Positions 1 through 64,000 of a stretch of 64,000 nt of DNA are shown here, in pieces. A program made the position numbers and the translations under genes. This stretch comes from an uncultured Pirellulaceae bacterium (GTDB lineage: Bacteria; Planctomycetota; Planctomycetia; Pirellulales; Pirellulaceae). Under the pieces are notes generated by a model that was not told the DNA's origin, made no database searches, and worked only from the letters and a program-made list of their open reading frames with translations. Location: positions 1 through 64,000 of the forward strand of contig CALKCK010000021.1 of NCBI GenBank assembly GCA_938083195.1, given 5' to 3'. Numbering within the stretch: position 1 is the first letter of the stretch; each line of letters begins with the position of its first letter.

Positions 1-668
1 AGAATACCAAATTCAGAGAGCATGTCCTTGTAGCTCACGCCTGCTGCGACACGTTCCTGCTCGGGGAACTCAACTTTGATTAGCATCAGGAAGTAGATGA
101 TTGCCGGGATTGCAATCGTTGCCAATTTGATAGTCCACGGAAGTTCTCCCATGAAGATAACTAGAATTCCTGCAATGACGAGTCCGCCTGGCCAGCCAGC
201 ATGTAGGATATTTAGCCATTTAGTTTTGTCCTTGTCGAACATGGTTGCAACGACGGGGTTGATGAATGCTTCCACCGTTCCGTTGCCTAATGCGAGAATC
301 AGACCGCCCCAGTAAATCAGAAACTTGGCTGTTTCGGCATCTGTTTCAATGATCGACAAAGCATAAACACCCATCACAGCCCAAGTGAACTGACAGGCGA
401 AAGCGAACATCATCGAAAATTTGTAGCCCACCTTGTCGATGATGAGGCTGAAAATAATGATACTTAAAGCAAAGGGCCAGACTTGAATTCCCTTGAACGC
501 ACCGACTTGAGCGGGGTCGAGTTGGAGTGCGCCAACAATTGCGGGGTCATCTAATAAAAACATTCGGGTAATGAATCCGAATGCGGTGGTAATGAGTGCG
601 ATAAAACAGCCCCAGAACAAAAACATATTTGTTTCGTTCTCAGCCTGACTCACAGTAGTGTCTGACAT
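1..668 (-). CDS. MFS transporter, N-terminal part (runs off the left edge)
   Basis: The reading frame opens at an ATG (complement of 666-668) and stays open to base 1, so the C-terminal half lies outside the window. The visible ~222 residues begin MSDTTVSQAENETN and continue into hydrophobic segments typical of a major facilitator superfamily carrier, with WGCFIALITTAFGFITRM as the first membrane segment, an FSLIIDKVGYK loop between helices 2 and 3 and WAVMGVYAL in helix 3. The fragment holds roughly six membrane segments, one half of a 12-helix MFS protein. It would act in the inner membrane; the substrate cannot be read from the sequence. A poorly conserved 254 bp spacer separates it from tilS, which lies on the same strand upstream. 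Confidence 0.75.
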   Translation of the reverse strand, partial: MSDTTVSQAENETNMFLFWGCFIALITTAFGFITRMFLLDDPAIVGALQLDPAQVGAFKGIQVWPFALSIIIFSLIIDKVGYKFSMMFAFACQFTWAVMGVYALSIIETDAETAKFLIYWGGLILALGNGTVEAFINPVVATMFDKDKTKWLNILHAGWPGGLVIAGILVIFMGELPWTIKLATIAIPAIIYFLMLIKVEFPEQERVAAGVSYKDMLSEFGI

Positions 669-922
669 GCTTGGTTACCTATGAAATAGTACAGTGGAAG
701 TGGGCCACGCAAAACTCAATTGAATGATCGATGCAAGAGTTGTTGATACGCCCATTGGTGATTTGACTTTAGCCGAACAGTATAACCATCAAAATTAACC
801 AAGGAAACCAAAAACATTCACCTTCCCGGGGATTATCACGGAGCGTGGCCGCGTTTTTGGCACATTCGGCCCCGTTTAACATCACAAGCTTGAAATAGGG
901 AGCCTGCGACGACGCTGAAAGC

Positions 923-1927
923 TTAGGTTGACTCGTTTTGGCGAGTAAAAATGGCTTTCGAACCAGTTTTTTCAAATCGGATGTTGCAAGGTAGGTTCAG
1001 AACCTGATTTTGGGACGCGGACAATGCTTGGGAAATTTTGGACCACCAAGAGGAACTCATCGCTTGTCTCGGCCATTTCTTTCGAATCCAAAGTTCTCGA
1101 AGCCAAGTGCGAACCAGTAGGTCAGATTCGTTCTTTAGCAATTCACTTCGAATCACAACTTGATTCGAAGAATCTTGTTCGATGATTTTGTCTAGTTGCT
1201 GCGAATTCTCAATCAAAAAGCCATCCATCTCTCGAGCCTGATTTCCCAGGCGGGTGATTGATTCGGTAACCGAAATGCCAAATCGGTCTTTTAAAACTGG
1301 AATAAGCTCGTTTCTTAAAAAATTACGCGTGTAATTTGAGTCGAGGTTTGATTTATCTTCTTGTGTTTTTTGCCCAATTTCGTTGAGGTATTGAGTGATT
1401 TCAAAACGGCTAACACTCAATAAAGGTCGGACGATGGTCAGGGCGTCGCTGGCGAGTCGTTTCGAGGGAATTCCCGCCAGGCCGCCTATTCCAGTGCCTC
1501 GAAGAAAACGAAATAGAATCGTTTCTGCTTGATCGTCGAGGTTGTGTCCCATCACTAAATAGCGAGCTCCGGACTGATTGGCCATTGCTTGGAGTCGCTG
1601 GTATCGAAAGTTTCTCAAGTCTTCTTCTGATTGGCCGCTGATTTGGTTCGATTCAGGTGAACGTTCGATAAAAGGCAGATTTAGTTCTGCGGCAAGGTTT
1701 GCTACGAACTGGGCATCTCGATCTGATTCAGAACCGCGGAGTCCGTGATTGACGTGAGCAATGATCAAGCTCTCTTTAGCTGTGGTGGAAACCGATTCGG
1801 CGTTGGACAGCAAAGCCCTCAAAACGGCAACGCTGTCAGGACCACCTGAAACGGCGACCAATGTTTTGAATGGCGTCCAGTCAGCACATGGAAAAGCGAG
1901 GTCAACTTTTTGTTCGAGCTCTTTCAA
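923..1927 (-). CDS. tilS: tRNA(Ile)-lysidine synthase TilS
   Basis: This N-type ATP pyrophosphatase attaches lysine to C34 of the CAU-anticodon tRNA-Ile so that it reads AUA. The PP-loop VAVSGGPDSVAVL lies at about residues 24-36, followed by IAHVNHGLRG and the GHNLDDQAETILFRFLRGTGIGGLAGI segment that are characteristic of TilS. At 334 residues it is shorter than E. coli TilS and ends soon after the helical TilS domain, as in many bacteria. The start is a TTG: an in-frame TAG lies five codons upstream and no ATG precedes the PP-loop. The gene is divergent from rny and stands alone. It is essential in most bacteria. Confidence 0.93.
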   Translation of the reverse strand: MKELEQKVDLAFPCADWTPFKTLVAVSGGPDSVAVLRALLSNAESVSTTAKESLIIAHVNHGLRGSESDRDAQFVANLAAELNLPFIERSPESNQISGQSEEDLRNFRYQRLQAMANQSGARYLVMGHNLDDQAETILFRFLRGTGIGGLAGIPSKRLASDALTIVRPLLSVSRFEITQYLNEIGQKTQEDKSNLDSNYTRNFLRNELIPVLKDRFGISVTESITRLGNQAREMDGFLIENSQQLDKIIEQDSSNQVVIRSELLKNESDLLVRTWLRELWIRKKWPRQAMSSSWWSKISQALSASQNQVLNLPCNIRFEKTGSKAIFTRQNEST

Positions 1928-2594
1928 GGGAAATAATTGCTACCTAAAAGGGATTGATTGTGTTTTTGTTTAGATTTGTTACAATGCGAGCGAAGAGATT
2001 TATCGGTTATTCCGATGGGTTTCCTCAAACGTAATTTTAACAGCTGACTTTGTGACACAACCCTAGATGGGGTCTTTAAGTTGGCAATGAGCTAAGAAAA
2101 TTGAATCGTTGGTATCTTTCCGAGAAATCCAACACATTCTCCTACGGTAAGCCATGGATTTTGTCTATCTAATCCTGAGCGTCTTCTTGCGGCTTTCACC
2201 AGCTGTGCGCAAGCTATCCCCTGTAATCTCGGGGGAGCGTAACCGCCCTTCAGATTGGGTCGAACTTGCATTTTTGATTCCGTTGGTTGGATGGGTTTCG
2301 GTTTCGGTTCAACACCGCTTTGATGCCAGATGGCTAAGCAGGCGGGTGAGGCAGCTAAATGAATTTCATTGGTTGTCGTCATTGAATCGTTGCGACGAGC
2401 CACGTTGGATTCATAAATCTTTTCAGCGGGAGTCTTCAGTGCCCCGTCTGTTCGCGTCGGACTTGGTCCAGCGGATATTTCGAGATCGTTTTTGATCTTA
2501 ATCCGCTGTTATTAACATTCAAATCTTACTTGTTGTCGACCAGTAGACCTGGTTCAGGATTGCCGTCACTCCAGATATAAGAGAGGGGTGGTTG
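1928..2594. other. Gene-free spacer between tilS and rny
   Basis: Two overlapping opposite-strand open frames (2092-2403 minus, 2154-2495 plus) show no family resemblance, so I do not call them genes. The stretch is rich in local hairpins when read on the minus strand: a CTTGCG/CGCAAG stem at about 2185-2215 and a CCCC/GGGG stem at about 2218-2235. Near the rny start, ACCAG/CTGGT forms a small hairpin at about 2539-2554. It probably holds the divergent promoters of tilS and rny and perhaps an unrecognised structured RNA. Confidence 0.4.
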
Positions 2595-4151
2595 ATGTTA
2601 GCAATGACAACTCCCGAGATGATTTTTGCAGCCGTCGGTTTGGCGGTTGGAATTGGGGTAGTTCTATTGTACGGAGTCGCGATTGGTCGGGGGGCAAAAG
2701 CAAAAGCCCAACTAGTCCTCGACGAAGCTCAGCGTAATGCTGAAGCGAAAGTCAAAGACGCGGAAGTGGCAATTAAGGAAGTTGAATTAAAACGCGAGGC
2801 GGAGTCGGAGCGCGCGTTAAGCAAATCGCGAGAAAAAATTCACCAGCGCGAACGGCAGCTAGATAAACGCGAGTCCGGGATGCATCAATTGGGGGATGAT
2901 TTAAAGAAGCAAGAGCAATTCATTGAGTCATCTCAAAATCGATTGAAGGTTAAACTGGAACAGATCAGCCAGACGGAAAAGGACCTGAACGACATTCTTG
3001 AAAAGCAGCGCCGCGAACTGCATCAGATGACTGGTCTCGACAAAGACGAGGCCACCAAACGTCTTCTCAAATTATTGGAGGATGAGCTCGAGGATGAAGT
3101 GGGAGGGCGGATTCTGACCCATGAGAAACGGATGCAAGAAATTTGCGAGGAAAAGTCTCGTGAAATTCTTATGATGACAACGCAGCGTTTTGCGGCAAGC
3201 CACACCTCGGATCACACCACGAGTACAATCGATATTCCCAATGATGATATGAAGGGCAGGATCATTGGGCGAGAAGGCCGGAACATTAGAGCCTTTGAAA
3301 AAGAAACTGGAATTGACGTAATTATTGACGATACACCTGGCGTGGTAATCGTTAGTGGTTTTGATCCAGTTCGTCGTGAAGTCGCACGGCTCTCTCTCGA
3401 CAAATTAATCGCAGATGGGCGAATTCACCCCTCTCGAATCGAGGAAGTTGTCAAAGAGACACAGGCAGAAATGGATGGTTTGATCCGTAAAAAAGGGACA
3501 GAAGCTGCTCAGGAGGTGGATGTCCATGGACTGAAAAATCCAGTGATTGACTTGTTGGGTCGACTTCATTTTCGAACAAGCTACAGTCAGAACGTTCTTC
3601 GTCACAGTATCGAAGTTGCGTTCATTGCGGGATTGTTGGCAGAAATGATGGGGCTTGATGGGCGACTGGCAAAGCGGTGTGGTTTACTACACGATATCGG
3701 CAAGGCGGCGGATCACGACATGGAAGGCGGGCACCCCAAAATTGGTGCGGATCTGTTGAAGCGATATGGTGAAGGCCCGGAAGTTGTCCATGCTGCGTTG
3801 GGACATCACGATGAGATACTTGTCGAATTTCCTTATACAGTAGTCGTAGCGACGGCGGATGCCTGTAGTGCGTCTCGCCCAGGAGCACGGCGTGAGTCTC
3901 TCGATCGGTACATTAAACGGATGGAAGAATTGGAGCAAATTGCGAAAGAGTTCAAGGGCGTAAGGCAAGCGTTTGCGGTACAAGCAGGCCGAGAAGTTCG
4001 CGTGATTGCTGCTGCCAAGGATGCTGACGATTCCAAGGCAGCCAAAATTTGCCGGGATATTGCCAATGCTTACGAAGAGCGTCTGTCATACCCTGGCGAG
4101 GTAAAGGTTGTCGTTATTCGTGAATCAAGATTTACAGAATTGGCCCGATAA
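2595..4151 (+). CDS. rny: Ribonuclease Y
   Basis: A membrane-anchored endoribonuclease that starts bulk mRNA decay. Order of parts: an N-terminal membrane helix (about residues 8-30), a long charged coiled coil (about 35-190), a KH RNA-binding domain containing [19 protein letters not shown], and an HD metal-dependent phosphodiesterase domain with [17 protein letters not shown]. The 518-residue length matches the family (about 520). The frame allows a TTG at 2592, but the ATG at 2595 is preferred because GAGAGGGG (2581-2588) lies at the correct distance. The next gene on the same strand is a YmdB-type phosphodiesterase 153 bp away; rny and ymdB are neighbours in many bacteria, which supports both calls. 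Confidence 0.96.
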
Positions 4152-4304
4152 GTAGATTGCGTGTCCGCCTGCGGTTGAGTTCTCATTTATCGAATTGAAA
4201 TTTTCTGAGAATCGGTTGGCGGGCAGGTTGGGTGCGTGACATTGGCAAGGAGAGTCCTGTGGCGAGGGTCGTCGCAGGGTTCAATTTTAGAAAGAAATAA
4301 ATCT

Positions 4305-5120
4305 GTGCGTATTCTGTTCATTGGTGATGTCGTAGGTAAACCTGGTGTCGAAATCGTGTTACAGGCTCTGCCTGGATTTCGCCGTGAAGAGTCCATCGAT
4401 TTAGTGATCGTCAATGGTGAGAACTCCGAAAACGGCTCTGGAATTACCCCGTCTATCTATCGAAAGTTAATCGGGGCTGGAGTCGACTGTATTACGCTTG
4501 GCGATCATATTTACCGCAAAAAGGACATCATCCCGATTCTTGAGGAGAAGGATAATATTGTGAAGCCGGCGAATTATCCAGCTGAAGCGCCCGGTAAAAC
4601 CTGGACCGTAGTCAAAGCCGAGAATGGTAGAGAAGTCGCGGTTTTTAGTTTGATCGGAAGAGTGTTCATGAAACCGGTGGATTGCCCTTACGCGAAAGCC
4701 AATGCCATACTCGACGAAATTCCTGAAAGCGTCAAAATTCGATTTTGCGATTTTCACGCGGAAGCGACTAGCGATAAACAATTGATGGGGCGGCATCTTG
4801 ATGGCCGTGTTACGGCAGTCTGTGGAACTCATACTCACGTCCCCACCGCTGATGAACAAATTCTTCCCGGAGGCACGGCCTTCATTTCTGATGTCGGGAT
4901 GACGGGGCCGCACGAGAGTATCTTAGGGCGAAAAATTGAAAAAGTGCTGAAAGCGACGATTACGTTTCGGCCGATTCCCTTTGATGTGGCCACTGGTAAC
5001 GTTCAGATCTCTGGTGTCGTGATTGATCTCGATCCAAGGTCGGGAAAAGGACAAGGCATTCGGCGCATCAAAATCAACGAAAAACAAGCTGCTCAGCTTG
5101 AAGACCAGTATGAAGACTAG
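4305..5120 (+). CDS. YmdB/TIGR00282-family metallophosphoesterase
   Basis: Members of this family hydrolyse 2',3'-cyclic nucleotides with a binuclear metal centre; in Bacillus the homologue affects RNA turnover and biofilm choice. The N-terminus RILFIGDVVGKPG and the motifs NGENSENGSGI, TLGDHIYRK, DFHAEATSDK and CGTHTHVPTADE match the family in order and carry the metal-binding Asp, Asn and His residues. I place the start at the GTG at 4305, directly before RILFIGD, as in homologues. A frame open from 4236 would add 23 residues without family resemblance. The resulting 271 residues fit the usual length of about 265. It follows rny and is possibly cotranscribed with it. Confidence 0.9.
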   Translation: MRILFIGDVVGKPGVEIVLQALPGFRREESIDLVIVNGENSENGSGITPSIYRKLIGAGVDCITLGDHIYRKKDIIPILEEKDNIVKPANYPAEAPGKTWTVVKAENGREVAVFSLIGRVFMKPVDCPYAKANAILDEIPESVKIRFCDFHAEATSDKQLMGRHLDGRVTAVCGTHTHVPTADEQILPGGTAFISDVGMTGPHESILGRKIEKVLKATITFRPIPFDVATGNVQISGVVIDLDPRSGKGQGIRRIKINEKQAAQLEDQYED

Positions 5121-5307
5121 GTCTCTCCAGTAAGCCGCGGGCGCTAGTCCGTTGTGTTGCTAATTGCTGCCAATTTTTCAGTTGCTATCAGATTTAAGCG
5201 AGCGAGTTGTTCGATTAAATGCCCTTGTTCGACTTTTTCCGTCCCGCTATGCTCCCCGCGACTAAAGTACGCGATTTTTTCAACGGGCCATCGCCTCGAT
5301 ATTGAGA

Positions 5308-5994
5308 ATGGGATCAAGGATGAGTAAAGTTAACGGCGGCAGACTGGGAATACGATTCGCTACCTGCGCACTTACGATCGTAATTCCATTGGCAGTACTT
5401 ACAACTTCTACCGGCTGTATTCAGCAAATGGCGCAGTTGTTGTATGTGATTAAGGGGCACAAAATACCACCCAAATTCGCTGGGTTGGAAGGTAAGCGAG
5501 TGGCAGTCTTATGTCTCTCGGATGCCTCTGCCTACGGTCCCGATACTTTGACCTACTCGGTTGGTAAGCACGTAAGTGGCAAGATTGCCAGTGGCGTTAA
5601 GGACGTTCAAGTGGTGTCGCCGGGGAAAGTTGAGTCATGGATTGATGAAAACGGCTGGGAAGAATCCAGCGTGGTTGCAATCGGTGAAGAGGTAAAAGCA
5701 GAGATGCTGATCGTGCTTGAAATTGGATCTTATTCAATTCATGACGGAGCGACGCTTTATAAAGGCAAGGCTGATTTAACCGTCACGGTTTATGACATAG
5801 AAAAAGGTGGGCAAGTTGCGTTCTCAGATGGGCCTGATCTATTTGCTTTTCCTGAGAACGGACGGCCTCGAATTCAAACCGACAAACGTAAGTTTGAAGC
5901 ATTTTATCTTTCGCGGCTGACAGACCATATTTCTAGACTGTTCGTTGCCTACGATAAAATGGACTCATTTGCCGAAGATGCAATGATGAATTAG
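5308..5994 (+). CDS. Predicted lipoprotein of unknown function
   Basis: The N-terminus has basic residues, a hydrophobic stretch (ATCALTIVIPLAVLTT) and a lipobox ending in STGC, so a lipid-anchored envelope protein is likely. After the Cys comes a mixed alpha/beta domain containing KRVAVLCLSDAS and AEMLIVLEIGSYSI. This pattern recalls periplasmic lipoproteins that present an alternating-strand domain, but I cannot name a family. The start is uncertain: TTG 5302, ATG 5308 and ATG 5320 are all in frame and none has a strong ribosome site. The gene converges on the VWA-protein gene, and the two share the bidirectional terminator just downstream. Confidence 0.7.
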   Translation: MGSRMSKVNGGRLGIRFATCALTIVIPLAVLTTSTGCIQQMAQLLYVIKGHKIPPKFAGLEGKRVAVLCLSDASAYGPDTLTYSVGKHVSGKIASGVKDVQVVSPGKVESWIDENGWEESSVVAIGEEVKAEMLIVLEIGSYSIHDGATLYKGKADLTVTVYDIEKGGQVAFSDGPDLFAFPENGRPRIQTDKRKFEAFYLSRLTDHISRLFVAYDKMDSFAEDAMMN

Positions 5995-6017
5995 AAGACT
6001 AGATATTTGACTCAAAT

Positions 6018-6053
6018 AAAAAAAGCCCGTGGTTTTAACCACGGGCTTTTTTT
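6018..6053. terminator. Bidirectional intrinsic terminator
   Basis: A perfect 10-bp GC-rich stem GCCCGTGGTT/AACCACGGGC (6025-6046) with a two-base loop is flanked by an A-tract on the left and a T-tract on the right, so it works on both strands. It sits between the convergent lipoprotein gene (plus) and VWA-protein gene (minus). Confidence 0.93.
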
Positions 6054-6060
6054 GTTTCAC

Positions 6061-8184
6061 TTATAGTTTGGGTGGAGGGCGTTTTGTTTTTGGTACCGCG
6101 TTCATTCGAGGTTGAGGAATCCTAGGCTCGGCATTGTTATTGTTATTATTGTTGTTGTTCGGGACCGCCTTACGAGGTTGTGGAGGTGCTGTGTAGTCCT
6201 GCTCCCACTTCCATCCGATTGGAGTTTCGAGTTCCCTCTGGGCCAATAGTGCCCAAGGAGTTCCGGGGTGGTCTTCAATCACACGGTTGAGGTAATTATT
6301 TGCTTTTTGCAATAGTTTTGTATCCTGGCTTCCCGTTTCGACAACATCAGCTGGCACCAAAACCCACGTGTTATTTTGCGGGGTTTTCTTGTTGCCTGGC
6401 GGATCGAATTTCAATTTAGTTTTGATCAAGGCGAGCATTGCATTGTAAGAGCTTGCCCTAACTTTGGCGGCAATTGCTCGTCCAATCGCAAGATCGAAAC
6501 CTGCCTGCCAACGAAGTGAGACCTCATCTGGGCGAGATTCTTCACCCACTTTGAGCATTTCATAGAGCCGATTGATTTGCGGCTCAACAATCGCAGCGGT
6601 TTGCTGGGCGGCACTTACAGCGGCAACGAACGTTGCCTCATTTAATTTTTCGAAGCGGAGGACGGGAGACTCGAGAGTCCCAGTAGTTGTGAAAGTTGCA
6701 GCCCTCACTAAAGCCGATCTTGATTCACTGGCTTTTAAACGTGCGAGATAGGTTTGGTTGGTAACGTAGTCTGGTTTATATCGCCGCATGACTTTGGGGT
6801 CAAAGAAGTGCTGAAGCGAGGCAGAATAACTTTTCGTCTCCCACTTTTTCACTCGGCGATTGGTATTTCGATTCGGGTGAACCGCAAAATAAATCCCGCC
6901 GGTTTCATAACTTAATCGAGTCAAATGAAATGGTCCGAAACCCGAATCAATCATGTTCAAGTCACCAAAAGTGCCTGTCGAATCGAGTCGAAGCCGTTCG
7001 GGCATAATTGATTCTGGTCCTTGGGATACAAGTGCCCATTGAGTGGATTGATCGAATTCTGGATCTGGGTCAACCCATTTGACTTCGGTGTTGGTTCTTC
7101 CGAACGGGGCTGGCACGCCAATCACGTAAACTGGCATTTGATGCTGGTTGCAAATCCGAATTGCATCGTTGACTTGGTTTTTATCATCGCCAGATTCATC
7201 CGAAACGATAATCAGCATCACGTTGTTTTTGGGTTTGCCGGTTGTTTTGTCGATCCGGCGGTAGGAAGCATGGTCTTTTGCCGCAACCACTACCGTTTCC
7301 ATGACATTTTCAATTCCAGTGGAATCCCGTTCAATGGATTTAATGGCCTCTTTGATCGTCGTTAAACTGGGCGTTGGATTTTTGAGAAGCGGTTTTATTT
7401 CAGAACCGAATGCGTAGACTTGCGTCAGAAGGGGTTGTTTTTTGTTCTCGAACGAAGCGTGCCCTGCAGCTTGGAGGATTCCTAATTCGTCGTAAATGCG
7501 ATCGAATCGTTGAACGATTTCTTCACGCTGTTCCATTAAGCTTGCCGACTGGTCAAACATCCAAACCACGATGGTTTCGCGTTCCTGCATTGACATCAGG
7601 ATTTCCTGTGTCATCCGGTCAACTGCACCAGAAGCCGCTTTGACGGAATTTCCAACTGATCCTTTGACGGGAACGATTGCCATGCTCTCAGCAGTCGCTT
7701 CGATAAAGTCATTGTCGGTAACAATGTCGGCGACGTCTCGTAATTGCATCTCAAGGTCAATGGTGTCCTCTGAGATTGGATCAATGATGGGCGCTTGGGC
7801 CGCAGCGGTTTCAAATCCATCGTCGCCGTCAGCGCCGATTTGGTCTGTGATTAGTTCGTCGAATTGGATTTCCATCGGGATATCCTCTTCGACGACTTGG
7901 TCGACCGCCTCATCGATCGTCAAGCTGACTGCTTTGACGGATTCTTCCGGCATCATGATTCTCGCAAGAAAGATGATGACCACGAGATGGAACCCGAGAC
8001 TTACGAACCAAAATGGAATTTCGCCGTCGATAGGCGTATCCACTTTCCCTGTTTTCACTTGCCACCAGCGGCGCATACTGCGGATGCTCAACTCAATCTC
8101 CAAATTCTGGGAGAGGGTAAAACGTTCTTTTAACCATTCCTTGGTATATCCTAGCATTTTCCGCAGCCAGACGGTCTTTGGCAA
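6061..8184 (-). CDS. Membrane-anchored von Willebrand factor A domain protein
   Basis: A ~707-residue protein with one membrane segment near residues 58-76 (FWFVSLGFHLVVIIFLARI), then an acidic spacer and a VWA domain starting IVVWMFDQSASLMEQ at about residue 205. DQSAS is the DxSxS part of a MIDAS metal site. Later comes NVMLIIVSDESGDD, the second part of the Rossmann-type VWA fold. The C-terminus has a run of nine asparagines followed by Pro/Lys-rich sequence. A TTG start at 8184 has AGGA at good spacing; the ATG at 8157 (MLGYTKEW) is the alternative. The lone-gene context gives no partner. VWA proteins usually scaffold other proteins, often with MoxR ATPases, but the MoxR here is 53 kb away. 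Confidence 0.82.
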   Translation of the reverse strand: MPKTVWLRKMLGYTKEWLKERFTLSQNLEIELSIRSMRRWWQVKTGKVDTPIDGEIPFWFVSLGFHLVVIIFLARIMMPEESVKAVSLTIDEAVDQVVEEDIPMEIQFDELITDQIGADGDDGFETAAAQAPIIDPISEDTIDLEMQLRDVADIVTDNDFIEATAESMAIVPVKGSVGNSVKAASGAVDRMTQEILMSMQERETIVVWMFDQSASLMEQREEIVQRFDRIYDELGILQAAGHASFENKKQPLLTQVYAFGSEIKPLLKNPTPSLTTIKEAIKSIERDSTGIENVMETVVVAAKDHASYRRIDKTTGKPKNNVMLIIVSDESGDDKNQVNDAIRICNQHQMPVYVIGVPAPFGRTNTEVKWVDPDPEFDQSTQWALVSQGPESIMPERLRLDSTGTFGDLNMIDSGFGPFHLTRLSYETGGIYFAVHPNRNTNRRVKKWETKSYSASLQHFFDPKVMRRYKPDYVTNQTYLARLKASESRSALVRAATFTTTGTLESPVLRFEKLNEATFVAAVSAAQQTAAIVEPQINRLYEMLKVGEESRPDEVSLRWQAGFDLAIGRAIAAKVRASSYNAMLALIKTKLKFDPPGNKKTPQNNTWVLVPADVVETGSQDTKLLQKANNYLNRVIEDHPGTPWALLAQRELETPIGWKWEQDYTAPPQPRKAVPNNNNNNNNNAEPRIPQPRMNAVPKTKRPPPKL

Positions 8185-8455
8185 GGGAAATCCTACCCCT
8201 TATTCTCTGAATTCAGTCGTTGAGGGGGTGGATTGTACGGTCGGGAAACGACGAAACAAGGGAGAATGGGCTAAATTCAATATTGTTGAATAAATAGGAG
8301 TTTAACAGAAGTTAGGTCGACACATCTCAATGTGAAAGCAAAATGCAAAATCCTTCGCAATTTGCTATGATTGATGGCCTAAGATTAATTGTCGTTAGCA
8401 CCGATTTCCGAGTCTTTTCCATTCAAATGCTTATCAACGGGGCGAAATAGCCGCT

Positions 8456-9559
8456 ATGCAGAAAACCCTCCAATCTCGAAGTCAATTTTTCCACGGTTCT
8501 CTCAAAGTTACCGCCTTTTTCATGCTTCTGTCAGTTTCGGCATTACAGCTTCAAGCGGCCACCTTTGTGGGAGATTCTATGGGCTTCGCGCCACTTCAAG
8601 GTGAAAAAATCGAGCGGCCGGGAAGCGCCTCTTCCGATGACGAGGTCGAAATTCCAAAGTACAAGCACTTAATCTTGGATACTCCCGACGGAGTTCATCT
8701 GAAGTGCACCTACTTCGCCCCTCCGAAGCTGAAAGACGCCGCAGAGGGAGCTCCCGCTACGCCAGCGATGCCATTTATTTTGCTTCATGGCTGGGATGGT
8801 GATCGACGGGAATTGCTCAATTATGGGCTCTATCTACAGAAATCAGGCCACGCGGTAATTGTTCCCGATCTTCGGGGGCACGGTCAGAGCGTGTCGGTAG
8901 AGGGGCTGAAAAAACCTCTGGATTACAAGAAATTCCGAAAACCAGAAGTGATGTCGGCTCAAAAAGATATCGAGCGGTGCAAAAAGTTCCTCGTGCAGAA
9001 ACATAATCAGGGAGAAGTGAACATCGATCTGCTTTCCGTGGTTGCCGTCGGCGATACCTCGGTCTTGGCCGTACAGTGGGTCTTGAACGACTGGTATGCA
9101 TTCCCTTCTCATAATCCCCAAGGCATTAAGCAGGGGCAGGATGTCAAATCGCTGATGTTAGTTTCACCAGTCAAGAAACTAGCCGGCGTTTCAATGATGA
9201 ATAATATTCAGCATCCTTTGTTCACCGGTGTGGATGGAACTGGGGCTATGCCGATGTTGGTGCTGTGGAGTAGCTTCGAAAAAACGGCTAAGGAATCAAA
9301 AGAAATCGCAGAAATTTTTGGAAAGCACCGTCCTGACATTTCCAAAATCGAAGACAAAGCCGAGAGATCGAAGGCAAGTGAGTTAATCAAAGTCTCCACC
9401 AAAAAGAGCCGTTTGTCTGGTGTGGAAATGATTGCCAACTCAAAAGTTAACAACTTATGGAAAGCGATTACTGTAGGTTTGTTCCAAAACAAAGTTGCAG
9501 CTAACGCGGATAAGTTTCCTTGGATTACCCGTGAGGTTAATACCGAGGACGACGAGTAA
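8456..9559 (+). CDS. Secreted alpha/beta-hydrolase-fold protein, probably catalytically dead
   Basis: A signal peptide (FFMLLSVSALQLQAA) is followed by an alpha/beta-hydrolase fold. The oxyanion strand MPFILLHGWDGDRRELLNYG and the VIVPDLRGHGQS loop are clear. The nucleophile elbow should read GxSxG but reads VAVGDTSVLA, with Thr at the Ser position and no second Gly. I also cannot find the usual acid before the last strand (MPMLVLWSSFEK) or a catalytic His near the C-terminus (KKSRLSGVEM). The fold therefore seems kept without a normal triad. The ATG at 8456 is the first in frame and gives a proper signal peptide. It stands alone between opposite-strand genes; a binding or scaffolding role is possible but not shown. 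Confidence 0.75.
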   Translation: MQKTLQSRSQFFHGSLKVTAFFMLLSVSALQLQAATFVGDSMGFAPLQGEKIERPGSASSDDEVEIPKYKHLILDTPDGVHLKCTYFAPPKLKDAAEGAPATPAMPFILLHGWDGDRRELLNYGLYLQKSGHAVIVPDLRGHGQSVSVEGLKKPLDYKKFRKPEVMSAQKDIERCKKFLVQKHNQGEVNIDLLSVVAVGDTSVLAVQWVLNDWYAFPSHNPQGIKQGQDVKSLMLVSPVKKLAGVSMMNNIQHPLFTGVDGTGAMPMLVLWSSFEKTAKESKEIAEIFGKHRPDISKIEDKAERSKASELIKVSTKKSRLSGVEMIANSKVNNLWKAITVGLFQNKVAANADKFPWITREVNTEDDE

Positions 9560-9615
9560 TTTCGTTGACCGCAGGCAAGAAGTTCGCATTAAGATGGGAC
9601 GAACACAGGCGGTCC

Positions 9616-9645
9616 CTGCCTTTGGGAAATCTGCCTTTGGGAACG
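9616..9645. repeat. 15-bp tandem duplication
   Basis: Two adjacent copies of CTGCCTTTGGGAAAT (the second ends ACG) lie in the spacer between the convergent hydrolase and LysM genes. This is one of eight short tandem duplications in the window. Confidence 0.85.
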
Positions 9646-9729
9646 CGCTGTTTTGGGGGACTAGATCCCGATCCGCTCTCATTAAAAAATTGAGTTGCGA
9701 ACGTCTGGCCTTAAATAACCGCCGGCTAT

Positions 9730-10821
9730 TTAAGGTTGTTTGATCGTGGGGATCTTAAGTTTCGTTCCAGGTTTAATGCCCACCGGACTGATTAGATTTT
9801 CTCGGTTAGCGAGATAGATATCAAGGTAGAAGTCTGGTTTACCAAAGTAGTCGGTAGAAATGGACTGAAGTGATTCATCTTCACGCACGACATGCTCTTT
9901 AAAGTTATTGTAAGATTTGCTTCTCGTTCGAATGTCACTCAGTTCCTCGGTTCGTGCCGTGTTGAGTTTGAATGGAATACGGCGTCGGGTATCGATTGCA
10001 GGCAGTTCTTCGATCGAAAAAGTCAAATGGGTTGAAAGGGAACTGTTGTTCGAAACCGTATTGGCCAATTCTTCTTTTCCACGGGGTGTACTCTCAACCA
10101 GCGAATTCGGCGGCTGTGTTAACGACTTAATTTTCGTGGGTTCACTGTTGTCCCCGAGTAACTGAGGTTCGAAATCGGCTGCGGTGAATGTCGACTCAAA
10201 CGCTTCAATTTTGGGTTCTACTGAGGGGGTCGTGAGCGGCGTTGCGGGTGCCCTCTGGTCAGTTGGCGGTTCGGCTGAAGTTTGGTTGGCAATGTGATCC
10301 AGGCGTTCAGGAACGCGTTTTTGTAACACTGTGCGAGGTGGTTTATATGACGGTTGCATTGCCGCAACATCATCGGCGGCCTCAGCAAAATCAGGGACGT
10401 CACTTGTCTGGGCAATTCCAGGAGTGCCGTTATTCTGAAAAAGAGAAACGATAGATTCGTCAACGGCATACGAGTCTGAAGAACTTGGCGGCGGTGGTGA
10501 TTGATCTTGATCGCGGTTCCCTAGGTCACTCGGTGCGGGGAGCACCGGCGGTTGCGTAATCGAATTTCCACCAAAAGGAGTGGTGGGGAGATCCAGTCTT
10601 GGCTTGAGGGGACTGCGCATCATGCCCATTTTGGCGGGGCGTTTTTCGACGAAATCCAGGTCATTGATCACGTCATTTGAATTGGCATCAAAAACGTCTT
10701 GTTGAGATAGTTCTTCGTTGTCGCTTTTTGGTCCCGATGGGTGTGTGTTGACGTAAGTGCCAAAGCCGAATGCAATTCCGAGGCAGACAATACTAATTGC
10801 AATTTGTTGAAATGAACCCAT
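9730..10821 (-). CDS. LysM-domain protein with N-terminal membrane anchor
   Basis: The protein has an N-terminal hydrophobic segment (QQIAISIVCLGIAFGFG), a long low-complexity Pro/Ser/Thr-rich middle, and a C-terminal LysM domain (HVVREDESLQSISTDYFGKP through GIKPGTKLKIP). LysM binds N-acetylglucosamine-containing cell-wall polymers, so a periplasmic, envelope-linked location is likely. The frame is open to 10914, but I choose the ATG at 10821 because GGAG lies eight bases upstream and the membrane segment then begins at once; this gives 363 residues. A perfect 19-bp palindrome lies 31 bp upstream of this start and could be an operator for it. Confidence 0.82.
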   Translation of the reverse strand: MGSFQQIAISIVCLGIAFGFGTYVNTHPSGPKSDNEELSQQDVFDANSNDVINDLDFVEKRPAKMGMMRSPLKPRLDLPTTPFGGNSITQPPVLPAPSDLGNRDQDQSPPPPSSSDSYAVDESIVSLFQNNGTPGIAQTSDVPDFAEAADDVAAMQPSYKPPRTVLQKRVPERLDHIANQTSAEPPTDQRAPATPLTTPSVEPKIEAFESTFTAADFEPQLLGDNSEPTKIKSLTQPPNSLVESTPRGKEELANTVSNNSSLSTHLTFSIEELPAIDTRRRIPFKLNTARTEELSDIRTRSKSYNNFKEHVVREDESLQSISTDYFGKPDFYLDIYLANRENLISPVGIKPGTKLKIPTIKQP

Positions 10822-10851
10822 CAACGTCTCCAAGAATAAAGCGAGTCTGTA

Positions 10852-10870
10852 ATTTGGTAAATTACCAAAT
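10852..10870. promoter_or_regulatory. Perfect 9-1-9 palindrome upstream of the LysM gene, operator candidate
   Basis: ATTTGGTAA-A-TTACCAAAT is an exact inverted repeat of 19 bp. It begins 31 bp before the LysM-protein ATG, in the place where a promoter would be expected. Its size and symmetry are those of sites bound by dimeric helix-turn-helix repressors. No regulator gene is adjacent. Confidence 0.5.
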
Positions 10871-11143
10871 CCAATTCTCTTGCAAGGTGCTAGAGAATAA
10901 ATACGCCAATCCATGGCAAGTTAATGTAACCATTGAACTATTACACACCGCCGCTGAAAGGCATGAACTAACCTCGTGGTGAGAGCATTAGTGGCGTTTT
11001 CGAATGCTGGATTTTGGGGTCAGGTAAACCTTTCGGGCTACCTGGGTTGCTGGTCGCTCGACTTGGAGGAGGCTCGTTTTCTTACCAAGGCTGATGTTTT
11101 GCAGTAAAATGCAGTTTCGCCGACTGCAAAAACCATAGGTTTA

Positions 11144-11177
11144 CAAAAAAAGAGCTGCCATCGTAGATGGCAGCTCT
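11144..11177 (-). terminator. Intrinsic terminator of the tgt-yajC-secDF transcript
   Basis: A perfect 12-bp stem AGAGCTGCCATC/GATGGCAGCTCT (11151-11177) with a 3-base loop is followed, on the minus strand, by a run of seven T (11144-11150). It lies 73 bp past the secDF stop codon. Confidence 0.93.
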
Positions 11178-11249
11178 TTCAATTTTACGGCTCCTTGCCC
11201 TCGCCAAATTACCTTTGGCTGACGGCGAGGTGCTCTTAATTCTCAAGTT

Positions 11250-14200
11250 CTAAGCCGTCTCGGGGTCTACTTCACCTGGATTCAGGCCAACTGTATTCAT
11301 CAGCCAAAGCAATGCTGGTGAAGCGATGAAGATCGAACTGTAGGTACCGACCAAGACGCCGATGACTAATGCAAATGCAAATCCGTGAATCGCTTCGCCA
11401 CCGAAACAATAAAGGATAAACACAACGATGAAAGTGGTGACCGACGTCAGGATAGTACGGCTTAGAGTTTGCGAGATACTAGCGTTGACAATGTCAGCGG
11501 TAATCTCGGTCCGTTTTCCACGTACTTCTCGAATTCGATCAAAGACAACGATCGTGTCGTTCAACGAGTAACCAATAACGGTTAATAGTGCAGCAATGAT
11601 TTCGAGACTGATCTTGAACTCGACGATTCCCAAAAAGCCAAGCGCGCCGGCGACCCAGTGGCTGATGGCAATCGCACCAAGCACAATCAGGACATCGTGA
11701 ATCAAAGCAATCACCGCCGCCAAACCAAAGGCAACGTTTTGGAATCGCACCCAAACGTAAGCGATGATTCCTAACAGACTGGCAAAAATGGCGACCAGTG
11801 CTTGGACTTGAGTTTTGCCAGCGATCTGTCCACCCACTTTACTTGTGGTTGGGAAGTAAGGCGTCTGGTTTAGCTTTTGGCTCCAAGCGTCAATGATCGC
11901 GTCGGCTTCTTCCGAGCGGTTCACTTCCATGGTGACCTCCCAGTTTTCTGAAACTGTCGAAGCAGCCGACTCGTCTTGTTCGACATCCTTCGAGTCGACA
12001 ATGATCTGTTCCTCTTCCAGTTCCAGTTCTGCAGTTTCTGAAGCTTCGACGAGCATGTTGATCAGTGATTTTCCAGAAATTCCGGGGGTAACCTTTAGGG
12101 TTCTGGTGATTTGATCAGGTTTAGCAATCTGATTGCCTGTTGGAGCTGTCGGCTTAAACTCGTTTTCATCTTCTGTGGTTGGGACTTCTTGAGTGGAAGT
12201 CACTTCAGCATCGGCCTTGGGACCTTCTGCCTTAGGAGCTTCTGTTTTAGGAGCTTCTGTTTTAGGAGCTTCTGTTTTAGGAGCTTCTGTTTTAGGAGCT
12301 TCTGTTTTAGGAGCTTCTGTTTTAGGAGCTTCTGTTTTGGCGTCTGCCGTTGCCGATGGCTCAGGCTTTTCCTGCTGAACCTTTTCAACTGGAGGGGTTT
12401 CGTTTTCCTGTTTCGCAGGTTCCTGATAGGTCAGCATGAATGAGGAAGCAGCACTGGCCAGAGGCGTGAATCCACCAGCTTCCCAGTTCATTCCCGTTTT
12501 CAACGGCTTTTCAGTATCAGTCTCTGCTGGTTGAGCCGGCGTTGAACTTGGTTTCGCGGCACCAGATGAGTTGACAACGTCTACATGGTTAAGCTTCAGG
12601 CGTCCTTTAAATACGCGTGCCAGGATGTCTGCTAGTTCCTCAAACTTTTCTTGAGGAGCACCTTCGTAGGCAGGTAAATTACTGTCGACTCGGAAGACAG
12701 TGTCTTTTTTATTGGTATCACTCGTCTGGAAACCGGTCACAGAAAATTCGACTCTTTCACCGTTGTGGGTTTCTTTTAGGTCATCGAGTTCCTTTCGAAG
12801 GGCTTCAACATCTTGTGCATCGTTAAAGACCATTCGTACAGTCGAGCCACCGCGTAAATCGTGGTCTAAGATTTTTGGACCCAATAGGAATACGCTGCTG
12901 AGGCCGCCGACGATTAATGCGAAAGACATAATTCCGGTGAGGCTTACTTTGCTCAAAAAATCGAATTGTTTTCTTTCGAGGATTCGTGTCATTTTGAGCT
13001 GAGTGAGCCAACGTTTACGTTCGAAGATGTCAAAGATTAATCGAGAAACGTAAATGGCAGTAAACATACTCATCAAAATACCGAGAATCAGTGTGACTGA
13101 AAATCCTTTGATTTGTTCGGTTCCGATCACGTACAAAACGACGGCAGTAATCAAGGTGGTGACGTTTGCGTCAATGATGGTGGTCGTGGCTTTATCGAAT
13201 CCGTTGCGAATGGCCATTCGCAAGGCGGCGCCACGATCGAGTTCCTCTCGTATCCGTTCAAAGATAAGTACGTTCGCATCCACGGACATACCGACGGTAA
13301 GAACTAAGCCGGCCAGGCCTGTTAGCGTGAACGGTTGGTTGATTGCCATCACTAAGGCAAGAATCAGAACCAGGTTCAGTAAGAGTGCGGCGGTCGCAAC
13401 AATTCCAGCGAACCGGTAGTAAAGCATCATGAAGATCAAGACGAGAACGAGCGAGCAACCAATCGCAAGGAATCCTTGTTCGAGTAGCTGTTTACCAAGG
13501 TTCGACTCAATAAAGTCTCGACTGATGGGCGATTTGTTCAACGCCACATCGAGCTTGCCGCTTTCGAGTGTAATGATTAGTTCGGAGACTTCCTCAGGAG
13601 TAAACTCACCAGTGATCCGACCGTTTTTGTAAATTGCAGACTGGATGTTTGGTGCTGAATGAAGTTGGCCATCGAGGACAACTCCCATAGGTTTATCGAT
13701 ATTCATCCGAGTCAACATGCCCATTTTGGAGCTGCCAATCTCGGTTGTCTTAAACGCGACGCTTCCGCGGCCTCGTTCGTCCATGGCGGAGCTGACGTTT
13801 GAAAGGTGTTCACCTTCGACGTTTTGATCATCCTCCGGCTGAATTACTAATATTTGAGGCGTCCGAACACCTTGGGAAGCACACCATTTTGCGAATTCAG
13901 CCCCTTGTGAATCAGCGTCTGACGTATTGGAAGCAGACCACGTGGAAAGATCTAGAATTTTACCAGACGCCTTGTCACGTACGAGATCGTTCCGCTGAGG
14001 AACGAACTTAAACGGTGCAATCTTATTGGTGGAATCGTCAGGTTGGACGACTCGGGCGAGGGCAACCCAAACAGCCACTGTTTGCTTTGTTCCTTCGACG
14101 TCGTCCTGGACTTTACGGCTGCGATTACCTGCAGCTGCTTGTGCCTTGGCAGCATCACGCTGGAGTTTAAAAGTTTGAGTGTCGCGAGCCAAAATCCTGA

Positions 14201-14714
14201 ATTCAAGTTTCCCCGCTTCGACGAGTCGCTTCCAGATGCCGTCCGCTTCGGTTGCTTCAACAGTCGGGATCGTGACTTCGATTTTATCGGCACCTAGAGG
14301 GCGAATCATGATTTCCTTCGTGCCCGAAGGGTTTACCCTGCGAACAAGTGCGGGAATGATGTCAGCCGCTTCGGGGCGTTTTCCAGCACCGTCTTCGTCG
14401 AGAAACGCATCAAGATTTAGCGATCCAATCATATTGATACCACCTCGAAGATCCACGCCCAGTTTGGGAGGCCATTTGGCCCAGATCATCAATGAAGCGA
14501 CTAGAACGGCAATCAAAACGATCGACATTCTTCCCTGATACTCGGCGACTTTGAGTCCCGAAGAGATATATTTCGCGGCAAAGAAGCCGAAAACGACTGC
14601 AGCAATTAGCAATAGAAAAACAAACGTTCCAGTTTGGTAAAAGGGAATAATGTTTTCAGCGGCTTGCGCCGCGTTTTGTGCCAAAAGGGAAGCGTTGGAG
14701 CTGAACTCTAACAT
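11250..14714 (-). CDS. secDF: SecD-SecF fusion, protein translocase subunit
   Basis: SecD and SecF are proton-driven membrane proteins that pull exported proteins through SecYEG on the periplasmic side. The SecD half (about residues 1-600) has the first membrane helix, the periplasmic P1 motif DLRGGINMIGSLNLD and a helix bundle with GLAGLVLTVGMSVDANVLIFERIREEL. The SecF half begins ERKQFDFLSKVSLTGI and ends with GYSLNDTIVVFDRIREVRGK and four further helices. Fused SecDF is usual in planctomycetes. At 1154 residues it is long because the SecF periplasmic domain carries a large insert rich in Pro, Lys, Glu and Ala with KTEAP repeats. The yajC gene directly upstream on the same strand supports the call. 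Confidence 0.96.
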   Translation of the reverse strand: MLEFSSNASLLAQNAAQAAENIIPFYQTGTFVFLLLIAAVVFGFFAAKYISSGLKVAEYQGRMSIVLIAVLVASLMIWAKWPPKLGVDLRGGINMIGSLNLDAFLDEDGAGKRPEAADIIPALVRRVNPSGTKEIMIRPLGADKIEVTIPTVEATEADGIWKRLVEAGKLEFRILARDTQTFKLQRDAAKAQAAAGNRSRKVQDDVEGTKQTVAVWVALARVVQPDDSTNKIAPFKFVPQRNDLVRDKASGKILDLSTWSASNTSDADSQGAEFAKWCASQGVRTPQILVIQPEDDQNVEGEHLSNVSSAMDERGRGSVAFKTTEIGSSKMGMLTRMNIDKPMGVVLDGQLHSAPNIQSAIYKNGRITGEFTPEEVSELIITLESGKLDVALNKSPISRDFIESNLGKQLLEQGFLAIGCSLVLVLIFMMLYYRFAGIVATAALLLNLVLILALVMAINQPFTLTGLAGLVLTVGMSVDANVLIFERIREELDRGAALRMAIRNGFDKATTTIIDANVTTLITAVVLYVIGTEQIKGFSVTLILGILMSMFTAIYVSRLIFDIFERKRWLTQLKMTRILERKQFDFLSKVSLTGIMSFALIVGGLSSVFLLGPKILDHDLRGGSTVRMVFNDAQDVEALRKELDDLKETHNGERVEFSVTGFQTSDTNKKDTVFRVDSNLPAYEGAPQEKFEELADILARVFKGRLKLNHVDVVNSSGAAKPSSTPAQPAETDTEKPLKTGMNWEAGGFTPLASAASSFMLTYQEPAKQENETPPVEKVQQEKPEPSATADAKTEAPKTEAPKTEAPKTEAPKTEAPKTEAPKTEAPKAEGPKADAEVTSTQEVPTTEDENEFKPTAPTGNQIAKPDQITRTLKVTPGISGKSLINMLVEASETAELELEEEQIIVDSKDVEQDESAASTVSENWEVTMEVNRSEEADAIIDAWSQKLNQTPYFPTTSKVGGQIAGKTQVQALVAIFASLLGIIAYVWVRFQNVAFGLAAVIALIHDVLIVLGAIAISHWVAGALGFLGIVEFKISLEIIAALLTVIGYSLNDTIVVFDRIREVRGKRTEITADIVNASISQTLSRTILTSVTTFIVVFILYCFGGEAIHGFAFALVIGVLVGTYSSIFIASPALLWLMNTVGLNPGEVDPETA
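12235..12339 (-). repeat. Seven tandem 15-bp units coding KTEAP inside secDF
   Basis: The plus strand reads GGAGCTTCTGTTTTA seven times in a row, almost without change, with a degenerate unit before it (12220-12234). In the gene this gives KTEAP repeats in the periplasmic loop of the SecF half. The near identity at DNA level suggests recent expansion, and copy number may vary between strains. Confidence 0.95.
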
Positions 14715-14812
14715 CCGAGGATTCCTAAAGTATAAATGGGTAAAGGATTCGCGTTATTTCTTAAAAACGTAACTCTCAAAAATCATTTCACAAAAGCGAC
14801 GTTTTACTTGCA

Positions 14813-15220
14813 TCAACTTTCTTTTGCGTCTTCGTCTGATACTACACGAACGATTGATTTCGCCAGTACCTGCATTTTCGAGTTGCTTGCTTCGTCGACT
14901 CGCAGAGTGACGTATTCGGCATCCGAACGGTGATTCACGACGGTTCCCAGAATGCCACCAGCCGTTACGACTTTGTCGTTCTTTTTTAAGTTGGCGAGCA
15001 AGTCCGAGGTTTTGGCTTGGGCTTTATTTTTTGGCCGAGCCATCATGATGAAGTAAACCAACATGACGGCCATCAATGCAGGAAACATCCAGTTGTCGAA
15101 GAGGCTTGGAGTTTGGTTCCCCAAATCCTCATTGCCAACCGCGCCGTCGACAGGTGTGTCTGGTGTTTGAACTTGCGTTTGTGCAAGGAAATACCAGCAA
15201 GTGTTGTAAAAGTTTATCAT
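14813..15220 (-). CDS. yajC: Preprotein translocase accessory subunit YajC
   Basis: A 135-residue single-span membrane protein that associates with SecDF and SecYEG. A variable N-terminal part is followed by one membrane helix (FPALMAVMLVYFIMMARP) and the family signature: KKNDKVVTAGGILGTV, then the small basic C-terminal domain ending in the SIVRVVSDED segment. The N-terminal extension of about 45 residues before the helix is longer than in E. coli YajC (110 residues). It lies 98 bp upstream of secDF on the same strand, in the classic tgt-yajC-secDF order, so cotranscription is likely. Confidence 0.95.
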   Translation of the reverse strand: MINFYNTCWYFLAQTQVQTPDTPVDGAVGNEDLGNQTPSLFDNWMFPALMAVMLVYFIMMARPKNKAQAKTSDLLANLKKNDKVVTAGGILGTVVNHRSDAEYVTLRVDEASNSKMQVLAKSIVRVVSDEDAKES

Positions 15221-15625
15221 TAGACCTTACTCGTTCCACGATTGGCTTGATTCAATAGTCCCTATGTTGGAACCGTCGATCACCATTGGGTGTCAAGCAA
15301 TCACGATGGAAAGAAAACAAAAAACGAAGAAAACTAAGTGCGAGGAGTTTCAGTTCAGTGCAACTCCTGTGGAGTTCAAGCCGTTTTAGGGCTCAGAAAT
15401 CTATCTTGGGAGTTGCTCTTCGCTTAGCGCGTCACTCTTTTTTCAAGCCGATAATGATAAAACGATGCCCGCTTACCAACAAGGCCAAGTCGGGGGGCAA
15501 AACCACGAATAACCCTGATTTTAAAGGCTAAAATGGCTGGAAAGGCTCGATTATCCTTCTTTGTTCGATTTCTGTCCTTGCGAAGGGGCGTGATCGACCT
15601 GAATCGTGTGGATATTCACGAACCA
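15221..15625. other. Spacer between tgt and yajC, nothing recognised
   Basis: About 400 bp with no credible gene. A plus-strand open frame at 15286-15531 is Lys/Arg/Ser-rich and matches no family. I see no terminator, so tgt and yajC may be separate or weakly linked transcripts. Confidence 0.4.
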
Positions 15626-16750
15626 TCAGCGTGATGTTGGGTGCCAGCCGGACATGTGTTGTGAATGAAAATCAAGAAAACAGTCGTTCGCAATTGCTTC
15701 TCGCGCCTTTCGCATGAGTTGTTGGTAGTAGGCCAAGTTGTGGAGAGAGAGCAGGATTGGTCCGAGCATTTCTTTTGCTTTGAAAAGGTGGCGCAGATAG
15801 GCACGGCTGAGGTGCGAGTAGGGTGTCTCGATGTCGGCCTGAAGCGGGCGAGGGTCTTTTTCGTGGATCGCGTTGCGGATTTTGATTCTGCCCTCGTCGG
15901 TAAAAGCCATTGCGTTTCGCCCATTTCTGGTGGGCATGACGCAATCAAACATATCGACTCCGCGTTTAACGCCCTCAATTAAATCTTCGGGTGTTCCAAC
16001 CCCCATCAGATACCTTGGTTTTTTTGCTGGTAAGACCGGGCAGGTCACATCGAGCATTGCATACATTTCACTAGGGGGTTCACCGACACTCAATCCACCA
16101 ATGGCATAACCCGGGAAATCGAGGTCGATCAATTGTTCGGCGCAGTGAACCCGCAGCTCCGGTTCAAGTCCTCCTTGGACAATCGCAAACTGAACTTGTG
16201 AGTCGAGGTTGTGGGCGTCTTGGGAGCGTTTGGCCCAGCGGATGGTGCGCTCCATCGCATCAACGATCGTCTCTTTTTTGTTGGGTAGCTCAATCACGTG
16301 GTCAAGTACCATCGCAATGTCAGCTCCGAGTTCCTGTTGAATTTGGACACTCCTCTCGGGAGTCAATTCCATTTTTGAGCCGTCAATGTGCGATTGGAAT
16401 GTGGCGCCGTGTTCCGTGATTTTGGTCAGTTGCGCGAGGCTGAAAAGTTGGAATCCACCGCTGTCGGTAAGCATTGGTCCATCCCAGCCCATGAATTTTG
16501 GCAGGCCTCCGAACTCTTGAACTAATTCGGATCCGGGGCGCAGAGCGAGGTGATAAGTGTTACCAAGAATGATTTGTGCGTTCGTCGATTTTACCAAGCC
16601 GGTGGTTAAGCCCTTGACCGTAGCGCAGGTTCCAACGGGCATGAAAGTTGGTAGGTCGATGGTGCCTCGAGGTGTCGTTAGCTTGCTAAGCCTAGCGCCA
16701 CAGTGTTTGTCCGTATGCAGGACTTCGAATTGAAACCCATCTTTGTTCAT
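15626..16750 (-). CDS. tgt: Queuine tRNA-ribosyltransferase
   Basis: Tgt exchanges guanine 34 of GUN-anticodon tRNAs for the queuosine precursor preQ1. Visible family motifs are PVGTCATVKGL, GNTYHLALRPG, MLTDSGGFQLFSL (with the catalytic Asp), IVQGGLEPELR, GYAIGGLSVGEPP and MFDCVMPTRNGRNA (with the nucleophile Asp). The 374-residue length is normal. The structural zinc site is odd: the usual CxCxxC before SRAYLRHL is replaced by DIETPYSHL, with no cysteine, although the distal LHNLAYY His is present. The ATG at 16750 gives the normal N-terminus. The gene leads the tgt-yajC-secDF set. Confidence 0.94.
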   Translation of the reverse strand: MNKDGFQFEVLHTDKHCGARLSKLTTPRGTIDLPTFMPVGTCATVKGLTTGLVKSTNAQIILGNTYHLALRPGSELVQEFGGLPKFMGWDGPMLTDSGGFQLFSLAQLTKITEHGATFQSHIDGSKMELTPERSVQIQQELGADIAMVLDHVIELPNKKETIVDAMERTIRWAKRSQDAHNLDSQVQFAIVQGGLEPELRVHCAEQLIDLDFPGYAIGGLSVGEPPSEMYAMLDVTCPVLPAKKPRYLMGVGTPEDLIEGVKRGVDMFDCVMPTRNGRNAMAFTDEGRIKIRNAIHEKDPRPLQADIETPYSHLSRAYLRHLFKAKEMLGPILLSLHNLAYYQQLMRKAREAIANDCFLDFHSQHMSGWHPTSR

Positions 16751-16822
16751 GGCACACTTTCTGCATTAACAGGGGCGGGGTTGGGTTCGCATTTGATTCT
16801 GGAAGGACCTACTCAGACTGCG

Positions 16823-16850
16823 AAAAAAAAGACCCGCGATTTCGCGGGTC
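16823..16850 (-). terminator. Intrinsic terminator of the TPR/alpha-CTD gene
   Basis: GACCCGCGA-TT-TCGCGGGTC (16831-16850) forms a 9-bp GC-rich hairpin, followed on the minus strand by eight T (16823-16830). It lies 33 bp downstream of the minus-strand gene ending at 16883. Confidence 0.93.
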
Positions 16851-16882
16851 AAATGTTTTACTAAATTTTAATCAGGTGGGGC

Positions 16883-18208
16883 TTACTCGCCGCGGAGGCT
16901 CAGATTCACCTGGACAAGCTTTTCCCGAACTTCGGTGAGGCTGGTTACGCCAAAGTTCTTGCACTCGAGCAAGTCGTCTTGCGATTTTCTCACGAGTTCA
17001 CCGATGGTTGCGAGTCCCAATCGAGTCATGCACTTACGAGCACGGACGGAAAGATTGAGGTCGGAAATCGGACGATCGAGAAGCATTTGCTCCTCTGGGC
17101 TGTACTGGCTCGTATCGACCGGCTCGTCTGCTTCATCTTTCTGATGAGCAAATTGTCCGATCATTAGCCCTTTGTTGGTCATCATTTCGCGAATTTCAAC
17201 AAGCGATGTCTCGCCGAAGTTCTTGCTGTTCAGCAATTCCATTTCGGAAACTTTGCAAAGATCTCCCAGGGTGAGGATCCCCATCTTTTGAAGACAGTTT
17301 CGACTGCGGACTGAAAGTTCGAATTGAGCAATCGGAATGCTCATCACGCCAGCGATTTGCTGACGGACTTTTTCGCGATCGTGATCGTAGTGCTCGTCCA
17401 TCGAGGCCACTGAGTCGTTGCGATAAAGCAACGCGCGGTCGTGGGTGGGATGTGATTCAAGGATGCGATCGTAGCATCGAGTCGCTCGCTCGAATTGATC
17501 GTGATCTTCGTAAATTAGTCCAAGGTTCAGCAAGGCACCGATGCTCGTTGGGAATGAGGCAGCAGCACGCTGGTAGAGTTCGATCGCTCGCTCGTCGTTC
17601 CCACGACGGTCGTTTTCTAGGGCAAGTCCGAATAATGCTCCCGGATGTGAGTCTTCTAGTTCGACAGCTCGCTCATATAGTTTGCAGACTTCATCTGGAT
17701 TGTCGCTCATTGCTGCGATGGTCGCCCCACGTTGGTAGAGGTATTCCGCAGTTTGTTCGATAGGGCCAAACATGTTGTCCAAAATGGTCATCGCACCGGA
17801 GAGGTCTTTTGAGAGACGCTTCGTTTCCGCGATTGCAATTTGGCAGTGGTCGCCGTTGTATCCAGCTCGCTGTGCCGATTCGTAGCACTCGATCGCTTTG
17901 TCCCAGTTGTGAAGCGCAAATTGGCCCTTGCCCTGGTAAAAATAAGCTAATGCACCGCCGTCTGCATTCTCGAGGGTAACGATGGCAGTTTCGTAATTAC
18001 CAATCATATATTGGCAAACACCAAGCCGAACCGAAGCCGCCGGCGTTCTCTCCAGTTGCGACTCCAACACGCCCGTTACTTCTTTTAAGTTGGGGAATTG
18101 GGAATAGTCGTTGCAGACTTTTGTGAGAATGAAGGTGATCTCGTTGGGACCAAACGAACTGTTTGACAGCAGGATGTCTTTTAATTCGATTTCCGGAACC
18201 TGAGCCAT
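16883..18208 (-). CDS. TPR protein with two RNA polymerase alpha-CTD-like domains
   Basis: The first ~270 residues are tetratricopeptide repeats (for example FYQGKGQFALHNWDKAIECY and GALFGLALENDRRGNDERAI). Two copies of a helix-hairpin-helix module follow. The first runs LSVRSRNCLQKMGILTLGDL to LVEIREMM, the second LSVRARKCMTRLGLATIGEL to LTEVREKL. Both match the C-terminal domain of RNA polymerase alpha (consensus LSVRxxNCLKxxGI...LxxIxExL), the part that binds UP-element DNA and activators. No alpha N-terminal dimerisation domain is present, so this is not RpoA. A role in transcription or DNA binding is an inference. The gene is monocistronic, with its own terminator. The ATG at 18208 is the first in frame. 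Confidence 0.88.
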   Translation of the reverse strand: MAQVPEIELKDILLSNSSFGPNEITFILTKVCNDYSQFPNLKEVTGVLESQLERTPAASVRLGVCQYMIGNYETAIVTLENADGGALAYFYQGKGQFALHNWDKAIECYESAQRAGYNGDHCQIAIAETKRLSKDLSGAMTILDNMFGPIEQTAEYLYQRGATIAAMSDNPDEVCKLYERAVELEDSHPGALFGLALENDRRGNDERAIELYQRAAASFPTSIGALLNLGLIYEDHDQFERATRCYDRILESHPTHDRALLYRNDSVASMDEHYDHDREKVRQQIAGVMSIPIAQFELSVRSRNCLQKMGILTLGDLCKVSEMELLNSKNFGETSLVEIREMMTNKGLMIGQFAHQKDEADEPVDTSQYSPEEQMLLDRPISDLNLSVRARKCMTRLGLATIGELVRKSQDDLLECKNFGVTSLTEVREKLVQVNLSLRGE

Positions 18209-18664
18209 TAAATAACCTCGTTTAAGCGACAGATGTCAAAGGGCAAACCGAGATTTATTAAATCGTCGGGGCAATAAGAACTTAGGACAGCGGCACAAAT
18301 GCACCGGTCCCGATTTCAAGCCGCGTATTTTGCCATTTTTACAAAGAAAAGGCAACTGCCATTCCTCCGTTAAAAAATTTGGTCAGATCACAATGGTGGG
18401 TTGTGATGCTGAAAACACAGTGAATATCAATGGTTGATAGTTTAGGCCAACGGCAAAGGGACCTTGATCAACGAATTCACTGGGTTTTAAGGGAAAACAC
18501 ACCCAAAGGTTTTCGACAAACCAAGCCAGTTCAATGCAACCAAACACCTAGAAAACTAAGCTATTTCGGGGAATTACTTGGCCAAAACGAATGGAAAAGC
18601 AAAATTGAGAGGCTGTCGAGCAAAGAACCGACAAAGTTAGGTCCTTTTTTGCCCTGCGGGAGCT

Positions 18665-18692
18665 GGGCCTAGCAATTGGGGCCTAGCAATTC
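18665..18692. repeat. 14-bp tandem duplication
   Basis: Two adjacent copies of GGGCCTAGCAATTG (the last base of the second is C). The same core (AATTGGGCC..AGC) is duplicated again at 49667-49694, 31 kb away. Confidence 0.85.
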
Positions 18693-18696
18693 CGAA

Positions 18697-18790
18697 CATT
18701 GATTCTGTGCAGCAAGAAGAGTCACCGTTAAGATTCGAGCCCCTAGCCTCCGAATTGCGAAACCGTTGCTCGTTCGGTTCAAGACTCTCC
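18697..18790 (-). pseudogene. Decayed copy of the tRNA-Thr gene and its 3' flank
   Basis: CATTGATTCTGTGC (18697-18710) is identical to 20076-20089, the flank just past the 3' end of the tRNA-Thr gene. The next ~65 bases line up without gaps with the tRNA, about two-thirds identical by hand. The acceptor 3' strand, T-loop, anticodon loop (TTCGCAA against TTCGTAA) and D-arm can all be paired up. Stems are broken (for example the T-stem and much of the anticodon stem) and the 5' acceptor strand is gone, so it cannot be a working tRNA. It lies in the same orientation as the intact gene. Confidence 0.6.
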
Positions 18791-18897
18791 TGAAGGGGGG
18801 CGATTTGGGTTAATTTAGTTAAAACGGAATTTAAACCGCTTCCGATTCTTCACGGATTCGAAGAAACCAGGGCTTGCGGCCCCTTGCCCCGTATGGA

Positions 18898-19869
18898 TTA
18901 AGATCCAGGAAACGTTCGCCCTCTGGGAATCAAAATGATCGGTAGGCTAATGATTGGGTTCTTGGCCCAGGGGACTTCTAATTGCACCTCAATCTGCCAT
19001 TTGACTGCAAAGTTTTTCCCAGAGTGGGTGAAGGGGGCATCGATTTCTGGAATTTGAATATCGAATTCATGCACCGATTCTTCCGAAATGACATTGGGAG
19101 AATCAATTTCTTGCAGCGGATATCGATGGCCGTAGCTGTCGGTGTGTCCGTTCGCTGTCACTGATTCCGTTCCCACGAGGTCGGCGGAAATCTCGGTCAA
19201 TTGAAGCGGTTCGGGAGTTTCAACCGTGAGCATCGCCATCGACGTCTCGCCAACCGAGTGAATGTCTCGGTCAATGGCCAGGTTAAGAATGACATTTTTT
19301 CCGAAAGTACGGTCCCAGAATGACCTCCCCGATTCGTCGGGAAAAACGGCATGGACAGGGGCGATGTCTTGTGGCAACTGCTTTGCCCCGACCTCTAACG
19401 ATTGATTTTTAGACCAGTCCAATCGTATCGGAAGGTCAACCTGCACATTCAACCGATAAAATACCTCGCACTTTTCCCCTAGAAACGAAGCGGGGGCATC
19501 TTCCGGGATTTTGAGGTTTAGGCTGAACTCTTGCGGGCCGGGTTCCATGACTTCATGCGTTCCGCCGCCGAACCAAGTTTTTAACGAGTCAGACAATCGG
19601 GCAAAGAACCCCATTCTTTTGCTGCCAAACAAGAGAAAGGATTCTTTGACAATATCGTGGTATTCGGTGGCAGTTCGGGTTTCGGTGCGGGTTTCTTTGC
19701 CGTTCGAAGTCGTCACTCTGTAGGTAGCTTTCGTCTTTTCAGCCGCATGAAAAGACGCGTGAATTCCACGGACTTTTGTTGGTTTGTCTAAATCGATGAC
19801 AATCTTTATTGGGACTTCCTGCCCTCGTATTAGTTCAGTGCTTTCCTGAAATTGAATTGATTTACTCAT
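18898..19869 (-). CDS. Arrestin-fold protein
   Basis: A soluble 323-residue protein without signal peptide. The pattern is that of the arrestin-like beta-sandwich pair: an N-terminal domain with RGQEVPIKIVIDLDKPTKVRGI and YRVTT near the YHDIV segment, the EFSLNLKIPEDAPASFLGEKCEVFYRLNVQVD strand group in the middle, and a C-terminal domain ending IEVQLEVPWAKNPIISLPI. Bacterial members (Spo0M-like) are cytoplasmic and poorly understood. The gene lies exactly between the intact tRNA-Thr and its decayed copy, both minus strand. No operon partner is visible. Family assignment is by pattern and is moderately sure; function unknown. Confidence 0.7.
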   Translation of the reverse strand: MSKSIQFQESTELIRGQEVPIKIVIDLDKPTKVRGIHASFHAAEKTKATYRVTTSNGKETRTETRTATEYHDIVKESFLLFGSKRMGFFARLSDSLKTWFGGGTHEVMEPGPQEFSLNLKIPEDAPASFLGEKCEVFYRLNVQVDLPIRLDWSKNQSLEVGAKQLPQDIAPVHAVFPDESGRSFWDRTFGKNVILNLAIDRDIHSVGETSMAMLTVETPEPLQLTEISADLVGTESVTANGHTDSYGHRYPLQEIDSPNVISEESVHEFDIQIPEIDAPFTHSGKNFAVKWQIEVQLEVPWAKNPIISLPIILIPRGRTFPGS

Positions 19870-20099
19870 CGCGGCCTTGATTGAGATGTTGTTCTAATCC
19901 AATGGCTCTTCGTCGGAGACTAACGAATATTGGCTACCGTTTGGGAGCGAGGCGAAGGAAGCTACCGGTAGCAACGCGATCGGAAGCGGTGAGCAAAATA
20001 GAGTCGCATTCTAAAATTCGCAATCGTTGATTCTCTATCATGAGTTGTTAAAAGTTGGAGTGGAGTGAATCCAAGCATTGATTCTGTGCTGCACAGAAG

Positions 20100-20173
20100 A
20101 GCCACCGGTGGGAGTCGAACCCACAACCCCCGCATTACGAATGCGGTGCTCTGCCAATTAAAGCTACGGCGGC
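20100..20173 (-). tRNA. tRNA-Thr (anticodon CGU)
   Basis: The minus strand folds into a full cloverleaf. The acceptor GCCGCCG/CGGTGGC has one G-U pair; the D-arm is GCTT..GAGC. The anticodon stem is CCGCA/TGCGG with loop TTCGTAA, so the anticodon is CGT. The T-arm is GTGGG-TTCGACT-CCCAC. The discriminator is T, and no CCA is encoded. It reads the ACG codon. Confidence 0.97.
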
Positions 20174-20841
20174 TTTGGTGTTTTACTGAATAAAACTGCC
20201 CAGGCTGGTCTTCCAAACGACGGGGCTTGCTGTTCAGTAAAAAAGTCTCGGTCTTTTTGCAAACCGTTGATGGATGTAAAGACAAGATTGGCGTTTCATT
20301 TTTATTAATTAAATCTACGTGTAAGAATCCTGTCAAGCCAAGCCCCGATTTTATGTTTTCGGGAGGTGGGAGCCGCCTTTGGGGTCGCCGCCTATCTCAT
20401 GAGTTCCTTCTCCGGGGCTTAATCCGAAGGGATGAGCTTTGGCAGCGGTGTTTGCTCGCTTCTCTTGGCAGTTGTCGAATTGGCAGTTGTCGAATTGGCA
20501 GTAGTCGAATTGGCAGTAGTGAAAAAACGATCGGGCAAGTCTATTCGATTCACTTGCGTCGATTTTTATTAGGGAAAAAACTGGGTGTGTTCGAATTATA
20601 AAATGGTGTTTTAACTCAAAAAGTGAAAACAGATTTTCATCGAAGCTTGCATCAGTGAAATAGAATAGGCAACTCGATCAATGGCGAGTTCTAAGTCGAG
20701 TCCGAGTTCCACTGGTAATCCGATTCGCGAACCGAGAAATTTGGCGGCCGTTTTAAGGAGACGAAAATACTTAAGCGATTGATTCGCGTGGCGAGGTAAT
20801 CATAATGAAAGGGGCAAGTAATTTTTAAGAGCTGGGGGTGG
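20174..20841. other. Spacer upstream of tRNA-Thr, with inverted and tandem repeats
   Basis: No supported gene; the open frame 20227-20601 (plus) includes the tandem repeat in translation and matches no family. TTTTACTGAA (20181-20190) and TTCAGTAAAA (20233-20242) form a perfect 10-bp inverted repeat just upstream of the tRNA-Thr gene. A 15-bp tandem repeat lies at 20465-20520. The right end carries the promoter region of the STN-like gene. Confidence 0.45.
20465..20520. repeat. 15-bp tandem repeat, 3.7 copies
   Basis: The unit TTGGCAGTTGTCGAA is repeated head to tail; the last copies carry T-to-A at the ninth base (GTAGTCGAA). It lies in a gene-free spacer. Confidence 0.92.
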
Positions 20842-21837
20842 ATGATGCGTTTTGCTACTTTTTCAGTAGTCGGTTGTTTTCTAGCTGTCATTTTGATCAT
20901 GGCAATGTGGCCAGAGAATTCTCAGTTTGGCAGTCCGGGGCGATCTCTCGCCAAAGTTCAGGATCAACGTTTTCAGAAACCCGAGTCATCAGTCCTAGCG
21001 GTCTCGCAAGATACGTCACAGGCGGATGCTGCAGAAAAGGCAATGAGGGTGATGATCTCTTTCGATCTGGCTGAGCAGTCATTCGCAGAAGTTAAAAAGC
21101 AGCTTGAGAAAAAAACGGGCCTGAACTTTTTACTTACTTCGTCAGCGATCGATGACAGTCTTGCAGCGGAGCAACCGATCACTTTCCAGATTGGCGCGGT
21201 GCCGTTGAACAAAGCACTGGCTTTGATGCTTGAGGCGCATAACGCGACGTACATGATTGATGGGGGGGTGGTGAAGATCATTTCTCTCGATGACGCGTTA
21301 GATCCAGAGTGGCATCGTATCAAGATGTTTGATTGCGTAAAGCTTTTGACTTTATTGCCGGAAACATCACCCCTCGCTCCGACGAATGGGTTGTTGGAAG
21401 GCGGTGCAAAAGACTCCAGTGTCGGCGGTGCCAAAGAATCTGGTGTCGGTGGTAACCGTGCGGGTGGTATGTTTGCAATTCAGCCAACGACTCCTCAATT
21501 AGCCGCACCTCAACCAGAATTTTCGGGAATCCGTCAGGATTCTGGTGGGAGTGACACAAAGTTATTGGAGCAAAAGTTGAGTCAACTGGTTGCAATGGTT
21601 CAAGCTCAAGCGAAAGCTGAAAGGAGCCAAGTTAAGCCGTCAAGCGAACATACGTTGCTAGATCTGGTCACGTCGATGATTTCGCCGGATAGCTGGGAGC
21701 AAAATATGGGCACAGGCAAAATTAGGGTAATCAATGGGATCCTAGTTGTTTCGCAAACGGAATCAACGCTTATCAAGATCGACGGATTTTTGGCTGATCT
21801 TAAGATGAAGGTTTTAACTTCCAACGAAATAAAATAG
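20842..21837 (+). CDS. Exported protein with an STN-like domain
   Basis: A membrane or signal segment (FATFSVVGCFLAVILIMAM) is followed by residues 70-155 that resemble the secretin/TonB short N-terminal domain: ISFDLAEQSFAEVKKQLEKKTGLNFLLTSSAI, PITFQIGAVPLNKALALML and YMIDGGVVKIIS. Similar domains occur in many planctomycete proteins of unknown role. A Gly-rich linker (GGAKDSSVGGAKESGVGG) follows, then a C-terminal part with LLDLVTSMISPDSWEQNMGTGKIRVINGILVVSQ, which resembles a second domain of this kind. There is no secretin barrel. Two ATGs in a row (20842, 20845) follow GGGGGTGG, a strong ribosome site. No partner gene is adjacent. Confidence 0.75.
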   Translation: MMRFATFSVVGCFLAVILIMAMWPENSQFGSPGRSLAKVQDQRFQKPESSVLAVSQDTSQADAAEKAMRVMISFDLAEQSFAEVKKQLEKKTGLNFLLTSSAIDDSLAAEQPITFQIGAVPLNKALALMLEAHNATYMIDGGVVKIISLDDALDPEWHRIKMFDCVKLLTLLPETSPLAPTNGLLEGGAKDSSVGGAKESGVGGNRAGGMFAIQPTTPQLAAPQPEFSGIRQDSGGSDTKLLEQKLSQLVAMVQAQAKAERSQVKPSSEHTLLDLVTSMISPDSWEQNMGTGKIRVINGILVVSQTESTLIKIDGFLADLKMKVLTSNEIK

Positions 21838-21871
21838 GCTCCAAAGTTTGTTAAGAGCCTGACGGCTGGAA

Positions 21872-21905
21872 TTCTAAAACAGTCTTAGTTCTAAAACAGT
21901 CTTAG
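21872..21905. repeat. 17-bp tandem duplication at the end of the DUF1592 gene
   Basis: Two perfect adjacent copies of TTCTAAAACAGTCTTAG (21872-21888 and 21889-21905). The second copy overlaps the stop codon of the minus-strand gene ending at 21902. Confidence 0.92.
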
Positions 21906-24373
21906 TTGTTTCTGAAAATTGAGCTTTCAACAATCAGCTGGATTAATTCCTGAAAGCCGAGCGATTGGTTTTGCAGGGTTCCGAGGATCGTATCAACAGC
22001 GGGGCGATCGCCTGCATTTAATTCTCGCCCGATCGCATAGGTAAGAAGCTTTTCAGTTAAGCATTTTGAGAATTGCTGGTCTCTTCCTTTCATTTGATCA
22101 CGGAATTCGGAGAAAGAATGAAACTCTTTCCCCTGTGGGAGTATTCCTGAAGAGTCGATTGGAATTTTGCCTCCATATTGTTCACGCCACGCTCCAATTG
22201 CATTAAAGTTTTCGAGTGCAAAACCTAGAGGGTCAATTTTTCGATGACATTCAGCGCAGGTTGCGACATTTCGGTGCTTCGCTAGTTCATCCCGGATAGT
22301 TGCGGCACCGCGGATGTCGGGTTCTATTTCGGGGACGTCCGGTGGCGGAGGTGGCGGTTGGTAACCCAGAATCTTATCGAGTACATATACGCCTCGCACG
22401 ACGGGAGACGTATCAACACCATTGGCCGAGGCGGTTAAGAATAGACCGTGCCCGATCAAACCGCGGCGAGGGGTTTCCGCCAGTGAAACTTGGCGGACGT
22501 GCCCTCCTTCGATCCCGTTGATTCCATAATGGGCAGCAAGCTCGCGATTGAGAAAGGAGTAATCGGCAGAGACGAATTCACTTAACGAAAGATTGTTGTC
22601 GAGAATATGTCGGAAAAAAGTCTCGGTTTCCGTACGCATTGCCCAATCCAGATTGTCCCGGTAATAAGGTAGGAATTCTTCCGAAGGAGGCATTTCACCA
22701 ATATTGTCGAGCTCCAGCCAACGTCTAATAAAGTGGCTTACAAATCGATTGGATTTGGGATCGTTGATCATTCGCGTGACCTGTCCCCGTAATATTGCTT
22801 TTTCACGAAGTTTTCCCGAGGCGGCAAGATTGAGAAGTTGGGAGTCCGGAATTGATGACCATAAGAAATAAGATAGGCGGGAAGCGATTGCATAATCATC
22901 GAGCTCCCCCTGCCCTTCATCGAGATACAGAAACCCCGGCGAACACAAAATAGCTTGGAACCCGAGTTGAGCTGCAGCAAGTGGCGACATGCCAGTGTCA
23001 ATTTTTGAAGCGACTAATGATTGGATGGGCTCCAATTCATTTGTATCAACAGGTCGGCGGAATGCGGTTTCTGCGAAAGAGTTGATTCTCTGGCGTATCG
23101 TATCGCGATTGAGTTGGTCAATTTTTAAATCGCCGTAAAGTTTCTGGTGACCTCTAGGTGGCCAGTGGGTTACCAGTGGGCCTTCCACCTGGAGTTCCCA
23201 AACCCGAAGTTTGGGGCCGCGGTATGCTTTAAGAACGCCGTGCCCTTTTTCCAAGCCCGGCTTCATGTCGACGAAGGGTCTAAACTCTTCGTATTCCTCG
23301 CCTAAATTCGAAAGTAATCGGACCATTCGTTTCGCGGCGATGGGGCCATTTCGAAAGCGAACTTCCGGTTCAAATCCAGCTTCGAGATAGCCAGTCCATT
23401 CGATCCACCGTGGTGTGTCGTTTAGCAATTCAACGCGTTTTAAAGGGATCATTTTCGAAACATTTCCAGTGCTCTCAGCGCTTCCCTTGCGATCGACGGA
23501 AGCAATTTCAAGCACGAGAGGATCGTTGCTGCGAAAATCTCCAAGCGCTTTTCCGTAGTTGTGGGTGCGGTCAACCGCAGCGGCACGGACACGGATCGTA
23601 TAGGTGCCACTATGTTTTAAACCGCCTCGTGCAGTGGGGAGAAATCCAATGTGCCCTCCCCTGTAATGACGGCCATAGAGATCGGTATACGGGGTTTCGG
23701 GAATAAATCGAAATCGATCTACCTGGAATAATTTTGGTAAATCCTTGTTTTGTTTATCGTTAAAATAAAACGGAGACTTTTGTTTCAATTTTTGTGTAAC
23801 CGGCCGGCGACCAAATTGGGTCGCACGGGTGACCGCTTCTTCTGCCGCAGCCAGATAATGATCGAGTAAGATCCCAGAGGTTACCAAGTGCTGCCCATTG
23901 TTATCGAAGCCATTTACTTTTTCGTCTGTTGGGAAATTTTCTGCGGGGTTCCATGCCTCCACATTTAATGCAAGTAAATCCCCAATCGTTTGTTGGTATT
24001 CCCAGGCATTGATACGACGTAGAACACTGTGCCCCCCTTCGCTTTTCAATTTTTGGTGAGCTGCAGAAATCCTTTCAGTCAGGTGTTCAATCATGGCCAG
24101 TTGCTCAGATGCGATAGGACGCCGTTCCCCCTCAGGTGGCATTGATTGAAGGTTGAGTTGGTCAAGGATTTCTTGATAACGTTCTATTACACCTATCGTC
24201 TCGATTGTTTTGGGCAATGTGTCAAAACGTCGACCAGCTTTCTGCTTTGTCTCGCCATGGCACTGGTTGCAGTATGTTTCGGTGAACTTTTGAATCCGTT
24301 CGTCGATTGCCAACGCCGAGGTAGAAAGGGACGTCAATGCAATCGCGAGAACAAGGCAAGCGAACTGAATCAT
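21902..24373 (-). CDS. Planctomycete cytochrome-type DUF1587/1592/1588/1585 protein
   Basis: An exported protein (signal peptide CLVLAIALTSLSTSALA) with an N-terminal haem-binding motif CNQCH at about residue 36 and a second motif CAECH at about residue 705. Between and around them are the linked domains DUF1587 (LRRINAWEYQQTIGDLLAL), DUF1592 (YAIASRLSYFLWSSIPDSQLL, FRRPV), DUF1588 (RRGLIGHGLFLTASANGVDTSPVVRGVYVL) and DUF1585 (C-terminal). The two CxxCH motifs suggest c-type haem and electron transfer in the periplasm; the substrate is not known. Its ATG overlaps the stop of the upstream DUF1552 gene by four bases (ATGA), which points to translational coupling. The pair sits downstream of two sulfatase genes. 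Confidence 0.93.
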   Translation of the reverse strand: MIQFACLVLAIALTSLSTSALAIDERIQKFTETYCNQCHGETKQKAGRRFDTLPKTIETIGVIERYQEILDQLNLQSMPPEGERRPIASEQLAMIEHLTERISAAHQKLKSEGGHSVLRRINAWEYQQTIGDLLALNVEAWNPAENFPTDEKVNGFDNNGQHLVTSGILLDHYLAAAEEAVTRATQFGRRPVTQKLKQKSPFYFNDKQNKDLPKLFQVDRFRFIPETPYTDLYGRHYRGGHIGFLPTARGGLKHSGTYTIRVRAAAVDRTHNYGKALGDFRSNDPLVLEIASVDRKGSAESTGNVSKMIPLKRVELLNDTPRWIEWTGYLEAGFEPEVRFRNGPIAAKRMVRLLSNLGEEYEEFRPFVDMKPGLEKGHGVLKAYRGPKLRVWELQVEGPLVTHWPPRGHQKLYGDLKIDQLNRDTIRQRINSFAETAFRRPVDTNELEPIQSLVASKIDTGMSPLAAAQLGFQAILCSPGFLYLDEGQGELDDYAIASRLSYFLWSSIPDSQLLNLAASGKLREKAILRGQVTRMINDPKSNRFVSHFIRRWLELDNIGEMPPSEEFLPYYRDNLDWAMRTETETFFRHILDNNLSLSEFVSADYSFLNRELAAHYGINGIEGGHVRQVSLAETPRRGLIGHGLFLTASANGVDTSPVVRGVYVLDKILGYQPPPPPPDVPEIEPDIRGAATIRDELAKHRNVATCAECHRKIDPLGFALENFNAIGAWREQYGGKIPIDSSGILPQGKEFHSFSEFRDQMKGRDQQFSKCLTEKLLTYAIGRELNAGDRPAVDTILGTLQNQSLGFQELIQLIVESSIFRNN

Positions 24374-25617
24374 GAGCGAAACTCCAACTCTGAAAAGGTT
24401 CCGCTGCTTTTGTTAAATCGTTCGGTTTCGAGGCCAAACCACTGCAAAGCCGACAGCCACAAGTTACAGAGCGGTACTCGTTTGTGGTCTTCGGCTGGAC
24501 AGGTGATGTGTTGCTGATGTTTGAGGCCACCGCCGGCAAGTATCACAGGTAGGTTTTTGTTGCTGTGGCTGGAGGCATTTCCCATTCCACTTCCATGAAT
24601 GACGAGTGTTTGTTCGAGAATTTCAGACTCGCGTAGTTTGTTAAGGAAGTAGCCAAACTGCTTCATCAGGTAAGCTTCAACAACTGCTAATTGTTCCAGT
24701 CGCCCAGCTTCTTTCCCGTGGTGTGAAAGTCCGTGGTAACTTCCAACATTCAGTTCGGCAGTTTTAAAACCCATGGGGATTTCGAATGTGGCAACTCGCG
24801 TGGAATCGGTTTGCAATGCCAGTGTCAGTAAGTCATAGAAGAGTGGGATTTCTTCAATATGCATTCTTTCTTTTTCGAGGACTGGTTCGATTGGTGATTT
24901 GGGCTTGGGTCGGTCGAGCCATAGATTTGACATCTGAACGCGTCGTTCCACGTCACGAACCGAAGTCAGATATTGATCCAACTTGTTGCGATCGGTGGCG
25001 TTTAGACGACTCCCAATTCGTCGAGCTGAATCGTTAACAGCATCTAAGACGCTTTTTTGATGCTGTAACCTCGATCGCTGGATTTTTTGGGAAGCCGCAT
25101 CTGATTCAACAAACAGGGCGTCGAACATTTTTGCTGGGTTATTGACGGGAGGGATGCAAATGCCCGTTCTTGTCCAACTCATACTGGTGCCTTCCCCAAG
25201 TCCTGCGTTGATGGACGAGAATCGAGTTGCACTGCCGCAGTGTTCAGCCGCCGCTTGATCCAGCGTTCTGTTTTTCTCAGGAAAACCGGCCGCCTCTTCT
25301 TTGCGAATTCCGCTCAAAAACGTATGCACGGCTTTGTGCCCGCCGCTCGTGCCGTGATCTAAGTTGGAAAAGACAGTAAAGTCATCTCTTTGATTCTTGA
25401 TGGGATCGAGAGTAGAGCCAAGTTGGGAATTACCCCCATCGCCCTCCGGGAAAAATCCACCTGGCCAAAACCCAAGATGATTGCCAATGCATACTAATCT
25501 TCGCGGTTCCGGTTTAGCCCATTGCGAAGAGGAAACGCCGGATGATTTCTGGCTTGCAAGAAATGGCAAGGCGAGAGTAACTCCGGTTCCGCGTAGAAAA
25601 TTACGTCGATTGATCAT
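24370..25617 (-). CDS. DUF1552 protein with Tat signal
   Basis: The N-terminus MINRRNFLRGTGVTLALPFL carries the twin-arginine motif RRNFLRG, so the folded protein is probably exported by Tat. The body matches DUF1552, the usual partner of DUF1592 proteins in planctomycetes: RLVCIGNHLGFWPGGFFPE, FSNLDHGTSGGHKAVHTFLSG, SMSWTRTGICIPP and LVIHGSGMGNASSHSNKNLPVILAGGG. The 415-residue length is normal. Its stop overlaps the start of the DUF1592 gene. An inverted repeat at 25703-25760 separates it from the double sulfatase upstream; all are on the same strand and closely spaced. Confidence 0.92.
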   Translation of the reverse strand: MINRRNFLRGTGVTLALPFLASQKSSGVSSSQWAKPEPRRLVCIGNHLGFWPGGFFPEGDGGNSQLGSTLDPIKNQRDDFTVFSNLDHGTSGGHKAVHTFLSGIRKEEAAGFPEKNRTLDQAAAEHCGSATRFSSINAGLGEGTSMSWTRTGICIPPVNNPAKMFDALFVESDAASQKIQRSRLQHQKSVLDAVNDSARRIGSRLNATDRNKLDQYLTSVRDVERRVQMSNLWLDRPKPKSPIEPVLEKERMHIEEIPLFYDLLTLALQTDSTRVATFEIPMGFKTAELNVGSYHGLSHHGKEAGRLEQLAVVEAYLMKQFGYFLNKLRESEILEQTLVIHGSGMGNASSHSNKNLPVILAGGGLKHQQHITCPAEDHKRVPLCNLWLSALQWFGLETERFNKSSGTFSELEFRS

Positions 25618-25702
25618 AGTAGGAATCCAATTAATCGAAGGGCTCGTGATTCTTCAAACGTGATTATAAGATGCAGTATCCCTGATATGTAGATGAATGA
25701 AG

Positions 25703-25760
25703 ACTACTATCAGGATTTAAATTCTTTTCGAAAATCAGTTATTTGAATCCTGATAGTAGT
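25703..25760. repeat. Long inverted repeat across the stop codon of the double sulfatase gene
   Basis: ACTACTATCAGGATT (25703-25717) and AATCCTGATAGTAGT (25746-25760) are perfect complements. The pairing continues inward through one G-T and four more A-T pairs, giving a 20-bp stem with an 18-base loop. The right arm is coding (NYYQDSNN, minus strand) and the loop side carries the stop codon. No T-tract follows, so it is not a standard terminator; an RNA processing or attenuation role within the operon is possible. Confidence 0.8.
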
Positions 25761-28700
25761 TTTCAGCCTTTAAATCAGGGTTAAATTTATGATTAGGTTT
25801 CATCATCCGGGCGTCTACCTTCTTTCGCCAGTGTTCTAATTCGGCTTGCAATTTCTTCGCTTTCTCTGGTTTGGTTTTGGAAAGATCAGTTTGCTCACCC
25901 AAGTCGTTTTCGAGATCAAATAATTGTATTGTGCCATTTTCAAAATATTCTAACAGCTTGTATCTGCCCGAACGGATTGCACCTCCAGGGCTTTGCATTC
26001 CGTGATTGCTGTAGTGAGGGAAGTGCCAGTAAATAGAACGAGACTCGATTGGATTTCCCCGTAGTAACGGCGAAATATTGACGCCCTCTTTATCGGAACC
26101 GATCTCATTCCCAAAGCCAGCCATATTCATGATCGTTGGAAAGAAGTCAATGCTGCTCACTGGCGTCGAGCAAACAGCATTAGTCCGTCCTTTGCCGGGC
26201 CATTTGACGATTAGAGGGACGCGTATTCCCCCTTCATATAACCAGCCTTTTGCGCCCCGGAGTGGAAGGCAAGATGTCGAGTATGCTTTGTCAATATTCT
26301 GCTCAGGCACGATGCGTTTTGGGTTTCCAACATTCATCGCCGCCATGCCTCCATTGTCAGAAAAGAAGATCACAATCGTATTGTCTTCGAGTCCAAGTTG
26401 TTTTAGTTTTTCGGTGATTCTCCCTAGGCTTTGATCAACCCCTTCTACCATTGCAGCGAATTCCGGATTGTCTTGCTTTTGTTTGATTTTTATAGTGCCA
26501 CGGGGAAGCACTTTGTGGCGAGCAAATTCACGCGTCTGAATTAACTGGTTGAGTTCTTTTCTTGTTGGATTACTCGGGTTGTCTGGATTGCCTTCGAGGA
26601 TGAAGTTAGCAGATTCTGTTGTAGGTGTTTGTTCTAGTTTTTTCGAATACTTATCTACGAGGTCTCTACGCCCTTGAATGGGATCATGCACAGCGAAGTG
26701 TGACATGTAGAGAAAGAATGGTTCATCTTTTTTATTCTCCATCCATTCAATGGCCTGGTCTGTGAGTCTGTCCGTCAGGTAGTCGCCCTTCTTGCTTGGT
26801 AAGTTTTTCATTCCAAATGGTCCATGAAAGGTCCGCCAGTTGGAGGGGACATTGGGGACATGAATGTCAAACCCATGTTCCATTGGAGTTGTGGGGGCGT
26901 TTCCTAAATGCCATTTGCCAAAGATCGCAGTCGAATACCCCTTTTCTCTGAGTGCTTCGGCGATGGTTGTTTCCTGCTTAGGCAACTGTTGATTAATTTC
27001 CACATTCAAGAGTTTTTGAAAGGGGAAGTCGCGTCGCCCCTTGAGCCAGTCAGTTAAATTTAAAGTAGCTGGATACTTGCCCGTCAAAATGCTTGCGCGG
27101 GTCGGCGAGCAGACATGGCAAGCCGCATAGGCGTCTGTAAATCGAACGCCCTCGCTGGAGAGATGGTCAATGTTGGGAGTCTCATGAAAGCTGCTTCCAT
27201 AGCAACCGACGTCTGACCAGGCTAGGTCATCGACGAGAAAGAACACGACGTTAGGTGGTCGAGTCTCTGGTTGGGTTTTTTTCCTGTCGACGCTCCAGCC
27301 TTTCGTGCGGACGTTTCCGTAGTACGGATAAAAGTCCCAATCGACTGCGCCCCCGGCGACACGTGGATCATCCGTCTTTTTCAAATGCTCAAATAGTCTC
27401 TCTCGGAGCGACACCAAGTTATTTTTTTGTTTTCCCTCTTTCGCTAGGTTGACTAGCTGGTGTGGGTCGTTTGTTAAATCGTAAAGCTCTTCGGTAGGAC
27501 GCATTCCAAAAGCAAGTTCGGCGAGTGGGGCAATCTCTGGCGCATCACGTTGTTCCATCATTGTGGTTTTCGTTGGGGAGCTGTCGATCTCACCGTAAGG
27601 AATAGCACGGGCACAAACGTTGGGGTCGGGCGACCCTGATGGCCACCGAGTCGGTTCGAAATTGTGGATGTAGAGATAATCACTCGTACGGATCGCACGG
27701 CACGGAAAACCTTTACCGCCTTCGCGACAACCATCGTGACGTTCCATTGCAATGAAGGCCGCGTCTTGGCCGAGGGCTGTTTCGTTCTTGAAGCTTTCGG
27801 CTAGGCTGTGGCCTGTCATCGAGGCAGTTGGTTTTAGTCCAGCTATTTCTAAAAATGTTGGCGCTAAATCACTGAGATTCACGAACGATTCATTGGTTCG
27901 TCCAGGCTTGTCGATGCCTTTGGGCCAGCGAATGGCCAGCGGCACTCTCGTCCCCGCGTCATAGAGACTGGCTTTTGCACGCGGAAAAGGCATTCCGTGG
28001 TCGCTGGTTACGACAATCAGGGTGTTGTCCAATTCGCCTCGCGTTTCTAGTAAGGCAATTGCATCGCCCACGACGCTGTCAAAATATTCGACTTCGACTA
28101 GGTAGTCGAGAATGTCGTTTCGCACGATATTGTTGTCGGGGAATATTGGCGGTACGACAACCTTTGCTGGATCCTTGCCTGTTAACTTGCCAACTCCAGG
28201 CTGAAAACCACGGTGTGGTTCAGAAGTCCCCAACCAGAAACAGAAGGGTTGGTCAGAAGGGAGCTGGTTAAGGAATTCTTGAAAGTTCGCCGCATAATCA
28301 GTGGAGCGAATTTGCCTGAAGGGAGGTTTTCGATTTTTTTGATTGAAGGCTTTGCCAGCTGGATTTACTTGCCGGCCACCTGGTTCAAGTCGACCTGGCC
28401 CCCAACCCTTTCCCGTATGCCCAATTGCGTAGCCTGCATCTTCTAGTAATTCTGTGTAAGTCGAGAATTTCGCGGGTAGCGTGCTGTGAATATTGCCTGC
28501 TTCCTCTAGTCGCCAGATGTGTTGTCCGGTGAGGATGGCAGATCTAGACGGGCCACATGTGGGTGCGTCGCAAAAGGCGTGAGTAAATCGCAATCCTTCC
28601 CGGGCAATGCGATCAAACGCTGGAGTTTGCACCACCGGGTCTCCATTAGCTCCTGTGTGAGCGTAAGATTGATCATCCGAGATGCAAAATAGAATGTTGG

Positions 28701-28800
28701 GACGATCGTCAGCGGCAGCGATTTCCAATCCCGCTATCGCAATCGCCGCAATTACGATGAGCAGCTTGATTGGGTATTTCTTGATAGGCATTGTCTTCAC
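25735..28800 (-). CDS. Exported protein with two sulfatase domains
   Basis: The 1021 residues hold two complete S1-type sulfatase domains after a signal peptide (LLIVIAAIAIAGLEIAAA). The first has RPNILFCISDD and active-site CGPSR at about residue 82, with GHTGKGWGPG later. The second has NVVFFLVDDLAWSD, CSPTR at about residue 564 and IFGKWHLGN, and ends near residue 1020. In both, the Cys is the residue converted to formylglycine. The substrate is unknown; sulfated polysaccharides are the likely target by analogy. The start is GTG 28800, or ATG 28791 three codons later. The upstream sulfatase ends only 15 bp away. The first domain resembles the sulfatase half of the gene at 56530. Confidence 0.93.
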   Translation of the reverse strand: MKTMPIKKYPIKLLIVIAAIAIAGLEIAAADDRPNILFCISDDQSYAHTGANGDPVVQTPAFDRIAREGLRFTHAFCDAPTCGPSRSAILTGQHIWRLEEAGNIHSTLPAKFSTYTELLEDAGYAIGHTGKGWGPGRLEPGGRQVNPAGKAFNQKNRKPPFRQIRSTDYAANFQEFLNQLPSDQPFCFWLGTSEPHRGFQPGVGKLTGKDPAKVVVPPIFPDNNIVRNDILDYLVEVEYFDSVVGDAIALLETRGELDNTLIVVTSDHGMPFPRAKASLYDAGTRVPLAIRWPKGIDKPGRTNESFVNLSDLAPTFLEIAGLKPTASMTGHSLAESFKNETALGQDAAFIAMERHDGCREGGKGFPCRAIRTSDYLYIHNFEPTRWPSGSPDPNVCARAIPYGEIDSSPTKTTMMEQRDAPEIAPLAELAFGMRPTEELYDLTNDPHQLVNLAKEGKQKNNLVSLRERLFEHLKKTDDPRVAGGAVDWDFYPYYGNVRTKGWSVDRKKTQPETRPPNVVFFLVDDLAWSDVGCYGSSFHETPNIDHLSSEGVRFTDAYAACHVCSPTRASILTGKYPATLNLTDWLKGRRDFPFQKLLNVEINQQLPKQETTIAEALREKGYSTAIFGKWHLGNAPTTPMEHGFDIHVPNVPSNWRTFHGPFGMKNLPSKKGDYLTDRLTDQAIEWMENKKDEPFFLYMSHFAVHDPIQGRRDLVDKYSKKLEQTPTTESANFILEGNPDNPSNPTRKELNQLIQTREFARHKVLPRGTIKIKQKQDNPEFAAMVEGVDQSLGRITEKLKQLGLEDNTIVIFFSDNGGMAAMNVGNPKRIVPEQNIDKAYSTSCLPLRGAKGWLYEGGIRVPLIVKWPGKGRTNAVCSTPVSSIDFFPTIMNMAGFGNEIGSDKEGVNISPLLRGNPIESRSIYWHFPHYSNHGMQSPGGAIRSGRYKLLEYFENGTIQLFDLENDLGEQTDLSKTKPEKAKKLQAELEHWRKKVDARMMKPNHKFNPDLKAENYYQDSNN

Positions 28801-28815
28801 TTTGCTAACTTGGGT

Positions 28816-30735
28816 TTATTCTTTGCGACGAACGTAGACATAATAGGCGCTCAAGATTGTATCTTCACCGCGGAACCATGTGTGCAATGCAATGGGGCCT
28901 TTTTTAAGTTTTGCATTGAAGACGATAGACGTGTCACCTGGTTTGACCGGTTGAGTTAATCCTTCAAAACCGTAGCTTCGCTTTTCAGAAATCTTTAAAT
29001 GTTGGTGGTTACTTAGATAAAAACTTGCCGAGGTGATCGGTAGTGCTTTGCCCGTTCCATCCGGCATGGCTGTGGCGATCGGGATATCGGCATCTTTGGG
29101 CCATCGACGGAGTTGGAATTCGTATTCCCCATCCTGGGCAACTTCTAATAGCCAGTAACCGGATTTTTGCTGTCCCACGCGGATTTGGCGTTGCTGGTCC
29201 ACGAAGACATCAAGCCAATCACAAGCGGTTAATCGCGATGGATTTTCATGTTGACTACCGATAATGATTCGCTGCGGTTCGTTTGCGGTTGGCCCAACTT
29301 CATTCCACCAACGATACAGTTCGCCTCGCATTTTGTTAACGACTTTAGGGTGATCATCAATCACATTTGTTTTCTGAAGCGGGTCTGTATCGAGATTGTA
29401 AAGCTCGCGGTCTTCGAGTAATCGCCAGCGTTTCCACAAAACCGCTGCGTGATCGCGACGCATGATTGATTGAGCGAATGGCGTTGGATAGTTAACGAAA
29501 TTAGGCATGCGAGAATAATTGATAATGAGCGTGCGGTCGGTAGGTATCGTGGATTTGCCGCGAAGAATCGGTGCCAAACTGATTCCGCTAAATTGAGCGG
29601 TTGTATTGATGTCGCAAAGGTCGATAAGCGTAGGTAACAGGTCCTGAACCTGTGTCAGACCATGAATGTCCCGACTGGTTGAGAGGTTGCCATTTGGCCA
29701 ACTAATAAAACAAGGGACTCGATGACCTCCGTCCCAAAGCTGTGTCTTCCCTCCCCGCATTCCTGCGTTGAAATATCGAGGGCCGTGGGTGCTTCCGTTG
29801 TCAGTCAAAAAGACGACGATCGTGTTCTTTCTAAGGTCTTCGTTTTTTAGAAATTGAATGAGTCGACCCATGTTAGTATCAATGTTTCGAACCATTCCAA
29901 GATATTTGGCCAGCTGTTCTTTTAATTTAGGATTTAGGTTGTTGTGTGTAGGAGACTCAAGAACTTTTTGGAGGGCAGCGCGATCTTCCGGCTTGGGGTT
30001 GAGCGGCCCATGTGGGGTGTTCGTTGCGATGTAGGATAAAAATGGTTTTCCAGATTTGGCTGACGATTTCATAAAAGACATCGCTTCGTCGAAAAAAATA
30101 TCGGTACAATACCCCTTGAAGGGAGTTGGTTTCCCATTGGTGACGTAGGTGTCGTCGAAGTAATCGTTTCCCCAAGAATCTGGAACCGACCCAATGTGAG
30201 AAGATGGAAACCACACTGTCTGATCAAAGCCACGGTCCTCAGGTCGAAAGGGGTAGTTCGCGCCGAGATGCCATTTCCCGAACACGCCAGTTTTATATCC
30301 AGATGCCTTAAAGATGTTGGCTATTGTCGGAACTTCGGGTCGCAATAATCCTCGGCCACTGCTGACGTTGATGCACCCGTTGCGGGCGGCATCTAATCCG
30401 GTCAACAATTGTCCTCGCGTCGGGGCGCACATTGGGGCGACATGAAAATCGTTAAGCCTTAGACTTTGACTGTGTAAGTAATCGAGGTTCGGTGTTTTAA
30501 GAATTGGATTCCCATGTGCCGAAATTTCTGGAAACCCTTGATCGTCTGTCATGACAATAACAATATTGGGTTGGTCGGCATGGGTTGGTGCAATACGGGT
30601 AAGAGAGCATAAAAGCAGTAGCAGTACGATTGCTGTAATTTGACGCGCGCTCTTTTTCGATTGCAAATTAGTTGAATGCAAATCAGTCGTCCGGTGGTGG
30701 TCAGTAGGGAGAGAGCAGTCCAAACAGTTCTTCAT
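28816..30735 (-). CDS. Sulfatase with C-terminal extension
   Basis: A 639-residue exported sulfatase. The N-terminus has a charged stretch and then a hydrophobic signal (TAIVLLLLLCSLTRIAPTHA). Active-site motif CAPTR lies at about residue 103 in HVAPMCAPTRGQLLTG. Metal-binding MTDDQGFP and FGKWHLGANYP, and VVFLTDNGSTHGPR, are all in place. The last ~150 residues (from about 490) form an added beta-rich part (YWLLEVAQDGEYEFQLRRWP) that looks like a carbohydrate-binding or sandwich domain. It is the first gene of the set sulfatase, double sulfatase, DUF1552, DUF1592, with only 15 bp to the next gene. Confidence 0.93.
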   Translation of the reverse strand: MKNCLDCSLPTDHHRTTDLHSTNLQSKKSARQITAIVLLLLLCSLTRIAPTHADQPNIVIVMTDDQGFPEISAHGNPILKTPNLDYLHSQSLRLNDFHVAPMCAPTRGQLLTGLDAARNGCINVSSGRGLLRPEVPTIANIFKASGYKTGVFGKWHLGANYPFRPEDRGFDQTVWFPSSHIGSVPDSWGNDYFDDTYVTNGKPTPFKGYCTDIFFDEAMSFMKSSAKSGKPFLSYIATNTPHGPLNPKPEDRAALQKVLESPTHNNLNPKLKEQLAKYLGMVRNIDTNMGRLIQFLKNEDLRKNTIVVFLTDNGSTHGPRYFNAGMRGGKTQLWDGGHRVPCFISWPNGNLSTSRDIHGLTQVQDLLPTLIDLCDINTTAQFSGISLAPILRGKSTIPTDRTLIINYSRMPNFVNYPTPFAQSIMRRDHAAVLWKRWRLLEDRELYNLDTDPLQKTNVIDDHPKVVNKMRGELYRWWNEVGPTANEPQRIIIGSQHENPSRLTACDWLDVFVDQQRQIRVGQQKSGYWLLEVAQDGEYEFQLRRWPKDADIPIATAMPDGTGKALPITSASFYLSNHQHLKISEKRSYGFEGLTQPVKPGDTSIVFNAKLKKGPIALHTWFRGEDTILSAYYVYVRRKE

Positions 30736-31202
30736 TTTAAAGTAACCCTTGTCTAGGTCTGTTAATTCGACTCAGCATTGTCAGCATGGAAGCGACTATT
30801 AACTACTTAAGCTATGCTGATGTAACTAAGAGTTTTCTTGACACGCGAGTGTGCGATTTGCCTTGGATGAGAATCTGATCAGATTATCCGTTGCTTCAAA
30901 AAAGCGAGGCCATTTTGATTCTCAATCTGGCCTGACAAGTTAAGGTGTTCATCCTTTGGCATGGTTAGCAGAATATCAAATCAGGTTCTAAAAAACAATT
31001 TTTAGATTATGCTTTTATCTCTAGAGATCGACGAGCTTGCTTGGCGATGGTTCAGAAAGTCGTTGCAATCTTATTTAATTGAGCGTTGTTATTCTCTTCA
31101 AACGCATGCTTGTTGAACGGATGGCGGGAGAGAATGCCGTCTTTTGCTGTGGCTTATCAATTTAAATCGGCCGCTCCAATCAACAAAACTGGTAATTGGG
31201 AT
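30736..31202. other. Divergent promoter region, nothing specific recognised
   Basis: About 470 bp between the minus-strand sulfatase set and the plus-strand membrane protein. No gene, repeat or clear operator is seen. It must carry the promoter of the sulfatase set. A TTGACA at 30839-30844 (plus) has no convincing -10 partner. Confidence 0.4.
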
Positions 31203-31763
31203 ATGGAATTAAACCCTTTCAGGGCTACTGAAAGCTCTTTTGAATCAGCAGTTGACGCACGGCCCAAGGGGTTCTTTCGGGTGGGGGATTTGTTCTTAGC
31301 GATTGGTTTTTTGACGCTTGCAATTGCCTCCGGTTTGTCACAATTTGTAATGATTGGACTTTTGGGGTTGGTGTTATTTCCTATTTCGCTGGGCTCGCTG
31401 TTGATTGCGGGTGCTGTTGTCGCGGGAGAGAACCGGTCCACATGGAAGAGACATGTTGCTGGTTTTGCGATCTTCATTCTGGGGGTGTTCGTACTCAATT
31501 TGACCTCGGTCGTGGCTACGACTTTGGCATGTAATTATGTCACCCGCCCCGTCTTTGCTTCGACCTTGTCGACTTATAGTTGGGCGTTCGTAGCGCTAGG
31601 TTGGGGGATGTCGGGCGGGACGATTGCGGCCTCATTTATGTTAACAGCGAGTGGGTCGCGAACGCGTTGCTTTTTTTGGGGATCGATTGCTTTGGCAGTG
31701 CCTCCCGCCTCGCTTCTGATTTTCTTGATTTTGTTTTGGTCAGGACAGGCTTTAGGGGCCTGA
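31203..31763 (+). CDS. Four-helix membrane protein of unknown function
   Basis: About 186 residues: a short polar N-terminus (MELNPFRATESS) followed by about four hydrophobic segments (LFLAIGFLTLAIASGLSQFVMIGLLGLVL, LLIAGAVVAG, FAIFILGVFVLNLTSVVATTLA, and WAFVALGWGMSGGTIAASF with a fifth near the C-terminus). I set the start at 31203 because small planctomycete membrane proteins often begin with an NPF/NPY motif followed by a short acidic or polar stretch. The frame extends to 31086, and the ATG at 31134 has GGAG close by, so a longer protein cannot be excluded. No homologue is recognised. Confidence 0.6.
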   Translation: MELNPFRATESSFESAVDARPKGFFRVGDLFLAIGFLTLAIASGLSQFVMIGLLGLVLFPISLGSLLIAGAVVAGENRSTWKRHVAGFAIFILGVFVLNLTSVVATTLACNYVTRPVFASTLSTYSWAFVALGWGMSGGTIAASFMLTASGSRTRCFFWGSIALAVPPASLLIFLILFWSGQALGA

Positions 31764-32076
31764 GGACACTGTTCTCAACTAAATCGGTTGCCCCCATTGG
31801 ATCACCAACGATTAGTAAACTTATAGATTGGCGCTACTGAGAATGGTCGTTTGCCAAGCTTAGATAAAAAATGGTCAGGCTTATGCCAGTCAACAAGGAG
31901 GGGAATGCGTAAGCCGAGTTCCAACTGCCTGGGAGCGAAAAGACCGCGAGAATTACTGTAAAAAAGACTAGTTGTTTAATCGTGACTTGCAAAGTAATTT
32001 TCTGTGTGAAACTACGGATCGCGATTTTAAAACACTAAATTCTACTTCTTAATATCCTAAATCAATTTTTAGAATT
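31764..32076. other. Spacer between convergent genes, nothing recognised
   Basis: About 310 bp, AT-rich, between the plus-strand membrane protein and the minus-strand MFS carrier. No clear hairpin terminator or open frame of note is seen. Confidence 0.4.
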
Positions 32077-33348
32077 CTAGTCTCTTACGGCTGCCGTGAA
32101 TCGATTTTTTAAGCGAAACTCGTAAGCAATTAGCAGAAAGAAAGTGAGAATCGCACAGACAATAAAGATTCTGTTACTCTGCACGCCAAGTTGCTTGAGT
32201 CCAATGAAGAGGAAGTTCCCAACAATAATGCCGACAAAAGAAAGGCAATTCCATAACCCTAGGATTTGCCCTCGTTTTTCATTTCCAGCAAGTTGTTGAA
32301 TCATGGTCTGGAGGGGCACCATGACAAATCCCGCCATGAAGCCACCGGCAGCAAGTAATGCGGTTACCGTTTCAAAATTGTTAGGGATCAGCCCCAGCGC
32401 CAAGAATGGAATAGTGGTGCCAATCGCTCCCAGCGGGATAAGTGCTGGACGAATTCGATGGCCAGAAATCCTACCAGCGACGTAGTCACCGATCCCCGTG
32501 GAAATTCCCAAGAGCGCCATCAATAACGCGGTTTTAGTCGCCGAAATATCAAGCAATTCTTTGTAGTCCGCAATGATTAGAATCGCGATTCCAGCGACCA
32601 CTAAGTAGAAAAAAGACCACACTAAAATGACTGATTTAAGTGTGGTGCCTGAAAGTGCCTTCCAAGTTGAAATGTAACTTTCGAATAGACGGTAACTAAT
32701 TTTTAGATTCGGGTTCTGAGCGGTGAGTCTAGGAATGCCGTAAGAAGCAAGCGTTCCGAGTACGCCGATAACTAAGATGACGACACCGGGCAGCCACCGC
32801 ATTGCTGTTGCGGGATCTTTAGGAGCGTAGATGTCATAAAGCGGTCCACCGACAGCACTGCCTAAAATAATTGCGACGTAAGTGAACATGTTGATGGTGC
32901 CGTTGGCTCGGCTAAGTTTTTCGGTTGGCATGATCTCCGGCAAGATGCCAAATTTCGCCGGTGAAAAGAAAGTGCTTTGGACTGCGATGATCACAAGTGC
33001 AGCGAGGACCAACCAAACATTGCCAATCCAGAGTCCCGCCATCGCGATCAACGCGATCAGGATTTCAGACCATTTAGAGAAAATGCTGACTTGTCGCTTG
33101 CTAAATTTGTCTGAGAATTGCCCAGCGAATCCGGATAGCAGAACAAACGGGATTGCCAAGCATAATGAAGCCCACCCCTGCCCCCCTTCTCCAAGTTGAT
33201 TGCCCCAAATACCGCCCGCGGCTAAACCAAATATTAAAACCTGTTTTAGAATATTATCATTGGCAGCGCCAAGGAATTGAGTGACGTTCAAGAAGTAGAA
33301 ACCACGACTGCTGGATTTTGTCACGTCGAACGCTCCGGAGAAATGCAT
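32077..33348 (-). CDS. MFS carrier of the LplT (lysophospholipid transporter) type
   Basis: A 12-helix, 423-residue major facilitator protein. The N-terminus FYFLNVTQFLGAANDNILKQVLI is typical of LplT and the carrier half of Aas/LplT fusions, and the loop GFAGQFSDKFSKRQV is the MFS helix 2-3 signature in LplT form. STFFSPAKFGILPEIMPTEKLSRANG is also diagnostic of LplT. These proteins flip lysophospholipids inward so that they can be re-acylated. Here there is no Aas acyltransferase domain or adjacent gene, so the acylation partner must be elsewhere or the substrate differs. The ATG at 33348 gives a normal N-terminus. Single gene. Confidence 0.85.
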   Translation of the reverse strand: MHFSGAFDVTKSSSRGFYFLNVTQFLGAANDNILKQVLIFGLAAGGIWGNQLGEGGQGWASLCLAIPFVLLSGFAGQFSDKFSKRQVSIFSKWSEILIALIAMAGLWIGNVWLVLAALVIIAVQSTFFSPAKFGILPEIMPTEKLSRANGTINMFTYVAIILGSAVGGPLYDIYAPKDPATAMRWLPGVVILVIGVLGTLASYGIPRLTAQNPNLKISYRLFESYISTWKALSGTTLKSVILVWSFFYLVVAGIAILIIADYKELLDISATKTALLMALLGISTGIGDYVAGRISGHRIRPALIPLGAIGTTIPFLALGLIPNNFETVTALLAAGGFMAGFVMVPLQTMIQQLAGNEKRGQILGLWNCLSFVGIIVGNFLFIGLKQLGVQSNRIFIVCAILTFFLLIAYEFRLKNRFTAAVRD

Positions 33349-33580
33349 CTTCTCTTTGGTGATCTTGGATGGGTGAAGTGGAGTCTAGTCGTTTTGCAGG
33401 TTTTTTGATAGAGAAACCAATCACAACGAGTGCTCCACCAAACAAAAACTGGGGGCGCTATTTCTGCTTAGAGAATCTGATAAGACAACGAGAGGCTTGG
33501 GGCGAAGAGACGAGATTTTATGTGTTTTCGTGGTTTCCTTCGATCAGTTCAGTTTGAGTGCGGGAGATTGTAATCTCGAT

Positions 33581-34561
33581 CTACTCATAAATCGGTAAGA
33601 AGGTATTGAAAGCTATATCGCAAAAATGACCTGGATCATTGTATCGCTGGTTGAGGTTTAACGCGGAGATTACGGCCATTTCATCGTCGCTTAAATTGAA
33701 TTCGAAGATACCAAAGTTCTCTCGAAGACGTTCAGGAGAAGAGGTTTTGGGTACAATTGCTGTACCTCTCTGGACGCCCCACCTCAATATAATCTGCGCT
33801 GGCGTTCTTTGGTGGGCATCTGCAATTTGAGTAATCGAGGAATTGGCAAGCAGCGATTGTTCAGGTGAGGCCATCCCAATCGAATAATACGATTCGGCTC
33901 CAAGAGGAGAAAATCCAGTCACAGTTATCTCCTCCTGCTGGCAATATTTCAGGAGTTTTTCTTGAATTAAGCGAGGGTGTAATTCCACCTGTAGAACGGA
34001 GGGGCGAATTTTTGCATACGAAAGTAAGTCTCGAATTAAAGAGCAGTTGAAGTTGCAGATGCCAATATTCTTCACCAGTCCCTGGGAAACCAATTCTTCC
34101 ATTGCTTCCCAAGTTTCGCGGATAGGTATCGGATCCATTTCGATTTTAGGAAATTCGGCGTCTGGATCGTAAAACCATTCTGGTGGGTAACGATGTTCAA
34201 AGGGGACGAATTTTGAGGCGATGGGGAAGTGGATTAGGTAGAGATCAAGATATTCTAGCTGAAGGTCGTTGAGTGACCTCTGGAGTGCCGGGCGAACATG
34301 CTCTGCAGCGTGGTAGGTATTCCAAAGTTTGGAGGTGATCCAAAGGTCATTGCGGTCGCAGAGTCCAGACTTAATCGCCGTTGCAAGTCCTTCTCCAACT
34401 TGCGGTTCATTTCCATAATCGCAGGCGCAGTCGAAGTGGCGATAGCCAATCTTGATCGCCTCTTGAACCAATTCAGGCAGGATCGTTTTTTCAATTTTCC
34501 ACATGCCTAAACCCAGCGATGGGATTTGAGATCCGTTATTTAAAGTAAGCAAATTGTCCAC
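33581..34561 (-). CDS. Aldo/keto reductase
   Basis: An NAD(P)H-dependent oxidoreductase with a TIM-barrel fold, 326 residues. The typical features are present: N-terminal NNGSQIPSLGLGMWK, HFDCACDYGNEPQVGEGL (containing the catalytic Asp and Tyr), WITSKLWNTYH (catalytic Lys), YLDLYLIHFPIA (catalytic His), GICNFN and the cofactor segment GTAIVPKTSSPERLRENFGIF. It belongs to the AKR families that act on sugars or carbonyls; the true substrate cannot be read. The neighbours (LplT-like carrier, PEP-CTERM protein) give no pathway. Confidence 0.92.
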   Translation of the reverse strand: MDNLLTLNNGSQIPSLGLGMWKIEKTILPELVQEAIKIGYRHFDCACDYGNEPQVGEGLATAIKSGLCDRNDLWITSKLWNTYHAAEHVRPALQRSLNDLQLEYLDLYLIHFPIASKFVPFEHRYPPEWFYDPDAEFPKIEMDPIPIRETWEAMEELVSQGLVKNIGICNFNCSLIRDLLSYAKIRPSVLQVELHPRLIQEKLLKYCQQEEITVTGFSPLGAESYYSIGMASPEQSLLANSSITQIADAHQRTPAQIILRWGVQRGTAIVPKTSSPERLRENFGIFEFNLSDDEMAVISALNLNQRYNDPGHFCDIAFNTFLPIYE

Positions 34562-34659
34562 ACCACAACCTTCACTAAATTAAATTTTGAATTACTGAAA
34601 TTGTCGTGAGCTCTGTCGCATCGGTCAACGGGTTCTAAGGCACGCCTTGCCCTAGACAT

Positions 34660-34681
34660 ACTCCGATATTTAAATCGGAGT
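34660..34681. terminator. Terminator-like hairpin
   Basis: ACTCCGAT-ATTTAA-ATCGGAGT is a perfect 8-bp stem followed on the plus strand by only three T. It lies 40 bp past the stop of the minus-strand PEP-CTERM gene, but the minus-strand side has no T-run, so termination is uncertain. Confidence 0.45.
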
Positions 34682-34720
34682 TTTAGAGGTCATAGATTGT
34701 CTTGGAAATGGCCAAAAAAA

Positions 34721-35341
34721 TCACGCCGATTTTTTGCGGCGACGGGCCAAGGCAACCATTCCGAATGTGGTCAGGAGCGAGATGGCTGACGGCTCCGGGA
34801 CGGCTGTGATTGAAAAATCAAAGGTCCTGCCGTTTGAGAAGATAATGCCATCAAGTTTTTCTGAGCTGGAGGTCACAAAATCATCCAACGCGGAGTCGTA
34901 ATCGCCAAAATTAAAATGAGTCGTTCCGGGTGAGGAAAGTAATAAATCAAATTCCCCAAGGAGAATGGTAGGGCCCTGGGGGAAACCGTTGGATGCAAAA
35001 TCAATGTCAATTCCAGCCAGGTTCAATTGGGAGCCTGTGAAACTGGCGTCCGTCGTGGTGTCAAAGGCAGCGTCGACTGAGTTGTTTATGATTGTGGCAG
35101 CGGCGCCTGAGACGGCAGCGTAATCAGCTCGTAGTCCAAATCCAATCAAAAAGTTGTCGGTCATTTCTGAGTTCGGAAACGTCTCTTCTACTGAAACGAA
35201 CATCGTTACTGTTTCACCGGTGGTTGCGAAAAACTCGGTTCCCGATGTTGAGCCATCTGAGAAGGTGACAACGATATCTGCACTCGCATTTGCCGCAAAT
35301 AAAATCAGACTCGTGAGCAAGGCGATAAGTTGAGTTTTCAT
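34721..35341 (-). CDS. PEP-CTERM-anchored exported protein
   Basis: About 206 residues: signal peptide (QLIALLTSLILFAANASA), an extracellular beta-rich domain (IVVTFSDGSTSGTEFFATTG and FLIGFGLRADYAAVSG), and a C-terminal sorting signal VPEPSAISLLTTFGMVALARRRKK with the PEP motif, a membrane helix and a basic tail. Such proteins are cut and handled by an exosortase, which is not in the window. The frame is open to 35380 from a TTG, but the ATG at 35341 gives a clean signal peptide. The role is probably at the cell surface; the function of the passenger is unknown. Confidence 0.85.
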   Translation of the reverse strand: MKTQLIALLTSLILFAANASADIVVTFSDGSTSGTEFFATTGETVTMFVSVEETFPNSEMTDNFLIGFGLRADYAAVSGAAATIINNSVDAAFDTTTDASFTGSQLNLAGIDIDFASNGFPQGPTILLGEFDLLLSSPGTTHFNFGDYDSALDDFVTSSSEKLDGIIFSNGRTFDFSITAVPEPSAISLLTTFGMVALARRRKKSA

Positions 35342-35549
35342 GCAAATAAGTTGGTTTGGGGAGCCGACGAGTTTAATCAAAGGTGAAGTGGTTTTAGGAC
35401 TGACATTCGTTTGGCGAGAACTAGAACCATGTAAACTTTAAGTTATCGTAATCTAATCCCGGATTGAGACTAGCAATGTGGACGATTTTTTATGGTCGCG
35501 TTCTAGGGTTGTCTTTGCAGGATTCGAGATTTCTGCGCTGTAGCGGTTC

Positions 35550-35579
35550 TTATTTATCTTTAAGTTATTTATCTTTAAG
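35550..35579. repeat. 15-bp tandem duplication at the sulfatase stop
   Basis: TTATTTATCTTTAAG occurs twice head to tail without change (35550-35564 and 35565-35579). The right copy contains the stop codon and last codons of the sulfatase ending at 35565; the left copy is its unread duplicate. Confidence 0.92.
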
Positions 35580-37001
35580 TTTACGTTCCTTCGAAAAGAC
35601 ATTACCGGTGGGGTGCTTGGGAAGCGTTGCTTGCCATTGCGTAAGCTGTTGAAGGAGCTGTTTTGTAACCTGTGGATTTTCTAAAGCAAGATCCTTCTCC
35701 TCTTTAAAATCGATCCCAATATCATAGAGTTCGTAATGAGACATATTTCCGTTGGCTACCAACTTCCATTGTCGATCGACCACGGCCCAGCTGACCCAAT
35801 GGTTGGGTGAGCCTTTCCTGGGAGGCCAGGCTGCCTGCGTTTTCCAAAAGAGCGGTTTCTCTCTGGTGGCGGTGCCGTGCCCCATTAACGAGTTGGTTTG
35901 ACTAAGGCCATCGGCCACGTACTCCTTAGGGAGGCTGACATTCGCGATTTCACAAAATGTTGGAAGTAGGTCTACTGCTGAAATAAGTGATTGGGAATCA
36001 ATTTTTCCAGCAGGGATTTTGCCTGGCCAGCGAGCGAGGAATGGCACCCCAACTCCGCCTTCAAATAGTGACGCTTTGTACCCTTTGCGTCCCCCGGTAA
36101 TTCCTTTCGCCGCTGCGATTCCATAACCCGCGCCGGTTGCAGTGTCGTGTTGGAGTGCGAGTGGCGTGGGGCGTGAAGCGCGAGCAGGGCCATTGTCTGA
36201 ACTGAAAATGACGAGGGTGTTATCCGACAATTTTAGCCGGTCTAGAGCGTCTAAGATTTCACCGACTCGATCATCTGCATGCGACAGTACGGAAGCATAA
36301 ATATTGTCGGTCTCTTCTAGCTCTCTAAATCGCCAACGATATTTCGGCACCGTATGAAACGGAGTGTGGGGCTCATGCAGCCAGACATTGATAAAAAATG
36401 GTTTGCCAGCGGCAGTCGATTGCTCAATAAACGAGATTGCATTTTCTGAATCCTCGTGGACGGGCATCTGTTCGCCAGCACAGTTAAATGCACCGTAATC
36501 GTCATACCCATATTCTGCCGGGAGCGGCGAATCGGGAATCATGTTATTGGAGAGGTGCCATTTCCCGTAGTGAGCTGTTGCATACCCGGATTTTTGAAGA
36601 AGTCGTGGAAGTAATGTGCTCTCGGGAGAAAGCCAGTCCGGCATGTTTCGTTTTTCATTGCTGGGAACCCATGCAAAATGGCCGTCGATGTTATAGCGAG
36701 CTGGAAAGTGCCCCGTCATGACGGCCGTACGACTGGGAGAGCAAACTCCACTGGCGACAGTAAATCGATGAAAGTCTGTACCTTCTTTTGCGAGTCGATC
36801 GATGTTGGGTGTCTTTACATACGGGTGCCCGTGACAGCTCAAATCACCCCATCCCCAATCGTCAGCAAAAATGAATAATATATTGGGTCGCGTATCTGCT
36901 GCTGTTTGTGCCGCAGCAGATTTGGGCAACGCACTTAGGAGGCAGACCAATGCAACGCTGACGGTTAAGGCATCGAATAAATTTGAAGTTTTGAAAGGCA
37001 A
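35565..37001 (-). CDS. Sulfatase
   Basis: A 478-residue exported S1-type sulfatase. Signal peptide VSVALVCLLSALPKSAAA, then NILFIFADDWGWGDLSCHG, with active-site CSPSR at about residue 88 (ASGVCSPSRTAVMTG). HYGKWHLSNN, NVWLHEPHTPFH and LVIFSSDNGPARASRPTP complete the metal and sulfate site. It is third of three consecutive minus-strand sulfatases, 40 bp after the one above. The substrate is unknown. Its 3' end overlaps a 15-bp tandem duplication. Confidence 0.94.
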   Translation of the reverse strand: MPFKTSNLFDALTVSVALVCLLSALPKSAAAQTAADTRPNILFIFADDWGWGDLSCHGHPYVKTPNIDRLAKEGTDFHRFTVASGVCSPSRTAVMTGHFPARYNIDGHFAWVPSNEKRNMPDWLSPESTLLPRLLQKSGYATAHYGKWHLSNNMIPDSPLPAEYGYDDYGAFNCAGEQMPVHEDSENAISFIEQSTAAGKPFFINVWLHEPHTPFHTVPKYRWRFRELEETDNIYASVLSHADDRVGEILDALDRLKLSDNTLVIFSSDNGPARASRPTPLALQHDTATGAGYGIAAAKGITGGRKGYKASLFEGGVGVPFLARWPGKIPAGKIDSQSLISAVDLLPTFCEIANVSLPKEYVADGLSQTNSLMGHGTATREKPLFWKTQAAWPPRKGSPNHWVSWAVVDRQWKLVANGNMSHYELYDIGIDFKEEKDLALENPQVTKQLLQQLTQWQATLPKHPTGNVFSKERKLKDK

Positions 37002-37041
37002 AATAAACTCGTAAAAAAATTAGGTTGAGATTTTCGAGATA

Positions 37042-38535
37042 CTAGGGGTGTTTCAAGTCCGGGTTCCAGGGGATCAAGTCATCTTTTGGTTGTAAGAATT
37101 TAGCATCGACGGAGCGGTACCAGTCGTGCAATTCAGCACGCATACTTTTAACCAAGTCGGGCATTTCATTCGAAAGATCTGTTCGTTCGCCCGAGTCGTT
37201 TTTTAAATTGAATAGGTGCACCCGTCCATCTTCGTATCGCTCAACGAGTTTGTAATCGTCCCGACGAATTGCACCTCCGGGAAAGCCGCCTTGATTACTG
37301 TAATGTGGGTAGTGCCAGAATAGTGAATCGCGATCGAGGGGTTGGTCGCCGAGGGCGGGTCTTAGATCGATTCCATCCATTGGGTGTTTGACTTCGATTC
37401 CAGCAGCCGCGCTGATAGTGGGGAGGAGGTCAATGGAGCAAATAGGTTGATGACTAATCGCGCCTGCCTTGGTAACTCCGGGGTAACGAACGATCCAAGG
37501 TTCACGGATACCACCTTCGTAAACCCAGCCTTTGCCACCGCGAAGTGGAAGATTTGATGTAGGCGACCCTTCGGATGTCGAGAGTCCGCCATTATCCGAG
37601 GTGAAGATAACGATGGTGTTGTCCGCTATGCCAGATTTTTCAAGTTGGTCTAAGACGTTACCAACTGCTTCGTCCATGGCTTCCACCATCGCCGCATAGA
37701 CAGCATGTTTTTGCAGGATTCGAACCTTGCGAGGCTTGTTGCCGATGACTTGTTCTTCGGAAGCAAATTCTTCCCCGTTAATTGTCGATGCTTTTTTGTT
37801 GTATTTCTTGACCAGATCTGGACGTCCCATCAAGGGAGTGTGTACGGAGTAAAAAGATAGGTAGGCCAGGAAGGGTTGATCTTTATTGTCAGCAATAAAA
37901 CGGGCTGTCTCGCGAGCCAGTCGGGCAGGTAAATGATCTCCTTCGGGGCTTTCAATTTTGATTTCCGGATTCTTGAAAGGGGCAAAATATTTGTTGCCAG
38001 TGTAAGGGCCACCGCGGCTCCAACCTCCGATGTTGACATCAAACCCGCGATTTTGAGGGTAATATTGAGGCGTATCACCAAGGTGCCATTTGCCAGCAAA
38101 GAAGGTTGCGTATCCGTTTGCTTTTAATAGTTGGGGAAGCGTCGTTTCCTCGAGCGGCATTTTGTTGTTGAGCGGAGCAGGACGATATTTTCCAGCTCTT
38201 TTTCCAGAGAAGAAATTGGTGGCAGCCACCCGGGTCGGGTACTTTCCCGTCATCAGACTGTAGCGAGTTGGAGAGCAGACTGGGTTGGCCGCGTAACCAT
38301 CGGTAAATCGCATTCCCGAATCAGCCAGTTTATCAATCGAGGGTGTTTCGTAGAAACATTCAGGATTGTTCGCGCCAATATCCATGTATCCTAAATCATC
38401 CACCAGGATTACCACGAAATTGGGTGATCTGTTTTCCTTTTGAATGGCGGACGCATCAGTTGCAAGACCAACCAAGGTAGTCATTGCTGCTGCAATCAAA
38501 GTCATGTGAGATACAAATTTATTTTTTTGAGCCAT
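37042..38535 (-). CDS. Sulfatase
   Basis: An exported S1-type sulfatase of about 497 residues. Active-site motif CSPTR in AANPVCSPTRYSLMTGKYP, metal site VVILVDDLGYMDIG, FFAGKWHLGDTP, FYSVHTPLMG and FTSDNGGLSTSEGSP. The frame is open to 38649, but the ATG at 38535 (MAQKNKFVSH) has AGAGAGG upstream and leads directly into the signal segment HMTLIAAAMTTLVGLATDASA. It then overlaps the upstream sulfatase by 17 bp, so the two are probably translated from one mRNA. It is similar to the second sulfatase domain of the fusion at 25735. Confidence 0.94.
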   Translation of the reverse strand: MAQKNKFVSHMTLIAAAMTTLVGLATDASAIQKENRSPNFVVILVDDLGYMDIGANNPECFYETPSIDKLADSGMRFTDGYAANPVCSPTRYSLMTGKYPTRVAATNFFSGKRAGKYRPAPLNNKMPLEETTLPQLLKANGYATFFAGKWHLGDTPQYYPQNRGFDVNIGGWSRGGPYTGNKYFAPFKNPEIKIESPEGDHLPARLARETARFIADNKDQPFLAYLSFYSVHTPLMGRPDLVKKYNKKASTINGEEFASEEQVIGNKPRKVRILQKHAVYAAMVEAMDEAVGNVLDQLEKSGIADNTIVIFTSDNGGLSTSEGSPTSNLPLRGGKGWVYEGGIREPWIVRYPGVTKAGAISHQPICSIDLLPTISAAAGIEVKHPMDGIDLRPALGDQPLDRDSLFWHYPHYSNQGGFPGGAIRRDDYKLVERYEDGRVHLFNLKNDSGERTDLSNEMPDLVKSMRAELHDWYRSVDAKFLQPKDDLIPWNPDLKHP

Positions 38536-40036
38536 GGTCGGGGACCTCTCTGCCATTAAAGTATTTTTCTTGAATCCATTTGGGTTGCCAAACATCCATC
38601 CGCCGATTGCGATTGTCATAGGTCGCTTTTTTGGGTTGTGGATTTTCAACGACGAGTGGAGTGGGATCCCCTAATTTTGATCTCCACGAATTCATGATTC
38701 CAGATAATTGGAGGATTTTCTTTTGCTGTTCAGGGGAGTCAGCCAAATCAATCATTTCATGGGGGTCGGATTCTAAATCAAACAGCAAACGGTGATTGAT
38801 CTGAGGGTAAATGTGAAGTTTCCAGCGGCCATCGTTGACCGATCGCTGGTTATCTTGGAATGGCAAAAAGAGAGAGTCACGGACTTTTTCAGCCTCTCCG
38901 GTAATGACACCGGTGAGGCTGAGTGAGTCAATTCCATCTGGTTGTTTGACTCCAGCAAAATCGCAAACAGTGGCGTAGAGGTCATGGACGTAAGTAAAGG
39001 ACTGGCTGGATTGGCCGCGGTTGATGTTGGGGCCACTGATGATAAGCGGGCATTTCATGCTCTGTTCGTAAATGTTTTGCTTGCCTAAAAGCCCATGGCT
39101 TCCCATTGCAAGTCCATGATCAGCGGTGTAGATAACGTAAGTATTATCCGCATGCGGGCTGTTTTTGAGTGCTTCTAGAATGCGGCCAACTTGCAGGTCT
39201 AGGTGCGTTACTAAACCGTAGTACTCGCATAATTGATCGCTGACGATTTCGCGAGTTCGAGGCCAGGGCGCAAGTCCTTCATCGCGACCCATGGTCGATT
39301 GCGGGGCGTTTTTGAAAGGATGTTGTGGAAGGAAGTTGGCCGGCAGCGGCGGACGGTTTTGATAATACATTTCCCGAAACGCTTCGGGTGGGTTTCTCGG
39401 GTCATGTGGGGCGGTGAAAGCGACATAAAGGAAAAATGGCTGTTCAGTTCCTGCTGACTCAATGAAACTTACCGCCTCATCTGCAAATACTTCACTTGAA
39501 AAACCTCCCGCGTCGCGAGCCGGTCCCAATTGATTATCCTTGAAATCTTGAACCTGAAATGCCGCATGATTTACCATTCCACCCATGTAAACTGACTTGC
39601 CGTCAGAGAACGCTCGCTGGAGTGTCGCTTTCCCATTATGCCATTTGCCGACAATAAAAGTTTTGTAGTCCGCTTGTTCTTCTAGCTGGTGCGGCAGCAA
39701 TGGCAACTCGGCCCAGTCTGTTGATTTTTTAGCGGTTGGGATTCGCATCCAATGCCGGCCGGTCATCAACATAGCCCGACTCGCAACGCAGACTGCACCA
39801 CTGAATGAACCCGCACAATAGTTGTTTCGAAAACTGTAGCCTGAGGCTGCAAGTCGGTCTAGGTTCGGTGTTTTTATTGCTGCATTACCATGGGCACCAA
39901 TCGTGTCAGCTCGTTGGTCATCGGCAAATAGCAAAATAATGTTTGGTTTTTCAACCGCCACTGTAGGCGTCGCCGGGAGCAAACCAATCAAAGCCGAGGT
40001 AATTAGAAATGAAAATCGCAGAAGTGAAGCTTGCAT
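38519..40036 (-). CDS. Sulfatase with variant CVASR active site
   Basis: An exported sulfatase of about 505 residues. The N-terminal motif IILLFADDQRADTIGAHGN and the later IVGKWHNGKATLQ, FTAPHDPRNPPE and IYTADHGLAMGSHG place it among choline-sulfatase- and iduronate-sulfatase-like proteins. The active-site motif reads CVASR where most sulfatases have CxPSR; the Pro is replaced by Ala. The start is placed at the ATG at 40036, before the signal segment LLRFSFLITSALIGLLPATPTVA; the longer frame to 40138 adds no signal-like sequence. First of three sulfatases in a row. Confidence 0.9.
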   Translation of the reverse strand: MQASLLRFSFLITSALIGLLPATPTVAVEKPNIILLFADDQRADTIGAHGNAAIKTPNLDRLAASGYSFRNNYCAGSFSGAVCVASRAMLMTGRHWMRIPTAKKSTDWAELPLLPHQLEEQADYKTFIVGKWHNGKATLQRAFSDGKSVYMGGMVNHAAFQVQDFKDNQLGPARDAGGFSSEVFADEAVSFIESAGTEQPFFLYVAFTAPHDPRNPPEAFREMYYQNRPPLPANFLPQHPFKNAPQSTMGRDEGLAPWPRTREIVSDQLCEYYGLVTHLDLQVGRILEALKNSPHADNTYVIYTADHGLAMGSHGLLGKQNIYEQSMKCPLIISGPNINRGQSSQSFTYVHDLYATVCDFAGVKQPDGIDSLSLTGVITGEAEKVRDSLFLPFQDNQRSVNDGRWKLHIYPQINHRLLFDLESDPHEMIDLADSPEQQKKILQLSGIMNSWRSKLGDPTPLVVENPQPKKATYDNRNRRMDVWQPKWIQEKYFNGREVPDHGSKK

Positions 40037-40278
40037 GGCGCATCGAAACTCTATTGAGTTTTCCGAAGGGTGAGAACCAACCGTTAGGTTCCCGCTTAGA
40101 ACCATCTCCATGGTACCGAAACGATGCGGTGTTTCCATCTAATTAAGTGGAAATGAGGTATTTAAAAAACTGATAACGAATCGTTGCGGCCCCGAGGATT
40201 CGCAAAGAGTACGGCGGACGGATGCGGTAGCAAGGATTCTCGCTGCCCGATTGTTCTATCGCAGGGGCAAGCCAGATT

Positions 40279-40608
40279 CTATTTCTTCGAATCGTTGCCA
40301 GGCTTTTTCGCCGGTTTATCGGTGGAGCCACTCGATTTTTTTTCGGATGAGGTCGAGCTGGATTTTGAATCTTTGGAATCCGACTTTTTAGGCTTATCTG
40401 CTTCAGCCGATTTTTTATAAGAATCGCTGCGGTAGTCGGTTTCGTAAAATCCGCTCCCCTTGAACATAATGGCCGCGCCAGTTCCGAACTGTCGCACTGC
40501 TTTCTTCTTTCCGCATTCCGGGCATTTTTTTACTGGATCGTCTGTGATTTTTTGAAACAGTTCCCAGGCGTGTTCGCAGGCATCGCAAATGTAGTCGTAA
40601 GTTGGCAT
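40279..40608 (-). CDS. FmdB-type zinc-ribbon protein
   Basis: About 109 residues. The N-terminus MPTYDYICDACEHAWELFQ and CPECGKKKAVRQFG form the zinc ribbon with four cysteines (CDAC and CPEC) typical of the FmdB regulatory family. GSGFYETDYR follows, as in all members. The C-terminal ~60 residues are a Lys/Ser/Asp-rich low-complexity tail. The frame begins at 40638, but the ATG at 40608 gives the conserved start. The exact role of the family is not known. It is 74 bp downstream of grpE on the same strand, so it may share the dnaJ-grpE transcript. Confidence 0.92.
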   Translation of the reverse strand: MPTYDYICDACEHAWELFQKITDDPVKKCPECGKKKAVRQFGTGAAIMFKGSGFYETDYRSDSYKKSAEADKPKKSDSKDSKSSSTSSEKKSSGSTDKPAKKPGNDSKK

Positions 40609-40681
40609 TGGACGGTTACACTCGATTACGTGGTTCAAGAATAAATTGATTGGCCGGAAATTGAATGGTCAAAAAGCGGTG

Positions 40682-41263
40682 TTAATTTTTAGCAGAATCA
40701 GGTCCAGTAGAAACGAAAACTTGGGAAGGTCGAATAACTCTTTCGTGGAGCTGAAAACCGGGTCTTAGATCTGCTGCAACAAGGTTTGCCGCGTGCTCCG
40801 CACTGGGCTGCATTTGAATGGCCTGGTGGAGGTTGGGGTCAAACGGTTGACCAACGGCATTGATTTTTTTGCAGCCATGATTTTCGAGGCTGGCCGCGAT
40901 TTGCTGAGAAACTAATTTAACCCCCTCGACTAAGCCATCTCCGTTGGGTTCTGTTTCATAGGCTTCAATCGCCCGCTGAAGATTGTCAACCGATTCAAGG
41001 ATCTCAGTCATGAGAGTCAGGGAAGCGTAACGCATTTGATCCTGCATCTCACGGCGGTTGCGACGACGGAAATTTTCGAGATCGGCATGAGCCAGAAGAA
41101 CTCGTTTCTCTGCATCGGCAAGTTGAGCTTGCAGGTTTTCAACCGAAGTCTCGCCACTGTTCGCGGCGGAGTCAGTTGTAGGTTCTGACGACTGGTTCGC
41201 GCCGGCTTCACCCGCTTGCGACTCGTTTTGGTGTTCGTTTTGATTTTCTGGGTCAGTGCTCAT
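40682..41263 (-). CDS. grpE: GrpE, nucleotide exchange factor of DnaK
   Basis: GrpE opens the nucleotide cleft of DnaK to release ADP. A variable acidic N-terminus rich in Glu, Gln and Asn precedes the long coiled coil (LQAQLADAEKRVLLAHADLENFRRR), and a C-terminal beta wing has INAVGQPFDPNLHQAIQM and VIRPSQVFVSTG, all family signatures. The ATG at 41263 (MSTDPENQNEH) is chosen over the frame start at 41296, giving 193 residues. It follows dnaJ by 132 bp on the same strand. No dnaK is present in the window. Confidence 0.95.
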   Translation of the reverse strand: MSTDPENQNEHQNESQAGEAGANQSSEPTTDSAANSGETSVENLQAQLADAEKRVLLAHADLENFRRRNRREMQDQMRYASLTLMTEILESVDNLQRAIEAYETEPNGDGLVEGVKLVSQQIAASLENHGCKKINAVGQPFDPNLHQAIQMQPSAEHAANLVAADLRPGFQLHERVIRPSQVFVSTGPDSAKN

Positions 41264-41395
41264 TAGAGTTCCAAGTGCTCGTTTAATGGGGGTCACTTCG
41301 TGGGCTTCGCTTAATTGGCCCGCGGTTGTTTGGGTGTGTTTAAATGCTCGGGGAATTACGGAAAATAAGTCAGCCTAAACTTAATTTCAAAAGGA

Positions 41396-42523
41396 TTAGT
41401 TTTCTGTAGCGCTAAAATAATCAGTAAGTCTTTGAAGGAAGTTTTTTCGTTCAGGCAGTACTTCAGTCTCTTCCAGTTCGGCAAGCTTACGTAATAAATC
41501 CTTTTGTTCTGGAGATATTTTTTTCGGTGTCTCGATGTAGGTTTGAACAAGCAGGTCGCCGGTTCTCCCGCCTTGCGGGTTAGGCATCCCCCGCCCTGGT
41601 AATTTAAAAACTTCGCCTGATTGCGTTCCAGGTGTAATTTTAAATTTGTCACGTCCGGTAAGCGTTGGGACTTCAATTTCGGCGCCAAGTGCTGCCTGAG
41701 TGTAGGAGATTGGCATTTGCAGAATTAGGTTTTCGCTATCACGATGGAATAGCTTATGTTGTTTTACCGTTATAAATACGTAGCAGTCACCGGGAGGACC
41801 TCCACTGGTGCTGGATTCGCCTTCACCGGAGAGTCGAACACGCATGCCGTCATCGACACCCGCGGGGATTGAAACGTCTAATTCAACGGTTTTGCTGACC
41901 TGCCCTTGTCCACGGCAACTGCCGCAAGGATCGACAATGATTTGACCGGCTCCTCGGCAAACCGGACAGGTTGTTTGAACTCGGAGGATTCCGGCGGACT
42001 GTAAAACTTGTCCACGTCCACCGCACTGTTGGCAATGCTCGGGTTGGCTGCCCGGCTTACTTCCGGAGCCATCACATGGTTCGCAGGATTGATTTCTTTT
42101 AAACTTGAGAGTCTTGCTGGCACCTTGGGCGGCTTCTTCGAGGGTCAGTGTGACGTTTGCGCGGACGTCGTTTCCACGTCGCGAGCGACTGCCGCCACCT
42201 CCGAAGAGGTCACCAAACATTCCGCCCCCACCGCCTCCACCAAACATCTCGCCAAAAGCGGCAAAGATATCCTCTGCGGAGCCAAATTGGCTGCCACCGT
42301 CAACTCCCGCATGTCCATGGCGGTCGTAGCGAGCTCTTTTTTCTTGATCGCTTAAAACCTCGTAGGCTTCCGCGGCTTCTTTGAAATTCTGGCTTGCTTC
42401 TTCATCTCCAGGATTGCTGTCGGGATGAAATTTGACGGCGAGTTTTCGATAGGCTTTCGCAATCTCGCGATCTGCAGCATCACGCTCGACGCCCAGCACC
42501 TCATAGTAATCGCGTTTCGCCAT
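41396..42523 (-). CDS. dnaJ: DnaJ chaperone
   Basis: A full type I Hsp40 of 375 residues that delivers substrates to DnaK and stimulates its ATPase. The J domain has KFHPDSNPG with the HPD motif at about residue 33. Next come a Gly/Phe-rich stretch ([20 protein letters not shown]), four CxxCxGxG zinc units ([36 protein letters not shown]) and the C-terminal client domains with [12 protein letters not shown] near the end. It is transcribed before grpE on the minus strand. The groE set upstream ends at the terminator 42656-42686, so dnaJ-grpE likely has its own promoter in 42524-42655. Confidence 0.96.
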
Positions 42524-42655
42524 TTTGATTCCTGTGGCTGCATTAGGCGAACCTAAGTTCGCACCGGTCGTAAAGCTGGTCGAGGACGGTCTGCAAAGCA
42601 GTTTGATCTGCCGTTAATTTCCCAAACGACTTAAAGGAATTCGCTTGGTCCGTGT

Positions 42656-42686
42656 GTAAAAACGGACCACAAAATTGTGGTCCGTT
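42656..42686 (-). terminator. Intrinsic terminator of the groEL2-groES-groEL1 set
   Basis: AACGGACCACAA/TTGTGGTCCGTT is a perfect 12-bp stem (42661-42686), followed on the minus strand by five T (42656-42660 complement and neighbours). It lies 62 bp past the groEL1 stop codon. Confidence 0.93.
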
Positions 42687-42747
42687 GGATTTATCTATTT
42701 CATTTCATTGGGCAATAGTGTTCGCCCAATTGAATTTAGTTGTCAAC

Positions 42748-44367
42748 CTAAGCGACAACGCCTTCGACGCGACGCTTGTTCTTGTCGTCATCGTCGAAAG
42801 TCGAAACCATTGCATCGGTGGTCAACAATAACCCCGCGATACTCGCCGCATTCGCCAACGCCGTTCGAACTACTTTAACTGGGTCGATCACTCCAGCCTT
42901 CAGCATGTCGGTGTATTGACCTGTGAAAGCATTGTAGCCCGTGTTGTTTGGCTTGCCCGAAACAATGTCGGCAACCACTGATCCGTCGATTCCGCCATTG
43001 CTGGCGATTTGCCGGATGGGTGAATCGAGAGCCGCTAGGACGATGTCGACTCCGACTTTTTCGTCTCCTTTGGCAGTTTTTCTAGCAGCAGCTACCGCTT
43101 CTTTGCAACGCAGTAAAGCAACACCGCCACCAGGAAGGATTCCTTCTTCGATCGCTGCGCGGGTCGCGTGAAGGGCGTCTTCTACGCGAGCCTTTTTCTG
43201 TTTCATGTCGGCTTCTGTTTCAGCACCAACACTCACAACCGCAACACCGCCGGTTAGCTTGGCAAGACGTTCCTGCAGCTTTTCCTTATCGTAATCGCTA
43301 TCGGATTGTTCGATTTGACGACGAATTTGATCGATACGAGCTTCCACATCTTTACGAGTGCCGCCGCCTTCAACGATCGTTGTGTTACCTTTGTCGACTG
43401 TGATCTTTTTCGCGGTTCCAAGTTGTTCGATTTCAACTTTTTCAAGTTGAATTCCAAGGTCTTCACTGATCAAGGTACCACCAGTGAGCGTTGCGATGTC
43501 GCCAAGCATTGCTTTGCGGCGATCACCAAACCCAGGTGCTTTGACGGCACAGACGTTAAGTGTTCCACGAAGCTTATTAACCACGAGAAGGGTCAACGCT
43601 TCTGCGTCGACATCTTCAGCGATGATCATCAACGGAGCGCCGCTCTGACCAACTTTTTCAAGAATTGGAACGAGGTCACGAATGTTGCTGATTTTCTTTT
43701 CGAAGATCAGAACTTTTGCGTTTTCAAATTCACAATTCATGTCGGTCGGATTGGTGATGAAGTAAGGCGAAATATAGCCTTTGTCAAACTGCATCCCGTC
43801 GACGTATTCGACAGTCGTTTCAGCAGTCTTGCCTTCCTCAACTGTGATCACACCGTCTTGTCCGACGCGGTGCAACGCCTCGGCGAGAAGATCACCGATA
43901 ACCATATCGTTGTTCGCACTGATTGCTCCAACGTTAGCAACTTCTGCCTTGTTGGAAACTTTCTTCGACATCCCAACGAGGTGCTCAACTGCAGCATTGA
44001 CGCCTCGATCAATTCCACGACGCACGGCGGTTGGATTTGATCCAGCAACAATGTTGCGAAGCCCCTCTTTGAAGATGGCTCTCGCGAGAACCGTCGCAGT
44101 CGTAGTTCCATCGCCAGCAAGATCCGAAGTTTTCTGAGCGACTTCGATCACAAGCTTTGCGCCCATGTTTTCGAATCGGTCTTCCAACTCGATTTCTTTG
44201 GCGACGGTCACTCCGTCTTTGGTAACTGTGGGTCCGCCGAATGATTTGTTGATAATCACGTTGCGGCCAGTAGGGCCCATTGTGACGGCAACCGCATCGG
44301 CAAGGATGTCGATACCGCGTAACATGCGGGCTCGAGCGTGATCTTCAAATAGCAGTTGTTTAGCCAT
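42748..44367 (-). CDS. groL: GroEL chaperonin paralogue without GGM tail
   Basis: A 60-kDa chaperonin subunit, 539 residues. [55 protein letters not shown], the apical-domain [15 protein letters not shown] and [13 protein letters not shown] are all present, including the ATPase Asp of DGTTT. The C-terminus ends in a charged stretch [15 protein letters not shown] and has no Gly-Gly-Met tail, unlike the paralogue at 44871. It follows groES by 71 bp and ends the set with the terminator at 42656. Loss of the tail suggests a specialised role or different clients; this is inference. Confidence 0.96.
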
Positions 44368-44438
44368 TATAAATTCCTTGTTGTTTTACTTTCTAAGTCA
44401 AATCGTTGAATTCCGAGCGGTTGCTCAGGAGACCAACG

Positions 44439-44735
44439 TTAGACGACTTTTGCGAGGATGTCTGATTCACGTAGGATTTTGACATCCTGACCTTCAACTT
44501 CAATTTCGGTACCGCCGTATTTTCCGTAAATGACTTCGTCACCAACGCCAACGGATAATTCGCCACGCTCTCCAGATTCCAGCAGTCTGCCAGGACCGAC
44601 AGCGACGACTGTGCCACGTTGCGGTTTTTCTTGAGCGGCGTCGGGGAGTACGATTCCACCAGCAGTTGTTTCTTCAGCTGCCATTGGTTCAACGACGACA
44701 CGGTCATCAAGAGGTCGAATAGAAATTTTTGCCAT
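44439..44735 (-). CDS. groS: GroES co-chaperonin
   Basis: A 98-residue lid protein that caps the GroEL cavity. [30 protein letters not shown] holds the conserved N-terminal strand and mobile loop. [19 protein letters not shown] and the C-terminal [11 protein letters not shown] complete the fold. It lies between the two groEL genes, 135 bp after groEL2 and 71 bp before groEL1, all minus strand, and probably serves both. Confidence 0.97.
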
Positions 44736-44870
44736 GATAGTTTCCTTTATGTTTTGGTTTCAGTATGAAACTGATTGTTTGGTATTTTTGAATTGGAAGA
44801 ATGAAAGACTGAAAGCTGCAACTCAAACACTCGTTCGCCCTTGAGTCGCAGCGAATGGATCAGTGATGGA

Positions 44871-46589
44871 TTACATCATGCCCGGCATTCCCATGCCGCC
44901 CATGCCACCCATTCCGCCCATGCCCGGCATGCCACCCATGCCGCCCATGCCCATGTCACCGCCCATGCCGTGATCGTGGTGATGGTCGCCACCTTCTTCT
45001 TCTTCCACTGGAATTTCAGCGATCAAAGATTCAGTAGTAAGCAGTAGTGAGGCAACACTGGCTGCGTTTTTCAGAGCAGTCTTAACGACCTTCGCTGGGT
45101 CAATCACACCGGCGGCGACCAAATCACAGTAGTCGCCTTTGTCCGCGTTGAATCCCTCGGTCTTGCCCTTCATCCCGCGAACCCGATTGACGACAACACC
45201 GCCATCGAACCCAGCGTTGTCAGAGATGCATCGCAAAGGATACTCAAGAACATTTTGGATGATTTTGACGCCAGCTGCTTCGTCACTGCTGAGGTCCTTA
45301 AGTTTCTTAAGGCCTTTCTCGGCACGAAGTAGAGCGATTCCGCCACCAGGGACGATGCCGTCGGCCAAAGCTGCTGCTGTGGCTGATTTAGCGTCCTCAA
45401 GGAGATCTTTTCGCTCTTTCATTTCCGTTTCGGTAACTGCACCAACGTTAATTTGTGCAACACCGCCGGCGAGTTTTGCCAAACGTTCCTGAAGTTTTTC
45501 TCGATCGTAATCGCTGTCAGTGTTTTCAATTTCGCGGCGAATCTGATCGACCCGATCGCTAATAGCGACCTTTTTGCCACCGCCTCCAACGAAGACTGTT
45601 TCTTCGGAAGTGATTTTGACTTTCTTGACGCGGCCAAGATCTTTGAGCTGGATACCTTCAAGGTCAATCCCAAGATCTTTGAAGATCACTTGTCCACCGG
45701 TAAGTACTCCGAGATCTCCCATGATTGCCTTACGGCGATCACCATAACCCGGAGCCTTGACGGCACAGACTTGAAGGATTCCACGCATTTTGTTGACGAC
45801 CAAAGTGGCCAATGCTTCGCCTTCGACGTCTTCTGCAATGATCAGCAAAGGCTTTTTCGCTTTGCTTACTTCCTCTAGAAGTGGAATCAACGCTTTGTTG
45901 GAAGAGATCTTCTCTTCGAAAATCAAAACGTATGGGTTCTCTAATTCGACAGTGACATCGTCTTGGTTGGTAACGAAGTGAGGTGAAAGGTAACCGCGGT
46001 CAAATTGCATACCTTCGACGACGTCAACATAGGTTTCCGCCCCGCGTCCCTCTTCGACGGTGATCACACCGTCTTTTCCAACTTTCAAAAACGCTTCGGC
46101 GAGGACATCGCCAATTGTTGGATCGTTGTTGCCAGCGATGGTTGCGACTTGCTTGATTTCCTTTTTACTTTTCTCATCGATTGGTTGAGAAAGCTTCTGG
46201 ATCTCTGCACAAACGGCATCGGTTGCCTTTGCGATGCCTCGTGACAATGCCATCGGATCGTATCCAGAGGCAATCATTTTGAGACCTTCTCGGAAGATGG
46301 CTTCGGCTAAAATAGTCGCAGTTGTGGTTCCATCTCCAGCGACGTCATTAGTCTTACTGGCCGCTTCTTTGACCAATTGAACACCGAGGTTCTCAAACGG
46401 GTCGTCGAGTTCGATGTCCTCGGCGACGGTAACACCGTCTTTGGTGATCTTGGGACTTCCCCAACCTTTATCCAGAATGGCGTTTCGGCCACGAGGGCCT
46501 AAAGTGCTGCGAACCGCGCGAGCCAATTTGGAAACACCTTCCAAAAGCGGCTTACGGGCGGCGTCATCAAAAACCATTTGTTTTGCCAC
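44871..46589 (-). CDS. groL: GroEL chaperonin with Gly-Met-rich tail
   Basis: A 572-residue chaperonin subunit with all standard motifs: [70 protein letters not shown] and [15 protein letters not shown]. The C-terminus has a His-rich stretch (DHHHDHGMG) and then a long GGM-type tail ([14 protein letters not shown] and more), as in canonical GroEL, where the tail lies in the cavity. The start is a GTG at 46589, with GGAGGAATCCG just upstream, a strong ribosome site. First gene of groEL2-groES-groEL1. The region above it holds two copies of TTGTCACAA. Confidence 0.96.
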
Positions 46590-47062
46590 CGGATTCCTCC
46601 AAAATAAATTAAGTAATGTTGATTTTGCGAAGCGAAAGGGCTTCGAAATTGATTGTTTGTTGGTTCTCTAAGCGATAAGCCAGCACAAATGGCAGGCGCA
46701 CTTTGAGATTCCCTCCCATAACGCAATCACTGTGCCAAAGCGGTCCGCCATCGCAGAAACAGCCGAACAAATACGGAAAACCTCTGAAATCCAATTTGAA
46801 ATGGGGGAAACAGGTTAGAAAACACGGCGTTTTTGAAGTTGGGAAGAGAGGGGGTTGTTTCAGGTTGTCACAACCAGAGGGTGGCAATAAAACAGACCGC
46901 CATTTTGACAATCGGGCGTTGTCACAAGATTGCCAATAATTGGAGGGCGAAGTGACAAAGTGGCACACGGTCAGTCGGGGTGGCGTGAGTTGCTTGAAAA
47001 GGGTGGTTTTTCATAGCGTTTGCGGCTGTCTAGTCACAGCCTAGGCCTACCCATTGGGGCTG
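46590..47062. other. Promoter region of the groE set
   Basis: About 470 bp without a gene; open frames here are not family-like. No CIRCE element (TTAGCACTC-N9-GAGTGCTAA) is seen, so HrcA control is unlikely by sequence. The notable part is the repeated TTGTCACAA motif listed separately. Confidence 0.5.
46865..46927. promoter_or_regulatory. Two copies of TTGTCACAA upstream of groEL2
   Basis: TTGTCACAA at 46865-46873 and 46919-46927 are identical and 54 bp apart; each is a short palindrome around one base (the first extends to GTTGT-C-ACAAC). Between them TTGACAA (46905-46911) forms an inverted repeat with the second copy. The set starts about 275 bp upstream of groEL2. A heat-shock or stress regulator site is possible. 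Confidence 0.4.
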
Positions 47063-47108
47063 GAAAAAAAGCAGCTTGGGGCGACCAAATGCCCCAGCTG
47101 CTTTAAAA
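47063..47108 (-). terminator. Intrinsic terminator of the TraB-like gene
   Basis: AAAGCAGC and TGGGGC pair with GCCCCA and GCTGCTTT around an eight-base loop, with one bulged T. On the minus strand the stem is followed by a T-run. It lies 25 bp past the stop codon at 47133. Confidence 0.88.
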
Positions 47109-47132
47109 AACGTATGAAATGCCGGCGATGTC

Positions 47133-48083
47133 TTATTTTTTCGATGCGGGCTTGTTTTTGCTACGGTCGGAAAGCGACCAAGCTTCGTACCAGTCTTGCC
47201 CGCCGCGTTTCATTTTGAAGTCGCTGGTTAGTCGCTGCTGCATGTCTGGCAAGTGCCCTGCTCCGTAGAAAATTGCGATGTTTCGTTTGCCTTTTGCAAT
47301 TTCCTCTTTAAGAACTTCCATGCATTTTGCATTTCGGTGATCGATGATGGTCGATCCATCTTTGCCTTGGAACATGATCATCCCCGACTCCATATCCTTG
47401 ATTTGTTTGGCGAAAGAACGCCGCATCCGCAACTCTTTGTTGTTTGAGAACATCCCCATTAGCAAGCCAAGATTGTCACCACCCTGCCCTGCTGACTGCA
47501 TGGCCATGCTCTGGCCGATTGCGCGTAATCCGTATTTTAGAACGCTTTCATCATTAGCAGCCATGCTTTCCGAGAATTCGGTTGGCGACATGTCGGCGTG
47601 GATAAAGTTGTTCTTGGTGTAATCGATGTGTTCGAGTTGGAATTCAAGCCCGAGAGCAGTTTGCATTCCGACCTGCATCGCAGCGATTGGATTAGTGGGA
47701 ATACCATCGCCCCGGCCACCCCCTTTGGGAATGACGGTTCCTTCGGGGGCAACTAACTCGTAAAGGAGCGATTCGTATTGCTCGAACCGTTGGTTGAGTT
47801 TTTCAAAGTATTCCTTTTCACCAATATGAACTGCACCGATCAAGTCCACCGTAATTCGATTTCCCTCGTCATCTTTTAGTTCGTAACGAGTGACTGAGGT
47901 TTCCAGTGCAACGTCTCTTCCACGTGAGTCCTTGCGAATACGCATGAAATGCTCAGAAGGGTTTTGAGTTGCCGGTTTTGCTTCTTCAGCTTCTGGAGAT
48001 TGGGCAAAAACTGGTTTTTCGCCGCTGAAGCCTGTCAGCAAGGCCAGCGAAAGAATGCCAAATAGAAATCTTGGGTTCAACAT
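47133..48083 (-). CDS. Exported TraB/GumN-family protein
   Basis: About 316 residues, with signal peptide FLFGILSLALLTGFSGEKPVFA. The conserved elements of the TraB/PrgY/GumN superfamily are seen: VDLIGAVHIGEKEYFEKLN near the start of the domain, YESLLYELVAPEG (with the Glu) and NIAIFYGAGHLPDMQQRL near the end. Members of this group are predicted metal-dependent peptidases or related enzymes; the function here is not known. The ATG at 48083 follows AAAGG at good spacing; a TTG three bases earlier is less likely. Monocistronic, with its own terminator. Confidence 0.85.
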   Translation of the reverse strand: MLNPRFLFGILSLALLTGFSGEKPVFAQSPEAEEAKPATQNPSEHFMRIRKDSRGRDVALETSVTRYELKDDEGNRITVDLIGAVHIGEKEYFEKLNQRFEQYESLLYELVAPEGTVIPKGGGRGDGIPTNPIAAMQVGMQTALGLEFQLEHIDYTKNNFIHADMSPTEFSESMAANDESVLKYGLRAIGQSMAMQSAGQGGDNLGLLMGMFSNNKELRMRRSFAKQIKDMESGMIMFQGKDGSTIIDHRNAKCMEVLKEEIAKGKRNIAIFYGAGHLPDMQQRLTSDFKMKRGGQDWYEAWSLSDRSKNKPASKK

Positions 48084-48283
48084 CAAAAAACCTTTGCGTT
48101 TCGTTAAACGGGTGCGAAGAGTACGTTCCGGTTTCCCAGAAGTGATGGTTCTGGGATTGGCGGACTCCTAGAGTATAGGAATCAAGCACAATTTGTTCAA
48201 ACGCGTTTCATGGTTGGCGGCGAAAAAGGTTCACTACCAAACGAACAGAGTGCTATATCAGACAAAACGTCCAAGCTCAAAAT

Positions 48284-49042
48284 TTAGGTGATTTCGATAG
48301 GCCGGTAAATGTTTATATCGCTGCCCTCGGTAACGAACACCGATGCTGGACGTTTAGCCAGGGGTTTGACGAACGGCTTGCCGAATAGTCTCTCGACGTC
48401 GCAAGTGAAATTGGCTTGAGCGGCATCCCATATTTGCCACGTTGGTCGAGTGACTTTGTATTCCAGGGTTTTCTTTCCAGACGCTAAGTACTGTGAGGCG
48501 TGATCAAGAATAAACCCGACCTTTGTATCTGGTCCCGTATTTTTGACTTGACTTCGCGCTTTAATTCTCAGATTGTTCCAGTGGTCATCGACCTTCCATT
48601 GGTATTGGACTTCCGGAATGGTGGCGCTACTTCCAAATCCCTTATTCTTGTGCTTCATTTTCATCTTGATGTAATCGCGATCGAAGCGAGAGTTGAGAAA
48701 CCAGGTCGCCGTTGGGCTTGAGACATAGTTTTTAATGAAGCAGATCCCTTTGCGATTAAAAGGATCGTCGGGGTGTCTGACGTAAAACCGGAGACTTAAC
48801 TCAACGAACCCTCGGGAGATTGGTAATCCTAAGATGCCAATTTTCCTCATGACCATGCAAGTCAGGCTTACATAGGTTTCGCCGCCATAGAAATCTAATT
48901 CCAAGCCTCTTGGTAGGTAGGGATCCAAGAGCGTCGGATTAATTTGAAAGTTAACTGCGACCAACTCGTTGTAGGCAGCCGTGGTTAATATTTTTTGCTC
49001 CACTAATTGGGCAGGAGCTTCAGGGGGGGAAGTGGTAGACAT
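48284..49042 (-). CDS. DUF2071 (YqjF-like) protein
   Basis: A 252-residue soluble protein of the DUF2071 family, which is distantly like acetoacetate decarboxylase in fold. The typical N-terminal part is present: YNELVAVNFQINPTLLDPYLPRGLELDFYGGETYVSLTCM, then VELSLRFYVRHP and GICFIKNYVSSPTATWFLN. The catalytic role of the family is not established. A second, different DUF2071 gene lies at the right edge of the window (63557). Clean ATG start at 49042; no near neighbour on the same strand suggests an operon. Confidence 0.85.
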   Translation of the reverse strand: MSTTSPPEAPAQLVEQKILTTAAYNELVAVNFQINPTLLDPYLPRGLELDFYGGETYVSLTCMVMRKIGILGLPISRGFVELSLRFYVRHPDDPFNRKGICFIKNYVSSPTATWFLNSRFDRDYIKMKMKHKNKGFGSSATIPEVQYQWKVDDHWNNLRIKARSQVKNTGPDTKVGFILDHASQYLASGKKTLEYKVTRPTWQIWDAAQANFTCDVERLFGKPFVKPLAKRPASVFVTEGSDINIYRPIEIT

Positions 49043-49873
49043 AGGCGATTTTCCGCCGCGTTAAATTTATAGTCGTTGACCGTTCTAGTGATCCGAAATA
49101 GCTCTCCGTTTTATTTATCTATCATCGCGTGGAAGAACTGGCATCGCTTCCGTTCTTTTTTCGAACGGGATTTCCGTCGAATAGAATCGAGAGCAGTTGC
49201 CGTTTTTAAATCCAGGTAGGCGAGTTTAATTTTTTTAAAAAAAGTATGCCGTTGAAGGGCGACGTCTTGTCTTCCCCAGTTTAAGCGAAACTCATCCAGA
49301 AATAAAATAAAAGCGATGAGATTCGCCTGTTATTGTTTCCACTATGCGACCAATTCCCTGGAGATTCTCCAACCCCAAAATATTTAGGGAGTAATTGGTT
49401 GTGGAATAATTGGCTTGGTGCCATATTTCTGCGGTTTCAGGGGCGGATTGTCGAAAATGCGAGTTATTAGAGTGAGAAAAGCCACCGCAAAAACTGAGTG
49501 AGTTATTGGGTTGCCATGCTCAAGCTGGTTTAGGCTGGATAAAAAAATTGACCGAACGGAGGCATCTCACAGAAAAACAAGTAAGAATCTCGCATTCCAG
49601 CCCCGAGCGATCTAACAATGACCGTTTGCTAAAAGGTCGAGAGTGAGTCTTCCAGCACGTAATTTGAATTGGGCCGTAGCAATTGGGCCGCAGCAATAGG
49701 CCTGTTAAATGATTGCAATGTGCAAGATGTTTCAGTTCCATGGCTTGGCTGGCGTTCTGGTCGATTATCAAAAAAAATGGTTGGTGATCGAATGTGAAAA
49801 CCGACGGGCTACTACTTGCTCCCTCGGGCGTTAAACTCAAATTTTCGAGTACTAGATTTAGGATGTGATTTTG
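49043..49873. other. Large gene-free spacer
   Basis: About 830 bp between divergent genes. The minus-strand open frame at 49520-49999 overlaps the HAD gene and has no family pattern. The spacer holds the 14-bp tandem duplication at 49667 and a small hairpin CCGTTC-N7-GAACGG at about 49158-49176. Nothing else is recognised. Confidence 0.45.
49667..49694. repeat. 14-bp tandem duplication
   Basis: AATTGGGCCGTAGC followed directly by AATTGGGCCGCAGC, then AAT. The core matches the duplication at 18665-18692 closely. Confidence 0.85.
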
Positions 49874-50548
49874 ATGCACACGATTTTGTTTGATATTGAT
49901 GGAACACTGTTGAGGTGTGGTGGTGCCGGGTTGGCTGCGATCGGTCAGGTGATGGGGGAGCTTTTTGGGGTGAAGCAGCTGGGGAAAGTGCCCGTTCACG
50001 GTCGCACTGATGAAGGAATATTAAATGATCTATTCGCGCAGTCCTCGCTTGTTTTTGATGACCACCGAGATGAATTCAATCAAAAATATTGGGCGAAATT
50101 ACCCGAGACTTTAGGTGAGAGTCCAAGCTATCTGTTGCCTGGAGTATCTGTCCTGTTGGAGCAATTGGCATTGAGGGAGGATGTCGCTATGGGGGTGTTA
50201 ACCGGTAACGCAGAGCGAGCTGCCGCAGTTAAGTTACGCCATTTTAATCTAGAGCACTTTTTCAAATTTGGCGGATTTGGGGATTTCCACTCGGATCGGA
50301 ACGATGTCGCAAGAATTGCTTTGGCATCGGCTCGAAGCTTTCTTGGTGACCGTTTTGACGCATCGAGATTGTGGGTCATTGGCGATACAGTAAACGACAT
50401 CGTATGCGCCCGCGCGATCAACGCTAAGGTCATTGCTGTGGAAACTGGCGGTGCTTCAATGTCGGAGTTGGAAGCGGCAGCGCCTGATTCAGTTTTGCCG
50501 TCTCTGAAGGATCATCACGAATTTTTTGAAACGCTCGGTCTCGTTTGA
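49874..50548 (+). CDS. HAD-superfamily phosphatase, phosphoglycolate-phosphatase-like
   Basis: A 224-residue haloacid dehalogenase-type hydrolase. Motif I is LFDIDGTLLRCGGAG with nucleophile Asp and second Asp; a small cap domain follows (GKVPVHGRTDEGILNDLF). Motif II is GVLTGN, and motif IV is VIGDTVNDIVCARAINAKVIAVETGG. The layout fits phosphoglycolate phosphatases and related enzymes, but the substrate is unproven. The ATG at 49874 follows AGGA at 49859-49863 and is preferred to the GTG at 49865. Single plus-strand gene. Confidence 0.9.
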   Translation: MHTILFDIDGTLLRCGGAGLAAIGQVMGELFGVKQLGKVPVHGRTDEGILNDLFAQSSLVFDDHRDEFNQKYWAKLPETLGESPSYLLPGVSVLLEQLALREDVAMGVLTGNAERAAAVKLRHFNLEHFFKFGGFGDFHSDRNDVARIALASARSFLGDRFDASRLWVIGDTVNDIVCARAINAKVIAVETGGASMSELEAAAPDSVLPSLKDHHEFFETLGLV

Positions 50549-50620
50549 TTCAGGCGTTCACAGCGATGAGGGCTGCACTGATTTTAGTGCATTCTCTTTA
50601 GTTCTCGCTGCAATCTGAGG

Positions 50621-51169
50621 CTACGCGTGTTGCGGTAGTTTTCGGGGGAATGGGATTCGCTCCCTAGGTGGCAATCGGCGGCCGGTATCCTCTACCCAGA
50701 TAAATCGCTCTTCTTTCGAGGCGTAGAAACGAAGCCAGGACTCTTCGTCTTCAACGATGTCGAGGCATTGCCATTTTAAAACTTTTCCAGAGAGAACAAC
50801 TTTCTTTTCCTGAGCTGGCAGAATATCGCGAGCAATCAGGCAATAAAGTTGTCGATCGGACAGGTGGTCGGTATGAACCAAGATGATGTTCTTTTCGAAC
50901 AGACGTCCAATGATCTGGTGCAATTGCTGGTTGATTTCAGTGTCAGAAAACAAATGATGGTCGGGCATTGCAAGTGCGGGCTCAAACCATTGCGAGATCG
51001 GAAGCACTGGAGCCTTTTCCCAGGCCAGCAGGGAGGTTAGGAATTCGTTCTCATTGCTGACAGACATCTTGTCGAGATCAACCAGATAAACTGACTCATC
51101 GAGAAACGGTTCCATCTCGTCACGCAACCGCGCGTTCTGCATCAAGAGATCAATTTCGGACATTGTCAT
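50621..51169 (-). CDS. Conserved-looking protein of unknown function
   Basis: A 182-residue soluble, acidic protein with no signal peptide or membrane helix. The N-terminal half has YLVDLDKMSVSNENEFLTSLLAWEKAPVLPI, a small acidic helical part, and WFEPALAMPDHHLFSDTEINQQLHQII. The C-terminal half is beta-rich and ends ERFIWVEDTGRRLPPRERIPFPRKLPQ. The pattern is that of a real, well-folded protein, and the frame lies in a stretch with no better alternative. I do not recognise the family. ATG 51169 and ATG 51163 are both possible starts. Confidence 0.65.
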   Translation of the reverse strand: MTMSEIDLLMQNARLRDEMEPFLDESVYLVDLDKMSVSNENEFLTSLLAWEKAPVLPISQWFEPALAMPDHHLFSDTEINQQLHQIIGRLFEKNIILVHTDHLSDRQLYCLIARDILPAQEKKVVLSGKVLKWQCLDIVEDEESWLRFYASKEERFIWVEDTGRRLPPRERIPFPRKLPQHA

Positions 51170-51650
51170 GGTTACTTTTTTAAACTAAGCCGTTTGCATT
51201 GTGGTCAGCGAGCCGCAGCAGTGAATGTCGCGGTGTGATCTTGCAGGAGCGGTTCGTGGCGTGTCTTCGCCCTCGATGATTCACCCTCGATGATTCGCCC
51301 TCGAAGATTCGCCCTCTGCTCGATGGGATCAATCTAGCAATCGAAGCTGTTGATTCAATCATCAACTTAACCGAATGTCAAAAAAATAGCCGGAGATTTT
51401 ATTTCAAAAATGCATGATCCGCATTGGCCGCATTGTTTAACAATTACGACCGTTGGAACCGAGTTGGAGGTTCCAAAAATGACAGCATGACATCATCTTT
51501 TCTGGGATGTCTTTGGGTTTCGTGTCGCCGGGGGAGTTTGAAAGCGACGTGACATTGAGAAACCGGTTTCAAAAGAAGCCAGGAGCCAATTAGTTTCGAC
51601 TGAATTCGGTTTGAGACACTCCAAAGCCAATCCTAATCTACTTACAAAAC
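51170..51650. other. Spacer with a 14-bp tandem repeat
   Basis: About 480 bp between two minus-strand genes, with no open frame of note. It holds the 3.5-copy repeat at 51268-51316. It probably carries the promoter of the 50621 gene; nothing else is recognised. Confidence 0.45.
51268..51316. repeat. 14-bp tandem repeat, 3.5 copies
   Basis: The unit CGCCCTCGATGATT is repeated at 51268, 51282 and 51296, with small changes (CACCC in copy two, GAAGATT in copy three), then a partial copy CGCCCTC. Confidence 0.92.
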
Positions 51651-52220
51651 CTAGGTTTTTGGGAAGCCCAGCGTCAATTGAGCGTCTTCTTCTTCTGCCG
51701 AAGGATTCAATTCTTTGTAAAGCAAGCTAGGTTGAATGTCTGTATTATTTTGGTACTTATTGCTTTTGTACTCTTTAATCGCCCCATCAATTTGATGATA
51801 GAAGATTTGGCAAATCGCGACGCCGGGATAGATTTTGACCGGTTGGACCGCGAACATCTCGAGCGTCCAGAAGCCTTTAAAGCCGACGTCGCCAAAACCG
51901 GCGGTTACATGCACAAACAGTCCGAGTCGGCCAATGGATGACCGGCCCTCGATCATTGGAACCAAGTTGTGAGTCTCGGTTCGCTCAACCGTACGTCCGA
52001 GGTAGAGGCGGTTAGGCTCAAGCACCAATCCCGACTCAGGGATGACCATTCTTCGGACGCGATTGCTCTTTCGCATGTCTAGGACGACTTCTTCGTAGGT
52101 CACGACATCGTGATGGAGCGTAAGATTGTAGCTGTTGGGGTTAATGTTGTCGGGGTTGTATGGATCAAGCTCAATGTTCGTGCCAAGGTTTCTTCTAATT
52201 TCTTCGCCGGAAAGAATCAT
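51651..52220 (-). CDS. dcd: dCTP deaminase
   Basis: Converts dCTP to dUTP (or dUMP in bifunctional members), feeding dTTP synthesis. The 189-residue protein has SGEEIRRNLGTNIELDP at the N-terminus, INPNSYNLTLH, and the diagnostic active-site block GRSSIGRLGLFVHVTAGFGD then FKGFWTLEMF, with the catalytic Glu. IYPGVAICQIFYHQ follows. At this length it could be the plain or the bifunctional form; I cannot separate them by eye. Single gene with a clean ATG at 52220. Confidence 0.95.
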   Translation of the reverse strand: MILSGEEIRRNLGTNIELDPYNPDNINPNSYNLTLHHDVVTYEEVVLDMRKSNRVRRMVIPESGLVLEPNRLYLGRTVERTETHNLVPMIEGRSSIGRLGLFVHVTAGFGDVGFKGFWTLEMFAVQPVKIYPGVAICQIFYHQIDGAIKEYKSNKYQNNTDIQPSLLYKELNPSAEEEDAQLTLGFPKT

Positions 52221-52622
52221 GGTTTTCGCTTTCGTGGCAGGAGATATCCATTGCGACCCGAAGCATTCCTTGTTGAGAGCGTTTCGAATCGGTTAGCCGT
52301 CATGGCAGAACGTTTTGGATTGTGTTTGCCCATACAATTAATGTCAAGTATCCAAAGCGGAAACATTAGTTTGATTTCGTTAACCGAACCGACAAAGTTT
52401 CATTGGCGTAGTAATTCGTGAGCCCTAAATAGGTTAAGGAAGTTTTCAAAGCCACTAGCTAAAAACGAAAAAATTGGACGAATCGTGTTTAAAGGGAATT
52501 GGTTTCCACGCGAGATTGCATTTTTCCGTCTTAGGGCTTACTCTTGGTTACTAAGAATGCCGAATAACGGGAATTATTCACGGAAGTTTTACGCGGACAA
52601 AAATTAGATTTCAGGATCAACA
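52221..52622. other. Divergent promoter region, nothing recognised
   Basis: About 400 bp between dcd (minus) and the Bax-inhibitor-1 gene (plus). No gene-like frame, repeat or clear terminator. It presumably holds both promoters. Confidence 0.4.
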
Positions 52623-53348
52623 ATGAGCCAAAATCCCTTTCAATCTTCAGAATACGGTTTCCCAACGACCTCTGCCCAGATGGCGGAGGCGGACGTAAGG
52701 GCGACATTTATTCGGCGAACTTACATTCACTTGTTAGGGGCGATTCTCGTCTGCATCGCGATTGATGCGGTACTCTTAAACGTCTTTTATGAGCAAATCG
52801 GTGGGTTGCTGCAGGGGTTGGGCCAGATGACGTGGCTCTTTGTTCTCGGTGGCTTCATGTTGGTCAGTGTTGTGGCTGACCGCTGGGCTCGCTCGGATAC
52901 CTCACTGGCAATGCAATACGCTGGGTTGGGACTGTATGTGGTCGCCGAGGCATTGATTCTTGTGCCGTTGCTGTACATTGCTGGTCAAATCGCACCAGGG
53001 GCGATTGAGTCGGCGGGGATTGTCACCACGTTTGTCTTTGGTGGTTTGACCGCGACCGTTCTTGTAACGAAAGCTGACTTTTCGTTTCTCCGATGGGGGA
53101 TCGCTGCCGGTAGTGTTGTCGCGTTGGGTTTAATCGTCGCATCGGTCTTTATGGGTGGCTTAAGCCTTGGGCTTTGGTTCTCTGGATTAATGGTCTTGCT
53201 TGCCTGTGCATCGATTCTTTACAGCACTTCCAATGTTCTCAAGCACTATCGTACCGACCAGTATGTTGCTGCGTCGTTGACTTTGTTTGCATCTGTAGCG
53301 TTACTCTTTTGGTACGTCCTTCAGATTTTCATCTCGTTACGCGATTAA
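52623..53348 (+). CDS. Bax inhibitor-1/YccA-family membrane protein
   Basis: A 241-residue protein with seven membrane segments. After an NPF-type N-terminus (MSQNPFQSSEYGFP) come FIRRTYIHLLGAILVCIAIDAVLL and WLFVLGGFMLVSVVADRWA, then ALILVPLLYIAG, IVTTFVFGGLTATVLVT (the characteristic core of the family), WGIAAGSVVALGLIVASVFMG and a C-terminal helix. Family members act as calcium leak channels or affect membrane protein quality control (known for YetJ and YccA). The role here is not known. A Lon-domain gene follows 43 bp later on the same strand. Confidence 0.92.
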   Translation: MSQNPFQSSEYGFPTTSAQMAEADVRATFIRRTYIHLLGAILVCIAIDAVLLNVFYEQIGGLLQGLGQMTWLFVLGGFMLVSVVADRWARSDTSLAMQYAGLGLYVVAEALILVPLLYIAGQIAPGAIESAGIVTTFVFGGLTATVLVTKADFSFLRWGIAAGSVVALGLIVASVFMGGLSLGLWFSGLMVLLACASILYSTSNVLKHYRTDQYVAASLTLFASVALLFWYVLQIFISLRD

Positions 53349-53391
53349 TCCGCCTTTGGATTTCGCAAGGAAAAACTGTTTGCCTTAGGTC

Positions 53392-54099
53392 ATGGGTTCT
53401 CCAATAAAATCCGAACATTCTCTGCCAGAAGATTTTGGCAACGTCGTCCGTTTGTTTCCACTGCCTAACGTTGTGCTGTTTCCCGGCATCGTTCAGGCGC
53501 TGCAACTTTTTGAGCCTCGTTACAAGTCACTGGCTGAAGATGCAATTGAATCCGATCAATTGATCACCATGGGATTGATTGATTCCCAATGGAAAACTGA
53601 GCAAAGTGACGTACCATCGATTGCGAAGACTGTCTGCATTGGTAGGGTTTTATCGCACACGAAGCTCGAGGATGGCAGATACAATATTTTTCTGGTTGGG
53701 GTGAGTCGAGCGGAGGTCGTTTCTGAGTTAGTTACAGAAACTCCTTACCGCATGGCGGAAGTCCGTTTGATCGAAGAGCAACTTATTGAAGATCATGAGT
53801 TGTCGGTTCTCAGAACCGAGGTCTGTGCGAAATTTCGAAAGCTTGCGAGCTATCGCACTGGATGGCATCAGGATGCACTCGACCAATTTCTTGGAGAGGA
53901 TTTGCCATTAGGCCAACTGATTGACATGGTTTGCTATTCTTGCGGAGCTGGTATCCCTGAACAACAACTGGTACTCGAAACTGTGGATTTGGCTGAGCGT
54001 GGTAACGTTGTCCTCGAAATTTTAAACGGGCAAATCAGAGCGTCGGAAAGCGAGCAGAGTTCGACGCAGGATTTCCCCCCCAGTTTCAGTCTGAATTGA
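53392..54099 (+). CDS. Lon-type substrate-binding (LON) domain protein
   Basis: A 235-residue protein made of the Lon N-terminal domain only: VVRLFPLPNVVLFPGIVQALQLFEPRYKSLAED, then VCIGRVLSHTKLEDGRYNIFLVGVSRAEV. The following helices complete the domain. There is no ATPase or protease part. Such stand-alone LON proteins are common, and their job is not clear. The ATG at 53392 has AGG close before it. It lies 43 bp after the Bax-inhibitor-1 gene and 58 bp before the SelW-like gene, so all three could share a transcript. Confidence 0.92.
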   Translation: MGSPIKSEHSLPEDFGNVVRLFPLPNVVLFPGIVQALQLFEPRYKSLAEDAIESDQLITMGLIDSQWKTEQSDVPSIAKTVCIGRVLSHTKLEDGRYNIFLVGVSRAEVVSELVTETPYRMAEVRLIEEQLIEDHELSVLRTEVCAKFRKLASYRTGWHQDALDQFLGEDLPLGQLIDMVCYSCGAGIPEQQLVLETVDLAERGNVVLEILNGQIRASESEQSSTQDFPPSFSLN

Positions 54100-54157
54100 T
54101 GTGGCCAAGTGGATCGTTTGGGCGATCGAGAAGCTTTGATTGGTTTTAGGAATTTTG

Positions 54158-54388
54158 ATGGGTGCAAATATGGTTGTCTCAATTGAGTATTGCGAGTCCT
54201 GAAATTATCTTCCTCAGGCTACCAGTTTGGCATCAGTTATTAACTCAGCTTTCAATGTTAAGGTTCAATTGCTCCCTTCGAGCGGTGGTTGTTTTGAAGT
54301 CGTTGCAGATGGCGAACTAGTTTTCTCTAAGAACCGTTTAGGGCGATTTCCCACCGACGAGGAAGTCTTGCTTGCGCTCAATCGCTAG
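54158..54388 (+). CDS. SelW/Rdx-family thioredoxin-like protein with in-frame TGA (probable selenoprotein)
   Basis: A 76-codon gene readable only if TGA 54200-54202 is decoded. Start ATG 54158 follows AGGA (54148-54151) at good spacing. Before the TGA it reads MVVSIEYCES, and after it NYLPQATSLASVINSAF, GGCFEVVADGELVFSKNRLGRFP and DEEVLLALNR, then TAG. This is the whole Rdx/SelW fold in order: strand plus CxxC loop, helix, then the FEV-x-DGEL-x-SK-x-GRFP strands. The TGA sits at the second position of the CxxC/CxxU motif (C-E-S-U), where SelW has selenocysteine and other Rdx proteins have Cys. It would be a small redox protein. Alternatively it is a Cys gene broken by one nonsense change. No canonical SECIS was found by eye. 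Confidence 0.75.
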
Positions 54389-54489
54389 TGTCCTGGCGGT
54401 CTAGATTTTCTAACCGTGCGTTTCTGGCGTGCAAGATTTTCATTGTGCTGCTCCCTTTTTGTTCAGAACCATTGGTGTCAAGGGAATTC

Positions 54490-55059
54490 ATGGATAACTC
54501 GAACCCATCCGTCGTTTTTGAGACTCAGCGTCTTTGGATGGGGCACTGGTATTCTGGGTTGGCAGCGTCGGCGTTAGAAATCTATGGGGATCCTGAGGTT
54601 ACCCAGTGGATTGGCGGGCAAACAGAAACTTGCATCGCAGGGATGGAGGGCCGCATTGCGGGATTGGTGCAGAGAAATAAGAAATTGCCAGATTGTTGGG
54701 GGAGTTGGCCCGCGTTTTTAAAACAGACAAACCAGCTAGTTGGTGCCATGTTAATGAAGCCACTTCCCGATGAGCGTGGGGATTTCACAAAAGAAATCGA
54801 GGTTGGCTGGCATCTTGCGCAGGCGTATTGGGGGCAGGGATATGCCACGGAAGGTGGCCGGAAGATGGTTGAGTTGGGGTTCGCCCAACAAAATCTGCAG
54901 CAAATTTATGCCGTTACCGGGCCGAATAACCATAAGTCGCAGGAAGTTGCCCTGCGGCTGGGGATGAAGCATCAAGGGCTAACGGACAAGTACTATGGTC
55001 AAACCGTGGACTTGTTTAAAATCACAAGCGATGAGTGGTCGGCGATAAGAGTTGAGTGA
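54490..55059 (+). CDS. GNAT-family N-acetyltransferase (RimJ/RimL type)
   Basis: About 189 residues. VFETQRLWMGHWYSGLAASALEIYGDPEVTQWIGG at the N-terminus is typical of RimJ/RimL-type acetyltransferases. GWHLAQAYWGQGYATEGGRKMVELGF holds the acetyl-CoA binding loop (QxxGxG/A form), and IYAVTGPNNHKSQEVALRLGMKHQG is the last conserved segment. It transfers acetyl from acetyl-CoA to an unknown amine. The frame is open from a GTG at 54388, but the ATG at 54490 has AAGGG at good spacing and matches the family start. It begins 101 bp after the SelW-like gene. Confidence 0.92.
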   Translation: MDNSNPSVVFETQRLWMGHWYSGLAASALEIYGDPEVTQWIGGQTETCIAGMEGRIAGLVQRNKKLPDCWGSWPAFLKQTNQLVGAMLMKPLPDERGDFTKEIEVGWHLAQAYWGQGYATEGGRKMVELGFAQQNLQQIYAVTGPNNHKSQEVALRLGMKHQGLTDKYYGQTVDLFKITSDEWSAIRVE

Positions 55060-55097
55060 AGAAATCTGTTTTGAATTTTTATACATGCGAGGATTAA

Positions 55098-56354
55098 GTG
55101 AATAACGAATTGAAACCGTGGGAAGTCGAAATGTCAGCGGAACGTTTTGAGTTAATGCGGAAGATTCTTGACGCTCCCAGCCCGATCGGCTTAGAGGCGG
55201 CAATGACACGCGGGGTTCTTGAACCGTACATGAAAAGTTTCATGCCTGCGGACTGGAAGATTCACACGTTCAAGGGAAACGCCGGGATTGTTCTCGATAC
55301 AAAACCGGGTGATGAAGATGCTTTTTCAGTGATGGTTATCGGGCATGCCGACAAAATTCGGATGCAGGTGAGAAGCGTCGGAGACGATGGGAAGATTTGG
55401 GTCAATTCTGATTCCATGTTACCCACAACATTGATTGGGCATAAAGTAAAATTATTTAGTGAGCATCCAGAAAATCCTGGTGAGTGGCGAGTGATTCGTG
55501 GAGGCACCATTGAAGCGATTGGTGCAATCCATTTTGCTGACCCGAAACTTCGAAGCGGGGATGACGGAATCAAAACAAAAATGATGTATCTTGAGCTTCA
55601 CATTCATGGCGAAGATAAAAAAGCTCAGATCGAAGCGCTCGGGATTCGCCCTGGCGATCCGATTCTCTACGATCGACCAATCGAGCGAGGGTTTGCACCG
55701 GACACATTTACGGGGGCTTATCTCGATAACGGTTTGGGTTGCTTCGTCACTGCTGAGATTGCCAGGCTGATGGCAGAGGCGGGGCCAATGAAAAATATTC
55801 GCTATCTCGGTGCGATGGCTTCGCATGAAGAAATTGGCCGTTTTGGAAGCCGCGTTTTGGCGAAAGAATTTAGTCCCGACGTTACGATTGCTGTTGATGT
55901 TGCGCATGATTTTACAGCCGCCCCTGGGATTGGAGATCGGCGTTATGAACCGGTAGCCATGGGTGACGGTTACACGCTAACCCACGGAGCGATCACCAGC
56001 GCAACGCTTAATTCGTTGTTGACGAAGGTGTCTTTAGAGCATGGAATTCCTGTGCAACACGAATTGGCTGGACGGGATACTGGAACCGATGCGATGGCTG
56101 CCGTTTTTGCGGCGGTGGATTCGGCAAGTGCGTCGATCGGGTTTCCGATTCGCAATATGCATACAATTTCAGAATCCGGTCATACCGGTGATGTCGAAGC
56201 CGCCATTCATGCGATTTACCAAACGCTTGTGACCATGAGTGAAATGAATGGTGGGCAAGGGATTAGCGGTGATGATTTGCGGGATCTACATCCTCGGCTT
56301 GACCAAGCGGATGCTTTGCTGCACCGCCCTGCACCTGAAAAAACAGAAGATTAA
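55098..56354 (+). CDS. M42-family metallopeptidase
   Basis: A 418-residue dinuclear metal aminopeptidase. The family motifs are visible: LDAPSPIGLEAAM at the N-terminus, VMVIGHADKI (metal-binding His and Asp), GAYLDNGLGCFVTAEI (bridging Asp), GAMASHEEIGRFGSR (catalytic and metal Glu), TIAVDVAHD (metal Asp) and IRNMHTISESG (metal His). M42 enzymes form large self-compartmentalised complexes that trim peptides in the cytoplasm. It starts at a GTG (55098) with GAGG five bases upstream and has no signal peptide. Its only close neighbour is the GNAT gene 38 bp earlier on the same strand. Confidence 0.93.
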   Translation: MNNELKPWEVEMSAERFELMRKILDAPSPIGLEAAMTRGVLEPYMKSFMPADWKIHTFKGNAGIVLDTKPGDEDAFSVMVIGHADKIRMQVRSVGDDGKIWVNSDSMLPTTLIGHKVKLFSEHPENPGEWRVIRGGTIEAIGAIHFADPKLRSGDDGIKTKMMYLELHIHGEDKKAQIEALGIRPGDPILYDRPIERGFAPDTFTGAYLDNGLGCFVTAEIARLMAEAGPMKNIRYLGAMASHEEIGRFGSRVLAKEFSPDVTIAVDVAHDFTAAPGIGDRRYEPVAMGDGYTLTHGAITSATLNSLLTKVSLEHGIPVQHELAGRDTGTDAMAAVFAAVDSASASIGFPIRNMHTISESGHTGDVEAAIHAIYQTLVTMSEMNGGQGISGDDLRDLHPRLDQADALLHRPAPEKTED

Positions 56355-56529
56355 AGATTGAATTTTCTAGGTCTGGGTTGGCAAGTTAAGCCAACTCGGT
56401 GATTGGCTTCGTCTCATGGCAGTGACGGGCTCTTTTGTCTTTTGCGTTGTTGCGGTGATTCGCGACGCGAGAGGGCGATTGGTTTTACTGGTTACCGCAT
56501 CGGTGTTGACGAGATTGGGGAGTTTTGAG

Positions 56530-58626
56530 ATGAGATTTAAAACGGTTTCAGCACTTCAGTTAAGCCTTTCGATATTGGTGGTTTGCCTAACTGGGATTCC
56601 CGTGTTTGCCTTGGATGACGCCGAGGTCAATCGGCTCCACCAGTCCCGGAAGAAAACGAATGTTGTGGTCATCATGGGGGACGATTGGTCGTGGCCCCAC
56701 GCTTCGATTCTTGGGAATGCGGTGGTGAAAACCCCCGTATTTGATCGGATCGCCCGCGAGGGTGTTTTGTTTGAAAATGCATTCTCAAATGCACCTTCTT
56801 GTACGCCAGCTCGTTTTGCTTTTCTAACCGGGCAGTATCATTGGCGGCTGAAAGGAGCTGATCGATTGGGGGGCTCTTTGCAGGCAGATGTCCCGGTCTA
56901 TCCGGATCTTCTCGCCGACGCGGGGTACTTGGTTGGGTTCTCGAGAAAGGGAGCGGAGCCAAGTAAACATTTATTTCGAGGGAATGATCCCTTTGGTAAG
57001 CGTTATCGGAATTTTGATCAGTTTTTATTAGCGAGAAAATCAGATCAGCCATTTTGTTATTGGTATGGAGCTGGAGAGCCGCATCGTCCCTATCCTTGGG
57101 GTTCAAGTGAGTCCAGTGGGATAAAGGTCACCAAGGACGATGTTCCGGCGTGGCTTCCCGATTCGCCAGTTGTGCGGACAGATATTGGCGACTACTTTTT
57201 ACGTATTCAAAAGCTCGATCAGTTTGCAGGGGAGATTGTCGATCGATTGACTGAAATTGGAGAGCTGGATAATACCCTGTTGATTATGACCGGCGACAAT
57301 GGAATGCCGTTTCCAAGGGCCAAGGCGACGTTATACGACGCTGGAACTCGCGTCCCTTTGGCTATTCGCTGGGGAGGGAATCTCAGTCCAAATCAACGGA
57401 TTTCAGATTTCGTTTCTTTCGTCGATATGGCTCCCACAATTCTCGATGCTTGTGGTATCGATGTGCCCTCGGTGGTCAGTGGCGGTTCTTTACGTAATCA
57501 GCTCGAGTCAGTTCAAGGCGAATGGGTTGATGTGAAGCGAGATACTGTTCTAACCGGCAGGGAAAAGCACGTTTATTACTTGCCTTCTCGATCGCTGCGG
57601 GATTCTAAATATTTGTACATTCGAAATTTTTCTCCAGCCAGTTGGAAGCAGGGTCAGCAAGCTGGAAAGCCACCTCATTATGATTTTCTAAAAACTCCGT
57701 GGCCCACCCAGCCACCAGCATTCTCGTTTGACGTTGACCCTTCTCCAAGCAAGCAGTGGATGTTGGAAAATCAGCAAGAGCCCGGTGTCAGGGAATTAAA
57801 TCAGTTGGCATTTGGTGAGCGTGATGATGAAGAGCTTTACGAGCTATCCTCTGATCCAAATCAGTTGGTGAACTTGGCAAATTCCCCCAAGTATGGAATG
57901 GTTCGTGAGCGGATGTCAGCGCACCTAACTGAAAGGCTGCGAGAGACAAATGACCCTCATTTTAAATTGGCGAGTCATGCAAGTTTTGATGTTCAAGGCT
58001 GGCAGGTGAATCTTCACGATCGGCTTTGGCAAGAGTCTCCAGAGAAGACCAAGCGGATGTTGCAGTTGCTTTCGCAGCAACTCGCCAGGCTGGTTGCCGT
58101 CGTTCCAGCCAAAGCCGTGCGACAAATGCAGGCGGTTACCATCTGGGTTAATCCACCATACGCCGGCGTGCGTCCCGGGGCAGAATACCATGGTAATCGT
58201 GGCTGGTTAAAGAATAATGGTCGAGACGAGCGAATGGCCAAGGCAGTTGAGATCACCAACGTGGACAATTTCGAGTTTGAAAATGTCCGGATGCCCTATC
58301 TGATGTTGCATGAGTTAGCTCATGCCTATCACGATCAAGTATTGGGGTTTGGTAATTCTAAAATACGAATGCAGTACGAAGCCGCTCGCGATTCGGGGAG
58401 TTACGAGTCGGTCAAACGATTTACCGGGCGAAAAATAATTAATGACAAAGCGTATGGGATGAACAACGGCAAGGAATACTTCGCTGAGTCAACGGAAGCT
58501 TTCTTTGGAAAGAACGATTTCTTTCCTTTCGACAAAGCTGAGCTCAAAGCTCACGATCCCAAGATGCACGATCTCTTGATTGAGCTCTGGGGAGTGAGTG
58601 CGGACACCGCTCAAGCTGACCATTAG
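56530..58626 (+). CDS. Sulfatase fused to a zinc-metallopeptidase-like domain
   Basis: A 698-residue exported protein. After a signal peptide (LQLSLSILVVCLTGIPVFA) comes a sulfatase domain with VVVIMGDDWSWPHASILGN, active-site CTPAR at about residue 90, MTGDNGMPFPRAKATLYDAG and GRPYPWG-type loops, to about residue 480. From about 490 a separate domain follows with QMQAVTIWVNPPYAGVRPG, YLMLHELAHAYHDQV (HExxH, about residue 594) and GKEYFAESTEAFFG, whose Glu can be the third zinc ligand, as in gluzincin peptidases. The ATG at 56530 with GGGGAG upstream is chosen; the longer frame from 56416 adds no signal. The sulfatase half resembles domain 1 of the protein at 25735. Substrates unknown. Confidence 0.92.
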   Translation: MRFKTVSALQLSLSILVVCLTGIPVFALDDAEVNRLHQSRKKTNVVVIMGDDWSWPHASILGNAVVKTPVFDRIAREGVLFENAFSNAPSCTPARFAFLTGQYHWRLKGADRLGGSLQADVPVYPDLLADAGYLVGFSRKGAEPSKHLFRGNDPFGKRYRNFDQFLLARKSDQPFCYWYGAGEPHRPYPWGSSESSGIKVTKDDVPAWLPDSPVVRTDIGDYFLRIQKLDQFAGEIVDRLTEIGELDNTLLIMTGDNGMPFPRAKATLYDAGTRVPLAIRWGGNLSPNQRISDFVSFVDMAPTILDACGIDVPSVVSGGSLRNQLESVQGEWVDVKRDTVLTGREKHVYYLPSRSLRDSKYLYIRNFSPASWKQGQQAGKPPHYDFLKTPWPTQPPAFSFDVDPSPSKQWMLENQQEPGVRELNQLAFGERDDEELYELSSDPNQLVNLANSPKYGMVRERMSAHLTERLRETNDPHFKLASHASFDVQGWQVNLHDRLWQESPEKTKRMLQLLSQQLARLVAVVPAKAVRQMQAVTIWVNPPYAGVRPGAEYHGNRGWLKNNGRDERMAKAVEITNVDNFEFENVRMPYLMLHELAHAYHDQVLGFGNSKIRMQYEAARDSGSYESVKRFTGRKIINDKAYGMNNGKEYFAESTEAFFGKNDFFPFDKAELKAHDPKMHDLLIELWGVSADTAQADH

Positions 58627-58680
58627 GCTTGCGATCGTTGATGCGTCGTGTGTTAAAAAGGAGGTGACGCTCCGAGATGG

Positions 58681-59028
58681 CTAAGCTTCAGCGATCACTT
58701 CGTCGAGGATTTGAGAAAATTGTTTGCTAGTAAATTCCATCCGTCCCGACGCGACGGCACATAGTCTTTTTTCAGGCTCGGCCATAACGCCGTCAATGGC
58801 CATCAAGCGAATCATTTCCTTAAGCATGATGACTCGATCTTCCATTTTTTCAGGGATCTTTACAGAGAATCCCTCGGTCGAGATGCCGGCAAGTGCGGCT
58901 TCAAACTCTTCACTTGGAATGTTCCAGCGCTCTGCCCGTTGAATAAGGAACCGAATTTCTTCATCGGTAAACTTATTGTCGATGGCGGCGAGGTGAACGA
59001 GGCTGTGGAAGAGTTCAATATTATTCAT
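58681..59028 (-). CDS. TerB-like small protein
   Basis: A 115-residue helical protein resembling the TerB (tellurite resistance protein B-like) domain. MNNIELFHSLVHLAAIDNKFTDEEIRFL is its first helix pair with the acidic DNKFTDEE loop, and MLKEMIRLMAIDGVMAEPEKRLCAVASG is the second, with the matching DGVMAEPE loop. TerB domains bind metal ions by these acidic loops and are often linked to membrane stress systems. It is 27 bp downstream of the unknown 59056 gene and is the last gene in that set. Confidence 0.82.
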   Translation of the reverse strand: MNNIELFHSLVHLAAIDNKFTDEEIRFLIQRAERWNIPSEEFEAALAGISTEGFSVKIPEKMEDRVIMLKEMIRLMAIDGVMAEPEKRLCAVASGRMEFTSKQFSQILDEVIAEA

Positions 59029-59055
59029 TGGATCAAAAGACTTATATTAGGGGTG

Positions 59056-60963
59056 CTAAACCTTGCGGATGAAGTCTGCAGCATAGCTGCGCACGTCCTT
59101 GCCGTTAAGTACATGCACCATTCTGAGTTGTTGAACGGTCGAATCACTGAAGCGGGATAAAGGAATATGAACCAATTTTTTCTTGAATTTTTTTGCCAGT
59201 TGCCGCCAGGCCACGCCGGGAGGTGAGGGGCTTACCAAGGCAATGTTGGGGCAGCGACTGTGGAGGCAAGCTGCGGCTAATAGGCGTTCTTCGAGCGTTG
59301 TGGCAAAATCAAGACGTGGATCCTGCCAAATATCGTGAATTGCAACAGGTGGGTATAAAAAGAGGGCTCCCCCGTAATTGGCTAAGCAGATTCCGGGGCC
59401 GACGGGTTGGTCGGCAAAATCACTCGCAAAAAAAGCAAGAGTGGATTCATTTTTATGTTCGGCAAACCAAGTAGTCCGCCAAGGGTATTCCCGCGGGTCA
59501 GCCGGCGAGTCGAACAGCATCACCGAGCAATCAAGTTTCCCGACAGACGGTGGAAGCACCTTTACATAAATTTCGCCATTGTACCAATGACGGACGGTGT
59601 CTCGAATATCGATCCCGTCTTTGATGCTTGTCGTAAATTTTTCCGTCTGAACGAGGTCGACCCCCATCGCCTCTTTGGCACGGTCAAAAACGGTTTGTCG
59701 AAAGTTCTCGATGAGATCGTCTTCCGGTGGCCAGCTGCACTGTGAGTGGGGATCCCAGCTTTGTTGCCAGTCGACGATTTGATCGTCATCCGGGCGAGGG
59801 ATCAATTCAATTTGACTCAGCGACACTGGCGGGCCAGGTAGGCGACTGACGACGTCGACAATTTCTTCGCCCGGAAGTTCAGCTCGATCGATCGACATGC
59901 GTGCGGTAGGCAGGCCGAGGTTTTTAGCGAAGCAAAACTCTTTCGATTTTTCTAATACATGGAGGGCATAGCCATCTCCTGCTACTTGCTGCGCTGCAGT
60001 AACGATTGTTGTCAATTGCGGTGTGAAGCGATTGTCAATCAGCGTTAGATTGCGAATGTACTTGAGGCATTGAGAAAGTATCTTGGGAGTTATCTTTCTG
60101 GCACGATTCTTGTATTCAGTTTGATAGTCTTCCCGGGCAGCAATCAGCAATTCTTTTAAACCGTCGATCGAAAGATGTTCGTCGTCACTCAGTTCCTGCC
60201 GGGCATATTCGTACAAGCCAGTGATGAATGGCAATTCTCCCAAGAGGAAATAAAGTGAGTCTAACGGAAGTTGATAGGTTTCGGGGGTGAGTGAATTTTC
60301 TTCTTGCGGAAGGTTTAAGTTTTTATCGTTAAAGGCCTGGCGAATCCAAGGGAAATCGAGAACACTCGTGATCAGCAAGATGTTTTTATAATCGACGCAC
60401 AGTTCGCGAAGGTTCCAGGCTTGGCACGCAATTCGAGATTTCCATTGGGGATCAGTAGACGCGGCGATGTGGGGAACAATGGCCGCTGTAAACCTTTCGA
60501 TCGGAAGTTTTTTCAAAGCGTAGGCATCGGGAAGTGAGCGAGTGTGTGGGTGGTAGCAACTGGTTTCGAGATCAATGAATTTCCTAGGAATATGATCTCC
60601 CATTGCGGTGCGAATCGCAGCAATCACTCCCTGGCAAGGATCAATGGGAACATAGCTTGCTCCGGCGTCTGAGTCTTTAGAGTTTTGCTCGGCTGACGAT
60701 TCAGAATTTTCCCCTTCTTCTGTTTCCGATTGACTTTCAGGAGTCCATTGCGTCTGGTAATCCGGCAGATCCTTTTGAAAAACTACACTTGGGGTAGGTA
60801 AATTGAGGATCGCATTCTCAACAGGTGCTTGGAACGAAGGAGGGAGTGGAATTGCCACGCAATCAAAGGAGTGCTTGAGCATCAAGCGTCTGACTTCCCA
60901 CGCAAAATCTCCACTGCCGTGGACAATGGGCAGGCAGGTGACGCGGGAGCCAATTTCGAGCAT
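59056..60963 (-). CDS. Large protein of unknown function, partner of a MoxR-type ATPase
   Basis: About 635 residues with no signal peptide or membrane helix. The N-terminal half has CLPIVHGSGDFAWEVRRLMLKHSFDCVAIPLPP, FIDLETSCYHPHTRSLPDAY and LRELCVDYKNILLITSVLDFPWI, a pattern that recalls TraB/DUF5682-type folds (weak, inference). An acidic Ser/Glu stretch (about 90-115) separates two segments. The C-terminal half has WFAEHKNESTLAFFASDFADQPVGPG and ALVSPSPPGVAWRQLAKKFKK, unrecognised. There is no VWA metal site. The ATG at 60963 is preferred to a TTG at 60975. It lies 15 bp after the AAA+ gene and 27 bp before TerB. Confidence 0.75.
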   Translation of the reverse strand: MLEIGSRVTCLPIVHGSGDFAWEVRRLMLKHSFDCVAIPLPPSFQAPVENAILNLPTPSVVFQKDLPDYQTQWTPESQSETEEGENSESSAEQNSKDSDAGASYVPIDPCQGVIAAIRTAMGDHIPRKFIDLETSCYHPHTRSLPDAYALKKLPIERFTAAIVPHIAASTDPQWKSRIACQAWNLRELCVDYKNILLITSVLDFPWIRQAFNDKNLNLPQEENSLTPETYQLPLDSLYFLLGELPFITGLYEYARQELSDDEHLSIDGLKELLIAAREDYQTEYKNRARKITPKILSQCLKYIRNLTLIDNRFTPQLTTIVTAAQQVAGDGYALHVLEKSKEFCFAKNLGLPTARMSIDRAELPGEEIVDVVSRLPGPPVSLSQIELIPRPDDDQIVDWQQSWDPHSQCSWPPEDDLIENFRQTVFDRAKEAMGVDLVQTEKFTTSIKDGIDIRDTVRHWYNGEIYVKVLPPSVGKLDCSVMLFDSPADPREYPWRTTWFAEHKNESTLAFFASDFADQPVGPGICLANYGGALFLYPPVAIHDIWQDPRLDFATTLEERLLAAACLHSRCPNIALVSPSPPGVAWRQLAKKFKKKLVHIPLSRFSDSTVQQLRMVHVLNGKDVRSYAADFIRKV

Positions 60964-60978
60964 TTCGTGAATCAAGTT

Positions 60979-61965
60979 TTATGCCTCATCTTCATCTTCA
61001 TCGTCTAAATCATCGATTTCATCGATGTTGTATTCCTCAAGGTCTGGACGCAGAGGATCGCCGGGAGAGAAAAAGAAATCACCAAATCCCATGGGTAACG
61101 TTTGCCCACCGAGTGTTTGTGTTCGCTGTTGCGAGAGTCGGTTGAGATCAAGCGCTTCTTCGCCGAGGCATTTCTCCAACGCTTCTCGCCAGGCAACGTC
61201 GGTGGCAAGTGGATGTTCGGTTTCTTGGGCAATTCTCTTCATCGCAAATCGTAAAAGGTTTATTCCATCTCGCGTCGAAAAGTCTAATTTGAGTTCGTGT
61301 GATTTTTGTAAGAAATCAACGGTCATTGCGAGCATGTCATCGGCACAAAAAGGCAGGTGGTAACTCAGGATATGTTTTTCATCTTCACGAGATGGGAACT
61401 TTAGTGCGAGCGTAGGCTGAAGGCGGCTGAGAATGTAATCCGGGATTTCAAAAGTCGATTCATCCTGATTCATCGTCACAGCGCAACGGAAATTTGGGTC
61501 AGCTTGAATGGTGACTCCGGCAACGATGGACTCAATATATCGACGGTGATCGAGCAAAGGTGCGAGGGAAGCCCATGACTTTTCGTTCATGCGGTTACCT
61601 TCATCGAGGATGCAGACTCCTCCTCGAATCATGGCTGTAACCAGAGGAGATGCGTGATAGGCAATCGTGCCATTCTCGGCGAGTACAGGAGTGACGAGCA
61701 GGTCTTCTGGGCGAGTGTCTGCGGTGCATTGATAGATATAGAGTTCTTGACCTCGGACTTTGGTGGCGGCCGTTACCAAAGCGGTTTTGCCGATCCCCGG
61801 GGGACCAATGATTCGGGGTGTCAGTGGCGAATCGGCGTCGTTAATCGTAAGCCAACAGGCGAGAACCTGTTTTAAAATATCGTGTTGCCCAATCCACTCG
61901 CCGGAAGAATCGTGTGGATCTGACAGAGTTAAATTTACGTTATGGACGGATTGGGTTTGACCCAT
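60979..61965 (-). CDS. MoxR/CbbQ-type AAA+ ATPase
   Basis: A 328-residue AAA+ protein. Walker A is [17 protein letters not shown] (about residue 52-68), Walker B is [20 protein letters not shown], sensor 1 is [12 protein letters not shown], and the arginine-finger region is [17 protein letters not shown]. The C-terminus ends in an acidic tail ([14 protein letters not shown]). MoxR ATPases usually work with a VWA-domain or other partner to load metals or assemble complexes. Here the next gene, 15 bp on, is not a VWA protein but a large unknown one, and then TerB. AGGG lies before the ATG at 61965. First gene of a three-gene set. Confidence 0.92.
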
Positions 61966-62302
61966 TTGGATTTGCCCTTGGAGTCAGCGGTGACTAGTTC
62001 GTTGATTAGATGAAGTGGATCGGCTGGTTTTGAAAAAAGGACGCCGACCGCAATGAAAGATCAGAGTATCACTAATTGAATGTGATCGACATAGACGCCC
62101 GAGATATTTTTTTGATTTGTTAGGCTGCAATTTCTGGGGATGTAACAGTTGAGCCGGCCGTGCGGCGGGCCTCTGGCGACTTTGTCAGATAAAGAGCAGC
62201 TTGATCGTGGAAGTTATCTCGTCAGTCGAGCTCATCCACGCCCCTGGGTTCGATCGCGAATTTCGGCGGGGTTAAACAATCTCGCCGATCGCAGCACCAC
62301 AT
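61966..62302. other. Spacer with a GC-rich hairpin
   Basis: About 340 bp without a gene. TCGGCGGG/CTCGCCGA (62264-62289, one G-T pair) forms a hairpin 13 bp past the stop of the peroxidase gene, but no T-run follows, so it is only a possible terminator. It also holds the promoter of the MoxR set. Confidence 0.45.
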
Positions 62303-63448
62303 TTAATTCGAGGGGTTGAGGACACTTTCCCCCGATAAAGCTTTCAAGAACTCAACTAAGAAACCGATCTCTTGTTCAGAGAGGTTCAGCGGAGCCATCT
62401 TGTTATCGAGTGAAGGATCGTCCGGTGCGCCGCCTCGATTGTAGAATTCGACAACTTCCTTGAGGGTTTTGACGCTGCCATCGTGCATGTAGGGCGCCGT
62501 GAATTCAATGTCTCGCAAAGTTGGAGTTTTGTATTGAAACTCGTGTTCGGATTTTTTCGTTGCCTCGAAACGGCCCTGATCTCGATTAGATTTTCCGAAT
62601 CCGACTCCAGTATTGTGGAAGGCTTCGTCAGATAAATTTGAACCCGAGTGACATTTCCAGCATCCGCCCCGACTTTCAAAGATCCACAAACCTTGGCGAG
62701 CTTCTTTTGACAACGCTTCGTATTCGGCCGCACGGAAGCGATCGACTTTGGAATTGCCAGAGGTCAGAGTTCTTTCAAAGCTGGCAATGGCCTTGGCTAG
62801 ATTTTCGACAGTCACTGTCTGGGGAGTTGGTGATTTCGCATCGCCTCCGAATACGGCATGAAACTGCTCGACGTATTTCGGTTTCTTTTTAAGGTTCTCA
62901 ATCACGAGTTCGACGTTGCCTCCCAACTCAGTTTCGCTTTTGAGAGGGCCAAGCACCTGCTGTTCTAACGTGTCGTCGCGCCCGTCCCAAGAAAATTTCT
63001 TACCGAAGACGCGGTTAATGACTGAGGGAGCGTTTCGCTTCCCCATTTTTCCTCCGATGCCGACAGCAATTGGATCCGGGCTCGCAAAACCGTGATCGGG
63101 CTGGTGGCAACTGGCGCAAGATACAGTTCCGTCGGTCGACAAAATTGGATCAAAGAAAAGCTTGCGTCCTAATTTCACTTTTTCGGCGGTTGTCGCATTG
63201 TCGGCGGGAGCCTCGGGGATTCCGTTGAAGCCGCCGGGTATTTTTGTCGCATTGATGTCGGTCGGTAGGCTATCAATGGGAAGCTTAGGTACTTTGCCTA
63301 ACGGCTTGTCATCATCGTTGTCGTAACTTTTTTCCGTCGGTAGTGCCCAACCACAAACGCATGCCGCCGACAGGACGACGGCGACAAGAAGGAGGCAACG
63401 AGACAGAAAGGGTTGCTGAAGACCGAAGTTTGAAAGGTGCAATTTCAT
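62303..63448 (-). CDS. Di-haem cytochrome c peroxidase
   Basis: A periplasmic enzyme of about 381 residues that reduces hydrogen peroxide with electrons from small c-type cytochromes. Two haem motifs are visible: CASCH at about residue 112 (LSTDGTVSCASCHQPDHGFA) and CWKCH at about residue 262. GRKLFFDPIL, NAPSVINRVFGKKFSWDGRDDTLEQQV and LRDIEFTAPYMHDGSVKTLKEVV are family signatures of the CcpA/MauG group. The signal peptide is CLLLVAVVLSAACVCG-like (LLLVAVVLSAA). The frame is open to 63511, but the ATG at 63448 gives the signal peptide directly. Single gene, likely for oxidative defence. Confidence 0.94.
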   Translation of the reverse strand: MKLHLSNFGLQQPFLSRCLLLVAVVLSAACVCGWALPTEKSYDNDDDKPLGKVPKLPIDSLPTDINATKIPGGFNGIPEAPADNATTAEKVKLGRKLFFDPILSTDGTVSCASCHQPDHGFASPDPIAVGIGGKMGKRNAPSVINRVFGKKFSWDGRDDTLEQQVLGPLKSETELGGNVELVIENLKKKPKYVEQFHAVFGGDAKSPTPQTVTVENLAKAIASFERTLTSGNSKVDRFRAAEYEALSKEARQGLWIFESRGGCWKCHSGSNLSDEAFHNTGVGFGKSNRDQGRFEATKKSEHEFQYKTPTLRDIEFTAPYMHDGSVKTLKEVVEFYNRGGAPDDPSLDNKMAPLNLSEQEIGFLVEFLKALSGESVLNPSN

Positions 63449-63556
63449 GGGATTGGCTCGTGAGTAAAATGACTCCCTGATTCTAACGACTTTCGGGAGT
63501 AAAACCAACAACGTGCGGTGTGGATAGTTTTCCGAGAAACGGGGGCTCAGGGCAAA

Positions 63557-64000
63557 TCAAGCCTCTTCCAGGGTCCAGGCAACTACTTTGGCGTGTCTGG
63601 CAAAATGGAGTAAGGGAGCTTCGCTTGGTAATTGGACTCCCATCCAATCGGTCATCGTATTTTCGCGAATAATCGCTTGAGCTTCATGCAGTTGCCAAGG
63701 CTCATGATCGATTTCTCCTCGAAAGATCTTCCCTTGCTCGTTTGCAGAGTAAAGGCAGTAACGCGAAGTCAAAAACTCTTCCAACGAGCCTTGGTTTGCT
63801 TGAAAAGACTTTCCAATGGGACGGTAGTCAATTTTGAATTTGGCGGGAAGTTCGCCAGGGTGAGAGCGAACAGAGCGATATCCGATCCATTGTCCCTTAT
63901 TTTTCTTGTGGGAATCTCCTACCTCAATTTTTGCATCCATATAGGGAAGATGGAAGAATTTTCGAGCGATTCGAACAGCGATAGGATTGGTGGCCTCTAA
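63557..64000 (-). CDS. DUF2071 (YqjF-like) protein, C-terminal part (runs off the right edge)
   Basis: The frame is open to the last base of the window, so the N-terminus lies outside. The ~147 visible residues start LEATNPIAVRIARKFFHLPY and go on to EEFLTSRYCLYSANEQGKIFRGEIDHEPWQLHEA, NTMTDWMGVQLPSEAPLLHFARHAKVVAW. This is the C-terminal half of DUF2071, where most members read NPLAV-x-AR-x-xxHLPY. The internal Met at 63940 is not the start, since the homology continues before it. Its role is unknown. It differs from the DUF2071 gene at 48284. Confidence 0.85.
   Translation of the reverse strand, partial: LEATNPIAVRIARKFFHLPYMDAKIEVGDSHKKNKGQWIGYRSVRSHPGELPAKFKIDYRPIGKSFQANQGSLEEFLTSRYCLYSANEQGKIFRGEIDHEPWQLHEAQAIIRENTMTDWMGVQLPSEAPLLHFARHAKVVAWTLEEA

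Follow-up and report, generated by a model that had tools for sequence, protein, structure and literature searches.

A SelW-like (Rdx) gene with an in-frame TGA at the selenocysteine site in a Pirellulaceae genome: a probable selenoprotein with a weak SECIS-like hairpin

The window analyzed here, a stretch of 64,000 nucleotides from an uncultured Pirellulaceae bacterium, contains a short, unannotated gene lying among four longer neighbors on the same (+) strand. Upstream are genes for a Bax inhibitor-1 family protein (PF01027, 52623-53348) and, directly adjacent, a LON substrate-binding-domain protein (PF02190, 53392-54099). Directly downstream is a GNAT acetyltransferase gene (PF13302, 54490-55059; its ATG start at 54490 was chosen by eye, the frame tested being 54481-55056), followed by an M42 family peptidase gene (PF05343, 55098-56354). 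These neighbors are conserved. Both upstream genes are present in 7/7 close relatives and both downstream genes in 6/7 (L051-L056, in which both sides are therefore conserved); the locus of the seventh, L057, ends 62 bases past the match.

When the TGA at 54200-54202 is read through, positions 54158-54388 translate into 76 residues with this one in-frame TGA, a TAG stop at 54386-54388 and a match to Rdx, confirming the complete small Rdx/SelW frame proposed in an earlier note on this DNA. The TGA ends a CxxU redox motif (TGC GAG TCC TGA, 54191-54202) near the N-terminus, C12-E-S-U15 in the 76-residue numbering, and this motif was aligned in 111 loci. The note was right that the TGA occupies the selenocysteine site of the CxxC motif, but it is the fourth residue, the place of the second cysteine, and not the second residue. 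The proposed start also needs to be moved. The codon aligned to the ATG at 54170 is ATG, GTG or TTG in 94 of 109 TGA-bearing loci, versus just 10 of 109 for the codon aligned to 54158 (in both counts the loci come in part from the best 80 of 161 found in genome contigs). Because a start codon is conserved at 54170 and not at 54158, the true start is more likely the former; the gene would then span 54170-54388 and encode 72 residues including selenocysteine, beginning MVVSIEYCESU. Bases 8-10 before this start are G-rich, with G in 45 to 54 of those 94 loci, like a ribosome site. The AGGA at 54148-54151, previously taken as the ribosome site, is present, but with the start at 54170 it probably does not serve this gene.

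The read-through product scores well above the cut-offs of two family models, Pfam Rdx (PF10262; 69.1 bits, gathering cut-off 22.6, residues 7-71) and TIGR02174 CXXU_selWTH (59.2 bits, cut-off 34.2), and also exceeds that of NCBIfam NF041051 (91.8 bits, cut-off 88). The last, SelTWH_Campy, is described as a "SelT/SelW/SelH family (seleno)protein", so that the family name already says (seleno)protein; it is labeled Campy, whereas the relatives of the window gene are labeled planctomycetes. A sequence search against solved structures matched the Rdx-type proteins 2fa8 (Atu0228), 2ljk (C17orf37), 3dex, 2obk, 2oka, 2p0g and 2ojl over most of the domain. The best of these, 2fa8 (E 1.2e-9, residues 7-70), carries Cys at the site where the window gene carries TGA. 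By this likeness the product is predicted to have a thioredoxin-like fold; a redox function is predicted as well. In the draft genome to which the window belongs (4.8 Mb, 91.9% complete), this gene, with one TGA inside, is the sole Rdx match.

The earlier note had asked whether relatives carry TGA or a cysteine codon at this site. Homologous loci were compared by tblastn: the window's own, 30 from a phylum search and 80 from genome contigs, the latter being the best 80 of 161. Of these 111 loci, 109 have TGA at the aligned codon, one has TGC and one TGT. The counts are not independent, as L045, L046, L047 and L049 encode identical proteins and some loci may occur in both sources. All seven of the closest named relatives (73-85% identity, among the best 80 of 161) carry TGA; they are metagenome-assembled genomes labeled Pirellulaceae, Planctomycetaceae, Mariniblastus or Planctomycetota. 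A TGA copy is also found in all five other genomes drawn from the same genus. Two of these copies (83% and 73% identity) have a 60-mer identical to L052 and L057, both among the seven, and the other three are divergent (46%, 33% and 49% identity). A search of plasmids returned 11 distant records, every one below 60% identity, and added nothing.

The three divergent copies, L161, L163 and L164, are TGA-form genes only 33-49% identical to the window's, versus 73-83% for the close copies in two genomes of the genus; several SelW-like lineages thus occur inside one genus.

Wider draws of genomes give the same picture. In a phylum draw of 294 genomes, an Rdx match was found in 110, and 116 of the 124 matches contain one in-frame TGA; in a family draw of 149 genomes, 68 have an Rdx match and one in-frame TGA is found in 65 of the 78 matches (the window's included in both; by-eye counts). 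Counted by genome, again by eye, the TGA form is present in 108 of 294 phylum genomes and 64 of 149 family genomes, and it is the usual Rdx form in both draws (108 of 110 and 64 of 68 Rdx-bearing genomes). Of the other 13 family matches among the 78, one is partial and 12 (L131-L142) are free of stops. These stop-free genes, found in twelve family genomes of which eight also hold the TGA form, have Pfam scores far above those of the TGA form. In a tblastn comparison to the query, CxxC lines up with the motif in four of the 12 (L133, L135, L138 and L142), two (L131 and L141) give spurious matches and the other six give none. They look, for this reason, like a distinct subfamily rather than a cysteine state of the window gene.

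The frame is maintained beyond the TGA. Over the 58 codons that follow it, differences from the seven relatives are mostly at third codon positions (6, 3 and 24 at positions 1, 2 and 3 in L051, rising to 14, 6 and 28 in L057), a pattern as expected of a translated frame, with no decay past the TGA. What the note had named as refuting evidence, an intact Cys codon in relatives with downstream decay in this copy, is thus the opposite of what was found: the relatives have TGA and the frame is kept.

The genome also has the machinery for making and inserting selenocysteine, the absence of which the note had named as a second refutation. All four components were found above their cut-offs: selA (590.6 bits, contig C7), selB (366.2 bits, contig C1), selD (258.6 bits, contig C40) and tRNA-Sec, the selC product (67.4 bits against a gathering score of 47, contig C17), which ARAGORN also identifies as Sec, with anticodon TCA. 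The selD match lies within one 740-residue frame (L012, 1387-3609, minus strand, on contig C40), whose long N-terminal part resembles NADH dehydrogenase by eye and whose SelD part contains a CxxC (CLGC); Ndh-SelD fusions with a CxxC motif are described in an ocean metagenome survey (PMC2398784). The same cut-offs were exceeded in some of 14 control genomes (selB in 2, selA in 1, selD in 2, tRNA-Sec in 5). A tRNA-Sec match barely above the gathering score is not diagnostic: three family genomes with only Cys-type Rdx and no selA above cut-off (G299, G362 and G393) score 47.2-47.6 against 47.

Across the family draw, selA above cut-off accompanies the TGA form in 59 of 64 genomes versus 26 of 85 without it (by-eye counts; Fisher p 5e-15, with kinship between genomes ignored). 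The five TGA-bearing family genomes that lack such a selA (G390, G434, G295, G353 and G355) all have a tRNA-Sec of 65.8-71.4 bits, and G390, G434 and G355 have selB above cut-off. Neither selA nor selB exceeds its cut-off in G295 (99% complete) or G353 (82%). Assembly gaps are a likely reason in G353. G295 is a case apart: this 99% complete genome of the same family holds the TGA form of Rdx and a tRNA-Sec scoring 65.8 bits, yet neither selA nor selB above cut-off. Among the 108 TGA-bearing genomes of the phylum draw, selA was matched at E 7e-78 or better in 98 (by eye), two of them (G072 and G176) near the cut-off. No selA match was found in seven TGA-bearing phylum genomes (G021, G082, G134, G150, G164, G212 and G264) and only a weak one in three (G050, G061 and G123); these 10 are 59-92% complete (by eye). 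In G004 and G291, the two genomes whose sole Rdx match is stop-free, selA gave no match (by eye).

In bacteria the SECIS is a hairpin that follows closely on the UGA and carries a G in its apical loop. To look for one, 104 distinct sequences from the 109 TGA-bearing loci (drawn in part from the best 80 of 161) were aligned gap-free from the TGA. The 104 share a hairpin spanning bases 15-33 past the TGA, and in 103 of them base 23, in the loop, is G. Pairs in it covary: 18-30 (CG 71, TA 16, GC 6, AT 3) and 20-28 (CG 41, TA 35, TG 25, GC 2, AT 1). Nine pair positions, 14-34 to 22-26, were tested against a control in which synonymous codons were shuffled within columns, keeping the proteins. The observed mean pairing of 0.735 exceeds the shuffled mean of 0.684 (maximum 0.700) and was reached in 0/1000 shuffles, a count that is not a probability because the sequences are related. 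With codons redrawn from flanking columns the mean pairing is 0.548, again with 0/1000 reaching 0.735. The excess over the within-column shuffle resides in pairs 18-30 (0.95 vs 0.67) and 15-33 (0.52 vs 0.42); pairs 20-28 and 22-26 show a slight excess, and the remaining five are within 0.01 of the shuffled mean. Serine at the loop codon is encoded by AGT or AGC in 56 of 56 cases, and at 17 further codons by TCN in 33 of 49. When the 51 bases after the TGA were folded one sequence at a time, in a subset of the 109, the structures were scattered; it was the column comparison with shuffled codons that decided. An Rfam search of 53900-54600 gave no match above gathering score; the two matches up to E 10 are to snoRNA models and far below theirs. 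By its position, loop G and pairing above the shuffled controls, the hairpin of the relatives is a putative conserved bacterial SECIS.

In the window this hairpin would occupy 54217-54235, with the loop G at 54225 (+23), and it is weak. C54219 stands opposite T54233, a mismatch in a pair kept in 7/7 close relatives; the lower stem is broken, but all three pairs at the apex are intact, as is the loop G. The consensus pairing has an energy of +1.5 kcal/mol (isolated pairs included) versus -5.2 to -10.4 kcal/mol in the seven closest relatives, and ranks 105 among 109 loci (drawn in part from the best 80 of 161), four being lower still. The five same-genus copies have hairpins of -4.2 to -8.1 kcal/mol. 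Alone, the window's 19-base stretch prefers another hairpin of -2.7 kcal/mol, and its 60-base context folds into a third structure. The statement that no canonical SECIS stands out by eye thus holds for the window copy, because the hairpin is weakened there; across the relatives it is clear. The mismatch could be tolerated, could be an error in the draft genome or could mark the start of SECIS loss.

The best explanation, and one we hold with considerable confidence, is that the gene encodes a SelW-like selenoprotein of the bacterial type, its UGA at 54200-54202 being read as selenocysteine. It draws directly on the frame and its motif, the conserved TGA, the machinery genes and the hairpin conserved in relatives; from these we infer that selenocysteine is inserted in this species. 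SelA, SelD and tRNA-Sec would produce the charged tRNA, SelB would deliver it to the ribosome via the hairpin just past the UGA, the UGA would be decoded as selenocysteine, and the small product would act as a thiol/selenol oxidoreductase through its CxxU redox pair. With TGA in 109/111 loci, sel machinery in the genome and no sign of decay after the TGA, the selenoprotein reading of the earlier note is supported. The points against it are the weak window hairpin and the TGA-bearing genomes without selA (5/64 in the family; 10/108 in the phylum with none or a weak match). A recent Cys-to-stop mutation that turned a cysteine gene into a pseudogene needs only one base change from TGC or TGT, the codons of two of the 111 aligned loci, but it is contradicted by TGA in all seven close relatives and in the copies of five same-genus genomes, as well as by the conserved frame past the TGA and the conserved hairpin of the relatives; it was rejected as extremely improbable. 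Equally hard to credit is a changed genetic code or general read-through making TGA an ordinary sense codon. The frame is indeed open through 54200-54202, but TGA serves as the stop of the upstream gene (53392-54099), selenocysteine machinery is present, and where a cysteine codon takes the place of TGA, in two loci, it is TGC or TGT; this reading too was rejected.

A hairpin of which only three apical pairs and some isolated pairs lower down are left would mean either that SelB accepts a far weaker SECIS or that selenocysteine insertion is being lost while the frame is intact, alternatives that together we consider rather unlikely. Somewhat less likely again is the specific case of an inherited selenoprotein gene that is losing selenocysteine insertion, its SECIS weakened by the stem mismatch so that this species makes little of the full-length protein. 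The window hairpin is the weakest among close relatives, it has broken a stem pair held in all seven, and the five same-genus copies retain theirs, all of which speaks for such a loss; yet the frame is intact with mainly third-position differences, the apical pairs and loop G are still there, four of 109 loci rank lower, and the mismatch, a single base, may be a mistake in the draft assembly. The two explanations, selenocysteine insertion and SECIS loss, overlap.

Bacterial SelW-like selenoproteins have long been known. They share the CxxU motif with the window gene and nothing essential differs (PMC1794560, PMC2398784). According to a 2006 survey (PMC1794560), SelW-like is one of the selenoproteins for which Sec-using organisms have hardly any Cys homologues, or none. 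The 2008 Global Ocean Sampling study (PMC2398784) reports 427 SelW-like selenoproteins, with CxxU, and 56 Cys homologues. SelW-like stands at the top of its table of selenoprotein families in prokaryotes, and it describes SelW-like and SelD as the most widespread. The claim of a probable new selenoprotein therefore stands for the gene copy, which is new and unannotated, but not for the family. No open-access report of this particular member was found among the papers listed (20 of 199 in the broader search), subscription journals being mostly outside the coverage. The window gene would be a further planctomycete member of the bacterial SelW-like selenoproteins, one whose own SECIS hairpin is weak, and beyond that member and that hairpin it contributes little new knowledge of them. 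As an example it is clean: standard annotation can be expected to overlook such a gene or cut it short at the TGA. If selenocysteine insertion is indeed being lost here, the gene would be a snapshot of early SECIS decay.
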